64,000 nucleotides of DNA from Myxococcota bacterium (GTDB taxonomy: Bacteria > Myxococcota_C > UBA6777): NCBI GenBank assembly GCA_023150835.1, contig JAKLKB010000006.1, positions 27,796-91,795 of the forward strand, written 5' to 3'. A model generated the notes under the pieces. That model did not search any database and was not told where the DNA came from. It saw only the letters and a program-made list of their open reading frames with translations. The translations under genes were made by a program, and so were the position numbers. Below are positions 1-64,000 of this stretch, one piece after another. Position 1 is the stretch's first letter. Each line of letters opens with the position of its first letter.

Positions 1-135
1 GCGGAGATCAGCAGTGCTTTTGGAGCCGAGGCGGAGATCAGCAGTGCTTTTGGAGCCGAGGCGGAGATCAGCAGTGCTTTTGGAGCCGAGGCGGAGATCA
101 GCGGTGCTTTTGGAGCCGAGGCGGAGATCAGCGGT
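1..135. repeat. 30-bp in-frame tandem repeat, at least 4.5 units
   Basis: Units begin at 1, 31, 61, 91 and partly at 121. They are almost identical; the variation is one A/G change. Because 30 bp is ten codons, the array encodes repeated LGSKSTADLR on the minus strand. The array continues beyond the window edge. Confidence 0.95.
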
Positions 136-603
136 GGGGTGGGCTTCGCCGTCCTCTTCGCCAAAGGGTCCGATCTCGCGAGCGCCGATGCCGAGGATCA
201 TGCGACTGAAAAGCAAGCGTTGACGGGCTTGTTGGAGAAATCGTGGATCGAGGATCGACAGCAGGGCAGCCCATTGTGGAGTGACCCACGAGCCGCGATC
301 AAAGCATTGCCAAGCGAGGGAGAGTGTGTGCGGATCATGCAGGCTTGGGGAGACGAAGATCGCGCCGACCGCGACGAGGTTTTCGCGCCAGTTGGAGTCT
401 TGGATCAGAGCGTGAACTTTGGAGGTGAGGTGGGGGATCGGGCGGAGAACCTCTTGGACGGTGCGGAATAACGCGGTGGTTGCGAGCGGATCTTCGTAAA
501 GATTGAGCAGCGCGTGTATGGGTGAGATGCGCTGTTGGTTTCCAACAAAAAGCGGCGCAAAGTCTTGGCGAAGCGCTGCGGAAGGGGTGAGTTGGGCGGA
601 CAT
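1..603 (-). CDS. Unknown protein with C-terminal decapeptide tandem repeat (runs off window)
   Basis: Reading the minus strand from ATG at 603 gives an open frame of 201 codons to the window edge without a stop. The start is supported by an AGGAG ribosome-binding site six bases upstream. The first ~155 residues (beginning MSAQLTPSAALRQDF) are globular with several hydrophobic helices and match no family I recognise. From about residue 157 the protein becomes a perfect or near-perfect ten-residue repeat (LGSKSTADLR) that continues past the edge, so the true length is unknown. The repeat is encoded by a 30-bp DNA unit, so gain or loss of units keeps the frame. The head is rich in Leu, Arg and Pro; there is no signal peptide. 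Function is not assignable. Confidence 0.75.
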   Translation of the reverse strand, partial: MSAQLTPSAALRQDFAPLFVGNQQRISPIHALLNLYEDPLATTALFRTVQEVLRPIPHLTSKVHALIQDSNWRENLVAVGAIFVSPSLHDPHTLSLAWQCFDRGSWVTPQWAALLSILDPRFLQQARQRLLFSRMILGIGAREIGPFGEEDGEAHPTADLRLGSKSTADLRLGSKSTADLRLGSKSTADLRLGSKSTADLR

Positions 604-738
604 AGGGCGCTCCTGTTTGTACAAAAGGCAAGAGATCCTGCATCGTTGGGTGGGGGCGCAGGTGGCTCTCAAGATAGTTTGGGGCGGTGCGGATGGCCAG
701 ACGCGAAGAGAAGTTCGGCTTTTTCTTTGCTCGTGCGC

Positions 739-778
739 TTGACGTTCTGTTTTGTATGGATAATTGTCCATATACGAT
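739..778 (+). promoter_or_regulatory. Putative brnTA promoter/operator
   Basis: An 18-bp near-perfect palindrome (TATGGA, six-base centre, TCCATA; 755-772) lies 31 bp before the brnT start. A TTGACG hexamer at 739-744 could be the -35 element, which would place the palindrome over the -10 region. BrnTA operons are known to be autorepressed by the BrnA-containing complex, so this is the likely operator; the exact promoter is inferred. Confidence 0.5.
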
Positions 779-802
779 AAACCACCCAAGAAAGGAAAGC
801 GT

Positions 803-1078
803 ATGGATGTCGGTTACGTCTGGGACGAATCAAAGTACGAGAAAACAAAAGAAAAGCACGGTGTGACGTTTGCTGAAGTTGTTTATGCGATGGAAGATCC
901 CAACAGTTTAGACGAACAAGAATTTCGTAACGACGAAGAACGCTGGGTGAGCGTGGGTTCCACGTGGGAGGGGCGTGTCATCGCCGTCGTTTACAACTGC
1001 GACGAATTTCCTCTTTACCGCATCATTACTGCTTTCCAAGCAGAAGGGAGTTGGCTCGATGAGTACCGAAAAACCTGA
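803..1078 (+). CDS. brnT: BrnT-family type II toxin (ribonuclease)
   Basis: This 91-residue protein matches the BrnT (DUF497) family in length and layout: an N-terminal W-D-x-x-K segment, a G-V-x-F-x-E-A/V segment, an E-E-R-W strand around residues 45-50, and a C-terminal R-I-I-T-A strand. BrnT is a RelE-like ribonuclease that blocks translation until bound by BrnA. The ATG at 803 is preferred over an in-frame ATG at 764 because AAGGAAAG sits just before it and 91 residues is the usual size. The antitoxin gene overlaps the end by 20 bp, so the two are co-translated. All expected segments are present, so the toxin appears intact. Confidence 0.85.
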   Translation: MDVGYVWDESKYEKTKEKHGVTFAEVVYAMEDPNSLDEQEFRNDEERWVSVGSTWEGRVIAVVYNCDEFPLYRIITAFQAEGSWLDEYRKT

Positions 1079-1409
1079 CGAAATCGATATCCTACGAGAA
1101 GAGATTCTCGCGAGGAAACCGAACCCCGATTCGATTTCTCGCGGGCTTGAGCGTAGAAAACAGCGATTGCAAGAGGCCATAAAAACGAAAATATCCATCC
1201 GCATCGACGAGGACATTTTGCAAGAGTTTAAAGCCCTCGCACAAGGGAAAGGCTATCAAGCACTGATCAATCAGGCGCTTCGCGAATGGTTGGTGGTCGG
1301 TGGTCTGAGGGAACTTTTGCGCGAAGACGTGGAGCAACTCATCCAGCACACCATCCAAACAACCCTTTCTTCCGTTCAAAACCCGGTACAAAAAAGAGCG
1401 AGCAAATAG
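1059..1409 (+). CDS. brnA: BrnA-family antitoxin
   Basis: A 116-residue protein with a ribbon-helix-helix-type segment (KISIRIDEDILQEFKALA, about residues 46-63) followed by G-x-G-Y-Q-x-x-I-N-x-A-L-R, the signature of BrnA antitoxins. BrnA binds BrnT through its N-terminal part and operator DNA through the RHH fold. The start overlaps the 3' end of brnT by 20 bp and has a GAAGGGAG ribosome-binding site inside the toxin gene, giving tight translational coupling. The C-terminal ~30 residues, which are amphipathic and then Lys/Arg-rich, are longer than in a minimal BrnA. The pair is a complete toxin-antitoxin module. Confidence 0.85.
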   Translation: MSTEKPDEIDILREEILARKPNPDSISRGLERRKQRLQEAIKTKISIRIDEDILQEFKALAQGKGYQALINQALREWLVVGGLRELLREDVEQLIQHTIQTTLSSVQNPVQKRASK

Positions 1410-1440
1410 GGTCGCCACGATTTGCAGTAGCGGTCCTGTT

Positions 1441-1617
1441 CTTGGGCAGCCACGGGGCTGCATCTGCCGATCACAGCACGGAGGATTTTGTATCATACGA
1501 TCTCCGAGAGACGTGTGATCGAAGGGTAGGTGCGATCCGCTGTAGACGCCCTATTGTTGGGCAGCCACTGGGGGCTGCCCCTACGTTTTTCGGTCACAGC
1601 ATGGAGGGATTTCGTAT
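1441..1617. repeat. Dispersed repeat family 1, one full and one partial copy
   Basis: The full copy spans 1495-1617 and has inverted ends (ATACGATCTCCG on the left, GGGATTTCGTAT on the right) around an internal stem GGGCAGCC/GGCTGCCC. A right-half copy (1441-1494) sits directly in front. The right end meets the stop codon of the minus-strand gene at 1617. Other copies are at 9147-9248, 23087-23198, 38136-38250 and 61021-61134. Confidence 0.8.
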
Positions 1618-2069
1618 CACTCGCTTTCGATCCATCGCTTTCGCTCCTCTACGGTCGGTATCCTGCAAGCGTTGTATCGTCCAAAAAGGCGGTAGCGGTA
1701 GCGCGCAAAAAGGCGATAAAAAGCGTTGAGTAAAAAAAGCGGTATCCATCTCATAAAGATCAAGGATGGAAAAAGGCGGGGGTATATTTCTCGGGCTGCA
1801 CGACCATCGAGCAACAACGTCTCCGAAGGGGTGCCCGCATGGAGCAGCAAATAGATACCATCGATATCGTCTATTTTGCCACCGTGGCGTTGCAAAGCAG
1901 CACGCGCATAACCTCCTTGAAGATAAGCAAAAAAGAACTGCTTTTTCGCATCGTGTTTCAACAAGAAATGGACAAACCAATTGCAGTACACGCAGGTTCC
2001 GTCGATAAAGACGACGTGGCGTTGGTTGGGGATGGCTCGTTCGGGCGGAGGTTCGATCATGGCGGTCAC
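1617..2069 (-). CDS. DCC-family thiol-disulfide oxidoreductase (DUF393)
   Basis: The N-terminus carries the family signature D-G-x-C-x-x-C (DGTCVYCN, residues 23-30), which gives the DCC family its name and is the expected redox centre. The rest has the usual ~130-150 residue thioredoxin-like layout with a hydrophobic C-terminal helix ([20 protein letters not shown]) and closing R-x-R-x-F-G-R-Y-x-x-C. These proteins are presumed thiol-disulfide oxidoreductases; substrates are unknown. The start is GTG at 2069, overlapping the stop of the upstream carboxyltransferase gene by four bases (GTGA); an ATG at 2060 is an alternative. The overlap indicates an operon and translational coupling. Whether the redox protein serves the carboxylase is only inference. 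Confidence 0.85.
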
Positions 2070-3676
2070 ATGCGAAAGACGCCGTAGCGTGTGGGGTTGG
2101 GGGGGGCTTGCAAGGTGACGGCAAGCGCAAGGCCGAGGATATCGCGGGTGTGGGTGGGATCGATCACGCCGTCGTCCCAGAGGCGGGCAGTCGAGTAATA
2201 AGGATTGCCTTCGCGCTCGTATTTTTCGAGGATAGGGGCTTTGAAGGCGCGAGCCTCTTCGTCGGACATGGCGGATTGTCCGAGGCGTTCGGCTTGTTGT
2301 TGTTTGACGGTGTAGAGGACGTTTGCGGCTTGTTCACCGCCCATGACGGAGATGCGGCTATTCGGCCACATCCAGAGGAAGCGCGGAGCATAGGCACGAC
2401 CGCACATGCCGTAGTTTCCAGCCCCAAAGGAGCCGCCGATTACGACGGTGAGCTTGGGTACTGCGGCGTTGGAGACGGCATGCACCATCTTGGCTCCGTC
2501 CTTGGCGATGCCGCCGGCCTCGTAGTCGCGCCCGACCATAAAGCCAGTGATATTTTGTAAGAAGATCAACGGGATACCGCGTGCCGAACACAGCTCGATA
2601 AAGTGGGTTCCTTTGAGGGCCGATTCGCTGAATAAGATGCCGTTGTTGGCGACGATCCCGACGGGATAACCGTGAATATGCGCAAAAGCACACACCAACG
2701 TCGTGCCATAGCGGGCCTTGAATTCGCGCCATTGACTGCCGTCGACGATGCGGGCCATGACTTCGCGGACATCGTAGCCGATGCTTGTGCGCGGTGGGAC
2801 GATGCCGTAAAGCTCGATCGGATCGTAGAGGGGTTCTTCGGGGGACTGGACTTGGGCGTGGATCTGGAGGTTGCGGTTGAGGGATTCCACGATCTCGCGG
2901 ACTTGTTCGATCGCATCGTGATCGTCGACTGCGAAGTGATCCGCAACGCCAGAGATCCGTGTGTGGACATCCGCTCCACCGAGATCTTCGGCGGTCACTT
3001 CTTCGCCTGTGGCGGCCTTAACGAGCGGTGGGCCAGCCAGAAAGATCGTGCCGTTGCCTTTGACGATCACGGCTTCGTCGCTCATCGCGGGGATATAGGC
3101 CCCGCCCGCTGTACAAGATCCCATCACGCAAGCGATCTGCGGGATACCCAGCGAACTCATCTGTGCTTGGTTAAAGAAGATCCGCCCGAAGTCATCGACA
3201 TCAGGGAAGACCTCATCTTGCATCGGCAAAAACGCCCCGCCCGAATCCACAAGATAGATGCAAGGCAGGTGATTCTCTTGGGCGATGTATTGGGCGCGTA
3301 GGTGCTTTTTAACCGTCATCGGAAAATAGGTTCCGCCTTTGACCGTCGCATCATTGGCGACGATCATACAAGGCTGCCCGTGAACACTGCCGATCCCCGT
3401 CACGATCCCCGCTCCCGGGGCCTCACCTTCGTAAAGATCCCACGCTGCAAGTGGCGATAGCTCTAAGAACGGAGAGCCCGGGTCGATCAAACGCTCGATG
3501 CGCTCGCGTACAAACAGCTTTCCGCGTTTTTCGTGCTGTTGGCGGGTTTTGTCGCCGCCGCCCTTACGCACAAGCACCATCCGTTCGCGCAACTCCTCCG
3601 CTAAACCCCGATTGTGGGCCTCATTCTCTTTGAAGGTCTGGCTTTCTGTTTTGATCAGCGATTGAAAGATCTGCAT
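2066..3676 (-). CDS. mccB: Acyl-CoA carboxylase carboxyltransferase subunit (methylcrotonyl-CoA carboxylase beta type)
   Basis: The 536-residue product has the two crotonase-fold halves of biotin-dependent acyl-CoA carboxylase beta subunits. Family blocks include [64 protein letters not shown] and [15 protein letters not shown], and the order and length fit methylcrotonyl-CoA carboxylase beta (leucine breakdown) better than propionyl- or acetyl-CoA enzymes. A related acyl-CoA such as geranyl-CoA cannot be excluded. It would transfer carboxyl from carboxybiotin on an alpha subunit, which is not in this window. I start at ATG 3676 because AAGGAAG precedes it; the frame stays open upstream but that stretch has no family similarity. 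The downstream DCC gene overlaps by four bases. Confidence 0.9.
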
Positions 3677-4076
3677 CAACGCTTCCTTGGCTCGTGGTCT
3701 GTGAGCGATGGGTGGCCGTTCGTTGCGACACCCCATCCAACGGGCTTCTCGTGTGACCCTGTTTGGAGCGTCTCTTGTACCCACAATCTTCGACCACAAC
3801 AAGGGGGTATGTCCTGTTCGTGGAGGGTGGATTCGTTTCTTCGTCGTGCTGTTTGAAATGCCGCGAACACGGGGGGTTTCCTATCTATTGCTTTGTTGGG
3901 CCGTCGCGTGGTTCACAGCCAGCCCGCTGTTGATCCGCCAAGTGGCTCACAGCCAGCCCGCAGTTGATCCGCCAAGTGGCTCACGAAAGCCTCGATGTTC
4001 GGTCGCTTTGTTCACAGCCAGCCCGCAGTTGATCCGCCAAGTGGCTCACGAAAGCCTCGATGTTCGGTCGCTTTGT
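3677..4076. other. Intergenic region with a partial family 3 repeat
   Basis: No convincing gene. It holds a short minus-oriented fragment of dispersed repeat family 3 (about 3856-3880, CCGCGAACACGG) upstream of mccB, and then the 65-bp tandem array listed separately. Confidence 0.7.
3912..4076. repeat. 65-bp tandem repeat ending at the stop codon of the next gene
   Basis: Two complete 65-bp units start at 3947 and 4012, preceded by a ~34-bp partial unit from 3912. The next unit in phase would start at 4077, which is the first base of the minus-strand stop codon of the Cds1-like gene, and that gene end still resembles the unit start (TCACA..AGCCCG..TTG). The array therefore seems to have grown from the 3' end of the gene. 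Confidence 0.9.
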
Positions 4077-5168
4077 TCACAACAAGCCCGTTGCAACGAA
4101 GCGTTCAAGCTGCTCCCAAGGGACGCGCAGATCGAGCTTTTCTTGTTGCAGCCATTCATCGCTAAAGTACCGATCTTTGTAGCGATCGCCTGCATCGCAG
4201 ATCAATGTCACAACGCTGCCTGTTTGGCCTTCTTGGAGCATCTTGCTGATCAAACCAAATGCCGCAAAGACGTTCGTTCCCGTCGATGCGCCGACCTTTT
4301 TTCCGAGATAGCGTTCCAAAAAGCGCGTGGTTGCGATGCTTTGTTCGTCGGAGATCTGTACAGCATCGTGGATCACGTCGGGCAAAAAAGAAGGTTCAAC
4401 ACGCGGCCGCCCGATGCCTTCGATGCGCGAACTGGCGCACATCTTGAGATGTGGATCGCGTGTCTTGAAATACTCGTAAAACACCGACCGTTCTGGGTCT
4501 GCAAGAATAAGCTGTGTTTGGCCCCCGCACTCCAAGGAATAACGCAGATAACGACCGATCGTGGCGCTGGTTCCGCCCGTCCCTGCGCTCATGACGACAT
4601 AGGCAGGGGTTGGATAAGGCTCTTGCTTCATTTGATCGAAGATGCTTTGTGCGATGTTGTTGTTGCCCCGCCAATCGGTCGCTCGTTCGGCGTAAGTGAA
4701 CTGATCCATATAGTGGCCGTTGCGTGTGCGTGCGATCTCCTCGGCGGAGGCGTAGATCTCCGCTGGTGCGACCCGCTCACAACGCCCCCCCCAAAACTCG
4801 ATCTCTCGGACTTTTTGCGAGGCTGTTTTTTCGGGAATCACCGCGATAAAGGGCAATCCCAACAGCCGCGCAAAGTAGGCTTCCGAGATCGCCGTACTGC
4901 CCGAAGAAGATTCAACGATGGGCGTGCCTTCGCCGATCCAGCCGTTGCAGATCGCATACAAAAACAACGACCGCGCAAGTCGATGTTTGAGACTGCCTGT
5001 CGGATGCGTTGACTCGTCTTTGAGATAGAAATGGATATCGTGTTTTTGTAAGATCGGAAACATCGGCTTGAGCAGATGTGTATCCGAAGATCGCGTAAAA
5101 TCCGCATGGATCTGTTGGATCGCCCAACGCACCCAGTTGCTGCAATACTTGGCTTTTGAATGAGTCAT
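4077..5168 (-). CDS. PLP-dependent Cds1-like L-cysteine desulfhydrase / cysteine synthase family protein
   Basis: A 363-residue fold-type II PLP enzyme. The PLP lysine is K61 in HPTGSLKHRLA; ESSSGSTAISEAYFARLLG follows, and SAGTGGTSATIGRYLRY should bind the cofactor phosphate. The segment MDQFTYAERATDWRGNNNIA matches mycobacterial Cds1 (L-cysteine desulfhydrase) closely, as I remember that family, rather than CysK/CysM. Expected chemistry is cysteine breakdown to pyruvate, ammonia and sulfide, or beta-replacement. The start at 5168 is chosen for its upstream TTTTGGAG; an in-frame start at 5237 would translate the simple repeat CACGGAA and adds no domain. It stands alone, with repeat arrays on both sides. 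Confidence 0.85.
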   Translation of the reverse strand: MTHSKAKYCSNWVRWAIQQIHADFTRSSDTHLLKPMFPILQKHDIHFYLKDESTHPTGSLKHRLARSLFLYAICNGWIGEGTPIVESSSGSTAISEAYFARLLGLPFIAVIPEKTASQKVREIEFWGGRCERVAPAEIYASAEEIARTRNGHYMDQFTYAERATDWRGNNNIAQSIFDQMKQEPYPTPAYVVMSAGTGGTSATIGRYLRYSLECGGQTQLILADPERSVFYEYFKTRDPHLKMCASSRIEGIGRPRVEPSFLPDVIHDAVQISDEQSIATTRFLERYLGKKVGASTGTNVFAAFGLISKMLQEGQTGSVVTLICDAGDRYKDRYFSDEWLQQEKLDLRVPWEQLERFVATGLL

Positions 5169-5190
5169 CAGTTGCTCCAAAATACAAAAA

Positions 5191-5290
5191 GAGTCCACGG
5201 AAAGCACGGAAGGCACGGAAAAAGAGTCCGCGTACAACGACCAACGGGAGTTTCACGCTTCGTACAACGACCAACGGGAGTTTCACGCTT
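5191..5290. repeat. CACGGAA simple repeat and two 30-bp direct repeats
   Basis: At 5191-5232 there is a run of CACGGAAA/CACGGAAGG motifs between two GAGTCC boxes. Two identical 30-bp units follow (5231-5260 and 5261-5290). The CACGGAA run is the reverse complement of the TTCCGTG array at 6113-6163, so the two enclose the GxxExxY gene in inverted orientation. Confidence 0.85.
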
Positions 5291-5311
5291 CGTAAAGCAT
5301 GGACAACACTG

Positions 5312-5734
5312 TTAGAGAAGAAGGCGCTCGATGGTTGCTTTGGGATGGCATCCAAAATTGGCTAACAGGCCGACTTTCAGCCCTGTAGATTTCAGGTAGT
5401 TGAGCAGTTGTGCTTTATGTTCGCCGGTGGTTTGGCTGAGGGCTTTAATCTCCAAGATAACCGAATTGTAGCAAATGAAATCAGGCCGATAGTAGTGCTT
5501 CAATGGTTCGCCTTTGTAGGACAGTCGCAATTCGCTTTGTGCCGCGAAAGGGATGTTTGCTTTGGCGAATTCTTTTTCCAAGCACTCTTGATACACAGCT
5601 TCGAGAAATCCGCAACCCATCTCTCGGTACACCTCAAAGATCGCGCCTCGGATCGCGTAGGTTTCTCGTTCGTGGAGTATGGTTGTTGTTTTTGGATAGG
5701 TGGGAGGAAGGAATGTTGGATCGCTGGGGTTCAT
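5312..5734 (-). CDS. GxxExxY family protein (PD-(D/E)XK-like)
   Basis: A 140-residue protein with the naming motif G-F-L-E-A-V-Y (GCGFLEAVYQECLEKEF, about residues 41-57), then a core E-L-x-L-x-Y-K-G-x-x-L-x-x-Y-Y-R-P-D-F and I-L-E-I-K-A-L. The D...E-x-K arrangement resembles PD-(D/E)XK nucleases, and a C-terminal Q-L-L-N-Y-L-K-x-T-G is typical. GxxExxY proteins have no proven role and often occur as movable small genes. Length and motifs are complete, so the gene looks intact. It is flanked by inverted CACGGAA/TTCCGTG simple repeats, which may mark the boundaries of a mobile cassette. Confidence 0.88.
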   Translation of the reverse strand: MNPSDPTFLPPTYPKTTTILHERETYAIRGAIFEVYREMGCGFLEAVYQECLEKEFAKANIPFAAQSELRLSYKGEPLKHYYRPDFICYNSVILEIKALSQTTGEHKAQLLNYLKSTGLKVGLLANFGCHPKATIERLLL

Positions 5735-6360
5735 CGTTTTCTACCTTTCTTTGTTTCTAGCGTTGTTTCTTGTGAGATTGCTTGCTGTCGGCAAGATTGC
5801 TTGTTGTCCTGTGATCGGGTGTGCTCTACGCTTCGAATGTTTCGGGATGAGTTGCGTGCGCTGGACGAGGGCACTCGCTGCTTGCTTTATTGTCGGCGGT
5901 GTTGGATTCTTGTTTTGTTGGTCGGTGTTTTCATTTTTTTGCGGTGGGCGTGGGGAGGTTGTGCTTTGATAGAGCGAGTCGTGTCTTACGAAGCGCTAGG
6001 CCCTCTTTGGCGGCCTGCCTTGGAGTCTTCTTGCCTTCTTTCTGTGTTGTCTGTGTTGTCTGTGTTGTCTGTGTTGTCCGTGTTGTCCGTGTTGTCCGTG
6101 TTGTCCGTGTTGTCCGTGGAGTCTTCTTGCCTTTTTTCCGTGTTTTCCGTGTTTTCCGTGGACTATTCTTTCTGGCTTGGTAGGTTTCGTGTTTGATCGG
6201 GCGATTTACGCCAAGGAGAAAACTGCGACGAATCGAGTCCGCCCCATCCACCGAGTATTGCACTCGTACCATTGTTTCGGATCTGTTCGTGTTTTTCTGT
6301 TGATTACGCTGTGCTTGTTCTGTTTGGCCTGTACATCCTAGAGGATAGGAGTTGTGTTGG
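5735..6360. other. Intergenic region with simple repeats
   Basis: No gene supported. Open frames here are low-complexity readings of the TTCCGTG/TGTTGTC repeats. The last 180 bp before the HEAT-repeat gene hold no clear promoter; GATAGGAG at 6344-6351 can serve as the ribosome-binding site of that gene. Confidence 0.6.
6041..6163. repeat. 9-bp tandem array (TCYGTGTTG) and TTCCGTG motifs
   Basis: Eight consecutive 9-bp units run from 6041 to 6112, the first four TCTGTGTTG and the last four TCCGTGTTG. After a GGAGTCTTCTTGCC box, which also occurs before the array, there are three further TTTTCCGTG units ending in GGACT. Orientation is opposite to the run at 5191-5232. Confidence 0.95.
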
Positions 6361-8667
6361 ATGAGTCACACCCAGCGTTTCGGTCGAGGCGGTGCCGTTT
6401 TTTACGGTGTTGTGGTTTTGGTGATGGTGCGGTGGTTTTTTGGGATGGTTTTTGATGGAGCGTTTGTGCAAGCGCAACCGATTCCTCCAGAGATCGAGCG
6501 GTCTATTCGGGATTTGCGTGATGCTGCGGATCCGAGGGTTCGTGTGCGTGGAGCAAAAGCCTTGGGGCAGAGCGGAGCCAAAGCAGCGCCTGCTGTGGCG
6601 GTGCTGGTGCGAACATTGAGCGAAGAAAACGAGGGCGTGGTTCGTCGGGAGGTGGTCAAGGCTTTGGGTCAGATCGGCGTGGTGGCCAAGGCAGCGATCC
6701 CTGCGTTAATCGAGGCTTTGTGCGATCCCGATGCAGATGTGCGCCCCCAAGCAGCCGAGGCGTTGAGAGCGGTGGGAACGGTAGCGATCCCTGCACTGAT
6801 CTACGCGGTACACCATCCCTTTTGTTGGAACGCCCGCTATCTCGCCATCAAAACGCTCGGTGAGATCGGGGGAATGGATCGATCGGCGATCAAGGCGATC
6901 GTTCAGAGCCTCAAAGATCAGCGTTTCGAGGTTCGTCGAGAGGCCGCGTTGGCGTTAGGCAAGATGGGGGTAAAAACGAAGTATGCGCTCCCTGTATTCA
7001 TCGAGTTGTTGGGGGATAAAGAGGCGTGGGTACGCCAAGAAGCCGCAAAGTTGTTGCGTGAGAGGGGGGATTTGGCGGTTCCTTTGCTGACGAGGGCTTT
7101 GTGGCATCCAAAGGAAGAGATCCGTATGGGGGCGATTGAAGTGCTGGGCAAGATGGGGCAGCTTACGAGCGATAAGCTGGTGAGAGCCTTGGGGGGGGCG
7201 TCTTGGGCCGTGCGCTGCGATGCTGCGAGGGCTTTGGGCAGGATGGGGAAGGCTGCTCGGCCTGTGATCCCTGCGCTGATTCGGGCTTTGCGCGATCCGA
7301 GTCGTGATGTTCGCGCTTGTGTTGTCCAAGCCTTGGGAAAGATGACCGACACCGCGCTCCCCGCCATCACGGCGGTTTTGGGTGATCCCGATGCGCGTGT
7401 TCGGGCGAAAGCAGCCCAAGCCTTGGGAGATATCGGACCTGCCGCCAAGACAGCGATCCCAGCGTTGATCGTGGCATTGCGCGATCGTGAGTTGGAGGTG
7501 CGCGAGTCTACGTCATTGGCGCTCGCAAAGATCGGAGCATCGGCAGTTCCAGCGTTGATCGTGGTGTTGCGCGACAAGGAATGGTTGGTGCGCGGTGATG
7601 CCGCCAAAACACTTGCAAAGATCGGTACAGAAGCGAAAGAGGCGGTTCCAGCGTTGATCGTGGCGTTGCGTGATGAAGTGAGGGAAGTGCGTGTTGTGGC
7701 CGCCAAGGCTTTGGGGAAGGTGGGTGGGGCTGCGAGGGCAGCGGTCCCTGCACTGATCGAGTCATTGCGCACAGAGCAGATCGGAAGAGTGCGCGCTCGA
7801 TCTGCTCAGGCGTTGGGGCAGATGGGGGATGCGGCAAGCGCGGCGATCCCTGCACTTGCGTCGGCTTTACGCGACAAACACTCGGATGTTCGACAACAGG
7901 CTGTTCGTGCGTTGGGCCGTATCGGGGTTCGAGCCGTGTTTGCGATCCTTGGGCAAGCTTTGCGCGAACCTGATTTGGAAGTTCGACGGCTTGCAGCGGA
8001 GGCACTCGGTCAGATCGGTGTGGCCGCCCAATCGACGGTCCCTGCGCTGGTTGAGGCGTTGCGTGATCAAGAAAAAAAAGTGTGTGTGTCTGCGGCCCGA
8101 GCCTTGGGGCGGATGGGCAGCGCTGCAAGACAGGCGGCTCCTGCGCTGGTGGGAGCGATTCAGGATCCAGAAGTGCGTGCTTCGGCGGTCGAGGCGCTTA
8201 AACGGATGGGCAGCGCAGCGAAGCCAGCGATTCCCGCGCTGTTGAAGGCTTTGGGCGATCTGGATCCGAGCGTTCGCAGCATCTCTGCCGAGCTGTTGGG
8301 GTCGATCGGGAGTGCCACCAAACCAGTGATTAGGGTGCTGGTTCGGGCTTTGCGCGATGAAGAAGATGAGGTGCGTGTTCGTGCGGCCTTGGCTTTGGTT
8401 TGCCTGAACGCCTCAAAGCGTGCGGTATCCGTGTTGCTCAAGGCTTTGCGGGAGAAGCAACGGCTTGCTCGTCTTCGATCGGTGCGGCTGCTTGGGAAGA
8501 TGGGAGCGGGGGCTCGATCCGCGCTGCCTGCGCTTCATCAGGCCAAAAAACAAGCGACGGATCGCCTTTTTCAGGCCGCGATCACAGAAGCGATCACCGA
8601 TATCTCCCGCCCTTCTGTTTCGTTGTGCCCCTTTTCGGCGTCTCCTCCTCGCTCTCGGCGGCCTTGA
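6361..8667 (+). CDS. Secreted HEAT-repeat protein
   Basis: This 768-residue protein begins with a signal peptide (hydrophobic core VFYGVVVLVMVRWFFGMVF, likely cleavage after A-F-V-Q-A near residue 35). Nearly the whole remainder is about twenty HEAT repeats of the bacterial PBS-lyase type, each with the pattern D-x-x-x-x-V-R-x-x-A-A-x-A-L-G-x-I-G followed by A-x-P-A-L-I-x-A-L-R-D. Such solenoids are protein-binding scaffolds; no catalytic domain is visible. ATG 6361 is chosen because GGAG lies nine bases upstream. The coding strand is very rich in G and T (many TTG and GTG codons), like the LRR and giant TPR genes downstream. A 42/43-bp minisatellite begins 35 bp after the stop. The binding partner is unknown. 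Confidence 0.85.
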   Translation: MSHTQRFGRGGAVFYGVVVLVMVRWFFGMVFDGAFVQAQPIPPEIERSIRDLRDAADPRVRVRGAKALGQSGAKAAPAVAVLVRTLSEENEGVVRREVVKALGQIGVVAKAAIPALIEALCDPDADVRPQAAEALRAVGTVAIPALIYAVHHPFCWNARYLAIKTLGEIGGMDRSAIKAIVQSLKDQRFEVRREAALALGKMGVKTKYALPVFIELLGDKEAWVRQEAAKLLRERGDLAVPLLTRALWHPKEEIRMGAIEVLGKMGQLTSDKLVRALGGASWAVRCDAARALGRMGKAARPVIPALIRALRDPSRDVRACVVQALGKMTDTALPAITAVLGDPDARVRAKAAQALGDIGPAAKTAIPALIVALRDRELEVRESTSLALAKIGASAVPALIVVLRDKEWLVRGDAAKTLAKIGTEAKEAVPALIVALRDEVREVRVVAAKALGKVGGAARAAVPALIESLRTEQIGRVRARSAQALGQMGDAASAAIPALASALRDKHSDVRQQAVRALGRIGVRAVFAILGQALREPDLEVRRLAAEALGQIGVAAQSTVPALVEALRDQEKKVCVSAARALGRMGSAARQAAPALVGAIQDPEVRASAVEALKRMGSAAKPAIPALLKALGDLDPSVRSISAELLGSIGSATKPVIRVLVRALRDEEDEVRVRAALALVCLNASKRAVSVLLKALREKQRLARLRSVRLLGKMGAGARSALPALHQAKKQATDRLFQAAITEAITDISRPSVSLCPFSASPPRSRRP

Positions 8668-8701
8668 GATGGCGAGGTGGGGCTTCCACCGAAGTGTGCG
8701 G

Positions 8702-8998
8702 GCGTATGTTGGCGGACCGTGCGACCCACCCAAAAAACCTGTGGGCGTATGTTGGCGACCGTGCGACCCTTCCAAAAAACCTGTGGGAGTACTTTGGCGA
8801 CCGTGTGACCCTTCCAAAAAACCTGTGGGAGTACTTTGGCGATCGTGTGACCCTTCCAAAAAACCTGTGGGAGTACTTTGGGCGACCGTGCGACCCTTCC
8901 AAAAAACCTGTGGGAGTACTTTGGGCGACCGTGTGACCCTTCCAAAAAACCTGTGGGAGTACTTTGGGCGACTGTGTGACCCTTCCAAAAAACCTGTT
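8702..8998. repeat. Minisatellite, seven units of 42 or 43 bp
   Basis: The box CCAAAAAACCTGTGG recurs at 8730, 8772, 8814, 8856, 8899, 8942 and 8985. The period is 42, 42, 42, then 43, 43, 43; the extra base is a G in the TTTGGCGACC box. A period that is not always a multiple of three argues against coding. Confidence 0.95.
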
Positions 8999-9146
8999 GG
9001 TCTTGCGATCTTTGGGGGTTGTGTGTTTGGGTAGGAAGGCACGGGTGATGTTGGGCTGCGGCTTGGCAAGGAAGGTGTTGCGTATCTATCCCCCTTGGGG
9101 ACGGAGTATCAACGGAGAGCGAATCACCCTTTGTTGAGCAGAAATG

Positions 9147-9248
9147 ATACGAAATCCGCAGGGTGTGTGCATGACGTAGGGGCGGTTCGCGAACCGCCCG
9201 ATTCTTGGGCAGCTATGTTTACGCTCACACAATAGGCGGATCTCGTAT
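9147..9248. repeat. Dispersed repeat family 1 copy
   Basis: The ends are ATACGAAATCCG and CGGATCTCGTAT in inverted orientation. Here the inner stem is GGGCGGTTCGCGAACCGCCC, a perfect 20-bp palindrome that also occurs in the family 2 element at 60867-60986. The right end lies directly before the LRR gene. Confidence 0.85.
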
Positions 9249-9270
9249 GAGCGGTGTTGAAGGGAGAGCG

Positions 9271-11022
9271 ATGAGAGAAGCGGTACAAGAAGCGTTGAAC
9301 GCCCTATTGATGGAGGAGGAGAGTGCGGAGACGTGGGAAGGGCTGTGTACGTTGTTGGTGGAGATCTGTACGGAAGAAGAACGGGAGTGGGGGATTCAAA
9401 AAGCGGCGTTGGTGTTGGCATCGTGGTCGGATGAATACTGTCGATTGGAGGGGATCGATCTAAAGCATCCATGTTGGCCGTTGGTGCGGACATTGCGTTT
9501 GTCGGATGAAGATCTGGTGGATTTGGCGGTCTTGATGGAGCATCCGCACATTCGAGGGTTGGAGATGTCGGGTTGCGAAAGGCTTGAAGATGCCGAGGTG
9601 TTGGGGCAGTTGTCGTCGTTGACGTATTTGGATGTGTCGGGGACGGTGAGTTTGCGGGATATTGGCGGGTTGGGGCGGTTGAAGCTGTTGACGCATTTGG
9701 ATGTGTCATCTTGTCCGAATGTCGAGGACTTTGGTGTGATTGGAGAGATGAAGGGCCTGCGGAGGTTGGGGCTGTCGGAGTGCGATGCGTTGGTGGATGT
9801 GGGGTTCTTGGAGGGATTGGAGGGGTTGGAGTATGTGGATTTGTCATGGTGTGCGTTTTTGGAAGATACGCGGGGGTTGGCGGGGAAAGTCAGATTGCGG
9901 GAAGTGGATCTGTATGGCTGCGATGTGTTGAGGGAAGTGGATCTGCGGGGATGTGTGGCGCTTGAAGAGATCGATGTTTCGAAGTGTGCCTCGCTGGAGA
10001 ATCTGGACGGATTGCGCGGATTGACGGCCTTGCGGAAGATCGATGTATCGGAAGGGCTGTCGTTGCGGGACGTGGATGGTTTGTGCGAAGCGCTGTTGCT
10101 TGAAGAGGTGGATTTGTCGAAGTGCGAGTCGTTGGAGCGGGTGGATGGGCTTGAGGGGATGAGCGCGCTGCGGATGTTGGATCTGTCGGGTTGTGTGCGG
10201 CTGCAAGATATCAGCGTGTTACGTTCGTGTGTGGGGTTGGAAGAGGTCTACTTGCACGATTGTATGGCCCTGACGGATCTGGTGGGTTTGGGTGGATTGA
10301 GCAGGCTTGAGACGTTGGATGTGTCGAATTGTGTGGGTCTGACGTCGTTGGGAGGGCTGTGTGGGTTGCCGAGTTTGCAGACGTTGAATTTGTCGGGCTG
10401 TGCGGCGATGTCGGATCTCTCGGAGATTACGGGGTTGACATCGTTGGTTTCGTTGGATTTGGCGTGGTGCGTGGCCTTGTCGGATCTGCGACCGATTGGG
10501 GGGTTAAAGAGGCTGCAAACGCTGGATATGTCGGGTTGTACGAGTGTGGTGTCTTTGGCGGGTGTGGGTGGATTAAGGCAGTTACAAGCGTTGGATATGT
10601 CGTTGTGTTCGGGCCTGACGGGGGTTCAAGAGTTGGCGGGGCTGTTGCGGCTCAAGCATTTGAACTTGTCGTGGTGTCATGGTTTGCGGGATCTCAAGGG
10701 CTTGGGTGGGCTGCGTTCGTTGCAGTCGTTGGATCTGTTGGGTTGTGAAAGCCTGACGGATATTCGTGCGCTGGCGTTGCTAAAGGGTTTGCGCAAGTTG
10801 AATCTTTCGGCGTGTTCTTCGTTGGAGAGTTTGACGCCGTTGGCAGCGCTCGAATCGCTGGAGTCTTTGAACATTTCGTGGTGTCAAGCACTGGCGATCG
10901 GAGAAGTGGCAAAGTCGATTATGCAAGGGGAAGATGTCGTGCGTTTTCGCGGGATGTTGGGCAAAAATATCGAGGCGCGGCCCGATAGCTCGCTGCTTTT
11001 TGAGCAGCGAAGGCGGCCTTGA
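9271..11022 (+). CDS. Leucine-rich repeat protein
   Basis: A 583-residue protein with a ~90-residue helical N-terminal domain (MREAVQEALNALLMEEESAE...) and about twenty leucine-rich repeats of 22-24 residues with consensus L-x-x-L-D-L-S-G-C-x-x-L-x-D-L-x-G-L-x-G. The conserved Cys after L-S-G/W is typical of cysteine-containing LRRs. There is no signal peptide or membrane segment, so it is probably cytoplasmic and works by protein binding. ATG 9271 is chosen for AGGGAG four bases upstream; in-frame starts at 9205 and 9247 lie in the family 1 repeat. The strand is strongly G/T rich and Leu is mostly TTG. The stop is 11 bp from the stop of the converging helicase gene. Partners are unknown. Confidence 0.85.
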   Translation: MREAVQEALNALLMEEESAETWEGLCTLLVEICTEEEREWGIQKAALVLASWSDEYCRLEGIDLKHPCWPLVRTLRLSDEDLVDLAVLMEHPHIRGLEMSGCERLEDAEVLGQLSSLTYLDVSGTVSLRDIGGLGRLKLLTHLDVSSCPNVEDFGVIGEMKGLRRLGLSECDALVDVGFLEGLEGLEYVDLSWCAFLEDTRGLAGKVRLREVDLYGCDVLREVDLRGCVALEEIDVSKCASLENLDGLRGLTALRKIDVSEGLSLRDVDGLCEALLLEEVDLSKCESLERVDGLEGMSALRMLDLSGCVRLQDISVLRSCVGLEEVYLHDCMALTDLVGLGGLSRLETLDVSNCVGLTSLGGLCGLPSLQTLNLSGCAAMSDLSEITGLTSLVSLDLAWCVALSDLRPIGGLKRLQTLDMSGCTSVVSLAGVGGLRQLQALDMSLCSGLTGVQELAGLLRLKHLNLSWCHGLRDLKGLGGLRSLQSLDLLGCESLTDIRALALLKGLRKLNLSACSSLESLTPLAALESLESLNISWCQALAIGEVAKSIMQGEDVVRFRGMLGKNIEARPDSSLLFEQRRRP

Positions 11023-11033
11023 GGGGGAAGTGG

Positions 11034-13076
11034 CTAGGATTTGTTGAGGAGGGAATGGATCTCGGAGAAGAAGGATTTGAATTTTTTGTCGCGCTCTTCT
11101 TCGGATTGGGCTTGTCGTTGTTGTTCGGCTTGGAGGAAGAAGGTGAGTTCTTTGGGGATATCGGCGAGGAAGCGGGAGGGATCGCGTTCGAGATTTCGTC
11201 CGAAGCGTCGTCGTTCGAGAGCGCGGAAGATGTAGAGTCGTTGTTTGGCGCGGGTGATGCCGACATAACAGAGTCGTCGTTCTTCTTCGACGTCGGGTTC
11301 TTCGCCTTGTCGGTAAAAGGGCAAGAAGCCGTCTTCCATGCCGACGAGGAAGACGACGGGGTATTCGAGGCCTTTGGCTCCGTGTAGGGTGATCAAGGTG
11401 ACGTGATCTTTTTCGGTTTCGCGATCATCGTCTTCGCTGTGGGAGTCGAGGGAGATGCGTTCGAGGTAGTCATCGAGGGAGGGGTGATCGACGCGGCGTT
11501 CGTATTGTTCGATGGCGTTGATGAGGGAGGAAAGGTTGTCGATACGGGATTTGGCTTCGTTGGGATTTTTGTATTCGCGGTGAAGGTGTTGGAAGAGGCG
11601 GAGTTCTTGGAGAAGTTCGAGGGTAAGGGTGGAGAGTTTGGTGCGTTGTGCGCGGAGGCGGAAGAGGTCGAAGAGTTGGAGAAGATCGAGGATGGCCTTG
11701 CGTGCGGAGGGTGTGAGGGTTTCGATCTGTTCGGCGTGTTCGCAGGCTTGGTAGAAGGAGTTGAAGCGGCCATCGCGGAGTGTTTCGGAGAGGTGGTCGA
11801 TGGTGGTGTTGCCGATGGAACGGGGTGGGTAGTTGATAATGCGTCGGAGAGAGATCTCGTCAGAGGGGAGGTGGAGGACTTTGAGGTAAGCGAGGGTGTC
11901 TTTGATCTCTTTGCGCTCGAAGAAGGTTTGTCCGCCGACGAGTTTGTAGGGGATGCGTTCTTGACGGAGGGCTTCTTCAAAGGCTTGGGACTGTGCGTTG
12001 GTGCGGTAGAGGATGGCAAAGTCGCGCCAAGGTCGTTTTTCAGCGTGTTTGATCTCGAAGAGTTGTTCGACGGTGTAGCGGGCTTCTTTTTCTTCGTCGG
12101 GTAGGGTGGCGAGTCCGATGCGAGGGCCGGGGAGGGCATCGGTCCAGAGGGATTTGTCGTAGCGGTTTTGGTTTTTGGCGATGACTTTGTTGGCGGCGTC
12201 GAGGATGTGGGCGGAGCAGCGGTAGTTTTGGGTGAGCATGATGGTGCGAGCGCCCGGGAATTGTTTGTCAAAGTGGAGGATATTGCTGACATCGGAGCCA
12301 CGCCATCCGTAGATAGATTGGTCATCATCGCCGACGACGCAGAGGTTTTTGTGGACAGAGGCGAGGCAGTCGACCATGAGGAGTTGTGCGCGGTTGGTGT
12401 CTTGGTATTCGTCGATCATGATCTGTTGGAAGCGGTTGGACCATGTGTGTAGGGCGTCGGGGAAGGAGCGAAAGATCTTGACGGGGAGTCGGATCAGGTC
12501 ATCAAAGTCGACGGCCCCACAAACGCGCAGGGCGTCTTCGTAGAGGGAGTAGGCTTTTTTGAGGACCATGATGTTTGGGTAGAGGGCGTGGTGGGTAGTG
12601 TGGACGAGGTCGTTGGGATCGAGGAAAAGGTTTTTGGCTTGGGAGATGGCGGCGAGAAGATCTTTGGGGGGGTGGAAGGCTTCGTCGATGCGGTTTTCGC
12701 TCATGACACGGCGCAAGATGGCGAGTTGATCGCTGGGATCGTAGATGGTGAAGCGTTGGGGATAATGGAGACGAGAGAGTTCTTTGCGGAGGATCTTGAC
12801 GCCGAGGGAGTGGAAGGTGCTGAGGGTGAGTTTTTTGACGAGGGTGGGATCTTTGATCATGGAGGAGACGCGTTCTTCCATTTCGCGGACGGCGCGGTTG
12901 GTAAAGCTGACGGCGAGGATGGCCTCGGCGGGATGGCCTTGGGCGAGAAGATGGGCGATGCGATGGACGATGACACGGGTTTTTCCGCTGCCAGCGCCTG
13001 CGAGGATCAGCAAAGGGCCGTGCGTGTGCAAGACAGCGTCGCGTTGTTCGGGGTTAAGGTGAGCGACCGAAACCAT
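11034..13076 (-). CDS. rep: UvrD/Rep-family superfamily 1 ATP-dependent DNA helicase
   Basis: A 680-residue SF1A helicase with all motifs in order: LNPEQRDAV (Q motif), AGAGSGKT (Walker A, residues 26-33), VSFTNRAVREM (Ia), DEYQDTN (II), VGDDDQSIYGWRG (III), LTQNYRC (IV), TLHGAKGLEYPVVF (V) and YVGITRAK (VI). It unwinds DNA 3' to 5' during replication restart or repair. Length and details such as FDDLIRLP and ERKEIKDTLAYL resemble Rep more than UvrD or PcrA, though these are hard to separate by eye. ATG 13076 follows GGAGG nine bases upstream; the open extension begins with TTG and adds seven residues. It converges with the LRR gene and is divergent from the giant TPR gene. Confidence 0.92.
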   Translation of the reverse strand: MVSVAHLNPEQRDAVLHTHGPLLILAGAGSGKTRVIVHRIAHLLAQGHPAEAILAVSFTNRAVREMEERVSSMIKDPTLVKKLTLSTFHSLGVKILRKELSRLHYPQRFTIYDPSDQLAILRRVMSENRIDEAFHPPKDLLAAISQAKNLFLDPNDLVHTTHHALYPNIMVLKKAYSLYEDALRVCGAVDFDDLIRLPVKIFRSFPDALHTWSNRFQQIMIDEYQDTNRAQLLMVDCLASVHKNLCVVGDDDQSIYGWRGSDVSNILHFDKQFPGARTIMLTQNYRCSAHILDAANKVIAKNQNRYDKSLWTDALPGPRIGLATLPDEEKEARYTVEQLFEIKHAEKRPWRDFAILYRTNAQSQAFEEALRQERIPYKLVGGQTFFERKEIKDTLAYLKVLHLPSDEISLRRIINYPPRSIGNTTIDHLSETLRDGRFNSFYQACEHAEQIETLTPSARKAILDLLQLFDLFRLRAQRTKLSTLTLELLQELRLFQHLHREYKNPNEAKSRIDNLSSLINAIEQYERRVDHPSLDDYLERISLDSHSEDDDRETEKDHVTLITLHGAKGLEYPVVFLVGMEDGFLPFYRQGEEPDVEEERRLCYVGITRAKQRLYIFRALERRRFGRNLERDPSRFLADIPKELTFFLQAEQQRQAQSEEERDKKFKSFFSEIHSLLNKS

Positions 13077-13296
13077 GGTAGGGAACCTCCGAGCCAAAAA
13101 AGCAACTCAAAAAGAGCAGGCATGATGCGGCTGCGCAAATGTTCGGTCAAGGGGCAAGGAGGGTGGGGCTGGCCTTGTGTTTGAAGGGGTGCCGATCCAA
13201 ACTAGCGTGTTGTTGGATGATAGGAACGATCGATACGGGAGAGATGGAATGGTCCGCACAAGAAGACGAGAACAGCAAGGGAAGGGGGATAGGAAG

Positions 13297-16200
13297 ATGC
13301 TTCGAGGGTGGAGTGTAGGGATATGGGGGTTGGTGGGATGGTTGTTGTGCGGCGTGGCGTGGGGGCAAGAAGAGGATTGGAAGTTGCGGGATCGGGATCG
13401 GCGGCAGAAACAGATCTTGAGGCGTTTTCAAGAGATCGTGGAGAAGAAGCCTGATCGGGGTTTTGCGTTTCAGCGGATGGTGGAGGTGGGTCGTCGTTGG
13501 CCGGGGCTGGATCGTTTGGTGGCGGAGTATCGGAAGAAAGTGAAGGCATCGCCGCGTCGGTTGGCGTATTCGTTGATCTTGGGGCATTTGTTGGATCACA
13601 CGGGGCAGCGGGAAGGTGCGTTGCGTGCGTACGAGCAGGCGTTGCGGCTGGATCCGCAAAATGCGATGGCGTTGCAGTACAAAGCGGCGATCTTACAGAA
13701 GTTGCAACGTTATGAGGAAGCGATCAAGGCGTATGAGACAGCGTTGGGTGTGTTTAAGGACGCGGAGAGGAAGCGGCGAGCGTACAAGGCATTGGGGACG
13801 TTGTGGTTGTTGAGGAAGCAGCCGAAGAAAGCGTTGGGGTATTGGAAGCAATTTTTGCAGATGAGTCCGAACAACTTGTTGGCGCGGGAAGAGTTGGCGC
13901 GGGAGATGGGGCGGAACAAGTTGTACGAAGAGGCGTTGTTGCAGTGGAAGGAGGTGTTAAAGCGCCGAGGGGGAGGAGTGGCGCGAGCGGGGGTGTTGCG
14001 GCAGATGGGGGGATTGTACGAAGAGATGGGGAAGTGGCCAGAGGCGGTGGGGGTGTATCGTCAAGCGATGGTGTTGACGCAAGAGAGTCATTGGTTGAGG
14101 AGAGAGTTGAGTGCGCGGGTGTTGCAGTTGCATCGGGAGAATGGGAAGTTGGCGGAGCTTGCGGGGTACTTGCAGCAGCAGAAGCGCAAGTCGGCATCGG
14201 ACTTGTCGGCGTTGGCGCAGTTGTATGACGAGATGGGGAGGGACAAGGAAGCGCGGGAGATGTATGCGAAGGCATTGTTGGCGAACTCACGGGATTCGCG
14301 GTTGCGTTTGCGGTACATCACGTTGTTGGAGGTGGGAGGAGATGTGGCGGAGGGGGTGAAGCAGTATCGGTTGTTGATCCGCAATGAGTCGTCGGAGCCG
14401 CGTTATCGGATGGCGTTTGCGGAGATGTTATCAAGGGCGGGTAAGCAGAAGGAATCGTTGGCGGAGATGGCGGAGGTGGCGCGGAGATTTTCGCGCAATA
14501 CGGAGATCTTGTCGCGGTTGGCGGCGCTGTATCGGCGGCGTCGGATGCACAAAGAGGCGAACGCGTTGTTGCGGCGTTTGATTGCGGTGGATCCGAGGGA
14601 TCCGGCGCATCGCAATGCGTTGGGGACGTATCATTTTGAGTTGGGACAAAAAGGACAAGCGCAGACGATCTGGAGGGGGATCTTGCGCAGTGGTTTGGGT
14701 ACAGCGGCGGCGTATACGGCATTGGGGCAGATCTATCGGAGCCACAATCTGGATCGGGATGCGTTGGAGGCGTTTCGGAAGGCAGCGCGTGCGGCTGCGA
14801 AAGATCCGAATGTGTTGCGCAATTTGGGAGAGATGTTTCGTCGTTTGTTGGAGGAGGAGGGGGATCTCAAGGCGAAGGAACTGCAAGAAGCGATCGAGGT
14901 GTGGAAAAAGATTCATTTGTTGGCGAAGCTGCGTCCCGCGAAAAAAGAGGCGTTGCGGCAATTGTTTGCGTTGTATCATGCGCAAGGGACGTCGTATCGG
15001 CTGCCTGTGGAGTATCGACAACGGCTGCGCAAACGCCCAAGCGATATAGAAGCGTTGCGGCTTTTGGGGGAATATTATTTGTGGTTGGCACGCAAGGAGC
15101 GGCGGGATCATGCGCAGGCGCGGCGTTATTTTGAGCGGATCTTGGATTTTCAAAAAGATGATATCGATGCGATCTTGACGTTGGAAGATCTGGAGGCGCG
15201 TCAGAGCCGATGGTATCTGGCGAAGCGTTATTTGTTGCGAGCGGTGGAAGTGGATAAGAAGGGGAGGAGGACGTATTATCGGCGTTTGTATGAGTACAGC
15301 TTGAAGCTGCGTCAGTACCAAGACGCGATCCAGTATGCGCGTCGGGTGGTCGAGTTGTATCCAGACGATGCGACGGCCCATGCGGAGTTGGCGCGGGTGT
15401 ATCGAAAGGTGGGACGGGCGCAAGAGGCGGTGGGAGCGTACCAAGAGGCGTTGCGCTTGCAGCCACACAATCATGGATACCATCAAACGCTCGGGCATTT
15501 GTATCGCGATATGGGGCAAACGGACCAAGCGATCGAGCGTTACAACTTTGTGTTGAAGCACGCGAAAGAAGGGAACCTGATCTACGATGCGGCCATGCAG
15601 ATCATGGGATTGCGCACGTTGGCCCCAAAGAACGATGTGTTGGAAGTGACGTTGCAGACGCTGTCTGAGCAGAATCCAAGGGAGCTTGCGTACTTTCGGG
15701 CGTTAGCGGAGTTGTACCAGCGGCAGGGGCGGATGAAAGAATACCGCGTGGCGTATTTGAAGGCGGCGTCGTCGGTGGATGACAAGTCGCAGGTGTACAA
15801 GAAGTTGGCGGAAGCAGCGACGGAACAGGGCGATTTGAAGAAGGCGATCATCTATTACCGCAAGATGCTTGAAGAGACGCCGAACCCGCAGCCCGATCAA
15901 CAGATGCACTTGGCGCGGTTGTCTTTTCAGGTGGGTGATCAAGTTGGGGCGCGCAAGCTGCTGTTCTCGATCTTGACGGAGAATCCGAACTCTGCGCGGA
16001 TCTTGCGCCAAGTTGGAGAGCTGTTCGATCGCCATCAGTTGGCGGAGGACGCGATCTATAGCTACGAGTTGTTTTTGGAGCTGCAGCCGATGGAGTCGGC
16101 GGTACGAGTGCGGCTGGCGGAGCTTTATTTGCAGAAGCAGATGAACGAGCCCGCGATGGGCTTGTTGGAGTCGGTGTTTTGGCAAGAAGAAGAAAAAGCG

Positions 16201-19200
16201 TTACGCAGCGTGGCGAAGAAGACGAGCAAACCCAAAAAAGCCAATTCTCCGACACCATCGAGGGCGTATGGTCGGTCGATACGTCATCGTCCGATACATC
16301 TGTCCTCGTCTTATTATGCGCGTCGGATGCGTTATATGCGGCTGTATCAGTCGAGGCCGCAACGGATACAGGCGTTGGGCTTGTTGTTGGAGTTGTACGC
16401 GAAGGCGGGTAAGTTGGAGGAGTGGGATCGTCGGGTGGAGCTGCATTTGCGGTATGGATGGCAGGACACCGGAACGTTTCTGCGTTATGAGCAGACGATG
16501 TTGTTGGAGTTTTTGGCTGCGGCGTATCGAGAGCGCGGTTGGGACGAGCGTTTGCGCAAGATGTATGAGGTGATGCACGAAGCGGATCCGCAAAATGCGC
16601 GATGGTCGCAAGAGTTGGCAAAGCTGTATATTGATCAGGGGTTGCATGAAAAGGCAAAAGCGCTGATGTTTGGGATCCATCGGGGAGGGGTTCAAGATAT
16701 CCAGATGATGTTGGCGCGGGTGCGATTGTTGGTGCAGTTGCGAGAAGAAGAGCAATTGACGTTTCAGTTGCGAAGCTTGTTGTACGGGAGTTATACGCGA
16801 AACCACCACTATATGCTGCAAGTGTTGCAGGAGTTGCGAAAACTACCGAACACACGGTTGTATGAGATGTTTTTGCGGGGCTTGTTGCAGACGGGGGTTG
16901 CGTATTATCGGGAGGCGTACCAGCAGATGTTGGTAAGCGTCTATTTGCAATCGGGAAAACAAGATCTTGCGCAAAAGATGTTGATGGCGCGATGGAAGGG
17001 GGGGTTGTCACGTGCGCCGCTCAAGCAGATGGAGACGGATCGGTTGGGGACAGCGCGTTTGTTGTGGCCGTTGTTGTCGTCGAAAGAGCAAGAAAAGCTG
17101 TTGCAGGATGCGGAACAAGGGGTGACGGATGCTTTGTTGGGTGGAGATCCAGAGAAGATTCGGCAGGCTTTGGTGACGGCGCGAGCAGCGGTGTGGGTGG
17201 GGCGGGGTCAGGATGCGGCGCAAGCCTATCTTCCGGCGATGTGGAGTGTGGGGACCAAGTACCAAGACGGCCCATTTTTGCGGGGCGTGTTGTCCGATCT
17301 GTTGCGGGAACGGCAGGATATCCACGCGCTGAAGTTGATCAAGCAAGAGATGGCGGAACAGACGACGCCGCATACAGAGATGGGGTATCTGTACAGCGTG
17401 TTGACGCATTTGTCTTCGAGGGGGGGGACGCCAGAGGCGAGTTTGGGGCGATATCTGGAGAAGGCATTGCGGCGTTTGCACCCGAGAAGTCGGAGGCCAA
17501 GCGTGATCAGGCGTGGGGCTGTGGCGATCAACTCGATGTTAGAGAAGAGGGCATGGTTGGCGTTGGCGTTGCGATTGGGAGAGGTGTATTTGAAGGGGGG
17601 CGATCCGAAGCGGGGGATCTGGTGGTTGGAGGCTTGTCGTTGGTTGGACAGCGAGCAGGCACAAGAACCCGCGTTGTTGAATCTGCTGTACGAGGCATAC
17701 CAAGAACAGGGGATGAACGAAACGGCGGCGCGTTATCGGGAGAAGACGCGCCAAGCGATCGGCGAGATCTTGTTGCGGGATCTGAAGGGGTGGGAGCTGT
17801 ATTTGGGGCTAGGTGCGGAGCGGGACAAGGCGCTATTTTCGCATATTTGGTTGTATCTACGGAATTCTCCGACGATGTACACGGCACGTTATCAGTTACA
17901 GCGCCCAAGTCAGATGTTGCGTTATCAGATCCAAGGGATTCAACGGATGTCGTTGTTGGAGAGTTACAAGGTGCGGATCGCGCCGTTGGCTGCGTTGTAC
18001 AGCCCGTCAGGTGAGATCCAAAAGCTGGTGGATTTGCTCAAGGCACGCCGAGAGCGGGTGGTGGATGGCGAAACGAAGCGGATGTTGTCGTTGTATGTGA
18101 TGGGTGCGTATCTGTGGGATTGGGAGACGCGTTCGACACCGAGTTCATTGAAGGAGTTGTTGGCGAGGATGGATGGGCTGCGCAAGATGCCGCACAGTCC
18201 GCAAGAACGATTTCATTTGGGATTGTGGCATGGGAGGTTGTTGGGTGAGATGCAACAGCCGAAGCAGGCGCTTGCGGTGTATCGTGAGTTGTTGACGGGC
18301 GCGTCGCCAGCCCAAGAGCGGCAGGTGTTGTTGCAGATCGCGGAACATGCGAACCAAGCCTCGGAGGAAGACCAAGAGAAAGCTGCGCATGTGCAGCTTG
18401 CGCGCAAGCACAACGAGCCGAATTCGTATCGTGTGCTTGCACAAAAGGCGTTGGAGGCGAAGCAGATCGGGGAGGCGGTGCGGTATTTTCGGGGGTATAT
18501 GAAGGGGCATTTGACGTTGCCGCAGTATCGGAGCTTATCGGGCCACTTGAAGAAGGCGGAACAAGAGATCCAGCTCGCGCAATTTTTGTTGGGTGTGGAT
18601 ACGGGCGATCGCGTGGTGTTTCATTTGTTGCGGGCGATCGATGCGATGCGTTTGGAACGAAACCGCGAGAGCTACTTGTTTTCGATGCGGATGCAGCAGA
18701 CTTTGCGCACACTTCAACAAGCGGGGCGGCTTGAGCAGCAAGTGGAGGCGTGGGAAAAGACGCGCAAAGAGACGCAAGTGGATGATCCATACCAGATGAT
18801 GTTGTTGTCGCAGGCGTACGGATACTTGGGGAAAAAACAGAAGCGTTTTGAGGTGTTGACAGCATGGCTGTATGTGCAACCGTATGAGCAAGCGCTGTTT
18901 CGGCGTTGGAAGGTGTCGTTTGAGCACGATGCTTTGGAGGGAGAGCAGCAAAAGATATTGGAACGACTGCGCGTTTTGTATGCGCCACCCAAGCCCAAGC
19001 CGGGGGGATACGATCTATTTTTTGGGGATATCGCTTTTCGCAAAAAGCGGCCAGCCGAGGCGTTGGTGTCGTGGAAGTTGGCAGCGAAAGAGTGTTCGAG
19101 TACGGCGGCTTTGTTTTCTGCGGCTGCTTCGCCGTATCGCAGGAATACGTTTTATGCGCGGTCTGCATGTGTCCAACGGGTCTGCCAGTCGATGTTGAAG

Positions 19201-22200
19201 GCGGGATTGACGGACGAAGCCTTGCAGGCGGCGAAGGATCTGTTGAAGAAGGAGTCGAGCCATTACACGCGTCGGTCGGGGGTTTTGAATTTTGCGCGAG
19301 TGTTTTTGGCGGAAAAAGGATACCGTGCAGTCGTGGCGTTGGGGGAATTGTTGGGGATGAGATCGAGGTCGTCGGGCGGGTCGGGTTTGATGACGCTGGA
19401 CAACGTTCAACTCGAATGGATGGGGCATTTGGCGCAAGCGCAAAAGGGTCTAGGCCAAGAGAAGGAACGTGTAGAGAGTCTGTTTGAGATCATGAGTGCC
19501 AAGATGGTTTCGCCGTACCAGACGAGGAGGCAGGCGGATATCTTGAAAGATGCGGGGATGTGGGTTGCAGCGGAGTATGTGCTGTGGCGTGCGCAACAGT
19601 CGGCGACGGCATCGATGTTGGTGCAATTTCGGATGCAGCTTTGTGATATCTGGCAACGCCAAGGGGTGGGAGCGTTGTGTGGTTTGGATCAAGGTCGGGA
19701 GGGTGTTTTGGACGAGGGGCTGTTGGCGTTGCGGGCGGAAAAAGCGGGGCTATTGTTTATTGCGATGCTGCTGCGTCGGCGAGCGTGGTTGCGGATGCCT
19801 CGGCAGTTGGAGGCGTTGGATCAATTTTTGAAGCTGTCTTTGGCGTTGGGGCGAAAAGAAGAGAGTGCGTTTTTGCAGCGTATTCGGGCGCGTTGGTTTG
19901 TGGGGCAGCCGCCGTTGGGTGCTGTGGCGGAGAAAGCAAGGGAGAGTTCGGCAGGGTGGGAGTTACAGGTTCCTGCGTATTGCAAGACGATGAGTGTGCA
20001 AAAGGGGCGGTTGGATACTTCGGACTGTACGGGGAAATGGTCGACGATGGAATCTTCGGGTAGCTTGCGTTGCCAGCGTCGAGTGGTGAGGGCGGGAAGA
20101 TGGGTGTTGACGAATGATTGCCGTGGTCGATTGGTGGCGGTGGAGGCGGATGGGGGGAAGGTTGCGTGGGTCAAGCAGTTGGTGCAAGTGAAGACACGGG
20201 AGGTTGTAGAACGAGCCCAAGCCATGCATCGATCGGAGGTGATGTGGCTGGATCGGCATCTGAATGTTGCGGACATTCGGGTGGATGGAGAGGATGTATG
20301 GGTGGCGATCAACGAGGCTTGGTTTGAATGGGGTAATGGCTGGGTTTCGGGCATTCAGCATCGACTGCATCTGCTGCGGGTGCGACAAAAAGATGGCGCG
20401 ATCCAAGCATCCAAGGTGTTTGCGGGTAATTATGTGCGGGGCCGAGTGCATCTGGAGGGGGAGCGGTTGTTGTTTCGGGGGCGTCGCCTGTATGCGTTGT
20501 CTCGTCGAGATGCGACGGTGTTGTGGGAGAGCGGAGCGCTTGGAACTCGCGGGACTTGGTTGTTGGATATGGGATCGTCGTTGCCGTTGGTGGTGTCGGG
20601 AGGATACGTTTTTGGAGAGAGCGACGGCTTTGTTCGTGCGTTGCGGTTGTCGGATGGTGGGGTGTTGTGGTCGCAACGCTTGCATCAAGGGGTTCGTGCG
20701 TTGGATGCGGATGCTTCGCATCTTGTGGTGGTTTTGGTGGACGGCTCGTTGTGGTCGATGGAGGCAAAGACAGGGAAATTACGGTGGAAGGCTTGGTTGC
20801 GTAGCGGGCATCGGCGTTATGTGCATGTCTGGTGGGCGGGGTTTGAGTTGCCTTTTCGTGAGGGGGAACACGCTTTGCTGACGAAGGCGGGCGTGTTGGC
20901 GTCGACGTCGGATGGTTGGTTGGCGTTGTTTGATCAGCAGACAGGAAAGCCGCGTTGGGAGCGAGAGGTGGGCGAGATCGTGTGGCATGCGCCCCGTCCG
21001 TTGGGGGATGGTGAAGAGGTGCTGTTGTTGGGGCAGATGGGGACAGCGAGTCGCTTGCGGTTGTCGGATGGAGCGCTGTTGTGGAAAGGCCGATTTTCGC
21101 AAATGCCGCAGCGTGGGTGGTTGAACAAGTTTCATCATAGCCAAGCGATCGCGATGGGGCGTGGTTTGCTGTTTGGAGCGTACCAAGAAGATCATCGCTT
21201 TGTGTTGCGTACGCGATCGTTTGTCGCAGCGACAAGCTCGGATTCATCGAAGGAAAAGGTGTTGTCTTTTGTTCGACAGTTGCGTGCGGAGGGGCGTTCG
21301 GTTTGGGCAGACAGGATCTTGTCGTACGCGGCGGATGCAGAGCGCGGGGAGGACCAAGTGTATTTCTCGGCGCTTTCGGCGTCGGGGCATCTGAGCAAGA
21401 TCCAGCGCTTGCGTTGGATCACGGCGAAACTGCGGTACGCATCCGATCTGCGGGGAGCTTTGCTGGAGATGGAGCCGATGCTTCGTACGTTGGGGGTGTT
21501 GAAGCCGCCCGCTTATTTTGCGGCTTACGACAAACAAGCGGTGAAGGACTACGCGACGCAATTTTTGTTGTATTACTGGCTGCATCGCAAACGTTCGGGT
21601 GATTCGATGGAGACGTGGTGGCAGTTGGTTCGTTCGTCGTATCGGGTGTTGCAGTTGGATTCGCCGTTTGCGCGGCGGGTGATGGCGTTGTTGTTAACGG
21701 AGGGGACGCCGGTGGTGCGTTGGTGGGCAGCGGCGACGTTGGCGGCGTGGGGGAGCAGTGCGGGGCATCGCGTGTTGTTGCAGGGGCTTGCGAAACGAGG
21801 CGAGTATCGGGCGGTGGTGTTGAGTACGCTTCAACAAGACTGGGTGATGCGGATCTTGGTGCATTGGTCGTATGCGCTGCGTTGGGAAGGGTTGTTGGGG
21901 CGTCGTGATCTTGCGGATGCGGAGGTGTTGTTGAGGTCGTATCATCCGTTGGTACGGAACCTGTCGGCGTTGTTTATTGCGGATCATCTGAGCAAAGAAC
22001 GCCCCGAAGATCAGCGTTTTGATACGCCGCTGTTGCGTGCGACGTTGCGCCGGATCTTGAACGATCGCGGTGTTGCGGTTCAAACAACGAGCGAAGCGCA
22101 GACATGGCGGATGCAGGCTGCGATCGCGATGGCGCGATTGGGAGAGCGCGTAGGGATCGAGGGTTTGCGCCTTTTGGTGCGGCAAAGCAACAACGCGACG

Positions 22201-23046
22201 TTGCGCAATCGTGCAGCGCGGTCTTTGTTCTTTGAATTTGGCGATGCGTCGGGGCGCAGCGCGATCTTTGATAGCGTCCAAGGGACCAACCAAAAGAATC
22301 TGCGGCTGCCTTCTTTTCAGTTGATCTACGCCAACAACCTCTTGGGATTGAAAGAGTACCGCAAGGCTTTGACGCAGTTTCGCAAGGTACACACGATGCC
22401 GACAGCGCTGCTTTCGGTGCTTCATCAATCGAAGGCATCATGGGGGATGGTGCGTTCGCTTGCGCATCTGGAGCGTTATGACGAAGCGCTACAGGAAATC
22501 GAAAAACTCAAGATGCTCGATCCTGCGGCGGTCTCGCACCTGCCGTATATCCAAGGCTACATCTTTTGGAAGCAAGGCAAGGATAGCTTGGCGAGGCCGT
22601 TGTTCGAGCGTTTCATGCGAGAGCATCCTTATGGGGACGATGCGTCGCAAGTGCGGGAATGGCTTGCGCGGAGCTTGTTGAAAGCGGGGCGCGCAGAAGA
22701 AGCCATCGCGTTGTTTACGCCGATATTCGAGCGTGATCGTGGGATGCGTCGACTTTATTTGGAGCATTACCATCTTGCGCGTGCTTTGTCGAAAGCCAAG
22801 GTGGATCCGACGCTTGCGCGTGTGGGACTGCTGCATATCCGCAAGGCGCTCGAACTCCAACAAGATCAGCCCCGATTGATCGCCATCGAAGCCAGTTTGT
22901 TGCATCTTCTCGGACAATTCGACCAAGCCAAGCGTCGGTTGCTTCGAGCGATCCAGTTGGATGCCCCACAATCCCCGCTGCGCCGAGAATATCAAAATTG
23001 GCTGCAAACATGGGAAGGTCGAAAGGTCGGCCTCAACAAAAATTAG
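13297..23046 (+). CDS. Giant secreted TPR / PQQ-propeller / HEAT-like protein
   Basis: A 3249-residue protein. The start at 13297 is chosen because a clear signal peptide follows (MLRGWSVGIWGLVGWLLCGVAWG) and GGGGGATAGGAAG precedes it; the frame is open upstream. Residues ~90-1050 are tandem TPRs (G-x-x-x-x-A-x-x-x-Y-x-x-A-L, x-x-P-x), then a long alpha-helical stretch with more degenerate TPRs to ~2200. Residues ~2230-2630 contain PQQ/quinoprotein-like propeller blades (GGKVAWVKQL, RDATVLWES, DGGVLWSQRL, TGKLRWKA, TGKPRWERE, DGALLWKG). Residues ~2750-2960 look HEAT-like, and the last ~250 residues are TPRs again. It probably acts in the envelope as a very large scaffold. I know no named family with this layout. 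Coding strand is strongly G/T rich. Confidence 0.85.
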   Translation: MLRGWSVGIWGLVGWLLCGVAWGQEEDWKLRDRDRRQKQILRRFQEIVEKKPDRGFAFQRMVEVGRRWPGLDRLVAEYRKKVKASPRRLAYSLILGHLLDHTGQREGALRAYEQALRLDPQNAMALQYKAAILQKLQRYEEAIKAYETALGVFKDAERKRRAYKALGTLWLLRKQPKKALGYWKQFLQMSPNNLLAREELAREMGRNKLYEEALLQWKEVLKRRGGGVARAGVLRQMGGLYEEMGKWPEAVGVYRQAMVLTQESHWLRRELSARVLQLHRENGKLAELAGYLQQQKRKSASDLSALAQLYDEMGRDKEAREMYAKALLANSRDSRLRLRYITLLEVGGDVAEGVKQYRLLIRNESSEPRYRMAFAEMLSRAGKQKESLAEMAEVARRFSRNTEILSRLAALYRRRRMHKEANALLRRLIAVDPRDPAHRNALGTYHFELGQKGQAQTIWRGILRSGLGTAAAYTALGQIYRSHNLDRDALEAFRKAARAAAKDPNVLRNLGEMFRRLLEEEGDLKAKELQEAIEVWKKIHLLAKLRPAKKEALRQLFALYHAQGTSYRLPVEYRQRLRKRPSDIEALRLLGEYYLWLARKERRDHAQARRYFERILDFQKDDIDAILTLEDLEARQSRWYLAKRYLLRAVEVDKKGRRTYYRRLYEYSLKLRQYQDAIQYARRVVELYPDDATAHAELARVYRKVGRAQEAVGAYQEALRLQPHNHGYHQTLGHLYRDMGQTDQAIERYNFVLKHAKEGNLIYDAAMQIMGLRTLAPKNDVLEVTLQTLSEQNPRELAYFRALAELYQRQGRMKEYRVAYLKAASSVDDKSQVYKKLAEAATEQGDLKKAIIYYRKMLEETPNPQPDQQMHLARLSFQVGDQVGARKLLFSILTENPNSARILRQVGELFDRHQLAEDAIYSYELFLELQPMESAVRVRLAELYLQKQMNEPAMGLLESVFWQEEEKALRSVAKKTSKPKKANSPTPSRAYGRSIRHRPIHLSSSYYARRMRYMRLYQSRPQRIQALGLLLELYAKAGKLEEWDRRVELHLRYGWQDTGTFLRYEQTMLLEFLAAAYRERGWDERLRKMYEVMHEADPQNARWSQELAKLYIDQGLHEKAKALMFGIHRGGVQDIQMMLARVRLLVQLREEEQLTFQLRSLLYGSYTRNHHYMLQVLQELRKLPNTRLYEMFLRGLLQTGVAYYREAYQQMLVSVYLQSGKQDLAQKMLMARWKGGLSRAPLKQMETDRLGTARLLWPLLSSKEQEKLLQDAEQGVTDALLGGDPEKIRQALVTARAAVWVGRGQDAAQAYLPAMWSVGTKYQDGPFLRGVLSDLLRERQDIHALKLIKQEMAEQTTPHTEMGYLYSVLTHLSSRGGTPEASLGRYLEKALRRLHPRSRRPSVIRRGAVAINSMLEKRAWLALALRLGEVYLKGGDPKRGIWWLEACRWLDSEQAQEPALLNLLYEAYQEQGMNETAARYREKTRQAIGEILLRDLKGWELYLGLGAERDKALFSHIWLYLRNSPTMYTARYQLQRPSQMLRYQIQGIQRMSLLESYKVRIAPLAALYSPSGEIQKLVDLLKARRERVVDGETKRMLSLYVMGAYLWDWETRSTPSSLKELLARMDGLRKMPHSPQERFHLGLWHGRLLGEMQQPKQALAVYRELLTGASPAQERQVLLQIAEHANQASEEDQEKAAHVQLARKHNEPNSYRVLAQKALEAKQIGEAVRYFRGYMKGHLTLPQYRSLSGHLKKAEQEIQLAQFLLGVDTGDRVVFHLLRAIDAMRLERNRESYLFSMRMQQTLRTLQQAGRLEQQVEAWEKTRKETQVDDPYQMMLLSQAYGYLGKKQKRFEVLTAWLYVQPYEQALFRRWKVSFEHDALEGEQQKILERLRVLYAPPKPKPGGYDLFFGDIAFRKKRPAEALVSWKLAAKECSSTAALFSAAASPYRRNTFYARSACVQRVCQSMLKAGLTDEALQAAKDLLKKESSHYTRRSGVLNFARVFLAEKGYRAVVALGELLGMRSRSSGGSGLMTLDNVQLEWMGHLAQAQKGLGQEKERVESLFEIMSAKMVSPYQTRRQADILKDAGMWVAAEYVLWRAQQSATASMLVQFRMQLCDIWQRQGVGALCGLDQGREGVLDEGLLALRAEKAGLLFIAMLLRRRAWLRMPRQLEALDQFLKLSLALGRKEESAFLQRIRARWFVGQPPLGAVAEKARESSAGWELQVPAYCKTMSVQKGRLDTSDCTGKWSTMESSGSLRCQRRVVRAGRWVLTNDCRGRLVAVEADGGKVAWVKQLVQVKTREVVERAQAMHRSEVMWLDRHLNVADIRVDGEDVWVAINEAWFEWGNGWVSGIQHRLHLLRVRQKDGAIQASKVFAGNYVRGRVHLEGERLLFRGRRLYALSRRDATVLWESGALGTRGTWLLDMGSSLPLVVSGGYVFGESDGFVRALRLSDGGVLWSQRLHQGVRALDADASHLVVVLVDGSLWSMEAKTGKLRWKAWLRSGHRRYVHVWWAGFELPFREGEHALLTKAGVLASTSDGWLALFDQQTGKPRWEREVGEIVWHAPRPLGDGEEVLLLGQMGTASRLRLSDGALLWKGRFSQMPQRGWLNKFHHSQAIAMGRGLLFGAYQEDHRFVLRTRSFVAATSSDSSKEKVLSFVRQLRAEGRSVWADRILSYAADAERGEDQVYFSALSASGHLSKIQRLRWITAKLRYASDLRGALLEMEPMLRTLGVLKPPAYFAAYDKQAVKDYATQFLLYYWLHRKRSGDSMETWWQLVRSSYRVLQLDSPFARRVMALLLTEGTPVVRWWAAATLAAWGSSAGHRVLLQGLAKRGEYRAVVLSTLQQDWVMRILVHWSYALRWEGLLGRRDLADAEVLLRSYHPLVRNLSALFIADHLSKERPEDQRFDTPLLRATLRRILNDRGVAVQTTSEAQTWRMQAAIAMARLGERVGIEGLRLLVRQSNNATLRNRAARSLFFEFGDASGRSAIFDSVQGTNQKNLRLPSFQLIYANNLLGLKEYRKALTQFRKVHTMPTALLSVLHQSKASWGMVRSLAHLERYDEALQEIEKLKMLDPAAVSHLPYIQGYIFWKQGKDSLARPLFERFMREHPYGDDASQVREWLARSLLKAGRAEEAIALFTPIFERDRGMRRLYLEHYHLARALSKAKVDPTLARVGLLHIRKALELQQDQPRLIAIEASLLHLLGQFDQAKRRLLRAIQLDAPQSPLRREYQNWLQTWEGRKVGLNKN

Positions 23047-23086
23047 GGGTGGGGAAGAGGAGGGGTGGGAGGATGGGGCGGGTTAG

Positions 23087-23198
23087 ACGATATCCGAGTG
23101 ATGTGTGCGCAAAGGATAGTGTGTAGATGCCCTGTGGTTGGGCAGCCACACCTGTCTGCCCCTACATCTTTACGCTCCCACAACGAGCGGATTTCGTC
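23087..23198. repeat. Dispersed repeat family 1 copy abutting ihfB stop
   Basis: The left end is ACGATATCCGAG and the right end CGGATTTCGTC, with GGGCAGCC..CTGCCCC inside. The right end runs directly into the stop codon of ihfB at 23199. Confidence 0.75.
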
Positions 23199-23486
23199 TT
23201 ATTCTTCGTCGCCGTTGACGCGCTCGCGCAGTTCTTTGCCGACGGTGAAGAAGGGGATGCGTTTGGGTGGGATCTCAACGGGGCTACCGGTTTTGGGATT
23301 TCGACCCGTGCGAGCATCGCGGTGTTTGACGGTGAAGCTGCCAAAGCCACGGATCTCGATACGCTCACCACGGATCAAAGAGTTGCGCATGCTATCGAAG
23401 ATGGTGTTGACGACGGATTCGATATCTTTTTTGGAGAGGTCTGTACGTTTTTCGCTGATGGCGAGGACGAGTTCGCTTTTGGTCAC
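23199..23486 (-). CDS. ihfB: Integration host factor beta subunit (HU/IHF family)
   Basis: A 95-residue DNA-bending protein. It begins MTKSELV and has GERIEIRGFGSFTVKHR and R-T-G-R-N-P-K-T-G, the beta arm that intercalates with its Pro, then K-x-x-P-x-F-x-x-G-K-E-L-R-x-R-V. These match IHF beta more closely than HU. IHF bends DNA about 160 degrees and aids recombination, replication initiation and transcription. The start is GTG at 23486 with AAAAGGAG upstream. It lies downstream of rpsA in the same orientation as in many proteobacteria (cmk-rpsA-ihfB), although here a 670-bp gap separates it from rpsA, so it likely has its own promoter. The alpha partner is not in the window. Confidence 0.92.
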   Translation of the reverse strand: MTKSELVLAISEKRTDLSKKDIESVVNTIFDSMRNSLIRGERIEIRGFGSFTVKHRDARTGRNPKTGSPVEIPPKRIPFFTVGKELRERVNGDEE

Positions 23487-23819
23487 GGTGGACTCCTTTT
23501 TTTTCTCGCAGGATCCAGAGAGCGTTGGTGGATCCGAACAAAAGGTTGAGTTTCTCCAAACGGAGGATGTTTGCTTTGGTGCTCATCCGATCGGGGAACG
23601 GATGTGACGGGATGGGCAACGTAGGTTGTGGAGAGAACGGATATCCGTCATTCCACGTCGGCTCATCGGAGCATGGATTGTTGTTGGTGTGCAAAGGACA
23701 AAGACGAGGACGGATCCGCCCGAGATAGGAGAGGCAGATGTCGGATGTGCGGTGTCTGCTTGGAAGCATCCGTGCGTCCTTGCGGGCTTTTTCGTGCGCC
23801 ACTTCTTCGGTGCTGAGAG

Positions 23820-23925
23820 TTGCAACGAAAGAAAGCGGCAGATCTGTGTCAAGCATGAACCTTCAACAGATGAAGGTGGCTGCAGCGTTATGTTGCGACG
23901 AAAGAGAGCGGCAGATCTGTGTCAA
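23820..23925. repeat. Two 33-bp direct repeats 73 bp apart
   Basis: Copies at 23820-23852 and 23893-23925 differ at two positions. Each includes the palindrome AGATCT and, on the minus strand, a TTGACA hexamer. No matching -10 box was found at normal spacing, so a promoter role is uncertain; tandem operator sites upstream of ihfB are possible. Confidence 0.75.
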
Positions 23926-24059
23926 ACCGTGACACAAGAGAAAAAGCGATGAGTTCTGAGGCGCAACCCACGAAGGGGATCGCGGTGGATGGACCTCAGA
24001 AAAGAAAGAAAGAGATCTCTCTTCTTTTTCGTGTCTGTCTCTTGTGAGGCTAAGATAGC

Positions 24060-24116
24060 GAAACTTTTAAAAAAATCAAGAAATTCTTTTGGTTTTGAAC
24101 AAGAAATTCTTTTTGG
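24060..24116 (-). terminator. Possible terminator after rpsA
   Basis: On the minus strand, downstream of the rpsA stop, two AAAGAATTTCTTG units occur in direct repeat, each a small AT-rich hairpin; the second is followed by GATTTTTTTAAAAG. The stems are weak, so this is a tentative call. Confidence 0.35.
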
Positions 24117-24156
24117 GAAAGCAAGAGGGGGTGGAGTGGGGTGGATGCGATGCGGG

Positions 24157-25848
24157 TTATTTCTCTTCGTGGAGGTGTCCGCGCAAGAGGGCACCGAGGC
24201 TGGTGGAGGCTTCGCCTTGGTCGGCGTAGTTGTTGTCATCGTGGGCTTGACGGATGGAGAGTCCGATTTGGCGTTTTTCGGTGTCAAGGTTGATGACGCG
24301 GACGCGGACTTCTTGTCCTTCTTTGAGTTCGTCGGTGGGGTTTTCGACGCGATCATCGGAGATCTCGGAGATATGGACGAGACCTTCGATCCCGGATTCG
24401 AGTTCAACGAAAGCGCCAAAGTCGGTGAGTTTTTTGACGTTGCCTTGCCAGACGGAGCCTTCGCGGTAGCGGACGGGGATATGGCTGCTCCAAGGATCGG
24501 GGCCGATATCTTTGATGGAGAGGGAGAAGCGTTGGTTTTGTTCGTCGATGTTGGTGACGATGGCTTCGACTTCTTGGCCTTCTTCAAACATTTCAGAGGG
24601 ATGTTTGACGCGTTGAACCCAAGAGATATCGGAGATGTGGACGAGGCCGTCGATGCCTTCTTCGATACCGACAAAGATGCCGAAGTCGGTGATATTGCGG
24701 ATCTTGCCGACGATCTTGCTACCGAGGGGATATTTCTCTTTGAGTTGGCTCCAAGGGTTGGGTTCGACTTGTTTCATGCCGAGGCTGATACGACGGTTGT
24801 TGACGTCGATATCGAGGACAACAGCATCGACGGTTTGGCCGACGTTGACGACTTTGGAGGGGTGTTTGATGCGTTTGGTCCAAGACATCTCGGAGATGTG
24901 GACGAGACCTTCGATGCCTTCTTCGATCTCGACGAAAGCGCCGTAATCGGTGAGGCTAACGACTTTGCCGGAGACGCGGGTTGCGGGTGGATAGCGTCGT
25001 TCGGCGTTGTTCCATGGGTCTTCGGTGATTTGTTTGAGTCCGAGGGAGACGCGTTCGGTGTTTGAATCAAACTTGAGGACTTTGACCTTGATTTGATCGC
25101 CGACGTTGAAGCGTTCGGAGGGGTGGTTGATGCGGCCCCAAGACATATCGGTGATATGGAGAAGGCCGTCGATACCGCCGAGGTCGACGAAAGCGCCGTA
25201 GTCGGTGATATTTTTGATTTGTCCGTCGAGGATCTGGCCTTCTTGGAGTTTGTCGAGGGTGTCCTTTTTGAGGGCTTCGCGTTCTTCTTCGAGGAGGGCG
25301 CGACGAGAAAGGACGATATTGGAGCGTTTTTTGTTGAACTTGATGACTTTGAATTTGTAGCGTTGTCCGATCAGTTTGTCGAGGTTACGAACAGGGCGGA
25401 GGTCGACTTGGGAGCCGGGGAGGAAGGCTTTGACGCCGATATCGACGGAGAGGCCGCCTTTGACACGTTGAACGATGACACCTTCGACGACTTGGTCTTC
25501 TTCGCAGGCTTTGGAGATCTCTTCCCAGATCTTGAGCTTGTCAGCTTTTTCTTTGGAGATACGGCAATGGCCGTCGTTGTCTTCGAGGATTTCGACGAGG
25601 ACATCGACTTGATCGCCGGGTTTGATAGAGAGAGATTCGCTGTTGTAGCCGAATTCGCGAAGAGAGATCTCGCCTTCGGATTTGAAGCCGATATCGATAA
25701 GAACTTTGTCTTTTTCGATTTTGACGATGGTGCCGCGTACGATAGCGCCTTCTTGGATCATGGATTCGCTTTTTTCTTGTTGTTCCAAGAGGGCGGCAAA
25801 GTCCTCTTCGTCGTGAAGAGGCGAGTTGTGTTCAACGTGATCGATCAT
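24157..25848 (-). CDS. rpsA: 30S ribosomal protein S1
   Basis: A 563-residue protein with six S1 RNA-binding domains. The first two are divergent (GAIVRGTIVKIEKDKVLIDI and VVEGVIVQRVKGGLSVDIGV), and four typical ones follow with the pattern G-x-V-x-x-(I/L)-T-D-(Y/F)-G-A-F-V-x-(L/I)...G-L-(V/L)-H-I-(S/T). Length equals that of E. coli S1 (557). S1 binds mRNA leaders on the small subunit and promotes initiation. The ATG at 25848 has AGGAA close upstream. A near-consensus promoter lies in the gap to cmk, so rpsA can be transcribed apart from cmk. The protein appears complete, with an acidic N-terminal ribosome-binding tail. Confidence 0.97.
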   Translation of the reverse strand: MIDHVEHNSPLHDEEDFAALLEQQEKSESMIQEGAIVRGTIVKIEKDKVLIDIGFKSEGEISLREFGYNSESLSIKPGDQVDVLVEILEDNDGHCRISKEKADKLKIWEEISKACEEDQVVEGVIVQRVKGGLSVDIGVKAFLPGSQVDLRPVRNLDKLIGQRYKFKVIKFNKKRSNIVLSRRALLEEEREALKKDTLDKLQEGQILDGQIKNITDYGAFVDLGGIDGLLHITDMSWGRINHPSERFNVGDQIKVKVLKFDSNTERVSLGLKQITEDPWNNAERRYPPATRVSGKVVSLTDYGAFVEIEEGIEGLVHISEMSWTKRIKHPSKVVNVGQTVDAVVLDIDVNNRRISLGMKQVEPNPWSQLKEKYPLGSKIVGKIRNITDFGIFVGIEEGIDGLVHISDISWVQRVKHPSEMFEEGQEVEAIVTNIDEQNQRFSLSIKDIGPDPWSSHIPVRYREGSVWQGNVKKLTDFGAFVELESGIEGLVHISEISDDRVENPTDELKEGQEVRVRVINLDTEKRQIGLSIRQAHDDNNYADQGEASTSLGALLRGHLHEEK

Positions 25849-25995
25849 GCTGTTCCTATTCCTTATGGTGGAGCCGAGGGGGAGAGTTGGAGATCAACAG
25901 ACCCCTACAAAAACGTATCTTTTTTGTGCGTAACTTGTTGAAGTTGGTCAAGTTTTGCATCAAAGAAGGTGTACCCTAAACGAGACAGGGTTGTC

Positions 25996-26024
25996 ACTAT
26001 AGAAAGCTTTTTTTGACTCGTCAA
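25996..26024 (-). promoter_or_regulatory. Sigma70-type promoter for rpsA
   Basis: On the minus strand TTGACG (26024-26019) and TATAGT (26001-25996) are separated by exactly 17 bp. The expected start is near 25989, giving a leader of about 140 nt before rpsA. AT-rich DNA lies upstream of the -35 box. Confidence 0.7.
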
Positions 26025-26042
26025 GGTATTTTTAAGGTTTGA

Positions 26043-26771
26043 TCAATGAAGTTCGTGGAGTGGGGGTGGAGGGACTTTGGGTAGAGAGGGGAAGCGGGCG
26101 TAGGTGGCATCGAGCATTTGTTGGAGGACTTGTTGGGGGGAGAGGGAAGAGGTGTCGATGCGGAGGGCATCTTGGGGGCATCGGAGTGGCGCATGGGTGC
26201 GTTGTGTATCGGCGCGATCACGGGCTTCGATCTGTTGTTGGATCTCTTTGAGGGAGGTGGAGGAGTTGGGGCCGAGTTGGCGGAGTCGTCGTAGGGCGCG
26301 TTCGTGGGCGCTGGCGTCGAGGTAGAATTTGAGGGGGGCGTTGGGGAAGACGACGGTTCCGGTATCGCGGCCTTCGAGGACAGAGGGTCCTTGGAGGGCG
26401 AGGTGTCGTTGTTGAACGAGGAGGAAAGTACGAACGGAAGGATGGACGGAGACAGCGGAGGCACCGATGCCGATCTCGGGGGTGCGGATGGCGTCTTCGA
26501 CATCTTGATGATTGAGGAAGATGCGGCGTTGTCCGTGTGTGTGGTGAAATTGGAGGTGTACGGAGGGGAGGAGTGCGGCGAGTTGGGACTCATCGTCCCA
26601 AGGGATGTGGGCTTGTTGAGCGGCGAGGGCGAGGGCGCGGAACATGGCGCCTGTGTCGATGTAGGTGAATCCGATGGTTTCGGCGAGGGTGCGGCTGAGT
26701 GTGCTTTTGCCGGCCCCAGCGGGGCCGTCGATGGTGATGATGGGGTGGGGGAGGGGCGATGTTGTGGGCAT
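26043..26771 (-). CDS. cmk: Cytidylate kinase
   Basis: A 242-residue P-loop nucleoside monophosphate kinase. It has IDGPAGAGKSTLSRTLA (Walker A, residues ~14-30), YIDTGAMFRALAL (CMP-binding region), VLEGRDTGTVVFPNA (family E-G-R-D-x-G-T-V-V-x-P) and R-x-x-x-D-x-x-R-x-x-A-P-L in the lid. It phosphorylates CMP and dCMP to the diphosphates. It is first in the conserved cmk-rpsA-ihfB order. The C-terminus has a short Pro-rich tail. ATG 26771 is followed by an ordinary N-terminus. The canonical F-x-x-Y after the P-loop region is replaced by T-Y-I-D, which is normal for the family. Nothing is missing. Confidence 0.95.
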   Translation of the reverse strand: MPTTSPLPHPIITIDGPAGAGKSTLSRTLAETIGFTYIDTGAMFRALALAAQQAHIPWDDESQLAALLPSVHLQFHHTHGQRRIFLNHQDVEDAIRTPEIGIGASAVSVHPSVRTFLLVQQRHLALQGPSVLEGRDTGTVVFPNAPLKFYLDASAHERALRRLRQLGPNSSTSLKEIQQQIEARDRADTQRTHAPLRCPQDALRIDTSSLSPQQVLQQMLDATYARFPSLPKVPPPPLHELH

Positions 26772-26836
26772 GAGCTTCCGTTGGGTTGGTTTTCAATGCT
26801 TGTCCGCCCCGAAGGACGGATGCGACGGTTGAGTTT

Positions 26837-26977
26837 GATTTGGTTTTGATGTCTGTTCGGCTCGAACGACGGTCAGGGTGGTTGATTTGGTTTTGGTGTC
26901 TGTTCGGCTCGAACGATGGGCTGGACGGTTGATTTGGTTTTGATGTCTGTTCGCCTCGAACGATGGGCTGGACGGTT
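26837..26977. repeat. 47-bp tandem repeat, three units
   Basis: Units start at 26837, 26884 and 26931 and share GATTTGGTTTTGRTGTCTG and GTTCGGCTCGAACGA, the latter including a palindrome (TTCG..CGAA). A degenerate fourth unit precedes them. The array fills most of the gap upstream of cmk. Confidence 0.9.
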
Positions 26978-26996
26978 GATGTTGATTTGCGTTGAT

Positions 26997-27671
26997 CTAC
27001 GGTTGTTTTGGAGGGGCCGTTTGTTGTTTTGGAGGGGAAGGCTGGAGGGTGGGAGGGGTGGTTTGTTGTTTTGGAGGGGAAGGCTGGAGGAAGGATTGGA
27101 GTTTTTGGACAAAGGCATCGAGTTCGATGGGCTTGTGGTGGTGGAGGTGTTGAAGTTGAAAGCGGCCTTTGGTGTTCCACGAGCCAGCGGCGATGTTGCG
27201 AGTATCGCGTAGGAGGAAGCGTTTTTGTGTTTTGGGATCTTCGAGGATGGCGAGTTTTCCGTAGGCCATGCCCATGACGTGAAAGTAGCGGGGGTTGTGT
27301 TGGCGTTCGAGGAAGACGAGGGTTTCTTCGCCGGCTTTGAAGCGAGCGGAGCCGGGGACATGGCTTCCGATGCTGTGGATGGCTCCGCCGACTTGGCGGA
27401 TATCGATCTCTTGTTGTTGGGGATCGCCTTTGAAGCGTTGGATGACGGCGATCTTGATGTAGGTGTAGATGCGGCGATCTTTGGCGTGCCATCGGGCGTT
27501 GACGCTGAGGACGCGGCCTTGGATGATGGTGTGTGCGCGTTGAGCCATCTGTTGATCGTCGAGTTTGACGATGATGGTGGCTTGTGTGAAGGGGGAGGCC
27601 AAGAAGAAGGCGGCCAAGCCCAACAAGATCGTAGAGAGCGGCTTCAAGATCGCGGAGAGCGACTTAGGCAT
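26997..27671 (-). CDS. Secreted protein of unknown function paired with a metalloprotease
   Basis: A 224-residue protein with a signal peptide (ILKPLSTILLGLAAFFLASPFTQA, cleavage near residue 32). The mature part (TIIVKLDDQQMAQRAHTIIQGRVLSVNA...) is a small beta-rich domain of about 110 residues, of a type I recall next to matrixin-like proteases in myxobacteria. The C-terminus is a low-complexity Pro/Gln/Lys tail with PSPPKQQT repeats, matched by a ~35-bp DNA repeat. The ATG at 27671 overlaps the stop of the upstream protease gene by eight bases and has AGGAG upstream, so the two are translationally coupled. A role in handling or inhibiting the protease is inference; no motif shows it. Confidence 0.75.
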   Translation of the reverse strand: MPKSLSAILKPLSTILLGLAAFFLASPFTQATIIVKLDDQQMAQRAHTIIQGRVLSVNARWHAKDRRIYTYIKIAVIQRFKGDPQQQEIDIRQVGGAIHSIGSHVPGSARFKAGEETLVFLERQHNPRYFHVMGMAYGKLAILEDPKTQKRFLLRDTRNIAAGSWNTKGRFQLQHLHHHKPIELDAFVQKLQSFLQPSPPKQQTTPPTLQPSPPKQQTAPPKQP

Positions 27672-29958
27672 AACGGGATCTCCTAGAGGTACGGGCGAGG
27701 ACAAAGAGGGCCAGTAAGAGCACCAGCCACGCCACAAAGGATGAGGATGACTCGCTATGTTCGCAACCGCAGCCGGCGCGTTTGGGTCGGCAGGGGTTAA
27801 CGCTGCAATCGCTTTGGGAGGCGGGCCAGCAGCCGAGGTTGATGTTGGGGAGTCCTTCGATGCAGAAGAAGCCGTCTCCGCAGCTTGCGGGAGTGGAGGG
27901 AAGGCAAGTGCGGCTACAGGTGCCTTTTCCGTCGAGAACGATGCAAGTGAGTCCGGGGACGCAACCTTCGTCGCCTGCGCAGACAAAGCCGAGGGTGCTG
28001 CGGCAGACGTTGTTGATGCACTCTTGGCCGGAGGGACAGGGGCCACGCCCACCGCAGTTGACTTCGGTGGCAGCGCAGGCGTTGTTGAGGCAGCGCAAGC
28101 CGGAGCCGCATTGGTTGTCGGCGGTGCAAGTTTTGGGGACGCAGCGGCCTTTTCCGCTAAAGATGCTGCAAGTCTCGGTTGGACCGCAAGTATTGTTGCA
28201 AGCGTCGATTTGTTTGCAGCGTTGTTCGATGCATTTTTGGGGGGAGATGCAATCGCTGTCTTGGGAGCAGGTTTGGGCGCTGCCTGTCGTGCAGATACCG
28301 CCGAGGCAGATCTCGCCGCCGGCGCATTGTTGGTTGCTTGCGCAGGGGGTTCCGGGTTGGCAGAGGCTGTTGGCGCAGCGGTGGCGTGGGGGGCATTCGG
28401 CATCGGAGCCGCCGCATTCTTTGCGACAGAATCCGAGTTCGCAGCGGTGTTTGGGTTCGCAGTCGGTGTTGGCGGTACAAGGCGAGCAGCGCTCGTTTTT
28501 GCAGACGCGTCCGGTGGGGCATTCTGCGGCGCTTTTGCAGGGTTCGGTGCCGGTTTCTTGGGTACAAAGGCCGACGGTGTTGTTGGTGTTGGCGACGGCG
28601 ATACAACGATACCCTGAAGGGCAAGCACCGTTGGCTCCGGGGCGACAGAGGAAGCGGCATTTTTTCTCTTGGGTGTTGCAGCCGAGTTCGTATTCACAGG
28701 GGGCTTGATCGCTACAATCCATGCCTTCTTTTCCGCCATTGTTGGGGGGGATGCAAAAGCCTTTGGTGTAGTTGGTGCCTTCGGCGGCGATGCAGCGGAG
28801 GTTGCCTTCGCAGCGGGCAGCGAGTGGGTCGCAAGGAGTGCGGCAGCGGTCGCCATCGCCTGCGTTGATACATTGGAGGTTTCCGCAGCATCGTTGTTGG
28901 GCGGTACAAGCGAGTCCTTCGTTGGTGCAGGCTTGATCGTTGACGCAATTTCCGCTGATACATTTGAACGGATCGAGGCAATCGTTGTTGCTGCGGCAGC
29001 AAGGATAGGGAGTTGCGCCCGCGCAGGTGTTGAGGGAGGGTGTGCAGTTTCGCCCGAGGATGACTTGGGCATTGTTGGGATCGGCGATGGGGGTGCAGTT
29101 GTAGCCGGCGGGGCAGACGCCGCCGTTGGAACAGTCGAAGCCACAGCGGTTTCCGTCGGTGAGGCCGATACAGAAATTTTTGGAGCCGAGGCAATCGTCG
29201 TTGGTGTTGCAGCTTTTGCAGACTTGTTGATATGGAGCGCAACGCTTGGTGTATCGGCCATTATAGCAAACAAGGTCAGGGCCGCTGGTTTCGGCATCTT
29301 TGCATGCGGCTTGGGTGGGGTACAGATCGCGGATACCTTGGCGGTCATCATCGGTGAGCTGGCGTTTGCTGGTTTCGCCCGGGTTGGCGGAGGCGAACAT
29401 CGTGGCGGTGACGACTTGGGAGTGCCACAGGCCCAAGACATGGCCGAGTTCGTGGGTGAGGATAGCTTGGAGGTCGTATTTGTCGTTGGCACCGATACCG
29501 ATCGGGACGCCTTGGGTGTTCCAGTCGTTCATCGAGATATCGGCGTCAAGCATCTCGCCGTCGCGGGTGTTGTAGTAGGTTTCGGTGCGGGCAAGTTCGA
29601 TCTCACCGAACTTCCAGTTGGCTTTTTGGTTGATGAATTTGATCACCAGCTTTCCGTCGTAGCTGGCGGGTAGTTCGGTGTTTTCGACGGGAGCGAGTTT
29701 GAGCAGTTGTGGGATCGCACCAGAGATACCGTTCCAAGCGGCCACAGAGCTTGATAGTGCGCTTTGGATATCGGCAAACGGGATCTGCACACTGCCCGTT
29801 TTATCGAGGTTGATGGTGAGGGGGAATTTCCCGCGTTTCCAATAGCGTTCGCGGTTGTTCTCATCGATTGGGAAAAGCTCGTAAGCCCATACCCGCGAAA
29901 CCGAGAACAACATCACAAACCAACACAAAACACATACGATACGTTGCCATTTTCCCAT
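27664..29958 (-). CDS. Secreted matrixin-like metalloprotease with Cys-rich repeats and MYXO-CTERM tail
   Basis: A 764-residue protein. After a signal peptide (VCVLCWFVMLFSVSRVWA) comes a metzincin catalytic domain with the zinc motif HELGHVLGLWH (residues 169-179) and a Met-turn candidate (TMFASANPG, M186), as in matrixins (M10A). The stretch from ~210 to ~725 is a chain of Cys-rich Dickkopf/EB-like modules (C-x-x-x-x-x-C, C-x-G-G-x-C). The last 35 residues (GCGCEHSESSSS, hydrophobic helix, R-x-S-R-R) look like MYXO-CTERM, a tail thought to be processed for surface sorting in myxobacteria. The start at 29958 is chosen because the frame's earlier start is TTG. The next gene overlaps by eight bases. 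Substrate unknown. Confidence 0.9.
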   Translation of the reverse strand: MGKWQRIVCVLCWFVMLFSVSRVWAYELFPIDENNRERYWKRGKFPLTINLDKTGSVQIPFADIQSALSSSVAAWNGISGAIPQLLKLAPVENTELPASYDGKLVIKFINQKANWKFGEIELARTETYYNTRDGEMLDADISMNDWNTQGVPIGIGANDKYDLQAILTHELGHVLGLWHSQVVTATMFASANPGETSKRQLTDDDRQGIRDLYPTQAACKDAETSGPDLVCYNGRYTKRCAPYQQVCKSCNTNDDCLGSKNFCIGLTDGNRCGFDCSNGGVCPAGYNCTPIADPNNAQVILGRNCTPSLNTCAGATPYPCCRSNNDCLDPFKCISGNCVNDQACTNEGLACTAQQRCCGNLQCINAGDGDRCRTPCDPLAARCEGNLRCIAAEGTNYTKGFCIPPNNGGKEGMDCSDQAPCEYELGCNTQEKKCRFLCRPGANGACPSGYRCIAVANTNNTVGLCTQETGTEPCKSAAECPTGRVCKNERCSPCTANTDCEPKHRCELGFCRKECGGSDAECPPRHRCANSLCQPGTPCASNQQCAGGEICLGGICTTGSAQTCSQDSDCISPQKCIEQRCKQIDACNNTCGPTETCSIFSGKGRCVPKTCTADNQCGSGLRCLNNACAATEVNCGGRGPCPSGQECINNVCRSTLGFVCAGDEGCVPGLTCIVLDGKGTCSRTCLPSTPASCGDGFFCIEGLPNINLGCWPASQSDCSVNPCRPKRAGCGCEHSESSSSFVAWLVLLLALFVLARTSRRSRYA

Positions 29959-30305
29959 GATCTCAGCCCTTTTCGTCAGACGTTTCAAGCGTCGCTTATA
30001 CTAAAGGCTTCCGAGCAGACTGGCAAGAGATCCGTTTGTGGGGGGCGGCTATTGGCCATCTCGGCGGGCAGATCGATTTTGTAGAAGGGAGGAGCATTGT
30101 CGGGGGGGTAGCGAGGATACGGAGGGATGGGGATTTGTCGGTATGCAAGGGAAGGTGTGCAGAAAACGCCCCCGTGTTCGCGGAGGTTCAAGCGTTGCGG
30201 TTGTTGGTTTGAAAGACGTCTGTTCGCCGCGTCGATACGGGGTCAAGGGAGCCGCGCTCCCTTGTGGGGTGTGGGGCAAAGCCCCAAAAAACGCGAATCG
30301 AAGGG
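29959..30305. other. Intergenic region with family 3 repeat
   Basis: This 347-bp gap separates the metalloprotease start from the stop of the OmpA-fused lipoprotein. Its right-hand part is a full family 3 repeat (30168-30291). The left-hand ~200 bp should hold the protease promoter, but no clear boxes are visible. Confidence 0.6.
30168..30291 (+). repeat. Dispersed repeat family 3 copy
   Basis: The copy starts CCCCGTGTTCGCGG, then TTCAAGCG, GGTTTGAAAGACG and TACGGGGTCAAGGG, and closes with the stems TCAAGGGAGC/GCTCCCTTG and GGGGCAAAGCCCC. It ends 14 bp after the stop codon of the minus-strand gene at 30306. Confidence 0.9.
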
Positions 30306-32846
30306 CTATTGGGAGACGATATTGAATTCGACGCGGCGGTTTTTGGCGCGATTTTGTTTGTTGGTGTTGGGGACGAGGGGGCGTTTGGGGCCGAAGCCTT
30401 CGGCATCAAGGCGGCCTTCTTCGACGCCTTTTTTGACGAGGTATCGTCGGACGGATTTGGCGCGGCGGTCAGAGAGGTTGGTGTTGTAAGCGGGATTTCC
30501 GCTGCTATCGGTGTGTCCTTCGATACGGACGCGGATGGTGGGGCGGCTTTTGAGGACGGCGACGACTTGATCGAGGACGCCAAAGGACTTGCGTTGGATG
30601 GTGTCGCGGTTGAGGGCAAAGAAGATCTTTTGGAGGATCTCGATCTTTTTGTCGGTGACTTGGACGAGGATGATCTTGGGGCAACCGTCGCGCTCTTTGA
30701 CGCCCGGGACGAAGGGACATTTGTCGAGGCGGTCGACGATGCCGTCACCATCGGAGTCTTTGTCGGGGCAGCCTTGGTTTTCGGGGATGCCTTTGACTTT
30801 GGGACACTTGTCTTTTTCGTCGGGGATACCATCGCCATCTTCGTCGCCCCCGGGACATCCGGGTTTCATGGTCGACGTCACGAGCAAGGTGTTTTCTGCG
30901 CCGTCGATCTGGATAAAGAAGCCTTGCATCTTTTTGTATTCGTCGTTGCTGAGGATGTCTTTGCGGAAGTGGTATTCTGCTTTGAAGACGATGTTGAGGC
31001 CGCTGGCGCCGGTGGTGAGTTGGTAGCGCAGGAGGGCATCGTCGATTTGAAAAGGCTTCGGTAGTTCGAGGGCTTTGAGACCTTGGATGTGGATCTCGTC
31101 GATGTAATGTCCGCTGGTTTTCCACATGAAGGGGTGGTGTTGGCGCTTGGTGGCGAGATGGCGTTGGTGGTCGGAGTGGAAGTCGAAGTGGACGTAGATC
31201 TCGCAGTCGGTGACGCGGTTTTTGTAGAATTCAGCGGTGAAGTCGGCTTCGATGCGAGGTGTTTTGGATTTTACCTCGGTGATGCGGGCTTCTTGGACTT
31301 TGATCGATTGGAGAAGTTTTTTGGTGGCGAGATAACCGAGCAGAGTTTGCGCCCACTGATTTTTTCCGCTCGCGGTATCAAGGCTGTGATCTTTGATGCG
31401 TTGATCGAGATCGGCGCGGTGATGTCCGCGCAGGAGCATCACCATCTTGCCTTTGATCTTGCCGTCAGGGGTCGCGTTCAACGTGATCTCGCGCTGTGTC
31501 CTATTTTCGGTGGGGGCTTGGAGAGGGGTTTGGATCAGTCGGCCATCGTCGATGGGAAGGGCGGAGGCGTTTTGATCTTCCCAGCTTAGGTCGCCGAAGT
31601 GGCTATCGGTTTTTGCGGTATCAAGGAAGATTCCGCCGTCGATGCTTGGGATGTGGTTGAGGGTGTGTTGAAAGACCGCAGGGGTGGGCAGTTGCGGATC
31701 GACATCGCCTTTGTCGCGGGTACGTACGCGCACGATCTGGCTGGGGATGCCTGCGGCTTCGAGCATGGCTTTGTACAGTGCGGCTTTTGCGCGATCGTCG
31801 CCTTGTTGTTGTTTGAGGGTTTGTTCGGCGGGTGCGACGCTCCATTCCATCATCTGGGGATCGCGGGTGATGGTGCGGACTTTGTCGTGCAAATAGTCGT
31901 AGATGCGCTGGGCTTTTTCGCGGTTGTCGCTTGCGCCTTGGGTGATCTTGTCGGTCTTGTCTTTGATGGCGGGTGTGGACACGGCGCTGTTTTGGAACAT
32001 CTCTTTTTCAAAGCTTGCCACTTCCGCCCACGAAGACGACGGATAATTGCGCCCTTGGTAGCCGAAGGACTTGGGGGCTAACTCGATGCGTGCGGTTAAG
32101 GTGTGGGCGTTGGGTTGACCGGCTTCGGTTTCGAGGGCAGGGACTTTTCGAGCGGACCAGACGTGGATGGTGTGGCTGGGACGGTCGGGATCATTTTCGG
32201 TTCGGTAGCTGATCAGCGATGCGGGGAAGTCTTGACCGCCGTAGACACGGGCATTGAAGGCGAAGTCGCGAGGGGCTGAAAAGCGAAACTCGGTTTCTTG
32301 GACGGGTCGGTCTTTTTGGACATAAAAGGTGTAGTGCAAAAAGGTGTTTGTTTCGAACTTGGCGAGATATTCGTGGATGGCACCCGGGGTGATGTTGTCC
32401 ATGAACCACAAGCTGTACATGGCGTTGCTTTCGCTTGTGGGGGACCAGTCGACGGGCCAATCGTAGAAGCCACGCGACGGCGTGATCCAGCCGTTGGGTC
32501 GAACGATCCGCGCATAGATCTCTTTGAGCGGGCGGCGGGGAGTGTAGATCACGGCCCCTTGGGTGATGTTGCCGGATTGTGTGGTTTTCCATGTCAGGGA
32601 TTGGATCTGGACGTGTTCGGTTTCTGTAAAGCGCATCCGCTCGGCATCTTGGAGGACGAGGGTTTGCTTGATCATCGGATAATGCTCGCCGTCCTTGCTG
32701 AGGGTGGCGGCTTGGGGCGGGAGCGTGGGCTTGAGCGGTCCGAATTCTTTGGGGGTGGGGATGATGCCAAAGAAGGGTACACATCCCGAGAGGTTGAGAG
32801 CGATCACCGCGACAAGCGGCAACAGGCGGAGAGAACGATTGAACAT
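30306..32846 (-). CDS. DUF3857/transglutaminase-like lipoprotein fused to TSP3-OmpA domain
   Basis: An 846-residue lipoprotein (lipobox L-N-L-S-G-C, Cys22). Residues ~50-260 look like a DUF3857-type beta-sandwich. Residues ~305-425 align with a transglutaminase-like domain, but the expected G-D-C-K-D-K is G-D-D-R-A-K (349-354), so the catalytic Cys is Asp; His394 and Asp409 remain. After a DUF3858-like region come thrombospondin type-3 repeats (DEDGDGIPDEKDKCP, DSDGDGIVDRLDKCP) and an OmpA domain with the peptidoglycan-binding pattern N-x-x-L-S-x-x-R-A-x-x-V. It should sit in the outer membrane leaflet and bind peptidoglycan. The upstream related gene is 27 bp away, so they form an operon. 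The fusion is unusual. Confidence 0.82.
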   Translation of the reverse strand: MFNRSLRLLPLVAVIALNLSGCVPFFGIIPTPKEFGPLKPTLPPQAATLSKDGEHYPMIKQTLVLQDAERMRFTETEHVQIQSLTWKTTQSGNITQGAVIYTPRRPLKEIYARIVRPNGWITPSRGFYDWPVDWSPTSESNAMYSLWFMDNITPGAIHEYLAKFETNTFLHYTFYVQKDRPVQETEFRFSAPRDFAFNARVYGGQDFPASLISYRTENDPDRPSHTIHVWSARKVPALETEAGQPNAHTLTARIELAPKSFGYQGRNYPSSSWAEVASFEKEMFQNSAVSTPAIKDKTDKITQGASDNREKAQRIYDYLHDKVRTITRDPQMMEWSVAPAEQTLKQQQGDDRAKAALYKAMLEAAGIPSQIVRVRTRDKGDVDPQLPTPAVFQHTLNHIPSIDGGIFLDTAKTDSHFGDLSWEDQNASALPIDDGRLIQTPLQAPTENRTQREITLNATPDGKIKGKMVMLLRGHHRADLDQRIKDHSLDTASGKNQWAQTLLGYLATKKLLQSIKVQEARITEVKSKTPRIEADFTAEFYKNRVTDCEIYVHFDFHSDHQRHLATKRQHHPFMWKTSGHYIDEIHIQGLKALELPKPFQIDDALLRYQLTTGASGLNIVFKAEYHFRKDILSNDEYKKMQGFFIQIDGAENTLLVTSTMKPGCPGGDEDGDGIPDEKDKCPKVKGIPENQGCPDKDSDGDGIVDRLDKCPFVPGVKERDGCPKIILVQVTDKKIEILQKIFFALNRDTIQRKSFGVLDQVVAVLKSRPTIRVRIEGHTDSSGNPAYNTNLSDRRAKSVRRYLVKKGVEEGRLDAEGFGPKRPLVPNTNKQNRAKNRRVEFNIVSQ

Positions 32847-32873
32847 GACGCGTGTTCCTTTTCGCGGGATGGG

Positions 32874-35534
32874 TTACTTGTGAGCGATCTGGAAGGTGAT
32901 CGATTTGGCCGTTTTTTGCCAGAAGGTGCGGAAGGCTTGATACCGTTCGGCGGGGAGTTCGCGTTGGCGAAACTCGATGTGCGTGTGTTTGGAGAGCACG
33001 TTGCTTTCGATCTTATGCGAAGATTTGAGGTAGACGACACCATCAAACGATTTGTCATAGCTGTGTTCTTTGGCTTTGGCGGACTTGCGAAGGTTGAGAC
33101 TGAGCTTGAACGACGGCGGAAAACGCAGCGTGATCTTGGTTTCTTTGAGGTAGGGGTATTCAAAAAACAGCTTCACATCGCGGTTGGGGGCTGTAAAGGT
33201 GTAAGAGGGGAGTGTGCCCGGGGTTTTGTAGAGCATGACTTTTTGGCTGTGGGGAAAGCAGTGATGGGCTTTGAATTTGTAGCGGTAGGTGACGGGCTGC
33301 GAGAGGTCTTGGATGTTGAGTTCGGGTAGCACAAGATCGGTGATCTCGAACTGTTGGCCGCAAACTTGGCGAAGCCATCCGCCGCGTTGTTTGCGCCAAG
33401 TTTCCCAGTCACGGGGTTGGGCAAACAGAAGCTGTCGGCGGACGTTGGCGGCAAGATGCCCCGTCAGCTTGATCTCGTAACTGCCCGTCAGTGTGCCCTC
33501 TGCGTCCACTTGCATATCAAAGGTGCGGAAGTCTTGGGTGTAGGTGTAGGGTTGGGAAGGCGTCTTAAAGAAGCGGCCACCGCCGTAGTCGATGATGAAG
33601 GCTTCGACGCCTTCGGCGCGTGGATTGACGGTGTTGTAGGGATCGACGATCCCTGCGGGGCTCAAGAGGCGGCCTTGGTTGACGGTGCGCTCTTTTCCGG
33701 CAGGAGCAAACTTCGCGGCATCAGCGGCACGTTCGGCGTGTAAGCCACGCCAAGGGCCTTCGGATTCTTCAGGGACGAAAACAGCCAACCCACCGAAGAC
33801 ATCGCGGTCAGGGAGACCTTTGCGGTAGTCGTAGTATCCGTTGGGGACGAGGGCTGCGTAGGCGCGGATGCCAAGCGAACGCAACATGACGATGAAAAGC
33901 ATATTGCTAACGTAGGGGTTTCCTGTGCGCATCTGATAGCTGCGCAAGAGGTCTTCGCCCGAAGATAGGCCAAAGTTGATCGGTGCAAGGCCGATCGCAC
34001 CTTGGACATAGAGGTTTTGGCGGAGATGTTCGTAGATGACTTTGATCTTTTCTTCGCGGCTGGTGGCGTTGCGGGTGAGATCGCGGGCGATCTTGGGGAG
34101 GCCATTTTGGTTGAGTTCTTGGTCTTCGTCCATCTGGAAGTTGCGGTTAAATCCGCCGCGATCGTCTTGGAAGGGCCACATCGCACGAGTATACCAAGCG
34201 ATCACGTTTTTCCATTCGGCGCGGATATCTTGGTATTCGGCGAGGCGGGTATCCAACATCCGCACGATCTTGATGGTGGCTTGCGGGGGTTTGCAATAAC
34301 GGGGCGGTAGCGCCGAGGTTTTGCACATGGCGTTGAGGCCCATCCGACCTTGGCGAGTCACGCCCGGGACGTTGCGCATGTAGACGTCGATCATGCGGGA
34401 ATCGCGGTCGTGGCTCACACGCACAGCGTCTCCCCCAAAGGAGCGATCGGCTTCGTCGGCGACGAGTGCTGCCCGAATGGCTTGTTCGACAGCGAGGTCG
34501 AGTTGGAGCTTGTCGCTGACGGGCGCTTTCGGTGTTTCGAGCGGTTTGTTTGGATCGATCGTGCCTTTGACTTTCTCGGCGCTCTCGGGAGCCGAGACTT
34601 GCAGGCGCTGGATCACGGCTTGGCGCTCGGCGGCGCTCATCATCGGAAACACATTCAGCGCAGCGATGCGTTTGTCCTCGGGCAGTCGGTCGAAAACGTT
34701 CACCATCAAGGTCTTTTGCTTGACGTTAAGACCTTTGAGCCAAGCCTGTGCAGCCGCTTTTTTGTCGGCAGGGAACTGTTCGAGCAGCAGGTCGATCTCG
34801 GCCATCACGCTTGCGATGCGTTGGGTGGCTTCGCGGATCTGAAGCGTTTGCAAGACAAACAAGGGATCAAGATCGATCCGCATCTCAAGGTTTTCAGCGT
34901 AGTGATAGCGCATGTGTGCGCGGCGCACAGGGATCTCTTGTAAAAGCTCGATTCGCACGCCCGTCAATCCGAAGAAAAAGCGGTCGAATTGCATACTCAG
35001 GTCGTATTCCCACATCACATCCAGCACACAACCCACTTCGATGCCGGGCAGATGCGCATGAAAGACTTGGTTTTCTTGCACCGTCTCGACCGCGTCTGTT
35101 CCGCGACTATAGAACTTGACGCGGAGATCTTTGAGGACGCGATCGTCGTATTTCAACACTTTGTTGTTCGGGCAGGTGGCGCGTACGTTGAACTTTTGCA
35201 GACGATTGAATGGACTCCACACCCCGAATCCACCCGGAAGATACTTAAAGGAAGCGTACTTGAGGCCGCCATGTTTGTTGATGCGGATGCGCTTGTTCAT
35301 GCGCCAAAGAGTGGTGCGTTGGGATTGTCCGACTTGTCCCCATCGATGGTAGTATTCGGCTTCCATCCACAAGATCTCGGCATCTGGCATCGTTTGCTTG
35401 GAGCCGAGGGGTTGAAGATCTTTTTGTGTGACGGGTTGAAAGCCCTTAAAACTTGGAATGCAGCCGCTCGCGAGCAAGCCGAACAGCACAAAAGCTGGCC
35501 ATTGCCCCGATACGCGGTGTTGTCTCAAACGCAT
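32874..35534 (-). CDS. DUF3857/transglutaminase-like lipoprotein
   Basis: An 886-residue lipoprotein (lipobox L-L-A-S-G-C, Cys25). It follows the DUF3857, transglutaminase-like, DUF3858 order seen in the next gene but has no OmpA part. In the transglutaminase-like region the expected G-D-C-K-D-K is R-T-G-N-P-Y-V-S (about residue 535), so the nucleophilic Cys is again missing, although the following M-L-R-S-L-G-I-R-A-Y-A-A-L-V helix and strand are conserved. An extra helical segment (residues ~240-330, LLLEQFPADKKAAAQAWL...) interrupts the first half. It probably acts by binding rather than catalysis. It is the first gene of a two-gene operon with the OmpA-fused paralogue, and lies downstream of an OmpA barrel gene. 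Confidence 0.8.
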   Translation of the reverse strand: MRLRQHRVSGQWPAFVLFGLLASGCIPSFKGFQPVTQKDLQPLGSKQTMPDAEILWMEAEYYHRWGQVGQSQRTTLWRMNKRIRINKHGGLKYASFKYLPGGFGVWSPFNRLQKFNVRATCPNNKVLKYDDRVLKDLRVKFYSRGTDAVETVQENQVFHAHLPGIEVGCVLDVMWEYDLSMQFDRFFFGLTGVRIELLQEIPVRRAHMRYHYAENLEMRIDLDPLFVLQTLQIREATQRIASVMAEIDLLLEQFPADKKAAAQAWLKGLNVKQKTLMVNVFDRLPEDKRIAALNVFPMMSAAERQAVIQRLQVSAPESAEKVKGTIDPNKPLETPKAPVSDKLQLDLAVEQAIRAALVADEADRSFGGDAVRVSHDRDSRMIDVYMRNVPGVTRQGRMGLNAMCKTSALPPRYCKPPQATIKIVRMLDTRLAEYQDIRAEWKNVIAWYTRAMWPFQDDRGGFNRNFQMDEDQELNQNGLPKIARDLTRNATSREEKIKVIYEHLRQNLYVQGAIGLAPINFGLSSGEDLLRSYQMRTGNPYVSNMLFIVMLRSLGIRAYAALVPNGYYDYRKGLPDRDVFGGLAVFVPEESEGPWRGLHAERAADAAKFAPAGKERTVNQGRLLSPAGIVDPYNTVNPRAEGVEAFIIDYGGGRFFKTPSQPYTYTQDFRTFDMQVDAEGTLTGSYEIKLTGHLAANVRRQLLFAQPRDWETWRKQRGGWLRQVCGQQFEITDLVLPELNIQDLSQPVTYRYKFKAHHCFPHSQKVMLYKTPGTLPSYTFTAPNRDVKLFFEYPYLKETKITLRFPPSFKLSLNLRKSAKAKEHSYDKSFDGVVYLKSSHKIESNVLSKHTHIEFRQRELPAERYQAFRTFWQKTAKSITFQIAHK

Positions 35535-35808
35535 ACTACTTCACTCCCAAAAGTTGATCCTGACCATCTGTTCGGCAAGATCAACGCTCTCTATGTGGTG
35601 CCGATAACACAAAAACAGGCGCTACGTTTCGCAAAGTTCGGCAGCTTAGCTTCGTGATCGGAGGCTGTCAAGCCCTCCATGTCTCTGCAAACGCGAACAT
35701 TTATCGCAACCCCACACAAAATGCAAATCTGTTTCGTGATGGGGTTGTGTTGTTGTGGGAGGAGGTGGGGGGGGAAGCGAGAGGAAGTGGTGGGGGAAAG
35801 CGGGAGGA

Positions 35809-37737
35809 TTAGGGGGTGTTGCTGCGGTTTTCGATGCCGGTGGCTTGGTCTTTGTTGATGATGTTGAATTCGACGCGGCGGTTGGTGGCGCGATTTTGTT
35901 TGGTGTCGTTGGCGACGATGGGTTTATCGGGTCCGAAACCTTTGGCTTCGAGGCGGCCTTCATCGATACCTTTTTTGATCAAGTACTTGCGAACGGATTT
36001 GGCGCGGCGATCAGAGAGGCCAACGTTGTAGGCACGACGACCACGGTCATCGGTGTGTCCTTCGATACGGACGCGGAGTTCGGGACGGCTTTTGAGGACG
36101 GAGACGACTTGATCGAGGACGCCAAAGGACTTGCGTTGGATGGTGTCGCGGTTGAAGGCAAAGAAGATCTTTTGGAGGATCTCGATCTTGTCTTTGGTGA
36201 CTTTGACGAGGACGACTTTGGGGCAACCTTGGCGCTCTTTGACGCCCGGGACTTCGGGGCATTTGTCGAGGCGGTCGACGATGCCGTCACCATCGGAGTC
36301 TTTGTCGGGACAGCCTTGGTTTTCTTTGGGGCCGGGCTGATCGGGGCATTTGTCTTCGTTGTCTTTGAGGCCATCGCCGTCTTTGTCGCCCCAAGGACAA
36401 CCTTGGTTTTCTTTGGGTCCGGCTTGATCGGGACATTTGTCTTCGTTGTCTTTGACACCGTCGTTGTCTTTGTCACCCCAAGGGCAGCCTTCGTTTTCTT
36501 TGGGGCCGAACTGCGTGGGGCATTTGTCGACGTTGTCGGTCAGCCCGTCGCCATCGGTGTCAGGCCAAGGGCAGCCCTTGTTTTCTTTGGGGCCGGGTTT
36601 GTCGGGGCATTTGTCAAGGCGATCGACGATGCCATCGCCATCTTTGTCGGTGTCGGGGCATCCGTCATTTTCGCGAGGTCCGGGTTGTGTGGGGCAACGG
36701 TCGTCTTTGTCGAGGATGCCGTCGCCATCGGTATCACGGACTTTGGGAGACCAGACTACGCCGAAGAACACGCGGAAAAGAGGCGAGCCGTATCCCGAAG
36801 TGGGAAAGGGGACACCGATGCCGATCTCAAGGGCGAGATCAGGCTGGCTGAGGGGATAGATGCGTGCGCCGAGATAGGCATCCAGAGGGACTTTTTCGCC
36901 CGAAAAGTCGCGTTCTTGAAAGGCGATGGCTCCCGCGATCTCGCCGATGATATCGAGGCGATCTTTGAGTGCGCTCAAGCGAACGCCCAAGCCATAGCGG
37001 AGTTCGTGTTCGAGTTCGAGGTTGAGGAAGTAAGAGCGGGGCATATAGCGGTAGCCGATGTTGAGGCCGATATGAGCGATGCCGACTTGGACGCTGAGCA
37101 TGACGTCAGCATCGAAGCTCACGCTGTTTTCGCCGCCGAGTTTGTCGGGTGTTGCGAGACTTGAGGGGATACCGAGGGCGAGGCGAAAAGCGAGGTTGAC
37201 GTAATGTTTGTCTTGGCGGAGGGCTTGGGCTTTGAGGCCGAGTTTGATATCGCCAAAGGCAAAGCCGCTGAGATCGCGGCCAGCAGTACCAGCAAACAGT
37301 GCGGCGTTGTTGGGGACGCTGCCGTCTTGGTAGATCGAAAGGGGGATGGTGAGGTACACATCCAACCAGTCCAAGATCCCAAAGCCCCCCATGATATCGG
37401 CCCCGACTTGATGGTTGAGGATGCCCGTGCTATCGCGGCTTCCGTCGGCGCGGGGAGTTCCGCGCAAGACCAGCGGGTTGAGGGCGTAGTTGAGGTAGAT
37501 GCCGGCCATGTAGTTCATGCGACCGAGGGTGATTCCGGATTGGGTGTGGAACATCCCGTTGATATCGCCCCAAGGACGGAATTGTTGTAGCTGGAACGAG
37601 GTGTCGTAGGTCCGACTGGTGGTTTGCGCTTGGACGGGAGAGGTTAGCCACGCGCTGCATAAGAACAGAGCAGACAAGAGCCATCCAGCGCGGGTTCGCG
37701 TTTTTCCGCGTTGGGGGGACAAAGAACGAAACAGCAT
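35809..37737 (-). CDS. OmpA-family outer membrane protein with thrombospondin type-3 repeats
   Basis: A 642-residue protein with a signal peptide (WLLSALFLCSAWLTSPVQA), an eight-to-ten strand beta-barrel-like region (residues ~40-325, alternating aromatic strands such as HIGLNIGYRYMPRSYFLNL), six or seven thrombospondin type-3 calcium-binding repeats (D-x-D-G-D-G-x-x-D-x-x-D-x-C-P), and a C-terminal OmpA domain (FAFNRDTIQ..., LSDRRAKSVRKYL, NRRVEFNI) that binds peptidoglycan. It should link the outer membrane to the cell wall. ATG 37737 is chosen because AAGGAG lies nine bases upstream; the earlier start is a TTG overlapping the spacing. Its TSP3-OmpA DNA is nearly identical in long stretches to that of the lipoprotein gene at 30306-32846. 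Confidence 0.9.
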   Translation of the reverse strand: MLFRSLSPQRGKTRTRAGWLLSALFLCSAWLTSPVQAQTTSRTYDTSFQLQQFRPWGDINGMFHTQSGITLGRMNYMAGIYLNYALNPLVLRGTPRADGSRDSTGILNHQVGADIMGGFGILDWLDVYLTIPLSIYQDGSVPNNAALFAGTAGRDLSGFAFGDIKLGLKAQALRQDKHYVNLAFRLALGIPSSLATPDKLGGENSVSFDADVMLSVQVGIAHIGLNIGYRYMPRSYFLNLELEHELRYGLGVRLSALKDRLDIIGEIAGAIAFQERDFSGEKVPLDAYLGARIYPLSQPDLALEIGIGVPFPTSGYGSPLFRVFFGVVWSPKVRDTDGDGILDKDDRCPTQPGPRENDGCPDTDKDGDGIVDRLDKCPDKPGPKENKGCPWPDTDGDGLTDNVDKCPTQFGPKENEGCPWGDKDNDGVKDNEDKCPDQAGPKENQGCPWGDKDGDGLKDNEDKCPDQPGPKENQGCPDKDSDGDGIVDRLDKCPEVPGVKERQGCPKVVLVKVTKDKIEILQKIFFAFNRDTIQRKSFGVLDQVVSVLKSRPELRVRIEGHTDDRGRRAYNVGLSDRRAKSVRKYLIKKGIDEGRLEAKGFGPDKPIVANDTKQNRATNRRVEFNIINKDQATGIENRSNTP

Positions 37738-38135
37738 GATCAATCACTCCTTCATGTTGGGGGGCGTTTTCTTTTCGGAGGGGTCGGGCGCTGTGCGGTG
37801 CGTTGTGACCCCATGATGCGACTTGGACTCAGGGGGTTGGGTCTCTTCCGAAAAGATCAAAAAGGATGCCTCAATTGTTGTGATGCAAAAATATCGTTGT
37901 GACGAGGGAGTCCAAGAATCACCAAAGAATTGCAGAGAACCTTGCGCAACGCAAGTTTCTGTTGGGCGAATGGGGCGTTTTTCGTGCGATCGGTGCGCGT
38001 GTTGGGATGCGATCGGCTGGGGATGGTTTTGTTTCGGGTGGATTTTTTGTGTCGTGGTGTGTGGTGGCTTTGCGTCGCTGGCCGTCTCGGTATGTGTCTC
38101 AAAAAGAGAGCTTGCCTATTTCTGTCAGAAGAGTG

Positions 38136-38250
38136 ATACGATATCCGGGTGATGTACACAGCAAAGGAGAGTACGTAGACGCCCGATTATAGGGCCGCTC
38201 CCTGTAGCTGCCCCTACGTTTTTACGGTAACTCAACGGGCGGATATCGTG
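38136..38250. repeat. Dispersed repeat family 1 copy
   Basis: Inverted ends ATACGATATCCG and CGGATATCGTG enclose GGCCGCTCC..AGCTGCCCCTACG. The terminal 11 bp pair almost perfectly. Confidence 0.85.
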
Positions 38251-38267
38251 TGAGACAGTTGACAAAA

Positions 38268-38391
38268 ACCCCCGTGTTCTGGGCATTTCAAGCGACAGAG
38301 TTGTTTGGTTGAAATACGCTGCTCTCTTCGCCTGTATGGGGTCAAGGGGCCTGTGGTCCCTTGTGGGGCGTGGGGCAAAGCCCCACAAAAC
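38268..38391 (+). repeat. Dispersed repeat family 3 copy
   Basis: Begins CCCCGTGTTCTGGGCATTTC, contains TTTGGTTGAAATACG and TATGGGGTCAAGGGG, and ends with GGGGCAAAGCCCCACAAAA. The stems TCAAGGG/CCCTTG and GGGGC/GCCCC are intact. Confidence 0.9.
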
Positions 38392-38424
38392 CCGATCCAG
38401 CAGCGTTGTCCTTCCGAAGGGAGA

Positions 38425-40452
38425 CTAGAGGTGTTTGGGGTGGAGGGCTTGTTGCAAGAGTTCGGGAGCGACGGTGTGGGGGAGGGTGACGCGGAGTTTG
38501 GGTTCGTGCTGCATGGCGCGCTGGATGGCGAACAATGCGGAAGGATTGCGGGCCCATGCGCGGCGTGCGATGCCGTTGTTGACGTCCCAATGCAGCATCA
38601 TGGCGAGGCGGCGCTCGGCGTCTGCTGAACCGTCGAGGACAAGGCCAAAACCGCCGTTGATCACTTTTCCCCAACCGACGCCCCCGCCGTTGTGGATGCT
38701 AACCCAAGTGGCTCCACGACAAGCATCTCCGATGACGTTTTGCAGCGCCATATCTGCGCAATGTGCGCTACCATCGTAGATATTGGCGGTTTCGCGGTAG
38801 GGCGAGTCTACGCCGCTGACGTCGTGGTGATCGCGTCCGAGGACGATGGGTTGTTGGATGCGGCCCTCGGCGATGGCTTGGTTGAAAGCACGAGCGATCT
38901 CGATCCGACCCCACGCATCGCTGTAGAGGATGCGTGCTTGGCTTCCGACGACAAGTTGATGGGTGTGTGCTTCGCGGATCCATCGGAGGTTATCGAGGAT
39001 CTGGGGCTGGATCTCGGGAGGGGCCTGTTGAAGTTGTCGAGTCAAGACTTGTTCGGCGATCTGGTCGGTGGTGCGGAGGTCTTGGGGATCGCAGCTTGTG
39101 GCGATCCAGCGGAAGGGGCCAAAGCCGTAATCAAAATAAGACGGACCCATGATATCTTCGACGTAGGACGGGTAAACAAAGCGACCATCTGGACGCAATA
39201 CGCCCTCTGCACCGGCTACTTGGGCTTGTACCAAGAAGGCGTTGCCATAATCCCAAAAGTGCATACCGCGCTGTGTCATGCGGCGGATCACCGCAAAGTG
39301 CCGACGCAGCGAGGCATGAACAGCTTCGCGGAAAGCGGCGGGATCTTCTTGGATCATGCGGTTGGAGGCTTCGAGGGTGTAGCCGACGGGGTAATATCCG
39401 CCAGCATAGGGGTTGTGCAAGGAAGTTTGATCGGAGCCGAGATCGATCTGGACGCCTTCTTGATCGAGCTTTTCGAGGAGATCGACGATATTTCCTTGGT
39501 AAGCGAGAGACAGCGGGATGCGCGAAGATCGGGCTTGTTCGATGCGCCGAAGGATGTGATCGAGATCGTCGGAGGTTTCTTGGACCCAACCTTGTTTGTG
39601 GCGTTTTTGTACGGCAAAGGGGTTGATCTCTGCGATGACTGCGATGGCTCCTGCGATCACGGCAGCCTTGGCTTGTGCGCCACTCATTCCACCAAGCCCC
39701 GAAGAAACAAAAACTTTTCCACGCAGATCCTGTTCGTGGCGGAGGCCGAGATAGAGCCTTCCAGCGTTCAGCAAAGTGATGGTGGTTCCGTGGACGATGC
39801 CTTGGGGGCCGATGTACATAAAGCTACCAGCGGTCATCTGTCCGTACATCGTCACGCCCAAGGCTGCGAGGCGTTCGTACTCTTCGAGGCTGCTAAAGTG
39901 CGGAAGCACCATACCGTTGGCGATCACAAGGCGCGGTGCATCGCGATGAGAGGGGAAAAGGCCCAAGGGATGGCCCGAATAGAGGACGAGCGTTTGTTCT
40001 TCGGTCATCTCGGAGAGGTAGTGCATGGTCAGGCGGTACTGTGCCCAGTTTTGGAAGGCTGACCCGTTGCCGCCGTAAGTGACGAGTTCATGGGGATGTT
40101 GAGCAACAGCAGGGTCGAGATTGTTTTGGATCATCATCATGATCGCGGCGGCTTGTGGGCAGCGTGCGGGGTAGGAGGGGAGTGGATGGGCTTTCATGGG
40201 GTATTGTGTTGGGCGAAAGCGGCGGGCGTAGATGCGGCCCTCTTTGAGCAGTTCTTGGGCGAGTTCGGGCGCAAGAGCGGGGTGCATCGAAGGCGGGAAG
40301 TAGCGCAGGGCATTTTGAAGGGCAAGTTTGCGATCGGCTTCGGATAATGCGGGGTGACGGGGAGGGGCGTGGCTGATCTGATCGTCCCATGCGGGTGTTT
40401 CGGGAAGGGCGGGCGGGATACCTTCTGCGATATGTTTGGCGAGTGTGTCCAT
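38425..40452 (-). CDS. hutU: Urocanate hydratase, long eukaryote-like form
   Basis: A 675-residue urocanase, which converts urocanate to imidazolonepropionate in histidine breakdown. It contains VTYGGNGSAFQNWAQYRL, YSGHPLGLFPS, GVTMYGQMTAGSFMYIGPQG, the NAD-binding SGLGGMSGAQAKAAVIAG, VDLGSDQTSLHNPYAGGYYP, RDHHDVSGVDSPYRETANIYDG and HNGGGVGWGKVINGGFG. The length, the N-terminal RNALRYFPP-like block (QNALRYFPPSMHPALAPELA) and the extra internal segments match the ~676-residue animal enzyme much better than the ~555-residue HutU of most bacteria, from memory of both. ATG 40452 is chosen over a TTG 24 bases upstream; neither has a strong ribosome-binding site. No other hut gene is in the window. 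Confidence 0.95.
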   Translation of the reverse strand: MDTLAKHIAEGIPPALPETPAWDDQISHAPPRHPALSEADRKLALQNALRYFPPSMHPALAPELAQELLKEGRIYARRFRPTQYPMKAHPLPSYPARCPQAAAIMMMIQNNLDPAVAQHPHELVTYGGNGSAFQNWAQYRLTMHYLSEMTEEQTLVLYSGHPLGLFPSHRDAPRLVIANGMVLPHFSSLEEYERLAALGVTMYGQMTAGSFMYIGPQGIVHGTTITLLNAGRLYLGLRHEQDLRGKVFVSSGLGGMSGAQAKAAVIAGAIAVIAEINPFAVQKRHKQGWVQETSDDLDHILRRIEQARSSRIPLSLAYQGNIVDLLEKLDQEGVQIDLGSDQTSLHNPYAGGYYPVGYTLEASNRMIQEDPAAFREAVHASLRRHFAVIRRMTQRGMHFWDYGNAFLVQAQVAGAEGVLRPDGRFVYPSYVEDIMGPSYFDYGFGPFRWIATSCDPQDLRTTDQIAEQVLTRQLQQAPPEIQPQILDNLRWIREAHTHQLVVGSQARILYSDAWGRIEIARAFNQAIAEGRIQQPIVLGRDHHDVSGVDSPYRETANIYDGSAHCADMALQNVIGDACRGATWVSIHNGGGVGWGKVINGGFGLVLDGSADAERRLAMMLHWDVNNGIARRAWARNPSALFAIQRAMQHEPKLRVTLPHTVAPELLQQALHPKHL

Positions 40453-40630
40453 CTCAATCGTCCGATCTTGTGGCAAAAAGAACCGGTTGGGGGTTCATGA
40501 TATCGGGGCATTGGTTTCGTGTGGAAGAGGCGGATATATGGGGCGAAGATGCGAGATTTTCAGTCGGTCGCACGGTGCAAAGCAGGCTGATAGACGGCCT
40601 GCTTACAGCGACGGTCGGGCATCCCTGCCT

Positions 40631-42121
40631 TTAGCGAGGTGTGGGGCGCGAGGCGGGTTGAGAGGTCGGTGCGTTGCGGACAGCGGGTCGCGTGGGTTGA
40701 GAGGTCGGTTCTTGCGTGCGTACAGGGGCAGGTTGTGTTGCGGGGAGCGCTGTCCGTTCGATCGGGGCGACGCGCACAAGGGCGGGCTGTGTTGCGGGGA
40801 GTGCGGTGCGCTCGACGGGTGCGGTGCGTTGGATGGTGGCTTTGCGCTCGACGGGTGCGGTGCGTTGGATGGTGGCTTTGCGCTCGACGGGTGCGGTGCG
40901 TTGGATGGTGGCTTTGCGCTGGATGGTGGCTTTGCGCTCGATGGGGGTTGTGCGTTGGACAGGTTCGGTGCGCTGGATGGTGGCTTTGCGCTCGATGGGG
41001 GTTGTGTGTTGGATGGGAGCGGGCTGGGTGGAGGGTGGATCTTCGCGGTGATCGTTGGGTGTATCTTCGCGGTGGCTTGGGGGGATAAGTTCGGGGTCGA
41101 TGAGGATGGGGCGAGCGAGAGGACGGGGGCGGTGATCGTTGGGTTGTTCGTGGTGGGAGAGTGAGGTGGTGTAGATCTTTTTGTTGTCGTAGCGGCCAGC
41201 CATGTATCCGAGGAAGAAAGGCAAGAGGATGAGGAGCGCATAGAAGAAGTAGGCTTCGGGGCGATCGGCGAGAGATTGCCAGCTTTCTTGGGAGGGTGGA
41301 GGGGGGGGTTGTGCGGAGGGGGATTCGGATGTTGCGGGTTCGGTGGTCTCGGTGGCAAGGGGGCCATAGAAAAGGATCTGGGTGGTGACGTTGTCATTGC
41401 CGCCGTTGTCGTTGGCCATTTTGACGAGTGTTTCGACCGCTTCTTGCGCGGTTTTGGCCGAGGCAAGAACATTTTTGATATCTTCGTCTTCGACTTCTCC
41501 GTGGAGGCCGTCGGAGCATAGGAGGATGCGATCGCCTTCAAGGAGTTTCCAAGGGGGGGCCATGACTTCGACGTAGAGGGGGAATTCGCTTCCGAGGACA
41601 CGAGAGAGGACGTTTTGACGGGGGTGATTTTTGGCTTCTTCTTCGGTGAGGATGCCGGCTTCGACAAGTCGTTGGACGGCGCTGTGATCGCGGGTCATGC
41701 GGTGGAGCTTGCCTTTTCGCCACATATACATACGGCTATCGCCGACGTGAGCGGCGAACAGGTAGCCGTTTTGAACCATACACATCACGCATGTGGTTCC
41801 CATGCCTGTGAGGGAATGGTCTTCGCCGGCTTTTTGGAGGATGGCGTTTGCGGCTTGTTCGATGGCTTCGCGCAAAGCGACATCAGGTTCCATGTTGGGT
41901 TCGTCTTGGAAGTAGGAAACGATCTCTTGGACAGCGATCCGCGAGGCGACTTGTCCGCCGCTTGCGCCCCCCATGCCATCAGCGACCACCAACAGGTGTC
42001 CTCCTTGGTAAGGGATCTTGGTCAGTTGGAGTCGGGCGACAGAGTCTTGGTTTTCGTAACGACGTCTGCCGACATCGGACATCTCGAAGATATCAACGGG
42101 GGGAGTTTGTACTTTACGCAT
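40631..42121 (-). CDS. Membrane-anchored PP2C-type Ser/Thr phosphatase with C-terminal repeats
   Basis: A 496-residue protein. Residues ~10-255 form a PPM/PP2C phosphatase with the metal-binding motifs: SDVGRRRYENQD, VVADGMGG, GTTCVMCM, AHVGDSRMY, LLCSDGLHG and NGGNDNVT. It removes phosphate from Ser/Thr of target proteins and is usually paired with Hanks-type kinases, none of which is in the window. A Pro-rich linker leads to one membrane helix (YFFYALLILLPFFLGYMAG, ~residues 290-308). The remaining ~185 residues carry 12-residue repeats (APVERKATIQRT type) and Thr/Gln/Pro-rich sequence, probably extracytoplasmic. The repeat is mirrored by a ~36-bp DNA repeat. The gene lies 296 bp downstream of a MoxR ATPase gene in the same direction. 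Confidence 0.9.
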   Translation of the reverse strand: MRKVQTPPVDIFEMSDVGRRRYENQDSVARLQLTKIPYQGGHLLVVADGMGGASGGQVASRIAVQEIVSYFQDEPNMEPDVALREAIEQAANAILQKAGEDHSLTGMGTTCVMCMVQNGYLFAAHVGDSRMYMWRKGKLHRMTRDHSAVQRLVEAGILTEEEAKNHPRQNVLSRVLGSEFPLYVEVMAPPWKLLEGDRILLCSDGLHGEVEDEDIKNVLASAKTAQEAVETLVKMANDNGGNDNVTTQILFYGPLATETTEPATSESPSAQPPPPPSQESWQSLADRPEAYFFYALLILLPFFLGYMAGRYDNKKIYTTSLSHHEQPNDHRPRPLARPILIDPELIPPSHREDTPNDHREDPPSTQPAPIQHTTPIERKATIQRTEPVQRTTPIERKATIQRKATIQRTAPVERKATIQRTAPVERKATIQRTAPVERTALPATQPALVRVAPIERTALPATQPAPVRTQEPTSQPTRPAVRNAPTSQPASRPTPR

Positions 42122-42417
42122 CCTTGGCCTCTAGATCGAAAGAAAGAACGGGGTGAATGTGGCTCATGTCGGGTACAGAGGGGGGCGCACGAAGCGAAGA
42201 GAGCCACGGTGAAACGGCGAGTACTCGGCGGATTTGGCACAACGCGCATTTGCGGACAGTCAAGGTTTGTCGGTCGGGGGAGGCCGAACGGTTTGTGGCG
42301 CATAAAACGCGGATAATCGGATGTTTTTTGCCCTTGTATCGCACGCATCTTCTCCAGAATCAAGACGCCCACCGTATCCGCTTCGTGTGGCCTCGTCAAG
42401 AACCTTCGCGACAAAGG
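42122..42417. other. Gap between moxR-like and PP2C genes
   Basis: Just under 300 bp with no gene, repeat or clear terminator visible. Its length suggests the phosphatase has its own promoter, although none can be named. Confidence 0.5.
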
Positions 42418-43443
42418 TTAGGGGACGTCGATGTGGTGGAGGATGTGGAGGAGGATATCGTCGGTGGAAAAGCCGTCGGCTTCGGCTTCATAGGTGAGTG
42501 CAATACGGTGACGTAAGACATCGCGAGCGACGGCTTTGACATCGTCGGGGGTGGCGTAGCAGCGGCCTTGGAGCAGGGCGTAGGCGCGTGCAGCGATGTT
42601 GAGAGCGAGAGTGGCGCGTGGTGAAGCGCCATAGGCGAGGTAATTTTTGAGGGGACGTGCGGGTCTTGAGCCGCTTTGGGGTCCGAGGGCGATGCGTTCG
42701 GGTTCGCGGGTGCAAAAGATGATATCGAGGAGATACTCTTTGAGTTGGTCGGCGAGGTGGATTTGTCGGATCAGGGCTTGGGCAGCGAGGAGGTGTTCGG
42801 GCCGCATGATGGGTTGTAGGGGGGGGGGTTGGTGTTCGATCATGCGATCCATGATCATGCGTTCGGCTTGGCGGTTGGGATAGGTGAGGGTGAGTTTGAG
42901 CATAAAGCGGTCGAGTTGGGCTTCGGGGAGGGAATAGGTGCCTTCTTGTTCGACGGGGTTTTGGGTCGCCATGACGAGAAAGGGCCGAGGGAGAGGATAG
43001 GTTTGTTCGCCGATCGTCACTTGTTTTTCTTGCATGGCTTCGAGGAGGGCGGATTGGACTTTGGCGGGGGCGCGGTTGATCTCGTCGGCGAGGATGATGT
43101 TCGCAAAGATCGGCCCGAGCTTGGCTTGAAAGGTTCCGTGTTGGGGCTGGTAGATCAAGGTTCCAAGGAGATCGGCAGGGAGAAGATCAGGGGTGAACTG
43201 GATGCGTTGGAATTGGAGGGAGACGCAGGAAGAAAGCGTTTGAACGGTGAGGGTTTTGGCGAGGCCGGGAACACCTTCAAGGAGCAGATGCCCTCCTGTC
43301 AACATACCGATCAACATACGCTCAAGAAGGGGCTTTTGGCCCACGATCACCTTGCCGACCTCTTGGAGCAGTTGTTGGAGAAGGTGGCCGTATTGCTCGA
43401 CTTGTCGTTGGATCTCTTGCATCTGTGGGGTGTTTGGCTGCAT
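42418..43443 (-). CDS. MoxR-family AAA+ ATPase
   Basis: A 341-residue AAA+ protein of the MoxR group. It has HLLLEGVPGLAKT (Walker A with the MoxR A-K-T form), RIQFTPDLLPADLLG, IILADEINRAPAKVQSALLEAMQE (Walker B and family block), VMATQNPVEQEGTYSLPEAQLDRF (sensor 1 and Arg finger) and GASPRATLALN (sensor 2). MoxR ATPases act as chaperones that help mature or load metal ions into target complexes and are usually followed by DUF58 and VWA-domain genes; none is present here. The length fits the family. The N-terminal ~30 residues are a Gln-rich coiled coil. It sits 296 bp upstream of a PP2C gene, a looser neighbourhood than usual. Confidence 0.93.
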   Translation of the reverse strand: MQPNTPQMQEIQRQVEQYGHLLQQLLQEVGKVIVGQKPLLERMLIGMLTGGHLLLEGVPGLAKTLTVQTLSSCVSLQFQRIQFTPDLLPADLLGTLIYQPQHGTFQAKLGPIFANIILADEINRAPAKVQSALLEAMQEKQVTIGEQTYPLPRPFLVMATQNPVEQEGTYSLPEAQLDRFMLKLTLTYPNRQAERMIMDRMIEHQPPPLQPIMRPEHLLAAQALIRQIHLADQLKEYLLDIIFCTREPERIALGPQSGSRPARPLKNYLAYGASPRATLALNIAARAYALLQGRCYATPDDVKAVARDVLRHRIALTYEAEADGFSTDDILLHILHHIDVP

Positions 43444-43492
43444 GGTTCTTTGTCTCTGTGTGTGGTGGAGGCCGAATCCAGTGGGAGGTACG

Positions 43493-43536
43493 CCAAAAAA
43501 GAAAAAGGGAGCAGGTCGATGAAACCTGCTCCCTTT
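43493..43536 (-). terminator. Rho-independent terminator after the RRM gene
   Basis: On the minus strand a perfect 13-bp stem (AAAGGGAGCAGGT/ACCTGCTCCCTTT, 7-base loop, 43504-43536) is followed directly by TTTTTCTTTTTT. It lies about 130 bp after the RRM gene stop and 50 bp before the moxR-like start, so it ends the RRM transcript. Confidence 0.9.
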
Positions 43537-43668
43537 GGCGTGTATACGGTTGTGTGTCTTTTGGCAAGGCTTTGAGCCTTTTTCTCGCCAAGGTCTTTTC
43601 TAAAAGAAAGAGACTTCGAGAGACACACAGATCATTTGAACGATCGAGAGGAAGAAGAGAAGCGGATC

Positions 43669-44022
43669 TTAGTAGCGATCACGACCACCACGGAAGTCGC
43701 GGCCACCGCGATCATTACCGCGATCATTACCGCGATCATTACCGCGATCGCCACCACGAGGACCGCCTTCGCGTTCGCGCTCTTGGGCGAGGTCGACGCG
43801 GATGGAGCGGCCATCAAGCATGGTGTCGTTCATTTGTTCCATGGCATCACGGGCATCGTTCGAGTTTGCGAAAGTGACAAACCCAAAGCCACGCGAACGG
43901 CCTGTTGCACGGTCCCGAACGACCTTTGCTTCTGTGATCTCGCCATACGAGGAAAAGGCTTCTTCAAGACCACGTTCATCAGTTGCCCAAGCCAGCCCGC
44001 CTACAAAGATTTTGTTTGACAT
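43669..44022 (-). CDS. RRM-type glycine-rich RNA-binding protein
   Basis: A 117-residue protein with one RNA recognition motif: RNP2 is KIFVGGLAW (residues 4-12) and RNP1 is RGFGFVTF (about 44-51). The C-terminal ~35 residues are an RGG-like tail ([13 protein letters not shown]...), encoded by a 12-bp tandem DNA repeat. Such bacterial RRM proteins resemble plant glycine-rich and cyanobacterial Rbp proteins and are often induced by cold. The start at 44022 is chosen for GGAG nine bases upstream and because the RRM begins at once. A strong promoter lies 420 bp upstream, leaving a long leader with stem-loops, which suggests post-transcriptional control. A strong terminator follows. Confidence 0.93.
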
Positions 44023-44443
44023 TCGCAGATTCTCCAAAAAAAGATAGCAGCGAGAGTCTTTGACTCTCATTGAGTTGAGAACATTCGCAAACGCCCGTTG
44101 TCATACGCGTGTTTGCGAAGGTGAACAGACAAAAGATCCATATCGATCTTGTCGGATACACCAAGGAAAAGGATAGCATGTGGGGGGATGGTATTTGCCG
44201 TGTTGAAGACTTGGCTGAAGAGATTCAGCAGGACTTTGAACAGAGGCCAAAGAAACCCCACAAACAGGTGTTTGTGCAAAAAGGAACCTCTCGGGCCACT
44301 GATTCTGTCGGAAGGGAGAGAACGGAGCAGGAGAAGGTTCGAGGGCATTCATCAGCGGAGACCCACAGTACGTGGGGGGTCTCCATCCTTGGATTGCGCG
44401 ATTGCGCCCCTCGTCCGCTGCGAAAGCGAAAGCATTGGTGCGG
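44023..44443 (-). promoter_or_regulatory. Long structured 5' leader of the RRM gene
   Basis: If transcription starts just after the promoter at 44444-44471, the leader is about 415 nt. It contains a stem GGAGACCC/GGGTCTCC (44357-44384) and a compact hairpin CACAAACA/TGTTTGTG (44259-44276). Long structured leaders are known on cold-shock RNA-binding protein genes, so thermal or autoregulatory control is plausible. No known riboswitch class is recognised. Confidence 0.5.
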
Positions 44444-44471
44444 AGTGTAGCAGGCTTGTTTGGTGTGTCAA
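44444..44471 (-). promoter_or_regulatory. Sigma70-type promoter for the RRM gene
   Basis: On the minus strand a perfect TTGACA (44471-44466) is followed after 16 bp by TACACT (44449-44444). The region upstream is AT rich (AAAAATTCAAAGATTTCTG). Confidence 0.75.
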
Positions 44472-44540
44472 CAGAAATCTTTGAATTTTTCCATCCCCGT
44501 TATTTTTGATCGGAGTATTTCGGAGTGACGCGGCTGCTAA

Positions 44541-44662
44541 AAAAGCCGTGCTGGTGGAGGTTCTAGCGAGAGCGCCGTTTGGAAAACGATGATCGTTTCG
44601 CCCCTCACGGGGTCAAGGGGGCCGCGCTCTATGGCGGGGTATGGGGCAGCGCCCCACAAAAT
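44541..44662 (+). repeat. Dispersed repeat family 3 copy (divergent)
   Basis: The right half is well conserved (ACGGGGTCAAGGGGGCCGC, GGGGCAGCGCCCCACAAAA). The left half has drifted (CCGTGCTGGTGGAGGTTCTAG). It ends 39 bp after the stop of the penicillin-binding protein gene. Confidence 0.8.
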
Positions 44663-44701
44663 CATTGAATTGTGACTTTTTTGGAGAGGACCGGCGAGAG
44701 A

Positions 44702-47700
44702 TCAGGGCGCAAAGATCTCGGGAAGGCGGAAGCGTGGTGGTTTTTGGGGCGGGGTTGTGGTGGTCGGTTTGGGCCGTTGGACGGGTGGATACGGGCGTGC
44801 GCGAGGTGTGGAGGGATGGGTGGTTTCTGTGCGGATCGTTGGGGGTGGAGAGGGGCGCTTGGGAGCGGATGGTTCGGTGGGATCGTTGGGCAGGGGTGGG
44901 ATCTCAGGCAAGAGGATATCGTCTTCGTCTGGACGCGATGAGGTTTCACGGGGCGAAGCATCGGGTGTTGTGGAGGGCGAAGCATCGGGCGTTGTGGAGG
45001 GCGAAGCATCGGGTGTTGTGGAGGGTGTGGAGGTTCCGGCATCAGAGGGAGAAGCGAGAGGTGCGGTGCCGCCGTCTGTGGGGGAGGATGTGGAGGCGGA
45101 AGGACCGAGGGCAGGGGTTGGTTTGGAGGCTTCTTCTTTGGCTTTGCGTTCGCTGTAGTCTTTCCATTCGCTGAGGAGGTCGAAGAGGATGCGGCAGGCT
45201 TGAGAGGAAGAGAGCGTCCAAGGCTGGTGTCCGCGTAGGAAGGCGGGTTTGAGGCGGAGGACTTCGGCGTTGCTTTGTTGGGCTTGGGTTTGGAGGGATT
45301 GGATACGGGCGGATATCTCGGTGGTTTGGCGGCTCCATTGTTCTTGTTCGAGGATGGCGGTTTGGTATTCTTGGAGACGTTGTTGGTAGCGGGCGTTGGT
45401 TTGGGCGATCGCGTTGCGCAAGGTTTCGATCTGCTTGCGTTGGTGGGGGGAGGCTTGTTCAAGGGAGGGGAGGGATCGTTGTTGTTGTTCGAGGGTGCGC
45501 TTTCTTTGGGTGAGGATGCGGATCTTGCGTTGGGTGAGGGTGACGCGATGGCCGGCGTTTCTGCGTTTGGCGGCGAGGCTTTTGCGTTGTTTTTGGAGGA
45601 CCTCGATCTGTTTTTCGGATTCGTTGTGTTGTTTTCGGGCTTGGAAGAAGCGTTTGCCGATCTGTTTGTGTTGTTGGATTTGTTGTTCGAGGACGCGGGC
45701 TTGTTCTTCGTATCGGGTGGCGCGTTGGAGAGCGAGGCGTGCGGTGCGGGAGCCTTCGGTGGCGCGTTGGTAACGTTTGAGCCAGAGCTGGTTGAGGCGT
45801 TCGGCGAGGCGTTTTTTTTGGGTGAAGGTGGGGCGGATGCGAAAGGTCTTGAGGGGATCATTTTTGGGGGTGGAGAGGGTGACGGCTCCTGTGAGATGGC
45901 CGAGAAAGCCGATGCAGCTAACGCCGCGAGTGCTTTGAACGGTGCCTGTTTTTGCGCCTGCTTGTTCGAGGATCTTTGCGCCGTAGCGTTTGATCAGGGC
46001 CTGTCCAGCGCCGCTTGCGGTGCCTTTGCGGTCGCTTTGCAACACACCACTCATGCGTTTTCGAACGGAGGCGACGACTTGTTCAGGGAGAGGGGAGGGG
46101 AAGAGTGCGGGTTTTCCGGGGATATGGATATCTTTTTCGCGCTCGACGCGGTAGATCAAAGCAGGGCGGATGACTTTTCCTGAGGCGATAAACGAAGCGA
46201 TGGCGGCGAGTTGTCGGGTGTCGGTGTCGCTGACACCAAGGGTCATGGTCATGACGGGGACGAGTCCACTGCGCTTGCGATCGAAACCTGCGATCTCTTC
46301 GGCAAGCCAAGCGATATAGCGCAGGCCGATCTCCATCCGAAGCTCACGCACCCAGCCGATCTCTTCGAGAGAGAGGGGGCCTTGGAATTTTTGCTCGAAG
46401 AGCTTTTTCTTTTCTTGGAAGGTGCGTTGGATCTTTGGGCTGGCGGGGAAGATCCCGTCGGGTTCGGTGTCGAGGAATTCGGTGAGTTGCGCGGTGGTGA
46501 CAGGAGGTTCAGAAGGTGCGGTGGGATGGGGTTTTTGTGCGTTTGGCGTTTGGGAGATAGGAGCGGGAGCGATCGGTTGGGGGCGTGCTTCGGGTGAGAG
46601 TTCGGAGAGGATCTCGTCTACGGAGCGCTTTTTTTTGCGTTGTTCTTCGGCTTGTTTTTTCTTGATCTCTTCGGCGTCAAGGGTGTTTTGATGGAGGGAG
46701 GCTTCGGCAAGAAGGGCGTGGACGGTGGCTGCTTTGGCGGCTTCAAAGATCGCATTTTCGCGTAGGTCTTTGAAATAGTTCATGTATCCGAAGTCACGGA
46801 CGAACATTTTGCGCATCTCGACGGGATCTTTGTTGAGCTTTTCGACGGCAAGGCGGGCTTCTTCGGGGGACATCTTCTTTTTGTCTTCGAGGAGGTGGCG
46901 CAAGCCGCGTTCAAAGATCGCCGACCACTCGGTGGATTGGAGCATCCAAGTCCAGCGAAGCGAAAGGAAGACGTAGCCGATGTTGGCGGAGATGGCGAGA
47001 GCTTGGTCTTTTTTGACAAAGGGTGGCATCTTGTGGCTGTTGCGCACCCAATGGCCTTGGTTGCTTTTCCACGGATGGTACACAAACCTCCGTTGATTGA
47101 GCGTTTTGCGTCCACGGTTGATCAAGGGGAGTTCGTCAGGCCAATGGTGGGCGATCAGCGAAGTCAGGACTTTGAAGACAGAGCCAAAGACGGGCTTTTG
47201 TGCGAGGGCCATATCGACATGCCCGCTGCCACCGTATTGAGAGGCGATCTCGCCTGTGTTGGCGTCCACCAATGTATAAGCCAGTTGGAGGTCATCGATC
47301 TGCTCGCGGAAAGGGGCGTATCCTTGTTCGGCGACAGAGATCAGGCCGCGTTGACCGTCTTTTCCGACGGTGAGTTCTCGGTCGTAGTAAAGTTGGATGC
47401 GTGCGCCGTTTCGCCAGTCTTGGATATCGGCAGGCATGGATTTTTCGAGCCATTGGCGGATATGGAGATCGTGCATCTGCCATTCGTGGGAAACGGCCTT
47501 GAGGCGTCCGAGACCGTTTTTGAAGGTGGGCAATTCTTTGGGGACTTGGATGCCCATGCTTCGCAGTCGTGCTTTGATCTGCTCGATGCGTTTGCTCCAG
47601 ACTTCATACACCTTGCTACGACGGGTGCTTTCACACTTTCCATTGCGACAGGCTTCGAGATACCAAGGGTTAAAACGTCCCGGGTTGGGCAACGAGGCTG

Positions 47701-48847
47701 CGGCCACAACCGCTTGGTTCCAATCGAACTCACGGGGATCTTGGACATCGAAATAATAGAGGCCGAGTCGGTGGAGTCCGTAGTTGTCGCCTTGACCGGC
47801 CCAAAGCGTCGCGAGGTAGATCGCCATCATCTCGCGTGGGCTGAAGGCTTGGCACATGATGTAAGAGCGCGGCATCTCGTCGAACAGCTTGCCGCTGACG
47901 GTGCGAAATAGGCCGATGCCTTGGCGCTTTTGACCAAAGTCGAGAAAGTTCTTGGCGGCTTGAAGGGCGGGGGTACTGCCGCCGACTTTTCGGCGTTGCT
48001 TGACGAGGTAGTAGGGGACACGCAAAAAGGCTTCGATCGAAAAAGGCTCGCACTTGAGGCTTTCGCCATCAGGAAGATAACGCCACCACCACGCGGGCTG
48101 ATCAACTCGTCCTTCGGCCACGCCTACGGCTTGACTGATCTTCCAGTCGAGCAGCTTGGGATCGTTGTAGTGTTGGTTCCAGTCGCTTTGGGTTCGGTTG
48201 AAAAGCCCCAAGGGACGGTTGTCTCGATCATGTAGAGTCGTGATCTGGATCGAACGCAAAAGTTTGTTGCGTTCCATCACTTCGGCGCGCTTGGTGGGGG
48301 TGACATAATGCCGATGCCACCAATAGATCCCTCCAAGAAAGTTAAACAACATTGAGAGTACAAAGCCCGTCCCCAAGAGGCTCAGCACTGCGATGCGTGC
48401 GATCCATCGCTCGGCAAAGCCATAACGGATGCGCCCGCCCAGTTCTGCACGCAAAAGCCACGTGATCAAAGTAAGCATCAAAGCGTATACACCGAGCAGT
48501 CCGATCGAAACCAACACAAGCGTCTTCGACCACATCACTTTGGGCGGATACAGCAAGAAACCGATACTGCCAAGCAAGACCAGCCCGCTCGATACAAGCG
48601 CCCGACGTTGTAAGCGATCGTGCTGGTAACGCGACTCTGCGATGCTATGCTGGATGCGATCATAAAGCCGCAAAGACAGCCACAACAAGAACGCAGCTTC
48701 GACTCCCAAGATCGCTCCAAACAACAACGCGATATCTTCTGGAAATTGCAGCAGCACAAACAAAGCTCCCGCGCCACCGCCCACAGCGAATAGCACCAAC
48801 AATAACCCGATCCATCTTTTTCGTTTGCTTGAGGTTTTTGTGCTCAT
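44702..48847 (-). CDS. Unusually large class A penicillin-binding protein (GT51 plus transpeptidase)
   Basis: A 1381-residue protein. The first ~180 residues hold about five hydrophobic helices, where class A PBPs normally have one. A GT51-like domain follows: E245 (GVAEGR) and E324 (DEMPRS) align with the catalytic Glu residues of PBP1b, and GGSTPALQAAKNFL and YLATLWAGQGDN fit its other blocks. The transpeptidase motifs are S556-V-F-K, S620-A-N and K966-T-G-T, with a ~190-residue insert (Glu/Lys-rich, then Pro-rich) between the last two. Residues ~1010-1210 are coiled coil and the tail is Pro/Thr/Ser rich with TPDASPST repeats. Expected role is peptidoglycan polymerisation and cross-linking. 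GT51 blocks are divergent, so glycosyltransferase activity is likely but not certain. Confidence 0.85.
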   Translation of the reverse strand: MSTKTSSKRKRWIGLLLVLFAVGGGAGALFVLLQFPEDIALLFGAILGVEAAFLLWLSLRLYDRIQHSIAESRYQHDRLQRRALVSSGLVLLGSIGFLLYPPKVMWSKTLVLVSIGLLGVYALMLTLITWLLRAELGGRIRYGFAERWIARIAVLSLLGTGFVLSMLFNFLGGIYWWHRHYVTPTKRAEVMERNKLLRSIQITTLHDRDNRPLGLFNRTQSDWNQHYNDPKLLDWKISQAVGVAEGRVDQPAWWWRYLPDGESLKCEPFSIEAFLRVPYYLVKQRRKVGGSTPALQAAKNFLDFGQKRQGIGLFRTVSGKLFDEMPRSYIMCQAFSPREMMAIYLATLWAGQGDNYGLHRLGLYYFDVQDPREFDWNQAVVAAASLPNPGRFNPWYLEACRNGKCESTRRSKVYEVWSKRIEQIKARLRSMGIQVPKELPTFKNGLGRLKAVSHEWQMHDLHIRQWLEKSMPADIQDWRNGARIQLYYDRELTVGKDGQRGLISVAEQGYAPFREQIDDLQLAYTLVDANTGEIASQYGGSGHVDMALAQKPVFGSVFKVLTSLIAHHWPDELPLINRGRKTLNQRRFVYHPWKSNQGHWVRNSHKMPPFVKKDQALAISANIGYVFLSLRWTWMLQSTEWSAIFERGLRHLLEDKKKMSPEEARLAVEKLNKDPVEMRKMFVRDFGYMNYFKDLRENAIFEAAKAATVHALLAEASLHQNTLDAEEIKKKQAEEQRKKKRSVDEILSELSPEARPQPIAPAPISQTPNAQKPHPTAPSEPPVTTAQLTEFLDTEPDGIFPASPKIQRTFQEKKKLFEQKFQGPLSLEEIGWVRELRMEIGLRYIAWLAEEIAGFDRKRSGLVPVMTMTLGVSDTDTRQLAAIASFIASGKVIRPALIYRVEREKDIHIPGKPALFPSPLPEQVVASVRKRMSGVLQSDRKGTASGAGQALIKRYGAKILEQAGAKTGTVQSTRGVSCIGFLGHLTGAVTLSTPKNDPLKTFRIRPTFTQKKRLAERLNQLWLKRYQRATEGSRTARLALQRATRYEEQARVLEQQIQQHKQIGKRFFQARKQHNESEKQIEVLQKQRKSLAAKRRNAGHRVTLTQRKIRILTQRKRTLEQQQRSLPSLEQASPHQRKQIETLRNAIAQTNARYQQRLQEYQTAILEQEQWSRQTTEISARIQSLQTQAQQSNAEVLRLKPAFLRGHQPWTLSSSQACRILFDLLSEWKDYSERKAKEEASKPTPALGPSASTSSPTDGGTAPLASPSDAGTSTPSTTPDASPSTTPDASPSTTPDASPRETSSRPDEDDILLPEIPPLPNDPTEPSAPKRPSPPPTIRTETTHPSTPRARPYPPVQRPKPTTTTPPQKPPRFRLPEIFAP

Positions 48848-48861
48848 CTCTTACCCTTTAT

Positions 48862-49437
48862 AGGACTTACGCAGTTCGATGGTTTGTGGGGTTGGAACCC
48901 CACGCCCCGTCATAGACTGTCGCCCCTTGACCCCGTATCGGCGGAGCGAACAGGCGTTTTTCAAACCAACAGCGCAAACGCTTGAAAGCCTGCGAACACG
49001 GGGATTTTTGCCATCTGCGCCGTTCCTTTGCTTGTTTGCGGATGCCTTGCGCTTGCTTTTCGTGGGCTTGTAGGTATGGAGGCAAACGACCCGAAAGGCA
49101 AATCTCCTTTTGGCCGAAAACAACAGATCGTCGAAGATAAGCGGCGTTTGTGAAAAGACCGTGAATCTTTTGGTTGGCTTTGGGGGTGGGTCTTGCTTTG
49201 GTCGTAGCTTTGGGGTAGTCCATCCTGTTCGGATGAGGGTGTAAAATAAAACGAAACAAATCAACCATAACAGGAGTGACGCCGTTGCCAAAAAAAGCCG
49301 TGTTCGCGGCACTTCAAGCGGCAAAGTTGCTTGTTTGAAAGACCGTGATCACCCCGTCAACACGGGGTCAAGGGAGCGATACTCCCTTGCGGGGTGTGGG
49401 GCAGCGCCCCACAAAACAACTCAACTGCGAAGCTCCT
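48862..49437. mobile_element. Composite element: inverted pair of family 3 repeats around a ~280-bp core
   Basis: A minus-oriented family 3 copy (48883-49006) and a plus-oriented copy (49291-49417) face outwards with their GGGGC/GCCCC ends. Beyond them the sequence also pairs imperfectly: AGGACTTACGCAGTT on the left and AACTGCGAAGCTCCTAC on the right. The core (49007-49290) has part of an open minus frame with a hydrophobic segment (ATASLLLWLICFVLFYTLI) but no recognisable gene. No target-site duplication is evident. This resembles a non-autonomous, MITE-like element. Confidence 0.6.
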
Positions 49438-49461
49438 ACAGAAGTGTAGGGGATTTTTTTG

Positions 49462-50352
49462 ATGAAGAAGATGACGACTCGTCGCAAACTTGCGATCGCA
49501 ACGTGGTCCTCACCACGCGAGGGCAATATCTATGGCAAACTGACGGTGGATATGACGGAGTCGCTGCGTTATATCGAGCATTTGCGCCGTGTATCGGGCG
49601 AAAAAGTGACGGTGACACATCTGGTTGGGCGCGCTGTGGCGGAGGCGCTTGCTCAGGCACCCGGATTGAACGGTCGGATCTTTTTGGGGCGTTATATCCC
49701 CCATGATACGGTCGATATCACCTACCTTGTCGCGCTCGAAGAAGGGGCGGATCTCGCAAAGGCCAAAGTTCATCAGGCCGATCAAAAGAGCGTCGTAGAT
49801 ATCGCAAAAGAATTGCGGGAGTTGGCGGGGCGACTTCACAAAGGAAAAGATGAAAATTTTGAGAAAAATAAGGGCTTGTTGCGCTTGTTGCCGACATGGT
49901 TGTTGCGCCCTTTGATCTGGGCGACGGGCTATTTGACGGGAGCGATGGGCATCCAACTCAAAGCGATGGGCCTTGAACGCTTTCCTTTTGGCTCGTGCAT
50001 TATCACAAGCGTCGGAATGTTCGGGCTTGATGAAGGCTATGCGCCACCAACACCCTTTGCGCGAGTGCCTGTGTATGTCTTGCTTGGGTCGGTTGCTGAA
50101 AGGCCCGCTGTCGTGGATGGGCAGTTGGTTGTGCGCCCACAGATGACGATCACCGCGACGATCGATCACCGCTTTTTGGATGGCTTTCAAGGCGGTGTCT
50201 TGGCCAAGATCGTTCGGCGCGTTCTGGAGAATCCTTGGCAGCTTGACAGCGCCAAAGCCCCGTCAGGTGAGTTGCTCGGGACTCCTCCAAGCCAAGCCGC
50301 CCTTGAGGCAGGTGCGACAAAAGCTGCTCCTTCGCACACCAAAGCAGAGTAA
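49462..50352 (+). CDS. Stand-alone 2-oxoacid dehydrogenase E2-type acyltransferase domain protein
   Basis: A 296-residue protein matching only the catalytic domain of dihydrolipoamide acyltransferases (chloramphenicol acetyltransferase fold). The active-site motif D-H-R-x-x-D-G appears as DHRFLDG (H236, D240). There is no lipoyl domain and no E1/E3-binding domain, so it cannot work as a normal E2 and more likely acylates another substrate. A moderately hydrophobic stretch (LLRPLIWATGYLTGAMGI, ~147-164) interrupts the fold. The frame opens with TTG at 49459; ATG 49462 is preferred, with TAGGGGA upstream. It begins 24 bp after a composite repeat element. Substrate and pathway are unknown. Confidence 0.85.
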   Translation: MKKMTTRRKLAIATWSSPREGNIYGKLTVDMTESLRYIEHLRRVSGEKVTVTHLVGRAVAEALAQAPGLNGRIFLGRYIPHDTVDITYLVALEEGADLAKAKVHQADQKSVVDIAKELRELAGRLHKGKDENFEKNKGLLRLLPTWLLRPLIWATGYLTGAMGIQLKAMGLERFPFGSCIITSVGMFGLDEGYAPPTPFARVPVYVLLGSVAERPAVVDGQLVVRPQMTITATIDHRFLDGFQGGVLAKIVRRVLENPWQLDSAKAPSGELLGTPPSQAALEAGATKAAPSHTKAE

Positions 50353-50790
50353 GACGAAATCCGCCCGTTGTGTGATCGTAAGGTGCAGATGTATCAGGTT
50401 TCGCGTCATCCTCGACGCATACAGAAACAAAAGCTGCTTCGCTGCTCCATGCGTCCACTTCGCGGCTCCATTCCGATCCCCCTCTGCTTTCCCCTCGCGG
50501 CAGCAGCGAGGCTTTGCGAGCGTCGCAGGGAGAGGGGATGTCCGAAGGACAGGGGGGCGGGTGATACGGCAAGTACACCTGCGAGGGTTTTCGCTTCACT
50601 TGGTGCGTATGGGGCAATGCCCCACCACACCAGTCCGTTGCATAAGTCCTCGTAGGAACGTAAGCGATCTTTTCTTTGATGCGTCTGCTGTCCCAAAACT
50701 CTATCTCGTTTGAATGGCCTGTAGATTTGGGCGTTGTGAGATGGAGTGATCTTGTGGGAGCGGCCCCTACAACACACGGAGAAATCGAAG
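50353..50790. other. Intergenic region built largely of repeat fragments
   Basis: No gene supported. It starts with a left-half family 1 fragment (GACGAAATCCGCCCGTTGTG, 50354-50373 onward), then a CCCCTCGC/GCGAGG..GAGGGG palindromic patch (about 50490-50535), a family 3 right-end fragment (GGGGCAATGCCCCA, about 50611-50624), and GTGGGAGCGGCCCCTACAAC just before the next gene. Confidence 0.65.
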
Positions 50791-51447
50791 ATGAGTACAC
50801 CGATGGCCGAGTTAGAAGCCCGCTGGCAGGAAGCCGTAGAGCGGGAGGACAGTGCAAAGATCGAGGCGCTGGTGCGCGAGGTGTTGCGTCAACATCCCGA
50901 GACAGCGCTGGCTTCGCAGATCCGCTATCAGCGGGGGGTGATCAACTTGACGGAAGGGGAAGGGTTTGGAAGCGAACGGCTTGCGCGTGCGATGTCGGAG
51001 TTTGATCTTGGGGCGAAAGCGGGTGAGAAGGTGGGCGAAGGGTCCGAGCCTTGGCGCTCGTTGAATCGGACGCAACTGGGAGCCTGCAAGGCGCGTTTGG
51101 GGAATATCGAAGGCGCTTCAAGTGATCTTCAAGCAGTGGTGGCGTATCGTCCGCGTTCGGTGGCGGGTCTTGGAGCGTTGGGCTTGTTGTCAAAGATCTT
51201 GCGCGAGGACAAACGGGAGCGAGATGCGGCTCGTTTTGATACGCAACGCATCTCTTATGCGCGGGCTTTGGTGCGCGAGAACCCAGATCCCAACCAAGCC
51301 CACGAGCTGCGTTTTGTTTTGGCGCAAGAGCTGTTGGACAGCAACGCCTCGGATGAAGCGCGAGAGATCTTACACGAATTAAAAGCGTTGGGCGCGGATG
51401 CGTTGGGCGAAGAGTTGTATGCCGACGTGATGACCGCGCTTGGATAA
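50791..51447 (+). CDS. Small TPR-like helical protein
   Basis: A 218-residue cytosolic protein made of helical hairpins resembling tetratricopeptide repeats (for example ALASQIRYQRGVINLTEGEGF, LGACKARLGNIEGASSDLQAVVAYRP, LRFVLAQELLDSNASDEAREIL). No signal peptide, membrane helix or catalytic motif is present, and I cannot name a specific family. ATG 50791 has ACGGAG upstream with a somewhat long spacing; the frame is open further upstream but through repeat DNA. The stop overlaps the possible first codon of the RND adaptor and lies 13 bp before its preferred start, so this gene is probably co-transcribed with the efflux system and may serve its assembly; that is inference. Confidence 0.7.
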   Translation: MSTPMAELEARWQEAVEREDSAKIEALVREVLRQHPETALASQIRYQRGVINLTEGEGFGSERLARAMSEFDLGAKAGEKVGEGSEPWRSLNRTQLGACKARLGNIEGASSDLQAVVAYRPRSVAGLGALGLLSKILREDKRERDAARFDTQRISYARALVRENPDPNQAHELRFVLAQELLDSNASDEAREILHELKALGADALGEELYADVMTALG

Positions 51448-51460
51448 CGGAGAGCGTACC

Positions 51461-52876
51461 TTGAGAGCAGAGCGTTTGATCTGGCGGGGCGGGGTCTTGG
51501 GACTGGTATGGATGACGATGATTGGACTGTTGGGCGGGTGTGATCGCGGCGAGCCAGCCGCTGCCGCAAAAATGCAATCCGCAGGAGAAAAGAAGGATTG
51601 GCGGTCGCGTCGAAAGAAGCCGGCCAAGCCCGTCCATGCCGCAGAGATCCGCAAAGGCGAGATCGAGGCGATCTTGTCGGGGACGGCGACGCTTGAGGCC
51701 GAAGATCGCGTGACGATCCTTGCCCAAGTCAAAGGTTTGGCGGTGCGGGTATTTGGGGTCGAAGGCCGCTTTTTCCGCAAAGGTTCGGTGCTTGCGCAGT
51801 TATCGAATCCTTATCTCCATATCGCTGACGAGCAAGTCGGGGCAGATATCGAAAAGGCCAAAGTCGATCTCAAACGAAACCTCCCGCTCTCTAAGCGCGG
51901 CTATGTCAGCCGAGAGACGGAGGAGCTTTTGGCGTTTCAACTTCTCCAAAAACAGATCCAGCGCAAACAAACCCAAGAAGATCTGCGCAATCTCAAGATC
52001 ACCGCAACCATCTCAGGCATCGTGACCAAGCAGATCTTGCGTCGTGGAACATGGGTGCTTCCCAACGCAGAAGCCTTTATGATGGAAGATCCTCGGTCCT
52101 TGGTCGCAAACATCGCGGTTCCCGAAAAGTATCTGTCTTACCTCAAGACGGGCCTTGAGGCAGCGCTCGGTTCGGAAGCGGTGGGCCTCAACACCAAGAT
52201 CACAGGGCGAGTCGTGCGGATCTCGCCGACTGTGGACGCCAAAACAGGCACGATCCAAGTGATCATCGGCCAGCTTTCGCCTCTTGAAAAGCTTCGCAGC
52301 GGGATGTACGTCACGGTTCGCCTTGTCCTTGAACGCCGAAAAGATGTGCCGTTGGTCCCCAAACAAGCTGTGTTGTACGAAAACAACCGTCCCGTCGTGT
52401 ATCGTTTGATCGGTGAATCGGGAGCCTGTGACGTCAGTCTTACAGACAAGCCCTCTTCTGTAAAAAGCGGTGGAAAGGGCAAACGTGGCCAGAAAAAAGG
52501 CCGCTTTGCGTCGATGACACCCGAAGAACGAGCGAAGATGCGCGAACGCTTTGCGTCGATGACACCTGAAGAACGGGCGAAAATGCGCAAGCGCCGGGGA
52601 AAGAGAAAAGGGCAGAGTGGCGAAGCAGGCGAAACATCGGACGGTACGCGCCGATGGAAGGCTGATCGAGGCGGTGAGCGTTGGGGGAAAAGAAGAGGGC
52701 AGCGCGGCGAAGCAGGGGTGGGTTGTCGTGTAGAAAAAGTGACCTTTGACAAGGGCTTAGAAAACGAGCGTGCTGTCGAGGTGGTGGGTGGGCTTCGCGA
52801 GGGGGATCGGGTCGTGACGCTCGGACAAGAAGATCTCCAAAAAGGCAATCTTGTACGCGTCGTCAAGCTCGACTAG
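51461..52876 (+). CDS. RND efflux periplasmic adaptor (membrane fusion) lipoprotein
   Basis: A ~471-residue adaptor. The preferred start is TTG 51461, with ACGGAG nine bases upstream, leading into a signal peptide with lipobox L-L-G-G-C. It shows the membrane-fusion order: barrel-sandwich half (VTILAQVKGLAVRVFGVEGRFFRKGSVLAQL), a helical hairpin (~residues 120-175), the second half (ITATISGIVTKQILRRGTWV) and a beta-barrel (GRVVRISPTVDAKTGTIQV). Residues ~334-420 are a Lys/Arg-rich insert with two copies of RFASMTPEERAKMR; a membrane-proximal domain then resumes (ERAVEVVGGLREGDRVVTLG). It should bridge the following pump to an outer membrane channel, which is not encoded nearby. The basic insert parallels one in the pump. 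Confidence 0.88.
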   Translation: MRAERLIWRGGVLGLVWMTMIGLLGGCDRGEPAAAAKMQSAGEKKDWRSRRKKPAKPVHAAEIRKGEIEAILSGTATLEAEDRVTILAQVKGLAVRVFGVEGRFFRKGSVLAQLSNPYLHIADEQVGADIEKAKVDLKRNLPLSKRGYVSRETEELLAFQLLQKQIQRKQTQEDLRNLKITATISGIVTKQILRRGTWVLPNAEAFMMEDPRSLVANIAVPEKYLSYLKTGLEAALGSEAVGLNTKITGRVVRISPTVDAKTGTIQVIIGQLSPLEKLRSGMYVTVRLVLERRKDVPLVPKQAVLYENNRPVVYRLIGESGACDVSLTDKPSSVKSGGKGKRGQKKGRFASMTPEERAKMRERFASMTPEERAKMRKRRGKRKGQSGEAGETSDGTRRWKADRGGERWGKRRGQRGEAGVGCRVEKVTFDKGLENERAVEVVGGLREGDRVVTLGQEDLQKGNLVRVVKLD

Positions 52877-53096
52877 AGCGGAGGTTGGGACGGATGGTCG
52901 TGTCTTTTTGGGAACGGCTTTCCAGTCGTCGTTCAGCTCGGATAGAGCGGAGGTTGGGACGGATGGTCGTGTCTTTTTGGGAACGACTTTCCAGTCGTCG
53001 TTCAGCTCGGATAGAGCGGAGGTTGGGACGGATGGTCGTGTCTTTTTGGGAACGGCTTTCCAGTCGTCGTTCAGCTCGGATAGAGCGGAGGTTGGG
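52874..53096. repeat. 69-bp tandem repeat duplicating the pump ribosome-binding site
   Basis: Three full units start at 52874, 52943 and 53012, and the fourth, at 53081, runs into the pump ATG at 53097. Each unit begins with TAGAGCGGAGGTTGGGA, so the stop codon of the adaptor and the GGAGG of the pump are copied each time. In each unit an ATG nine bases after GGAGG opens a frame of 23-residue repeats (MVVSFWERLSSRRSARIERR...) that ends at 53109, just inside the pump gene. Confidence 0.95.
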
Positions 53097-56000
53097 ATGT
53101 ATCGGTTGACAGTGGATCGCCCTGTTGCGATCACGATGATCGTTTTGGGCGTGGTGGTCTTTGGTATCATTGCGTATCGCGAACTTCCGCTCAATCTGAT
53201 GCCGCAGATGAGTTATCCTCGGTTGACGATCCGTACCGAGTATCCCGGCAGTAGCCCCGAAGAAGTCGAACTCGAACTGAGCCGTCCGATCGAGGAGATC
53301 TTGGGGACGGTGAGCCATCTGATCCGTTTGACGAGTCGCTCAAGGGCGGGGATGTCCGAGGTGGTGATCGAGTTCGATTGGAAAGCCTCGATGGATCTTG
53401 CGATGCAAGAAGTCCGCGAAAAGCTCGACCTGTTGAGGCTTCCGCAAGAATCGAAGCGACCGATCTTGTTGCGCTACGATCCCAACCTTGATCCGATGAT
53501 GCGTCTTGGATTGGCGGGGCAGACCGATCTGTTCCGTTTGCGCTTGTATGCCGAAGACGACCTGCGACCGGCCTTAGAGACTTTGCCGGGGGTGGCTGCG
53601 GTCAAGATCCGTGGTGGATTGGAGCGCGAGATCGAGGTGGCACTCAACGAGAAAAAGATTAGTGCGTTGGGGTTGACGATCCAGCGGATAATCCAGCGTT
53701 TGCGAGAAGAGAATATCAATATCGCGGGCGGTCGTCTCCAAGAAGGCGCAACCAACTACTGGGTGCGCACGTTGAACGAGTTCCAAGATCTCGAAGAGAT
53801 GGGGCGTTTGCTGATCGAAGAACGCGATGGCCGACCTGTGCGCCTACACGATATCGCACGTCTGCGCTTTCACTCCAAAGAACAAGAAGTGATCACGCGG
53901 ATGGACGGGCAGATCGGCGTCGAGCTGTCGATATTTCGCGAAGCAGGAGCCAACATCGTTGAAGTCTCAAAGCGTGTGCAGCAGCGGATATTTGGAACCG
54001 ATGAGCAACGTGCTTATGCAGAACGCATCGATCAGATCGGAAGTGTCGGCGAAACAAGCGCCAAAGCTTTCTCCGCGAGCGGCAAAAAGGGGCGCGATGG
54101 AGGGGGCAAAAAGCAGCGCGATGAAGAGGGCAAAAAAGGCCGGAAGAAGGGCGGCAAAAAGGGCTGGAAGAAGGGCGGCAAAAAGGGCGGTCGATGGGCC
54201 AAGATGCGTGCGGAACGCGCAGAGCGCCGCCGTCACAAAGAACTCACCAACTTTCTGATGTACACTTTGCCGAGCGAGATGAATCTGCGGGTCTTGCAAG
54301 ATCAAGCGATCTTTATTCGTGACGCTGTGAACGAGGTGCTGATGTCGGCGTTGATGGGGGGCGTGATCGCGGTCTTTGTGTTGATGTTGTTTTTGCGGCA
54401 CTTGTGGGGGACGGTGATCGTGGGCCTTTCGATCCCGCTCTCGGTGGTGGCGACGTTTGGAGGGCTGTATCTGAGCGGTGTGTCGCTGAACATCATGTCT
54501 CTGGGTGGTTTGGCCCTAGGGATCGGGATGTTGGTGGATAACTCGATCGTTGTGTTGGAGAGCATTATGCGCTTTCGGGAAGAAGGCGCATCGATCGAGG
54601 ACTCCGCTGTTTTGGGGGTGGCAGAAGTGGGCGGGGCTGTGACGGCCAGTACGTTGACCACAGTGGCGGTGTTTTTTCCGATAGTGTTTGTGCAGGGGAT
54701 GGCGGGCGAGTTGTTGCGGGATATGGCGTTGGCCGTCGTGATCAGTTTGATGGCTTCGTTGATCGTCTCCTTGTTTTTTATCCCGATGCTTTCGGCCTTA
54801 TCGTGGCCGACGCAACAAGAACAAGCACCAGAAGAGGGGACAGAACAATCTAGTCAAAGCAGATGGTTCGCTTGGAGCCAGTTGCGAGAGGCCCTTGGTT
54901 GGGGCGTGTTGCGATGGAAGCAAGTAGGGCTTTTGGGGCGGTTGTTTGTGGTGTTGTTGGCGTTGCCGTTTGTGGCTTATCTGTTGTTTCGGTTTGTGGC
55001 GCAGACGGCGTTGGAGCTACTTGGGTGGGTGTGGCGAGGGCTTTCTGTGGTGTTGATCTTGGCCGTCCGTGTCGGCGTTCAAGCTTTGTCGGTGGTGGCA
55101 TGGGTGATCTGGTGGCCGATCGCGTGGTTGATGGATCGGTTTTTGGATTTTTTGCAGTGGTCTTATCCGCGTATACTGGGGATATCGCTGCGGCAAGGGA
55201 CGATGGTGTTGTTGCTCTCGACGCTGTTGGGTGTGGCGTCTTATCTGATGTTGCCGCTGTTGGAACGGGAGTTTATGCCCAAAGTGCATCAAGGCGAGTT
55301 TGCGTTGGAGATGGCGCTTCCTGTGGGGACACCGCTGTTGCAGACGGCGGATCGGATCAAGGAGATGGAAGCGACCATCGCGGAGATCCCGGGGATCTTG
55401 AGCCTGTCTTCGGCGATCGGTGTAGAAAAGACCGAGGTGCAAAACGCCGAACAGGGCGAACACAGCGCGATAGTCAATGTCAAATTGAAAAAAGCCGAAG
55501 AGATCGAAGCACAAGAAAAACAAGTGCTCGAAGCGATCCGCGTGCGTTTGGCCCAAGAGCCCGGTCTCAAGATGAAGGTGGTGTATCCGTCCCTGTTCAG
55601 CTTGCGCACCCCGATCGAAGTCGAGATCAAAGGCGAGCGCCTGTTGGATCTACGCAACGTCTCGCAACAAGCCCTGCAATCACTACAACATATCCCGTCC
55701 CTACGAGATGTTCGTTCCAGTTCGATCTCTGGACTACCCGAGATCCAAGTGCTTTATGATCGAGAGCGGTTGTTTCGCTATGGCTTGAGCGTCCAACAAG
55801 TTGCACAGGCTGTCCGTGACAAAGTGTATGGCTCGGTGGCGACGCGGTTTCGGCAGCGCGAAAAACGGCTGGACGTACTTGTGCGGGTCCGTCGAAAACA
55901 ACTCGACAACGTCAACGCACTGCTCAACCTCACCATCCACAGCGCAGACAACAAACCGATCCCTTTGCGTCAAGTCGCTACCATCAAGGTCTCCGAAGGC

Positions 56001-56711
56001 CCTTCCGAGATCTTGCGGGTTGGAAACCAACGTGCTGTGTTGATCTGGGCGGATCTGGCGGCTGCTACGCTTGGGCAAGCTTCCAATGCGATCGAGCAGA
56101 GCCTCGCTCAGATCAAGATGCCCGTCGGCTTTACCGCAGGTTTGAGCGGACAGTCCGAAGAGATGCAGCGGTCGCTCAATGCCCTGATGTACGCGCTGTT
56201 GCTCTCGATCTTTTTGGTGTACCTCGTGATGGCGAGCCAGTTTGAATCGTTTATCTCGCCGCTGATCATCTTGTTTTCGATCCCGCTGGCTTTTATCGGG
56301 GTGGTCTTTTGTTTGGTCTGGCTCAAGATGCCGATCTCTGTGATGGTTTTGATCGGCTTGATCATCTTGGCAGGGATCGTCGTCAACAACGCCATTGTGT
56401 TGGTCGATGCTATCGAAAAGCTCAAAGAACGCGGTGTTTCGGGCATCGAAGCGATCCAACGCGCCTGTGCTTTGCGTCTGCGCCCGATCTTGATGACCAC
56501 ACTTACCACCGTCCTTGGGCTGTTGCCGCTGGCCTTGGGACTTGGCGAAGGAGCCGAACTGCGCCGTCCGATGGCGATTACCATCATGGCCGGTCTGATG
56601 GTCTCCACCTTACTGACCCTTGTCGTGATCCCTGTGATCTATCGCATGGTCCTCTTGCGTCACGCGACCCTGCCTGACGAGCCTCCTACATCCTCCTCCT
56701 TTCTCTTGTAG
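53097..56711 (+). CDS. RND-family efflux pump (AcrB/HME-like) with two large inserts
   Basis: A 1204-residue inner-membrane transporter. It starts with the family N-terminus (MYRLTVDRPVAITMIVLGVVVFGIIAY), then porter-domain blocks (ELPLNLMPQMSYPRLTI, YPGSSPEEVE, LPGVAAVKI), the TM4 proton relay segment GGLALGIGMLVDNSIVVLESIMR, and in the second half SQFESFISPLIILFSIPLAFIG and GIVVNNAIVLVDAIE. It exports compounds using the proton gradient. Two inserts are unusual: a Lys/Gly/Arg-rich stretch at ~323-381 in the first periplasmic loop, and a ~115-residue region at ~570-685 between TM6 and TM7 with extra hydrophobic helices. ATG 53097 is chosen because GGAGG lies six bases upstream. Substrate is unknown. 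Confidence 0.92.
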   Translation: MYRLTVDRPVAITMIVLGVVVFGIIAYRELPLNLMPQMSYPRLTIRTEYPGSSPEEVELELSRPIEEILGTVSHLIRLTSRSRAGMSEVVIEFDWKASMDLAMQEVREKLDLLRLPQESKRPILLRYDPNLDPMMRLGLAGQTDLFRLRLYAEDDLRPALETLPGVAAVKIRGGLEREIEVALNEKKISALGLTIQRIIQRLREENINIAGGRLQEGATNYWVRTLNEFQDLEEMGRLLIEERDGRPVRLHDIARLRFHSKEQEVITRMDGQIGVELSIFREAGANIVEVSKRVQQRIFGTDEQRAYAERIDQIGSVGETSAKAFSASGKKGRDGGGKKQRDEEGKKGRKKGGKKGWKKGGKKGGRWAKMRAERAERRRHKELTNFLMYTLPSEMNLRVLQDQAIFIRDAVNEVLMSALMGGVIAVFVLMLFLRHLWGTVIVGLSIPLSVVATFGGLYLSGVSLNIMSLGGLALGIGMLVDNSIVVLESIMRFREEGASIEDSAVLGVAEVGGAVTASTLTTVAVFFPIVFVQGMAGELLRDMALAVVISLMASLIVSLFFIPMLSALSWPTQQEQAPEEGTEQSSQSRWFAWSQLREALGWGVLRWKQVGLLGRLFVVLLALPFVAYLLFRFVAQTALELLGWVWRGLSVVLILAVRVGVQALSVVAWVIWWPIAWLMDRFLDFLQWSYPRILGISLRQGTMVLLLSTLLGVASYLMLPLLEREFMPKVHQGEFALEMALPVGTPLLQTADRIKEMEATIAEIPGILSLSSAIGVEKTEVQNAEQGEHSAIVNVKLKKAEEIEAQEKQVLEAIRVRLAQEPGLKMKVVYPSLFSLRTPIEVEIKGERLLDLRNVSQQALQSLQHIPSLRDVRSSSISGLPEIQVLYDRERLFRYGLSVQQVAQAVRDKVYGSVATRFRQREKRLDVLVRVRRKQLDNVNALLNLTIHSADNKPIPLRQVATIKVSEGPSEILRVGNQRAVLIWADLAAATLGQASNAIEQSLAQIKMPVGFTAGLSGQSEEMQRSLNALMYALLLSIFLVYLVMASQFESFISPLIILFSIPLAFIGVVFCLVWLKMPISVMVLIGLIILAGIVVNNAIVLVDAIEKLKERGVSGIEAIQRACALRLRPILMTTLTTVLGLLPLALGLGEGAELRRPMAITIMAGLMVSTLLTLVVIPVIYRMVLLRHATLPDEPPTSSSFLL

Positions 56712-57164
56712 GACTCACTCGATTGCTCTGTGTGATAGGGCGCTGCCCCATGCGCGCCTTGTTAAGGCCAACACAGCCCTCGATAGCCCCTTGATCTCTG
56801 CGCAGCACGCCGTCTATCCGCCGTGTACGCTCTCCTGAAATCTTACGCCTGTTCGTTTAACTTGCTTTGTGTGTGAAATTTTTGTAGCCTGTGCGGCGCT
56901 AGGTGCATCCTGCCAAGAGAAGGCTTTCGTTTGTGGATCCTTTTCATCCGTTTTCTTCGGCGGAGACCGACGCTTGCGTGGGTGAGTCTAGCACGATGCA
57001 CGAAAGCTGTTGGCAGCGTCTCGTTGAAAGCATGCGGGATGTGCTGCGACAAAAAGGAACGTCGTGTCTGGTAAAAAAGCGCAAAGAACGCCTCTTGACG
57101 CTCGAATCCAACACAGCGTACACCTTGCAGTCAGCACACTTTTTTTGTGAAGGAGGAGATCTTG
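56712..57164. other. Intergenic region without a gene
   Basis: A 453-bp gap. A short GGGCGCTGCCCCATGCG hairpin near 56738 resembles the right end of repeat family 3. No promoter could be named; a strong AGGAGGAG ribosome-binding site at 57151-57158 belongs to the next gene. Confidence 0.55.
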
Positions 57165-59306
57165 ATGGATCGTCAACAAAGTATGTCGCGGTTTGGCCGC
57201 TTCATCCCCCTGTTTCTGGCTCTGTTTTTTGTGTCTGGCCTGTCTCTTGTGACCACAGGCTGCCCCCCCCCTGCCACCAACAATGAAAAAGCCACCGAGC
57301 AAACCACTACAGACGGCGGAACAGAAAAAGACCCTGTCGCAGAAGGCGGTGCTTGCGCAGAAACCAAAGAGTGTGTCCAAGGTCTCTTGTGCAAAGGTGG
57401 AAAGTGTACCAAACCCGAATGCACCACCGATGCACAATGCACCACCGGTGACAAGAAAAAGTGCATCGACTATCGCTGCGAAGCCGCAGGGGACAACTGC
57501 AAAGACAACACCGAATGTCCCCCCGGCCAAGACTGCGAAGCCAAAGCCGACGGCAAGAAATACTGCTCGGTGATCGACGTGTCCGTCGCCAGCGTCTTGA
57601 TCGTCACGCCCCCCGGGGTCGTCCGCTCCGGCCAAACCCGCAAGTTTGAAGCCGTTGCTTTGAACAAGTCGGGCGCTCGCCTCGCAGGTGACTTCACCTT
57701 CACTTGGAAATCTTCCGCAACCGACGTCGCCGCTGTCGACGCAAAAGGCGTTGCAACGGGTGGTTCCAAAGACGGCGAAACCGACATCACCGCCGAAGTC
57801 CAAAGCAAAACCTCCGCTCCTGTTAAACTCCGCAACTTTGCCGCCGTTGCCGCCGGAAAACTCCGCGTGATCTTGATCGACTCCGACAGCAAGTTTGTCG
57901 ATGGCGCAAAAGTCATGGTCGGCACCGCAGAAGCCACCTCCGATGCACAAGGCGCAGCCACCGTTGATTCCGCAACCCTTCCTGCCACCGTCCACGTCTT
58001 CCACAAAAACTATGCGTTCTTCTCGGCCTTTGGCGTGAATAAAAACGATCTGCTTGTCCAACTCGTCAAAAAACCCGACAACTCCAAAGCAGGTGGCATC
58101 AAAGGCAAAGTCAACTTCGATGTCTATCGCGGAATCATGGGCATTCCCGAAGATGATTGGGCTTCTTACAACGTCGCCGTCGGCTTCACCAGCTTCTCGA
58201 TCTCCTCCGATATCCTTGGCTTGAACCTCGACACGCTGCTTGGCGAAAGCTTTGAAGTCGATGTCTTTGGCCAAAAATTCTCTGTCCCAAGCGGTGTCGT
58301 TCTCGAAGCCCTTGGTGGTGGAAAGCCCGAATTCCAAACCCAAAGCGATCCCGGCAAAGATCGCCTTGCATTCGCCCTCGCCGCCAAACTCAAAGTCAGC
58401 GATGTCACCCCCTTGATCTCCCAAGTGACCGGTGGCGAAGGCGTTGACATCGGCAAGATCCTCGTGGCGATCGAACCCCTCTTTGAAAAAATGGCGCTCG
58501 GTTTCAAAACAGGCATCAGCGTTGAAGTCTTCGCCAAAGTCCCCGACACCAACGACAAAAACAAAAACGGCAAAACCGACGACCTGATCCCCGACTTCAG
58601 CAAGTTCACCGCAAACGATCTGACCGTAGACAAAAAACTCGACAAAAACTTCTCCGTCACCGCAGGCGCTTATCCCAAGTTTGATTTCAACGGCAAACCC
58701 GCTCAATTCTATGCCATCAGCTTGCTTGGCGTGTTGCTCCCGGGTTATGGCCTTGCTCCGCTCGGTATCGCCATCGGGAAAGCCGAAGACGGAAAGGCAC
58801 TCAAACTCCGTCATGCCGAACCCTCGGGCGTTTTGCGCACAGGCCGCTTCGTCACCTTGACACTTGCCTTGACCTTGCCGCTTGGTGAACCCAAACCCCC
58901 CTTGTTGATCTCAGGCGATCTCCAATTCTTCGACAAAGCGCCCACCAGTCTGACCGTTAGCGCGTTCACCAAACTTCCCACCACCGCGAAGTTCGATCCC
59001 GCGACCCGTACGCTCTCCAGCGCCGCCACCGAAGGATCCTCGTTCAACCAGATCGACCTTTCCAACGACAAAGGCCGCTGGATCATCGTGTATCCTTCGG
59101 CTACGGCGAGCGTTGTTCTTCCTGCGGTCCCCTCTGGCTTTGATGATCCCGTCAACGCAGATTGCAGCGCCAGCCTCCGCCCCGTCAAACTCCAAGGCTC
59201 CACCACAATGGACGATATCCTTGAGTTTAACGACAAAAACATGGATCGTTTGACCGAATTCCTCTCGGGCTTCGCCAACGTCACCGTGTACGAAAAGAAG
59301 AAATAA
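57165..59306 (+). CDS. Large lipoprotein with Cys-rich, Ig-like and carboxypeptidase-regulatory-like domains
   Basis: A 713-residue lipoprotein (signal RFIPLFLALFFVSGLSLVTTGC). After an acidic Thr-rich linker come about 75 residues with paired cysteines of the Dickkopf/EB type (C-x-x-x-x-x-C-x-x-G-L-x-C), also seen in the metalloprotease at 27664-29958. Next are a BIG2-like Ig domain (VLIVTPPGVVRSGQTRKFEAVAL) and a carboxypeptidase-regulatory-like fold (VILIDSDSKFVDGAKVMVG). The last ~400 residues are beta-rich and unassigned. It is probably anchored in the outer membrane. ATG 57165 follows AGGAGGAG. Codon use is C-rich (GCC, AAC, CTC, ATC), unlike the G/T-rich plus-strand genes elsewhere in the window. 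Binding partner unknown. Confidence 0.82.
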   Translation: MDRQQSMSRFGRFIPLFLALFFVSGLSLVTTGCPPPATNNEKATEQTTTDGGTEKDPVAEGGACAETKECVQGLLCKGGKCTKPECTTDAQCTTGDKKKCIDYRCEAAGDNCKDNTECPPGQDCEAKADGKKYCSVIDVSVASVLIVTPPGVVRSGQTRKFEAVALNKSGARLAGDFTFTWKSSATDVAAVDAKGVATGGSKDGETDITAEVQSKTSAPVKLRNFAAVAAGKLRVILIDSDSKFVDGAKVMVGTAEATSDAQGAATVDSATLPATVHVFHKNYAFFSAFGVNKNDLLVQLVKKPDNSKAGGIKGKVNFDVYRGIMGIPEDDWASYNVAVGFTSFSISSDILGLNLDTLLGESFEVDVFGQKFSVPSGVVLEALGGGKPEFQTQSDPGKDRLAFALAAKLKVSDVTPLISQVTGGEGVDIGKILVAIEPLFEKMALGFKTGISVEVFAKVPDTNDKNKNGKTDDLIPDFSKFTANDLTVDKKLDKNFSVTAGAYPKFDFNGKPAQFYAISLLGVLLPGYGLAPLGIAIGKAEDGKALKLRHAEPSGVLRTGRFVTLTLALTLPLGEPKPPLLISGDLQFFDKAPTSLTVSAFTKLPTTAKFDPATRTLSSAATEGSSFNQIDLSNDKGRWIIVYPSATASVVLPAVPSGFDDPVNADCSASLRPVKLQGSTTMDDILEFNDKNMDRLTEFLSGFANVTVYEKKK

Positions 59307-59583
59307 CTCCCCCCTGATCTCTTCCTCCCTTCTTCCTACCCTGTCCTACTCCCACTCTTTCCTTTCTAACACCCACGCAGTTCCCCAACAAAGCCGTGTT
59401 CGCGTCGATTCAAGCGACACAGTCGTTGCCGCCTCTGGGGTGTCTGCGTCCTCTTGGGTGGTGAAGAAGGCGTCTCTGGTCGGCGCGGATGGTGCCTGCG
59501 AGAAGACGTCTTGGAATGAGAGAGGTTGTGGTGCGAGAGGTTGCGGTGCGTGTGGTGAAAAAGACGAAGAGAAGGAGGCGTGG
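59307..59583. other. Intergenic region with repeat fragments
   Basis: A pyrimidine-rich stretch after the lipoprotein stop (59307-59390) may favour Rho-dependent ending. A left-half family 3 fragment (CCGTGTTCGCGTCGATTC, about 59395-59427) joins a 42-bp block (59428-59469) that recurs at 62279-62319. Confidence 0.6.
59428..59469. repeat. 42-bp dispersed repeat, second copy at 62279-62319
   Basis: The block CCGCCTCTGGRGTGTCTGCG plus CCTYTTGGGTGGTGAAGAAG occurs here and at 62279-62319 with two differences. Both copies lie shortly upstream of, or between, accessory genes. Confidence 0.85.
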
Positions 59584-60624
59584 ATGAGCGGTGGTTTGGC
59601 AGAGATTCGAGGGTGGTTGGTGAAGGGAGAGAGCGAAGCGGGTTGGTTGGGGATATGTCGGATCTTGGAGGGATTGGAGGCATCGGAGCGAGAGATGTTG
59701 GTGGGGTATGTGGTGCAACATACGAAGGGATGGGGAGAATCGCTGCGTCGTCCGTTGTATGGATGGTGGGAGAAGCACCGAAGGGGCGATGTCACGGGAT
59801 TTGAGGGGCTTGTGGGGGACTGGTCGAGATACGCATGGGAACAGGGGCGTGTGGCAGGAGAAGTGCGAGAAGTCGCGTCTGTCGCGGGTATGCGGATGCG
59901 TTGGATTCCAGCGGGAACTTTTTGGATGGGCGCGGGAGCCGATGACGAGGATGCTGCTCACGATGAAAAGCCGCAACACGCTGTCACGCTGACGCGGGGG
60001 TTTTGGATGGGGGAGGTGCCCGTCACGCAAGGCCAATACCTCGCAGCGATGGGCGAGAACCCGTCGGAGTTCAAAACGGTGGGATTAGATGCGCCTGTAG
60101 AGTGTGTGACTTGGTACGATGCGGCGGCGTTTGCGAACAAGCTGTCTGCGCTGGAAGGATTGCCCGCTTGTTTTGTGGGAACAGGCGAACAGACAGAGGG
60201 GGTGGGAAACAAAGGCAGCGATTACGTCGGGTGTAAGGGGTGGCGATTACCGACGGAAGCAGAGTGGGAATACGCTTGTCGGGCGGGGACGACTTCGCCG
60301 CGTTACGGAGCGTTGGGCAAGATCGCATGGTACGGTGAGAACAGCGAGTACACCACGCATCGGGCGGGACAGAAGCGAGCCAATGCGTGGGGGCTACACG
60401 ACACGCTGGGGAATGTCTGGGAGTGGGTGTATGACGGGTATAGCGACTATTCGGCCCAAGCCGCGACGGATCCGACTGGATCTGCTACAGGCAAGAACCG
60501 CGTGCGACGAGGTGGCGGTTGGTTCGGCAGCGCCAACTACGTGCGGGCGGCGCAGCGTAGCGAAAACACGCCGACGGACCGCCACAGGAACCTCGGTTTC
60601 CGCGTTGTCAGGTCGGGCTTCTAA
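59584..60624 (+). CDS. Formylglycine-generating-enzyme-like (C-type lectin fold) protein
   Basis: A 346-residue protein. The first ~100 residues are an unassigned helical domain. Residues ~103-346 are an FGE-sulfatase domain: MRWIPAGTFWMGAG, FWMGEVPVTQGQYLAAMGENPS, PVECVTWYDAAAFANKLS, WRLPTEAEWEYACRAGT, NAWGLHDTLGNVWEWVYDGY and RVRRGGGWFGSANYVRAAQR...GFRVV. The active-site Cys pair of true FGE is absent from the last block, so a sulfatase-modifying role is unlikely; ligand binding is more probable. The C-terminal ~35 codons switch to A/C-rich sequence, a pattern also seen in variable regions of diversity-generating retroelement targets. ATG 59584 follows AAGGAGG; the open frame upstream lies in repeat DNA. 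Confidence 0.85.
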   Translation: MSGGLAEIRGWLVKGESEAGWLGICRILEGLEASEREMLVGYVVQHTKGWGESLRRPLYGWWEKHRRGDVTGFEGLVGDWSRYAWEQGRVAGEVREVASVAGMRMRWIPAGTFWMGAGADDEDAAHDEKPQHAVTLTRGFWMGEVPVTQGQYLAAMGENPSEFKTVGLDAPVECVTWYDAAAFANKLSALEGLPACFVGTGEQTEGVGNKGSDYVGCKGWRLPTEAEWEYACRAGTTSPRYGALGKIAWYGENSEYTTHRAGQKRANAWGLHDTLGNVWEWVYDGYSDYSAQAATDPTGSATGKNRVRRGGGWFGSANYVRAAQRSENTPTDRHRNLGFRVVRSGF

Positions 60625-60636
60625 TGCGAGACGAGA

Positions 60637-60813
60637 CCCCTCACCCCCAACCCCTCTCCCCACGGACTCTTCGCTTCGCTGCGTTGTGGGGCGAGGGGGG
60701 AGAAAAATCGAAACATTCCGAATCATCGGGCTTTGGCTTTTCCTCTCTCCACGCTTGCGCTCACTGCGTTCGCAGCCTAGAGAGGGGTGGCACGAAGTGC
60801 CGGGGTGAGGTCA
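60637..60813. repeat. CCTCACCCC/GGGGTGAGG inverted-repeat element
   Basis: The left end is CCCTCACCCCCAACCCCTCT and the right end is AGAGGGGTGGCACGAAGTGC followed by CGGGGTGAGG. The ends pair imperfectly over about 20 bp. Elements of this type are common in several phyla, from my knowledge. A truncated right end is seen near 62352-62383. Confidence 0.8.
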
Positions 60814-60866
60814 ACGAAGCCACCGAAACGCAGATCGCTTTGTCGCATCGCCTGTTTTCGCATTCA

Positions 60867-60986
60867 GATAGGACTTACGCACTTCGATACGAAAAAGGCA
60901 GATGTTCGGGCGCGGGCGGTTCGCGAACCGCCCCTACAACGGGTTGATTCTTCACGGTTTCCCTCTTCAACTGCGTAACTCCTATC
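60867..60986. repeat. Dispersed repeat family 2, full copy
   Basis: Nearly perfect 15-bp terminal inverted repeats (GATAGGACTTACGCA and TGCGTAACTCCTATC) bound a 120-bp element whose centre carries the palindrome GGGCGGTTCGCGAACCGCCC. The left end alone recurs at 48861-48873 next to the composite element. Confidence 0.85.
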
Positions 60987-61020
60987 TGAGCAACCTGCTT
61001 TGCTTCCGTTGGCGCGTATG

Positions 61021-61134
61021 ATACGAAATCCGCTCGTTGTGTGATCGCAAAACGTAGGGGCAGCCCCCCGTGGCTGCCCAACCACAGGGCGGCTACGCAC
61101 GACCCTTCGTGTACACACCACTCGGATTTCGTAT
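61021..61134. repeat. Dispersed repeat family 1, best-preserved copy
   Basis: Perfect 12-bp terminal inverted repeats, ATACGAAATCCG and CGGATTTCGTAT, enclose GGGGCAGCC/GGCTGCCC. Total length is 114 bp, and no coding capacity is present. Confidence 0.9.
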
Positions 61135-61189
61135 GATGTGGCAGCGCTCCATGAAAACAAGCTAACTGTGTGAGTCCCATGCGGAGAAA

Positions 61190-61341
61190 AAAACTCCGTG
61201 TTCGCGGTAGTTCAAGCGGAGCAGTCGTCGGATTGAAAAACGTTTGATCTCTCCGCCCATACGGGGTCAAGGGGCGATAGTCCCTTGTGGGGCGTGGGGC
61301 AATGCCCCACAAAAAGAGGCTGCAAAAAGGCAATGCCCCAC
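61190..61341 (+). repeat. Dispersed repeat family 3 copy with duplicated right end
   Basis: The full copy runs 61190-61315 (CCGTGTTCGCGG, TTCAAGCGG, ATACGGGGTCAAGGGG, GGGGCAATGCCCCAC). A second right end (GGCAATGCCCCAC, 61329-61341) follows and touches the stop codon of the minus-strand gene at 61342. Confidence 0.9.
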
Positions 61342-61935
61342 CTATTCGCATTTTTGCGGGAGTCCAGCATCTGTGAGGGATTTTTCGAGCAAGGGGAGGA
61401 GGTTTCTTTGGGTCGCGGCTTGACGAAGGTAGGCGAGATCGAGGTGGGAGGCTTGGACTTGGAGGACGCCGAGGATGTCGTGCCACTGCCGCTCAGAGAC
61501 ACCACCACCCATCCGGAACCAACGGAGCTTGTGCAGGATGGTATCTTCGGGACTTGCGAGGTAGAGGGCGGTGGAGGTGGTTTCATCGAGGAGGACACGC
61601 TGACGGCGTTTCATCTCTTCGATGGCTTCGGGGGTTTGAGGCATAATAAAGATGTCGGCTTTGAACATGGTGGCGAGGTGGATGACGTTGAAAGAAGAAG
61701 TCCGCTGGATGGCTTCTTTGATCAGATCGGCGTCGATGTAAAATGCGGACTGGAGGAGTTTGACGAGTGCGGGGATGTGTCGAAGTTCGAGGGCAGCGAC
61801 GAAATCGACGTCTTGGGTGGAGCGAGGGATTCCGTGCATTGAACTTGCCAAGGAGCCGCCGACAAGGTATTCCACGCCCAAACGATCGAAGGCTTCGGCA
61901 AGAAGAAGAGATATCTCGATGGTTTCTGTTTGCAT
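61342..61935 (-). CDS. Nucleotidyltransferase-fold protein, probable partner of the upstream small gene
   Basis: A 197-residue protein with the nucleotidyltransferase signature G-G-S (residues 26-28) followed by S-T-x-D-V-D-F (D42, D44), then a helical half with DETTSTALYLASPEDTILHKLRWF, which is typical of the antitoxin-like or AbiEii-like group of such folds. These proteins transfer a nucleotide to a target or act as part of toxin-antitoxin-like pairs. The start at 61935 lies two bases after the stop of the 86-residue gene upstream, so both form an operon. AAGG upstream gives a weak ribosome-binding site. The longer frame adds only ten residues inside the neighbour. Exact role is not settled. 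Confidence 0.82.
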   Translation of the reverse strand: MQTETIEISLLLAEAFDRLGVEYLVGGSLASSMHGIPRSTQDVDFVAALELRHIPALVKLLQSAFYIDADLIKEAIQRTSSFNVIHLATMFKADIFIMPQTPEAIEEMKRRQRVLLDETTSTALYLASPEDTILHKLRWFRMGGGVSERQWHDILGVLQVQASHLDLAYLRQAATQRNLLPLLEKSLTDAGLPQKCE

Positions 61936-61937
61936 GA

Positions 61938-62198
61938 TCAGTAGCCTTGCTGTTGGAGATCCCATTGAAAGACTTGGCGCATGAGATCAGCAGGGAGCCA
62001 CAAGGCAGCAAGGCGAAGTTGTTGCTCGTTTTCGGAGGCTTGGGGGTGTTGTTGTCGGATGCGCACTAAGGCCATCTGTCGAACAGTCCGGTTGAGATCA
62101 CAAAGGCGCTTCCATTTTTGTTGGGGAGTCATGGCGCGGTAGCCTTCGACGAGGAAGGCGTGCATCTTGGGATCCGTGTCTGGCGACAAAGGTTTCAT
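61938..62198 (-). CDS. Small helical protein paired with the nucleotidyltransferase
   Basis: An 86-residue protein (MKPLSPDTDPKMHAFLVEGY...) with T-P-Q-Q-K-W-K-R-L-C-D-L-N-R-T-V-R and R-x-R-Q-Q-H-P-x-A-S-E-x-E-x-x-x-R-L-A, a pattern I recall from small proteins found directly before nucleotidyltransferase-like genes in myxobacteria and planctomycetes. Its function is unknown; the tight operon suggests a toxin-antitoxin-type pair. Start ATG 62198 is the best fit; ATG 62165 would give 75 residues. The frame is open further upstream through repeat DNA, which I exclude. Confidence 0.65.
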   Translation of the reverse strand: MKPLSPDTDPKMHAFLVEGYRAMTPQQKWKRLCDLNRTVRQMALVRIRQQHPQASENEQQLRLAALWLPADLMRQVFQWDLQQQGY

Positions 62199-62485
62199 CG
62201 AAAACCCCGTTGGTAAGGATGGAGAGGTTGTAGAACATCTCAAACGGTAGCCACTTTTTCTCAAGTGTCGAGACCTCTCCGCCTCTGGAGTGTCTGCGTC
62301 CTTTTGGGTGGTGAAGAAGTCTGTTGGTAGCGTGGGATTTGGTTGAGCGATTGTGAAGAGGGGTGGCACGAAGCGTTGGAGTGAGGACAAAAAAGACTCG
62401 GATGAAGCTTTCTTTCGTGATAAAAGCAATGTTGTTGGCTGTATTCGGAGATGGGTGTTCTTTGGGAGGCTGAAAGGGCGACGTC
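62199..62485. other. Non-coding stretch with repeat remnants
   Basis: It contains the second copy of the 42-bp repeat (62279-62319), a 22-bp block (AGCGTGGGATTTGGTTGAGCG, from 62331) that recurs at 63964-63985, and a truncated AGAGGGGTGGCACGAAG end near 62352. No gene is supported. Confidence 0.6.
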
Positions 62486-62623
62486 GTGGAAACAAAGCAG
62501 ATCGATGTGCGAGATATTCCATTGCATCTTTCCGAAGTGTTGGATTGGGTGCGTCATGGGACAGAAGTTCTTTTGATGGATTCTCGTTGGACAAACGGGA
62601 GGGATATATGCGGCGGGTGGTAG
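62486..62623 (+). pseudogene. Truncated Phd-like antitoxin remnant
   Basis: A 45-codon frame from GTG 62486 reads ETKQIDVRDIPLHLSEVLDW, then VRHGTEVLLMDS. This matches the first two-thirds of the Phd/YefM antitoxin fold (L-S-x-x-L-x-x-V-x-x-G-x-E-V-x-x-x-D). It breaks off after RWTNGRDICGGW at a TAG, where a conserved G-K-P-V-A-x-L strand would be expected. It has lost its end and overlaps the next frame, so it is probably not functional. Confidence 0.55.
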
Positions 62624-63123
62624 CGTGGGATGAGACGCATGGGGTAGCCTTTAGCGAGCATCTGGATCTCGTTTTGGTGGAGATGCCAAAGTTCTCACAG
62701 GCGGATCTTTTGAAGGTGTCGGATGATCGAGAACGTTGGTTGTGTTTTTTGAAGGAGGGTCAGACAATGGCAACGGATGTGGTGGAACGATGGAAGACGC
62801 CAGAGATTATCGAAGCGATGGAAGAGTTGAAGAAGCTCTCGAATGATCGAGCGTGGCGAGAAGGCTACAACGACCGCGAGAAGGCGCTTCGCGATTACAT
62901 CTCGATGGTGAAGGAAAGCTACCAAGAAGGTCGAGAAGAAGGGCGAGAAGAAGGGCGAGAAGAAGGGCGAGAAGAAGAAAAGCGGGAAATGGCGTTACGG
63001 CTGCTGGAGATGGGACTGGGGATGGAGCAGATCACGAAAGTGACGGGGCTGGCGGCGGAAGCGGTAGCGAAGCTGCAAGCGCAAGCGGTGGGAGAACCTA
63101 CAGCGATGAAGGAAGAAGGCTGA
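62608..63123 (+). pseudogene. N-terminally truncated Rpn / PD-(D/E)XK transposase-family fragment
   Basis: 171 codons from ATG 62608, preceded by GGGAGGG. The segment HLDLVLVEMPKFSQADLLKVSDDRERWLCFLKEG matches the C-terminal half of the Rpn/PDDEXK_2 nuclease family, followed by the usual A-L-R-D-Y...Y-x-E-G-(R-E-E-G)n coiled tail (four GREE units, a 12-bp DNA repeat) and A-L-R-L-L-E-M-G-L-x-x-x-Q-I. The catalytic N-terminal ~130 residues (D...E-x-Q) are missing and the upstream DNA encodes a piece of a Phd antitoxin instead. It may still be translated, but not as an active nuclease. Confidence 0.7.
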
Positions 63124-63285
63124 TCTGAGGGTGACGGAATAGGACGGGAGGGGTATCTGTAGAACGTTTAAGCGGTGAAAAGGTGCGTCTGCAAACCGTT
63201 GGAGCGGGGGAAAGCGGGCGGTTGAAACACTGCGGATAGAGCGGTATCTTTGGGAGAGAGAAGAGCAGCAAAGGAGGTTGGAGAG

Positions 63286-63540
63286 ATGGGAAAGATGTGG
63301 GCGTTACAAGAAGCGAAGCACAAGCTAGGGCAGTTGGTGGAAGAGGCACAAACAGAAGGGCCGCAGATCATTACAAAGCGAGGGGTAGAGGCAGCGGTGG
63401 TGATGTCTTATGCGGAGTATCGGAAGCTAAAGAAGCCAAGACAGGGGCTTGTTGATTTCTTTCGTTCCTCTCCTTTGATGGAGGTGGAGTTGGATCTTCA
63501 ACGCGAAGTGACGCCAGAACGCGAAGACATCGAGCTATGA
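63286..63540 (+). CDS. Phd/YefM-family antitoxin
   Basis: An 84-residue protein with the Phd/YefM layout: W-A-L-Q-E-A-K-H-K-L-G-Q-L-V-E-E-A at the N-terminus (DNA-binding and dimer part), G-P-Q-I-I-T-K-R-G-V-E-A-A-V-V-M-S-Y-A-E-Y in the middle, and a charged C-terminal tail (L-x-x-F-F-R-S-S-P-L) expected to wrap the toxin. ATG 63286 is chosen for AGGAGG 8 bases upstream; an upstream ATG at 63250 is in frame but lacks such a site. The stop overlaps the toxin start by four bases (ATGA), indicating translational coupling. It should neutralise the PIN toxin and repress the operon. Confidence 0.9.
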   Translation: MGKMWALQEAKHKLGQLVEEAQTEGPQIITKRGVEAAVVMSYAEYRKLKKPRQGLVDFFRSSPLMEVELDLQREVTPEREDIEL

Positions 63541-63965
63541 TCTACCTTTTGGATACCAACGTGATTTCAGAGGTCTTGGCAAAGCAGCCGAATCCAGATG
63601 TGTTGGCGTGGTTGGAGAGCCAACCCCCAGAGGCGATACGTTTAAGCGTGGTAACGCTGGGAGAATTGCAAAAGGGTGTGGTTCGTTTGGAGGAGGGTGA
63701 GCGCAAAAGGCGGTTGCAAGGGTGGTTGCATCAGGAGCTTTTGGAAGAATTTGAAGGACGGCTCTTGGTGATTGATGCAGAGGTTTGTTTGATTTGGGGT
63801 GAGATGGTGGGGCGTTGTAGCAAAGAGGGTCGTGTACTTGCAGCGTTGGATTCTTTGCTTGCAGCTTCGGCTCTGCGTTATGGGTGTACGCTTGTGACGC
63901 GAAACGAGAGGGATTTTGTAGGGACGGGCGTTCTGCTTTTCAATCCGTGGAGTCTCCGTGGATAG
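63537..63965 (+). CDS. vapC: VapC/FitB-type PIN-domain ribonuclease toxin
   Basis: A 142-residue PIN-domain protein with the conserved acidic residues in order: D6 (LLDTNVISE), E43 (TLGELQKG), D105 (LAALDSLLAASA) and D126 (TRNERDF). The M-x-x-L-D-T-N-V-I-S-E start and the L-x-x-x-G-L/V-x-x-L spacing place it nearest FitB/StbB. It should cleave RNA in a metal-dependent way when free of the antitoxin. It overlaps the Phd-type antitoxin gene by four bases. All catalytic residues are present, so the module is complete. The 22-bp repeat block (AGCATGAGATTTGGTTGAGTG) overlaps the stop region at 63964. Confidence 0.93.
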   Translation: MIYLLDTNVISEVLAKQPNPDVLAWLESQPPEAIRLSVVTLGELQKGVVRLEEGERKRRLQGWLHQELLEEFEGRLLVIDAEVCLIWGEMVGRCSKEGRVLAALDSLLAASALRYGCTLVTRNERDFVGTGVLLFNPWSLRG

Positions 63966-64000
63966 CATGAGATTTGGTTGAGTGATGCGGGGGGGATGGG

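Follow-up and report, generated by a model that had tools for sequence, protein, structure and literature searches.

The closest described relatives of the two genes analyzed here, which we call A and B, are the DUF3857/Transglut_core proteins (PF12969 and PF01841), which resemble them in domain order and profile match. The DUF3857 proteins are common in bacteria and practically unstudied, with one passing mention in the open-access papers searched. PDB 3KD4 is the only solved structure found by the profiles; its sequence at the catalytic Cys position is YGTPLEIA, so that, like B, it is without the Cys and looks like a dead-type member. Its annotation is that of a putative protease, and no pair has been described for it, whereas A additionally has thrombospondin type 3 (TSP3) and OmpA parts.

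The transglutaminase-like cysteine proteases LapG and HvyA likewise use a periplasmic transglutaminase fold and act at the cell surface, and HvyA requires C192, H226, and D241 (PMC4241560). However, LapG and HvyA belong to a different family, are single genes, and are active, while A and B lack the Cys. In the trypanosome enzyme-prozyme pairs (AdoMetDC and deoxyhypusine synthase), a dead paralogue activates a live enzyme, according to two reports (PMC5201418 and PMC3663545). These pairs join a live and a dead paralogue, as do the tandem pairs surveyed below, for which a partnership is presumed. On the other hand, the enzyme-prozyme pairs have unrelated folds, are eukaryotic, and are not envelope proteins. 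The transglutaminase-fold pseudoenzymes EPB42, menin, Rad4, and FBXO21 bind or scaffold without catalysis (PMC10318531); they belong to the same superfamily as A and B, but they are eukaryotic and do not stand in tandem with a live partner. A search of the literature, covering open-licence papers, found no description of tandem live/dead pairs.

The window, the whole stretch of 64,000 nucleotides analyzed here, comes from a Myxococcota genome of 7.6 Mb in 239 contigs. The open reading frames of A and B were confirmed at the coordinates below, which refer to the window.

30306..32846, minus strand: gene A, an 846-aa lipoprotein with a marginally matched DUF3857 domain, a transglutaminase-like core, a beta domain, TSP3 repeats, and an OmpA domain.
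30306..30863, minus strand: residues 662-846 of A, comprising the TSP3 repeats and the OmpA module of the peptidoglycan-binding type, from profile matches.
32874..35534, minus strand: gene B, an 886-aa lipoprotein, a transglutaminase-like pseudoenzyme and putative ancestral dead partner.
34440..34814, minus strand: insert in B of about 125 residues (residues 241-365), found in this genus only, from the alignment.

B comes first in the direction of transcription, and 27 bases separate it from A. Each N-terminus has a signal-like sequence and a lipobox (LSGC22 in A and ASGC25 in B). A matched Transglut_core with 46.7 bits (cut-off of 23), while B, with 23.2 bits, matched only at the cut-off; the domain was found in all five members of both the A alignment and the B alignment (E <= 1). 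For DUF3857, A scored 23.0 to 24.7 bits around the cut-off of 24.6, with E values down to 1e-21 among its orthologues, and one of the five B orthologues matched. The OmpA C-terminal family profile matched A with 79.3 bits (cut-off of 27.2), from which peptidoglycan binding is predicted, and TSP3 repeats were matched as well. An hhalign comparison showed A and B to be homologous (99%). AlphaFold2 models of both proteins, built from an alignment of the window and sister-genome sequences only, had a pLDDT of about 31.

The catalytic positions were then located in the two genes.

31794..31796, minus strand: D351 codon (GAT) of A, at the catalytic Cys position of its relatives (GDCKAK to GDDRAK).
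31665..31667, minus strand: His394 codon of A, at the catalytic His position, kept.
31620..31622, minus strand: Asp409 codon of A, at the catalytic Asp position, kept.
33915..33917, minus strand: P540 codon of B, at the Cys position, where its relatives have Ser, Ser, or Thr.

The Cys-His-Asp positions read D-H-D in A and P-G-S in B, so that neither protein has an intact triad. This confirmed the initial annotation, which had described two adjacent transglutaminase-like lipoproteins lacking the catalytic Cys, with GDDRAK in A and GNPYVS in B, and with the His and the Asp largely kept in A; in B, the His position is Gly and the Asp position is Ser. A different Cys at the active site, which the initial annotation had named as evidence against its reading, was looked for in both A and B, and no substitute Cys was found within the domain of either. 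The closest other Cys residues of A, C548 in the C-terminal beta domain far away or those of the TSP3 repeats, are not a displaced active-site Cys. Other readable transglutaminase-like proteins of the same genome retain GHCEYF or GVCRH.

With His394 and Asp409 kept and the site reading G-D-D, A could still be an enzyme that uses Asp351, another residue, or a metal instead of the Cys. We consider this very unlikely, since other active-site residues typical of intact members have changed along with the Cys: the H/Q at position -16 is now A, the N before the His is Q, and the T after the Asp is A. These changes also indicate that the loss of the Cys was not one stray codon. In addition, we know of no enzyme of the transglutaminase/papain fold with Asp as its nucleophile.

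The window's genome was compared with four others from its taxonomic family: the MAG Myxococcota bacterium KLAP109, which belongs to its own genus, and G002, G003, and G004, which do not. The A and B genes of the sister MAG are both 96% identical to those of the window and carry the same substitutions, so that A reads GDDRAK in both genomes of the genus. However, the A orthologues of G002, G003, and G004 all have GDCKAK with the His and the Asp, that is, the full triad; homologues with an intact triad are what the initial annotation had named as evidence against its reading. The Cys of B is missing in all five family genomes. In the three genomes from outside the genus, that position of B is occupied by Ser (two genomes) or Thr (one), the His is lost, and the Asp is retained; unlike these orthologues, B of this genus also lacks the Asp and carries the insert of about 125 residues.

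Two separate losses of the Cys, as first supposed, are thus borne out, one in A within this genus and one in B across the family. As read from the alignments, A is a secondarily inactivated enzyme whose Cys was lost on the branch to this genus only, and B is an old pseudoenzyme that has been without the Cys since before the family diverged. The opposite history, with three regains of the Cys in A, would be far less likely, since A-like genes outside the family also have intact triads as a rule. We also asked whether another DUF3857 enzyme in the two genomes of the genus could have replaced A; none was found, as each genome has a single DUF3857 match, gene A itself.

The dN/dS ratio between the two species of the genus was 0.075 for A (0.063 for the core and 0.058 for the OmpA part) and 0.070 for B, compared with 0.044 to 0.046 for the neighboring urocanase, matrixin, and OmpA genes. 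Since this two-species comparison falls entirely after the Cys loss in A, a ratio of about 0.07 indicates that A and B are constrained proteins and not decaying genes. Both are under strong purifying selection, which leaves unspecified which function is kept. The pseudoenzyme pair proposed at the outset is therefore real in this genus, but the family of A is not inherently dead. Because both genomes are fragmented MAGs, one might suspect that the sequence was misread or misassembled, or that the genes are decaying. The chance of this is negligible: both open reading frames are full length and under the constraint just described, the change from a Cys codon to GAT in A requires two substitutions, and the second MAG has it too, so that D351 is not a single sequencing error.

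We then searched 386 genomes from across the bacteria for DUF3857 and found it in 100 of them, with many matches about 2 kb apart. Eighty regions were taken by the position of the DUF3857 match and not by motif, and the three catalytic columns were read with a profile iterated from intact A genes, a pair member being called intact when the Cys and the His were both present. The regions contained 45 tandem pairs from 34 genomes and 27 taxonomic families, which are not independent: their dead members cluster in a small number of deep groups, and independent origins number fewer than 45. Of these, 37 pairs were intact-dead, 7 were dead-intact, none was intact-intact, and 1 was dead-dead, so that 44 of the 45 had exactly one intact member. 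This one-intact, one-dead rule was suggested by the first pairs and then confirmed by a later set. It is seen in G003 and G004 and not in the window's genus, which supplied the sole dead-dead pair, a state represented by only two closely related and fragmented MAGs. The dead member of one pair (L132) keeps the Cys and lacks the His. Of 30 unpaired genes for which both flanks were available, 25 were intact and 5 were dead.

When the catalytic columns were left out of the alignment, the trees placed intact and dead members in separate deep groups, with 8 changes of state compared with 41.7 in shuffles. A mixture-model tree of 48 rows gave 6 intact/dead changes compared with 16.1. In both trees, A of the window's genus grouped with its intact orthologues. 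One origin of all dead members was neither established nor rejected (AU p = 0.27), and the deeper forks are uncertain because of long branches. FastTree placed B together with other dead-first partners; this placement was dropped, as the mixture-model tree did not hold it.

The members of a pair are tightly packed, with a median stop-to-start gap of about 2 nt and twelve overlaps of 1 to 14 nt (with mechanically assigned ORF starts). In four pairs from three taxonomic families (L096, L145, L146, and L147), the intact and dead modules are fused in one open reading frame of about 1300 aa. This packing and these fusions suggest that the ancestral unit was likely an enzyme and a dead paralogue acting jointly in the envelope, and they are consistent with a dead partner that may support the live one.

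Our main reading, to which we assign a probability of roughly 0.6, is that A and B belong to an envelope unit of an enzyme and its dead paralogue and that in this genus the unit has been retained as a noncatalytic binding complex. A and B would be its two halves, one a cysteine enzyme of the transglutaminase-like kind and the other a paralogue without catalytic activity, with the dead partner normally holding, positioning, or activating the live one, as in the enzyme-prozyme pairs. In this genus, A and B would presumably form a complex that no longer cuts or cross-links yet still binds what is presumed to be the former peptide or cell-wall substrate. The complex would be anchored at the outer membrane by its lipid anchors and tied to peptidoglycan through the OmpA domain of A. 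A wider reading, which we hold tentatively at somewhat under even odds, is that the tandem live/dead DUF3857 pairs form a two-subunit envelope enzyme that is widespread but has gone undescribed, and that was converted here into a peptidoglycan-anchored complex of two pseudoenzymes.

Alternatively, the tandem may date from an old duplication whose two products were retained for different functions and do not work as a single complex. In two pairs (L135 and L149), the members are indeed several hundred to about 1500 bases apart, and a few dead members occur without a partner. We nevertheless consider this alternative unlikely, given the near-zero spacing, the frequent overlaps, the several fusions, and the one-intact-one-dead arrangement in 44 of 45 pairs. 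In L149 (G380), a 463-aa secreted-type gene (4015-5403) separates the dead member from the intact one.

The near-exceptionless live/dead rule yields the testable hypothesis that the DUF3857 proteins are a heteromeric enzyme. If the enzyme-paralogue reading is right, the window's genus would amount to a natural experiment, having given up catalysis while retaining the complex, and it could separate the binding function from the catalytic one.

The pair was also compared with its surroundings, in which two further genes are relevant.

27664..29988, minus strand: matrixin-type metalloprotease with Cys-rich repeats and a MYXO-CTERM sorting signal, the family-conserved downstream neighbor of A.
35809..37743, minus strand: OmpA/TSP3 gene upstream of B, adjoining the pair in this genus only.

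Where the contigs show it, the order B, A, matrixin-type protease, small secreted protein, cmk, rpsA is conserved in the family; in G002, a contig break falls inside B, and the end of B lies at the start of the contig of A. Conservation of gene order thus extends to these genes but not to the upstream OmpA gene, which does not adjoin the pair in G002, G003, or G004. The suggestion that an adjacent OmpA barrel gene is part of the system was therefore not upheld, although A has an OmpA module of its own at its end.

The 3' OmpA module of A (30318-30782) and the 3' end of the 35809-37743 gene share 86% DNA identity over 469 bp, while A in this genus is otherwise far from its orthologues, which suggests that the module may have been exchanged between the two neighboring genes. 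An end that is important or recently exchanged would also fit a different reading, in which the transglutaminase-like region of A is a remnant, A is a lipoprotein tether working through its OmpA domain, and B is a structural partner; the active-site changes beyond the Cys point the same way. However, the core of A is about as constrained as the OmpA part, while a vestigial domain should relax, and we regard this reading as improbable though deserving some weight, and retain that of a noncatalytic binding complex. The A orthologue of G003 is without an OmpA module. Against the profile of the TraB outer membrane exchange protein (NF033763), the 35809-37743 gene scored 354 bits, below the cut-off of 700. 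Elsewhere in the window, a 1381-aa protein (44702-48847) gave a subthreshold match to a penicillin-binding transpeptidase, with 21.5 bits against a cut-off of 22.1.
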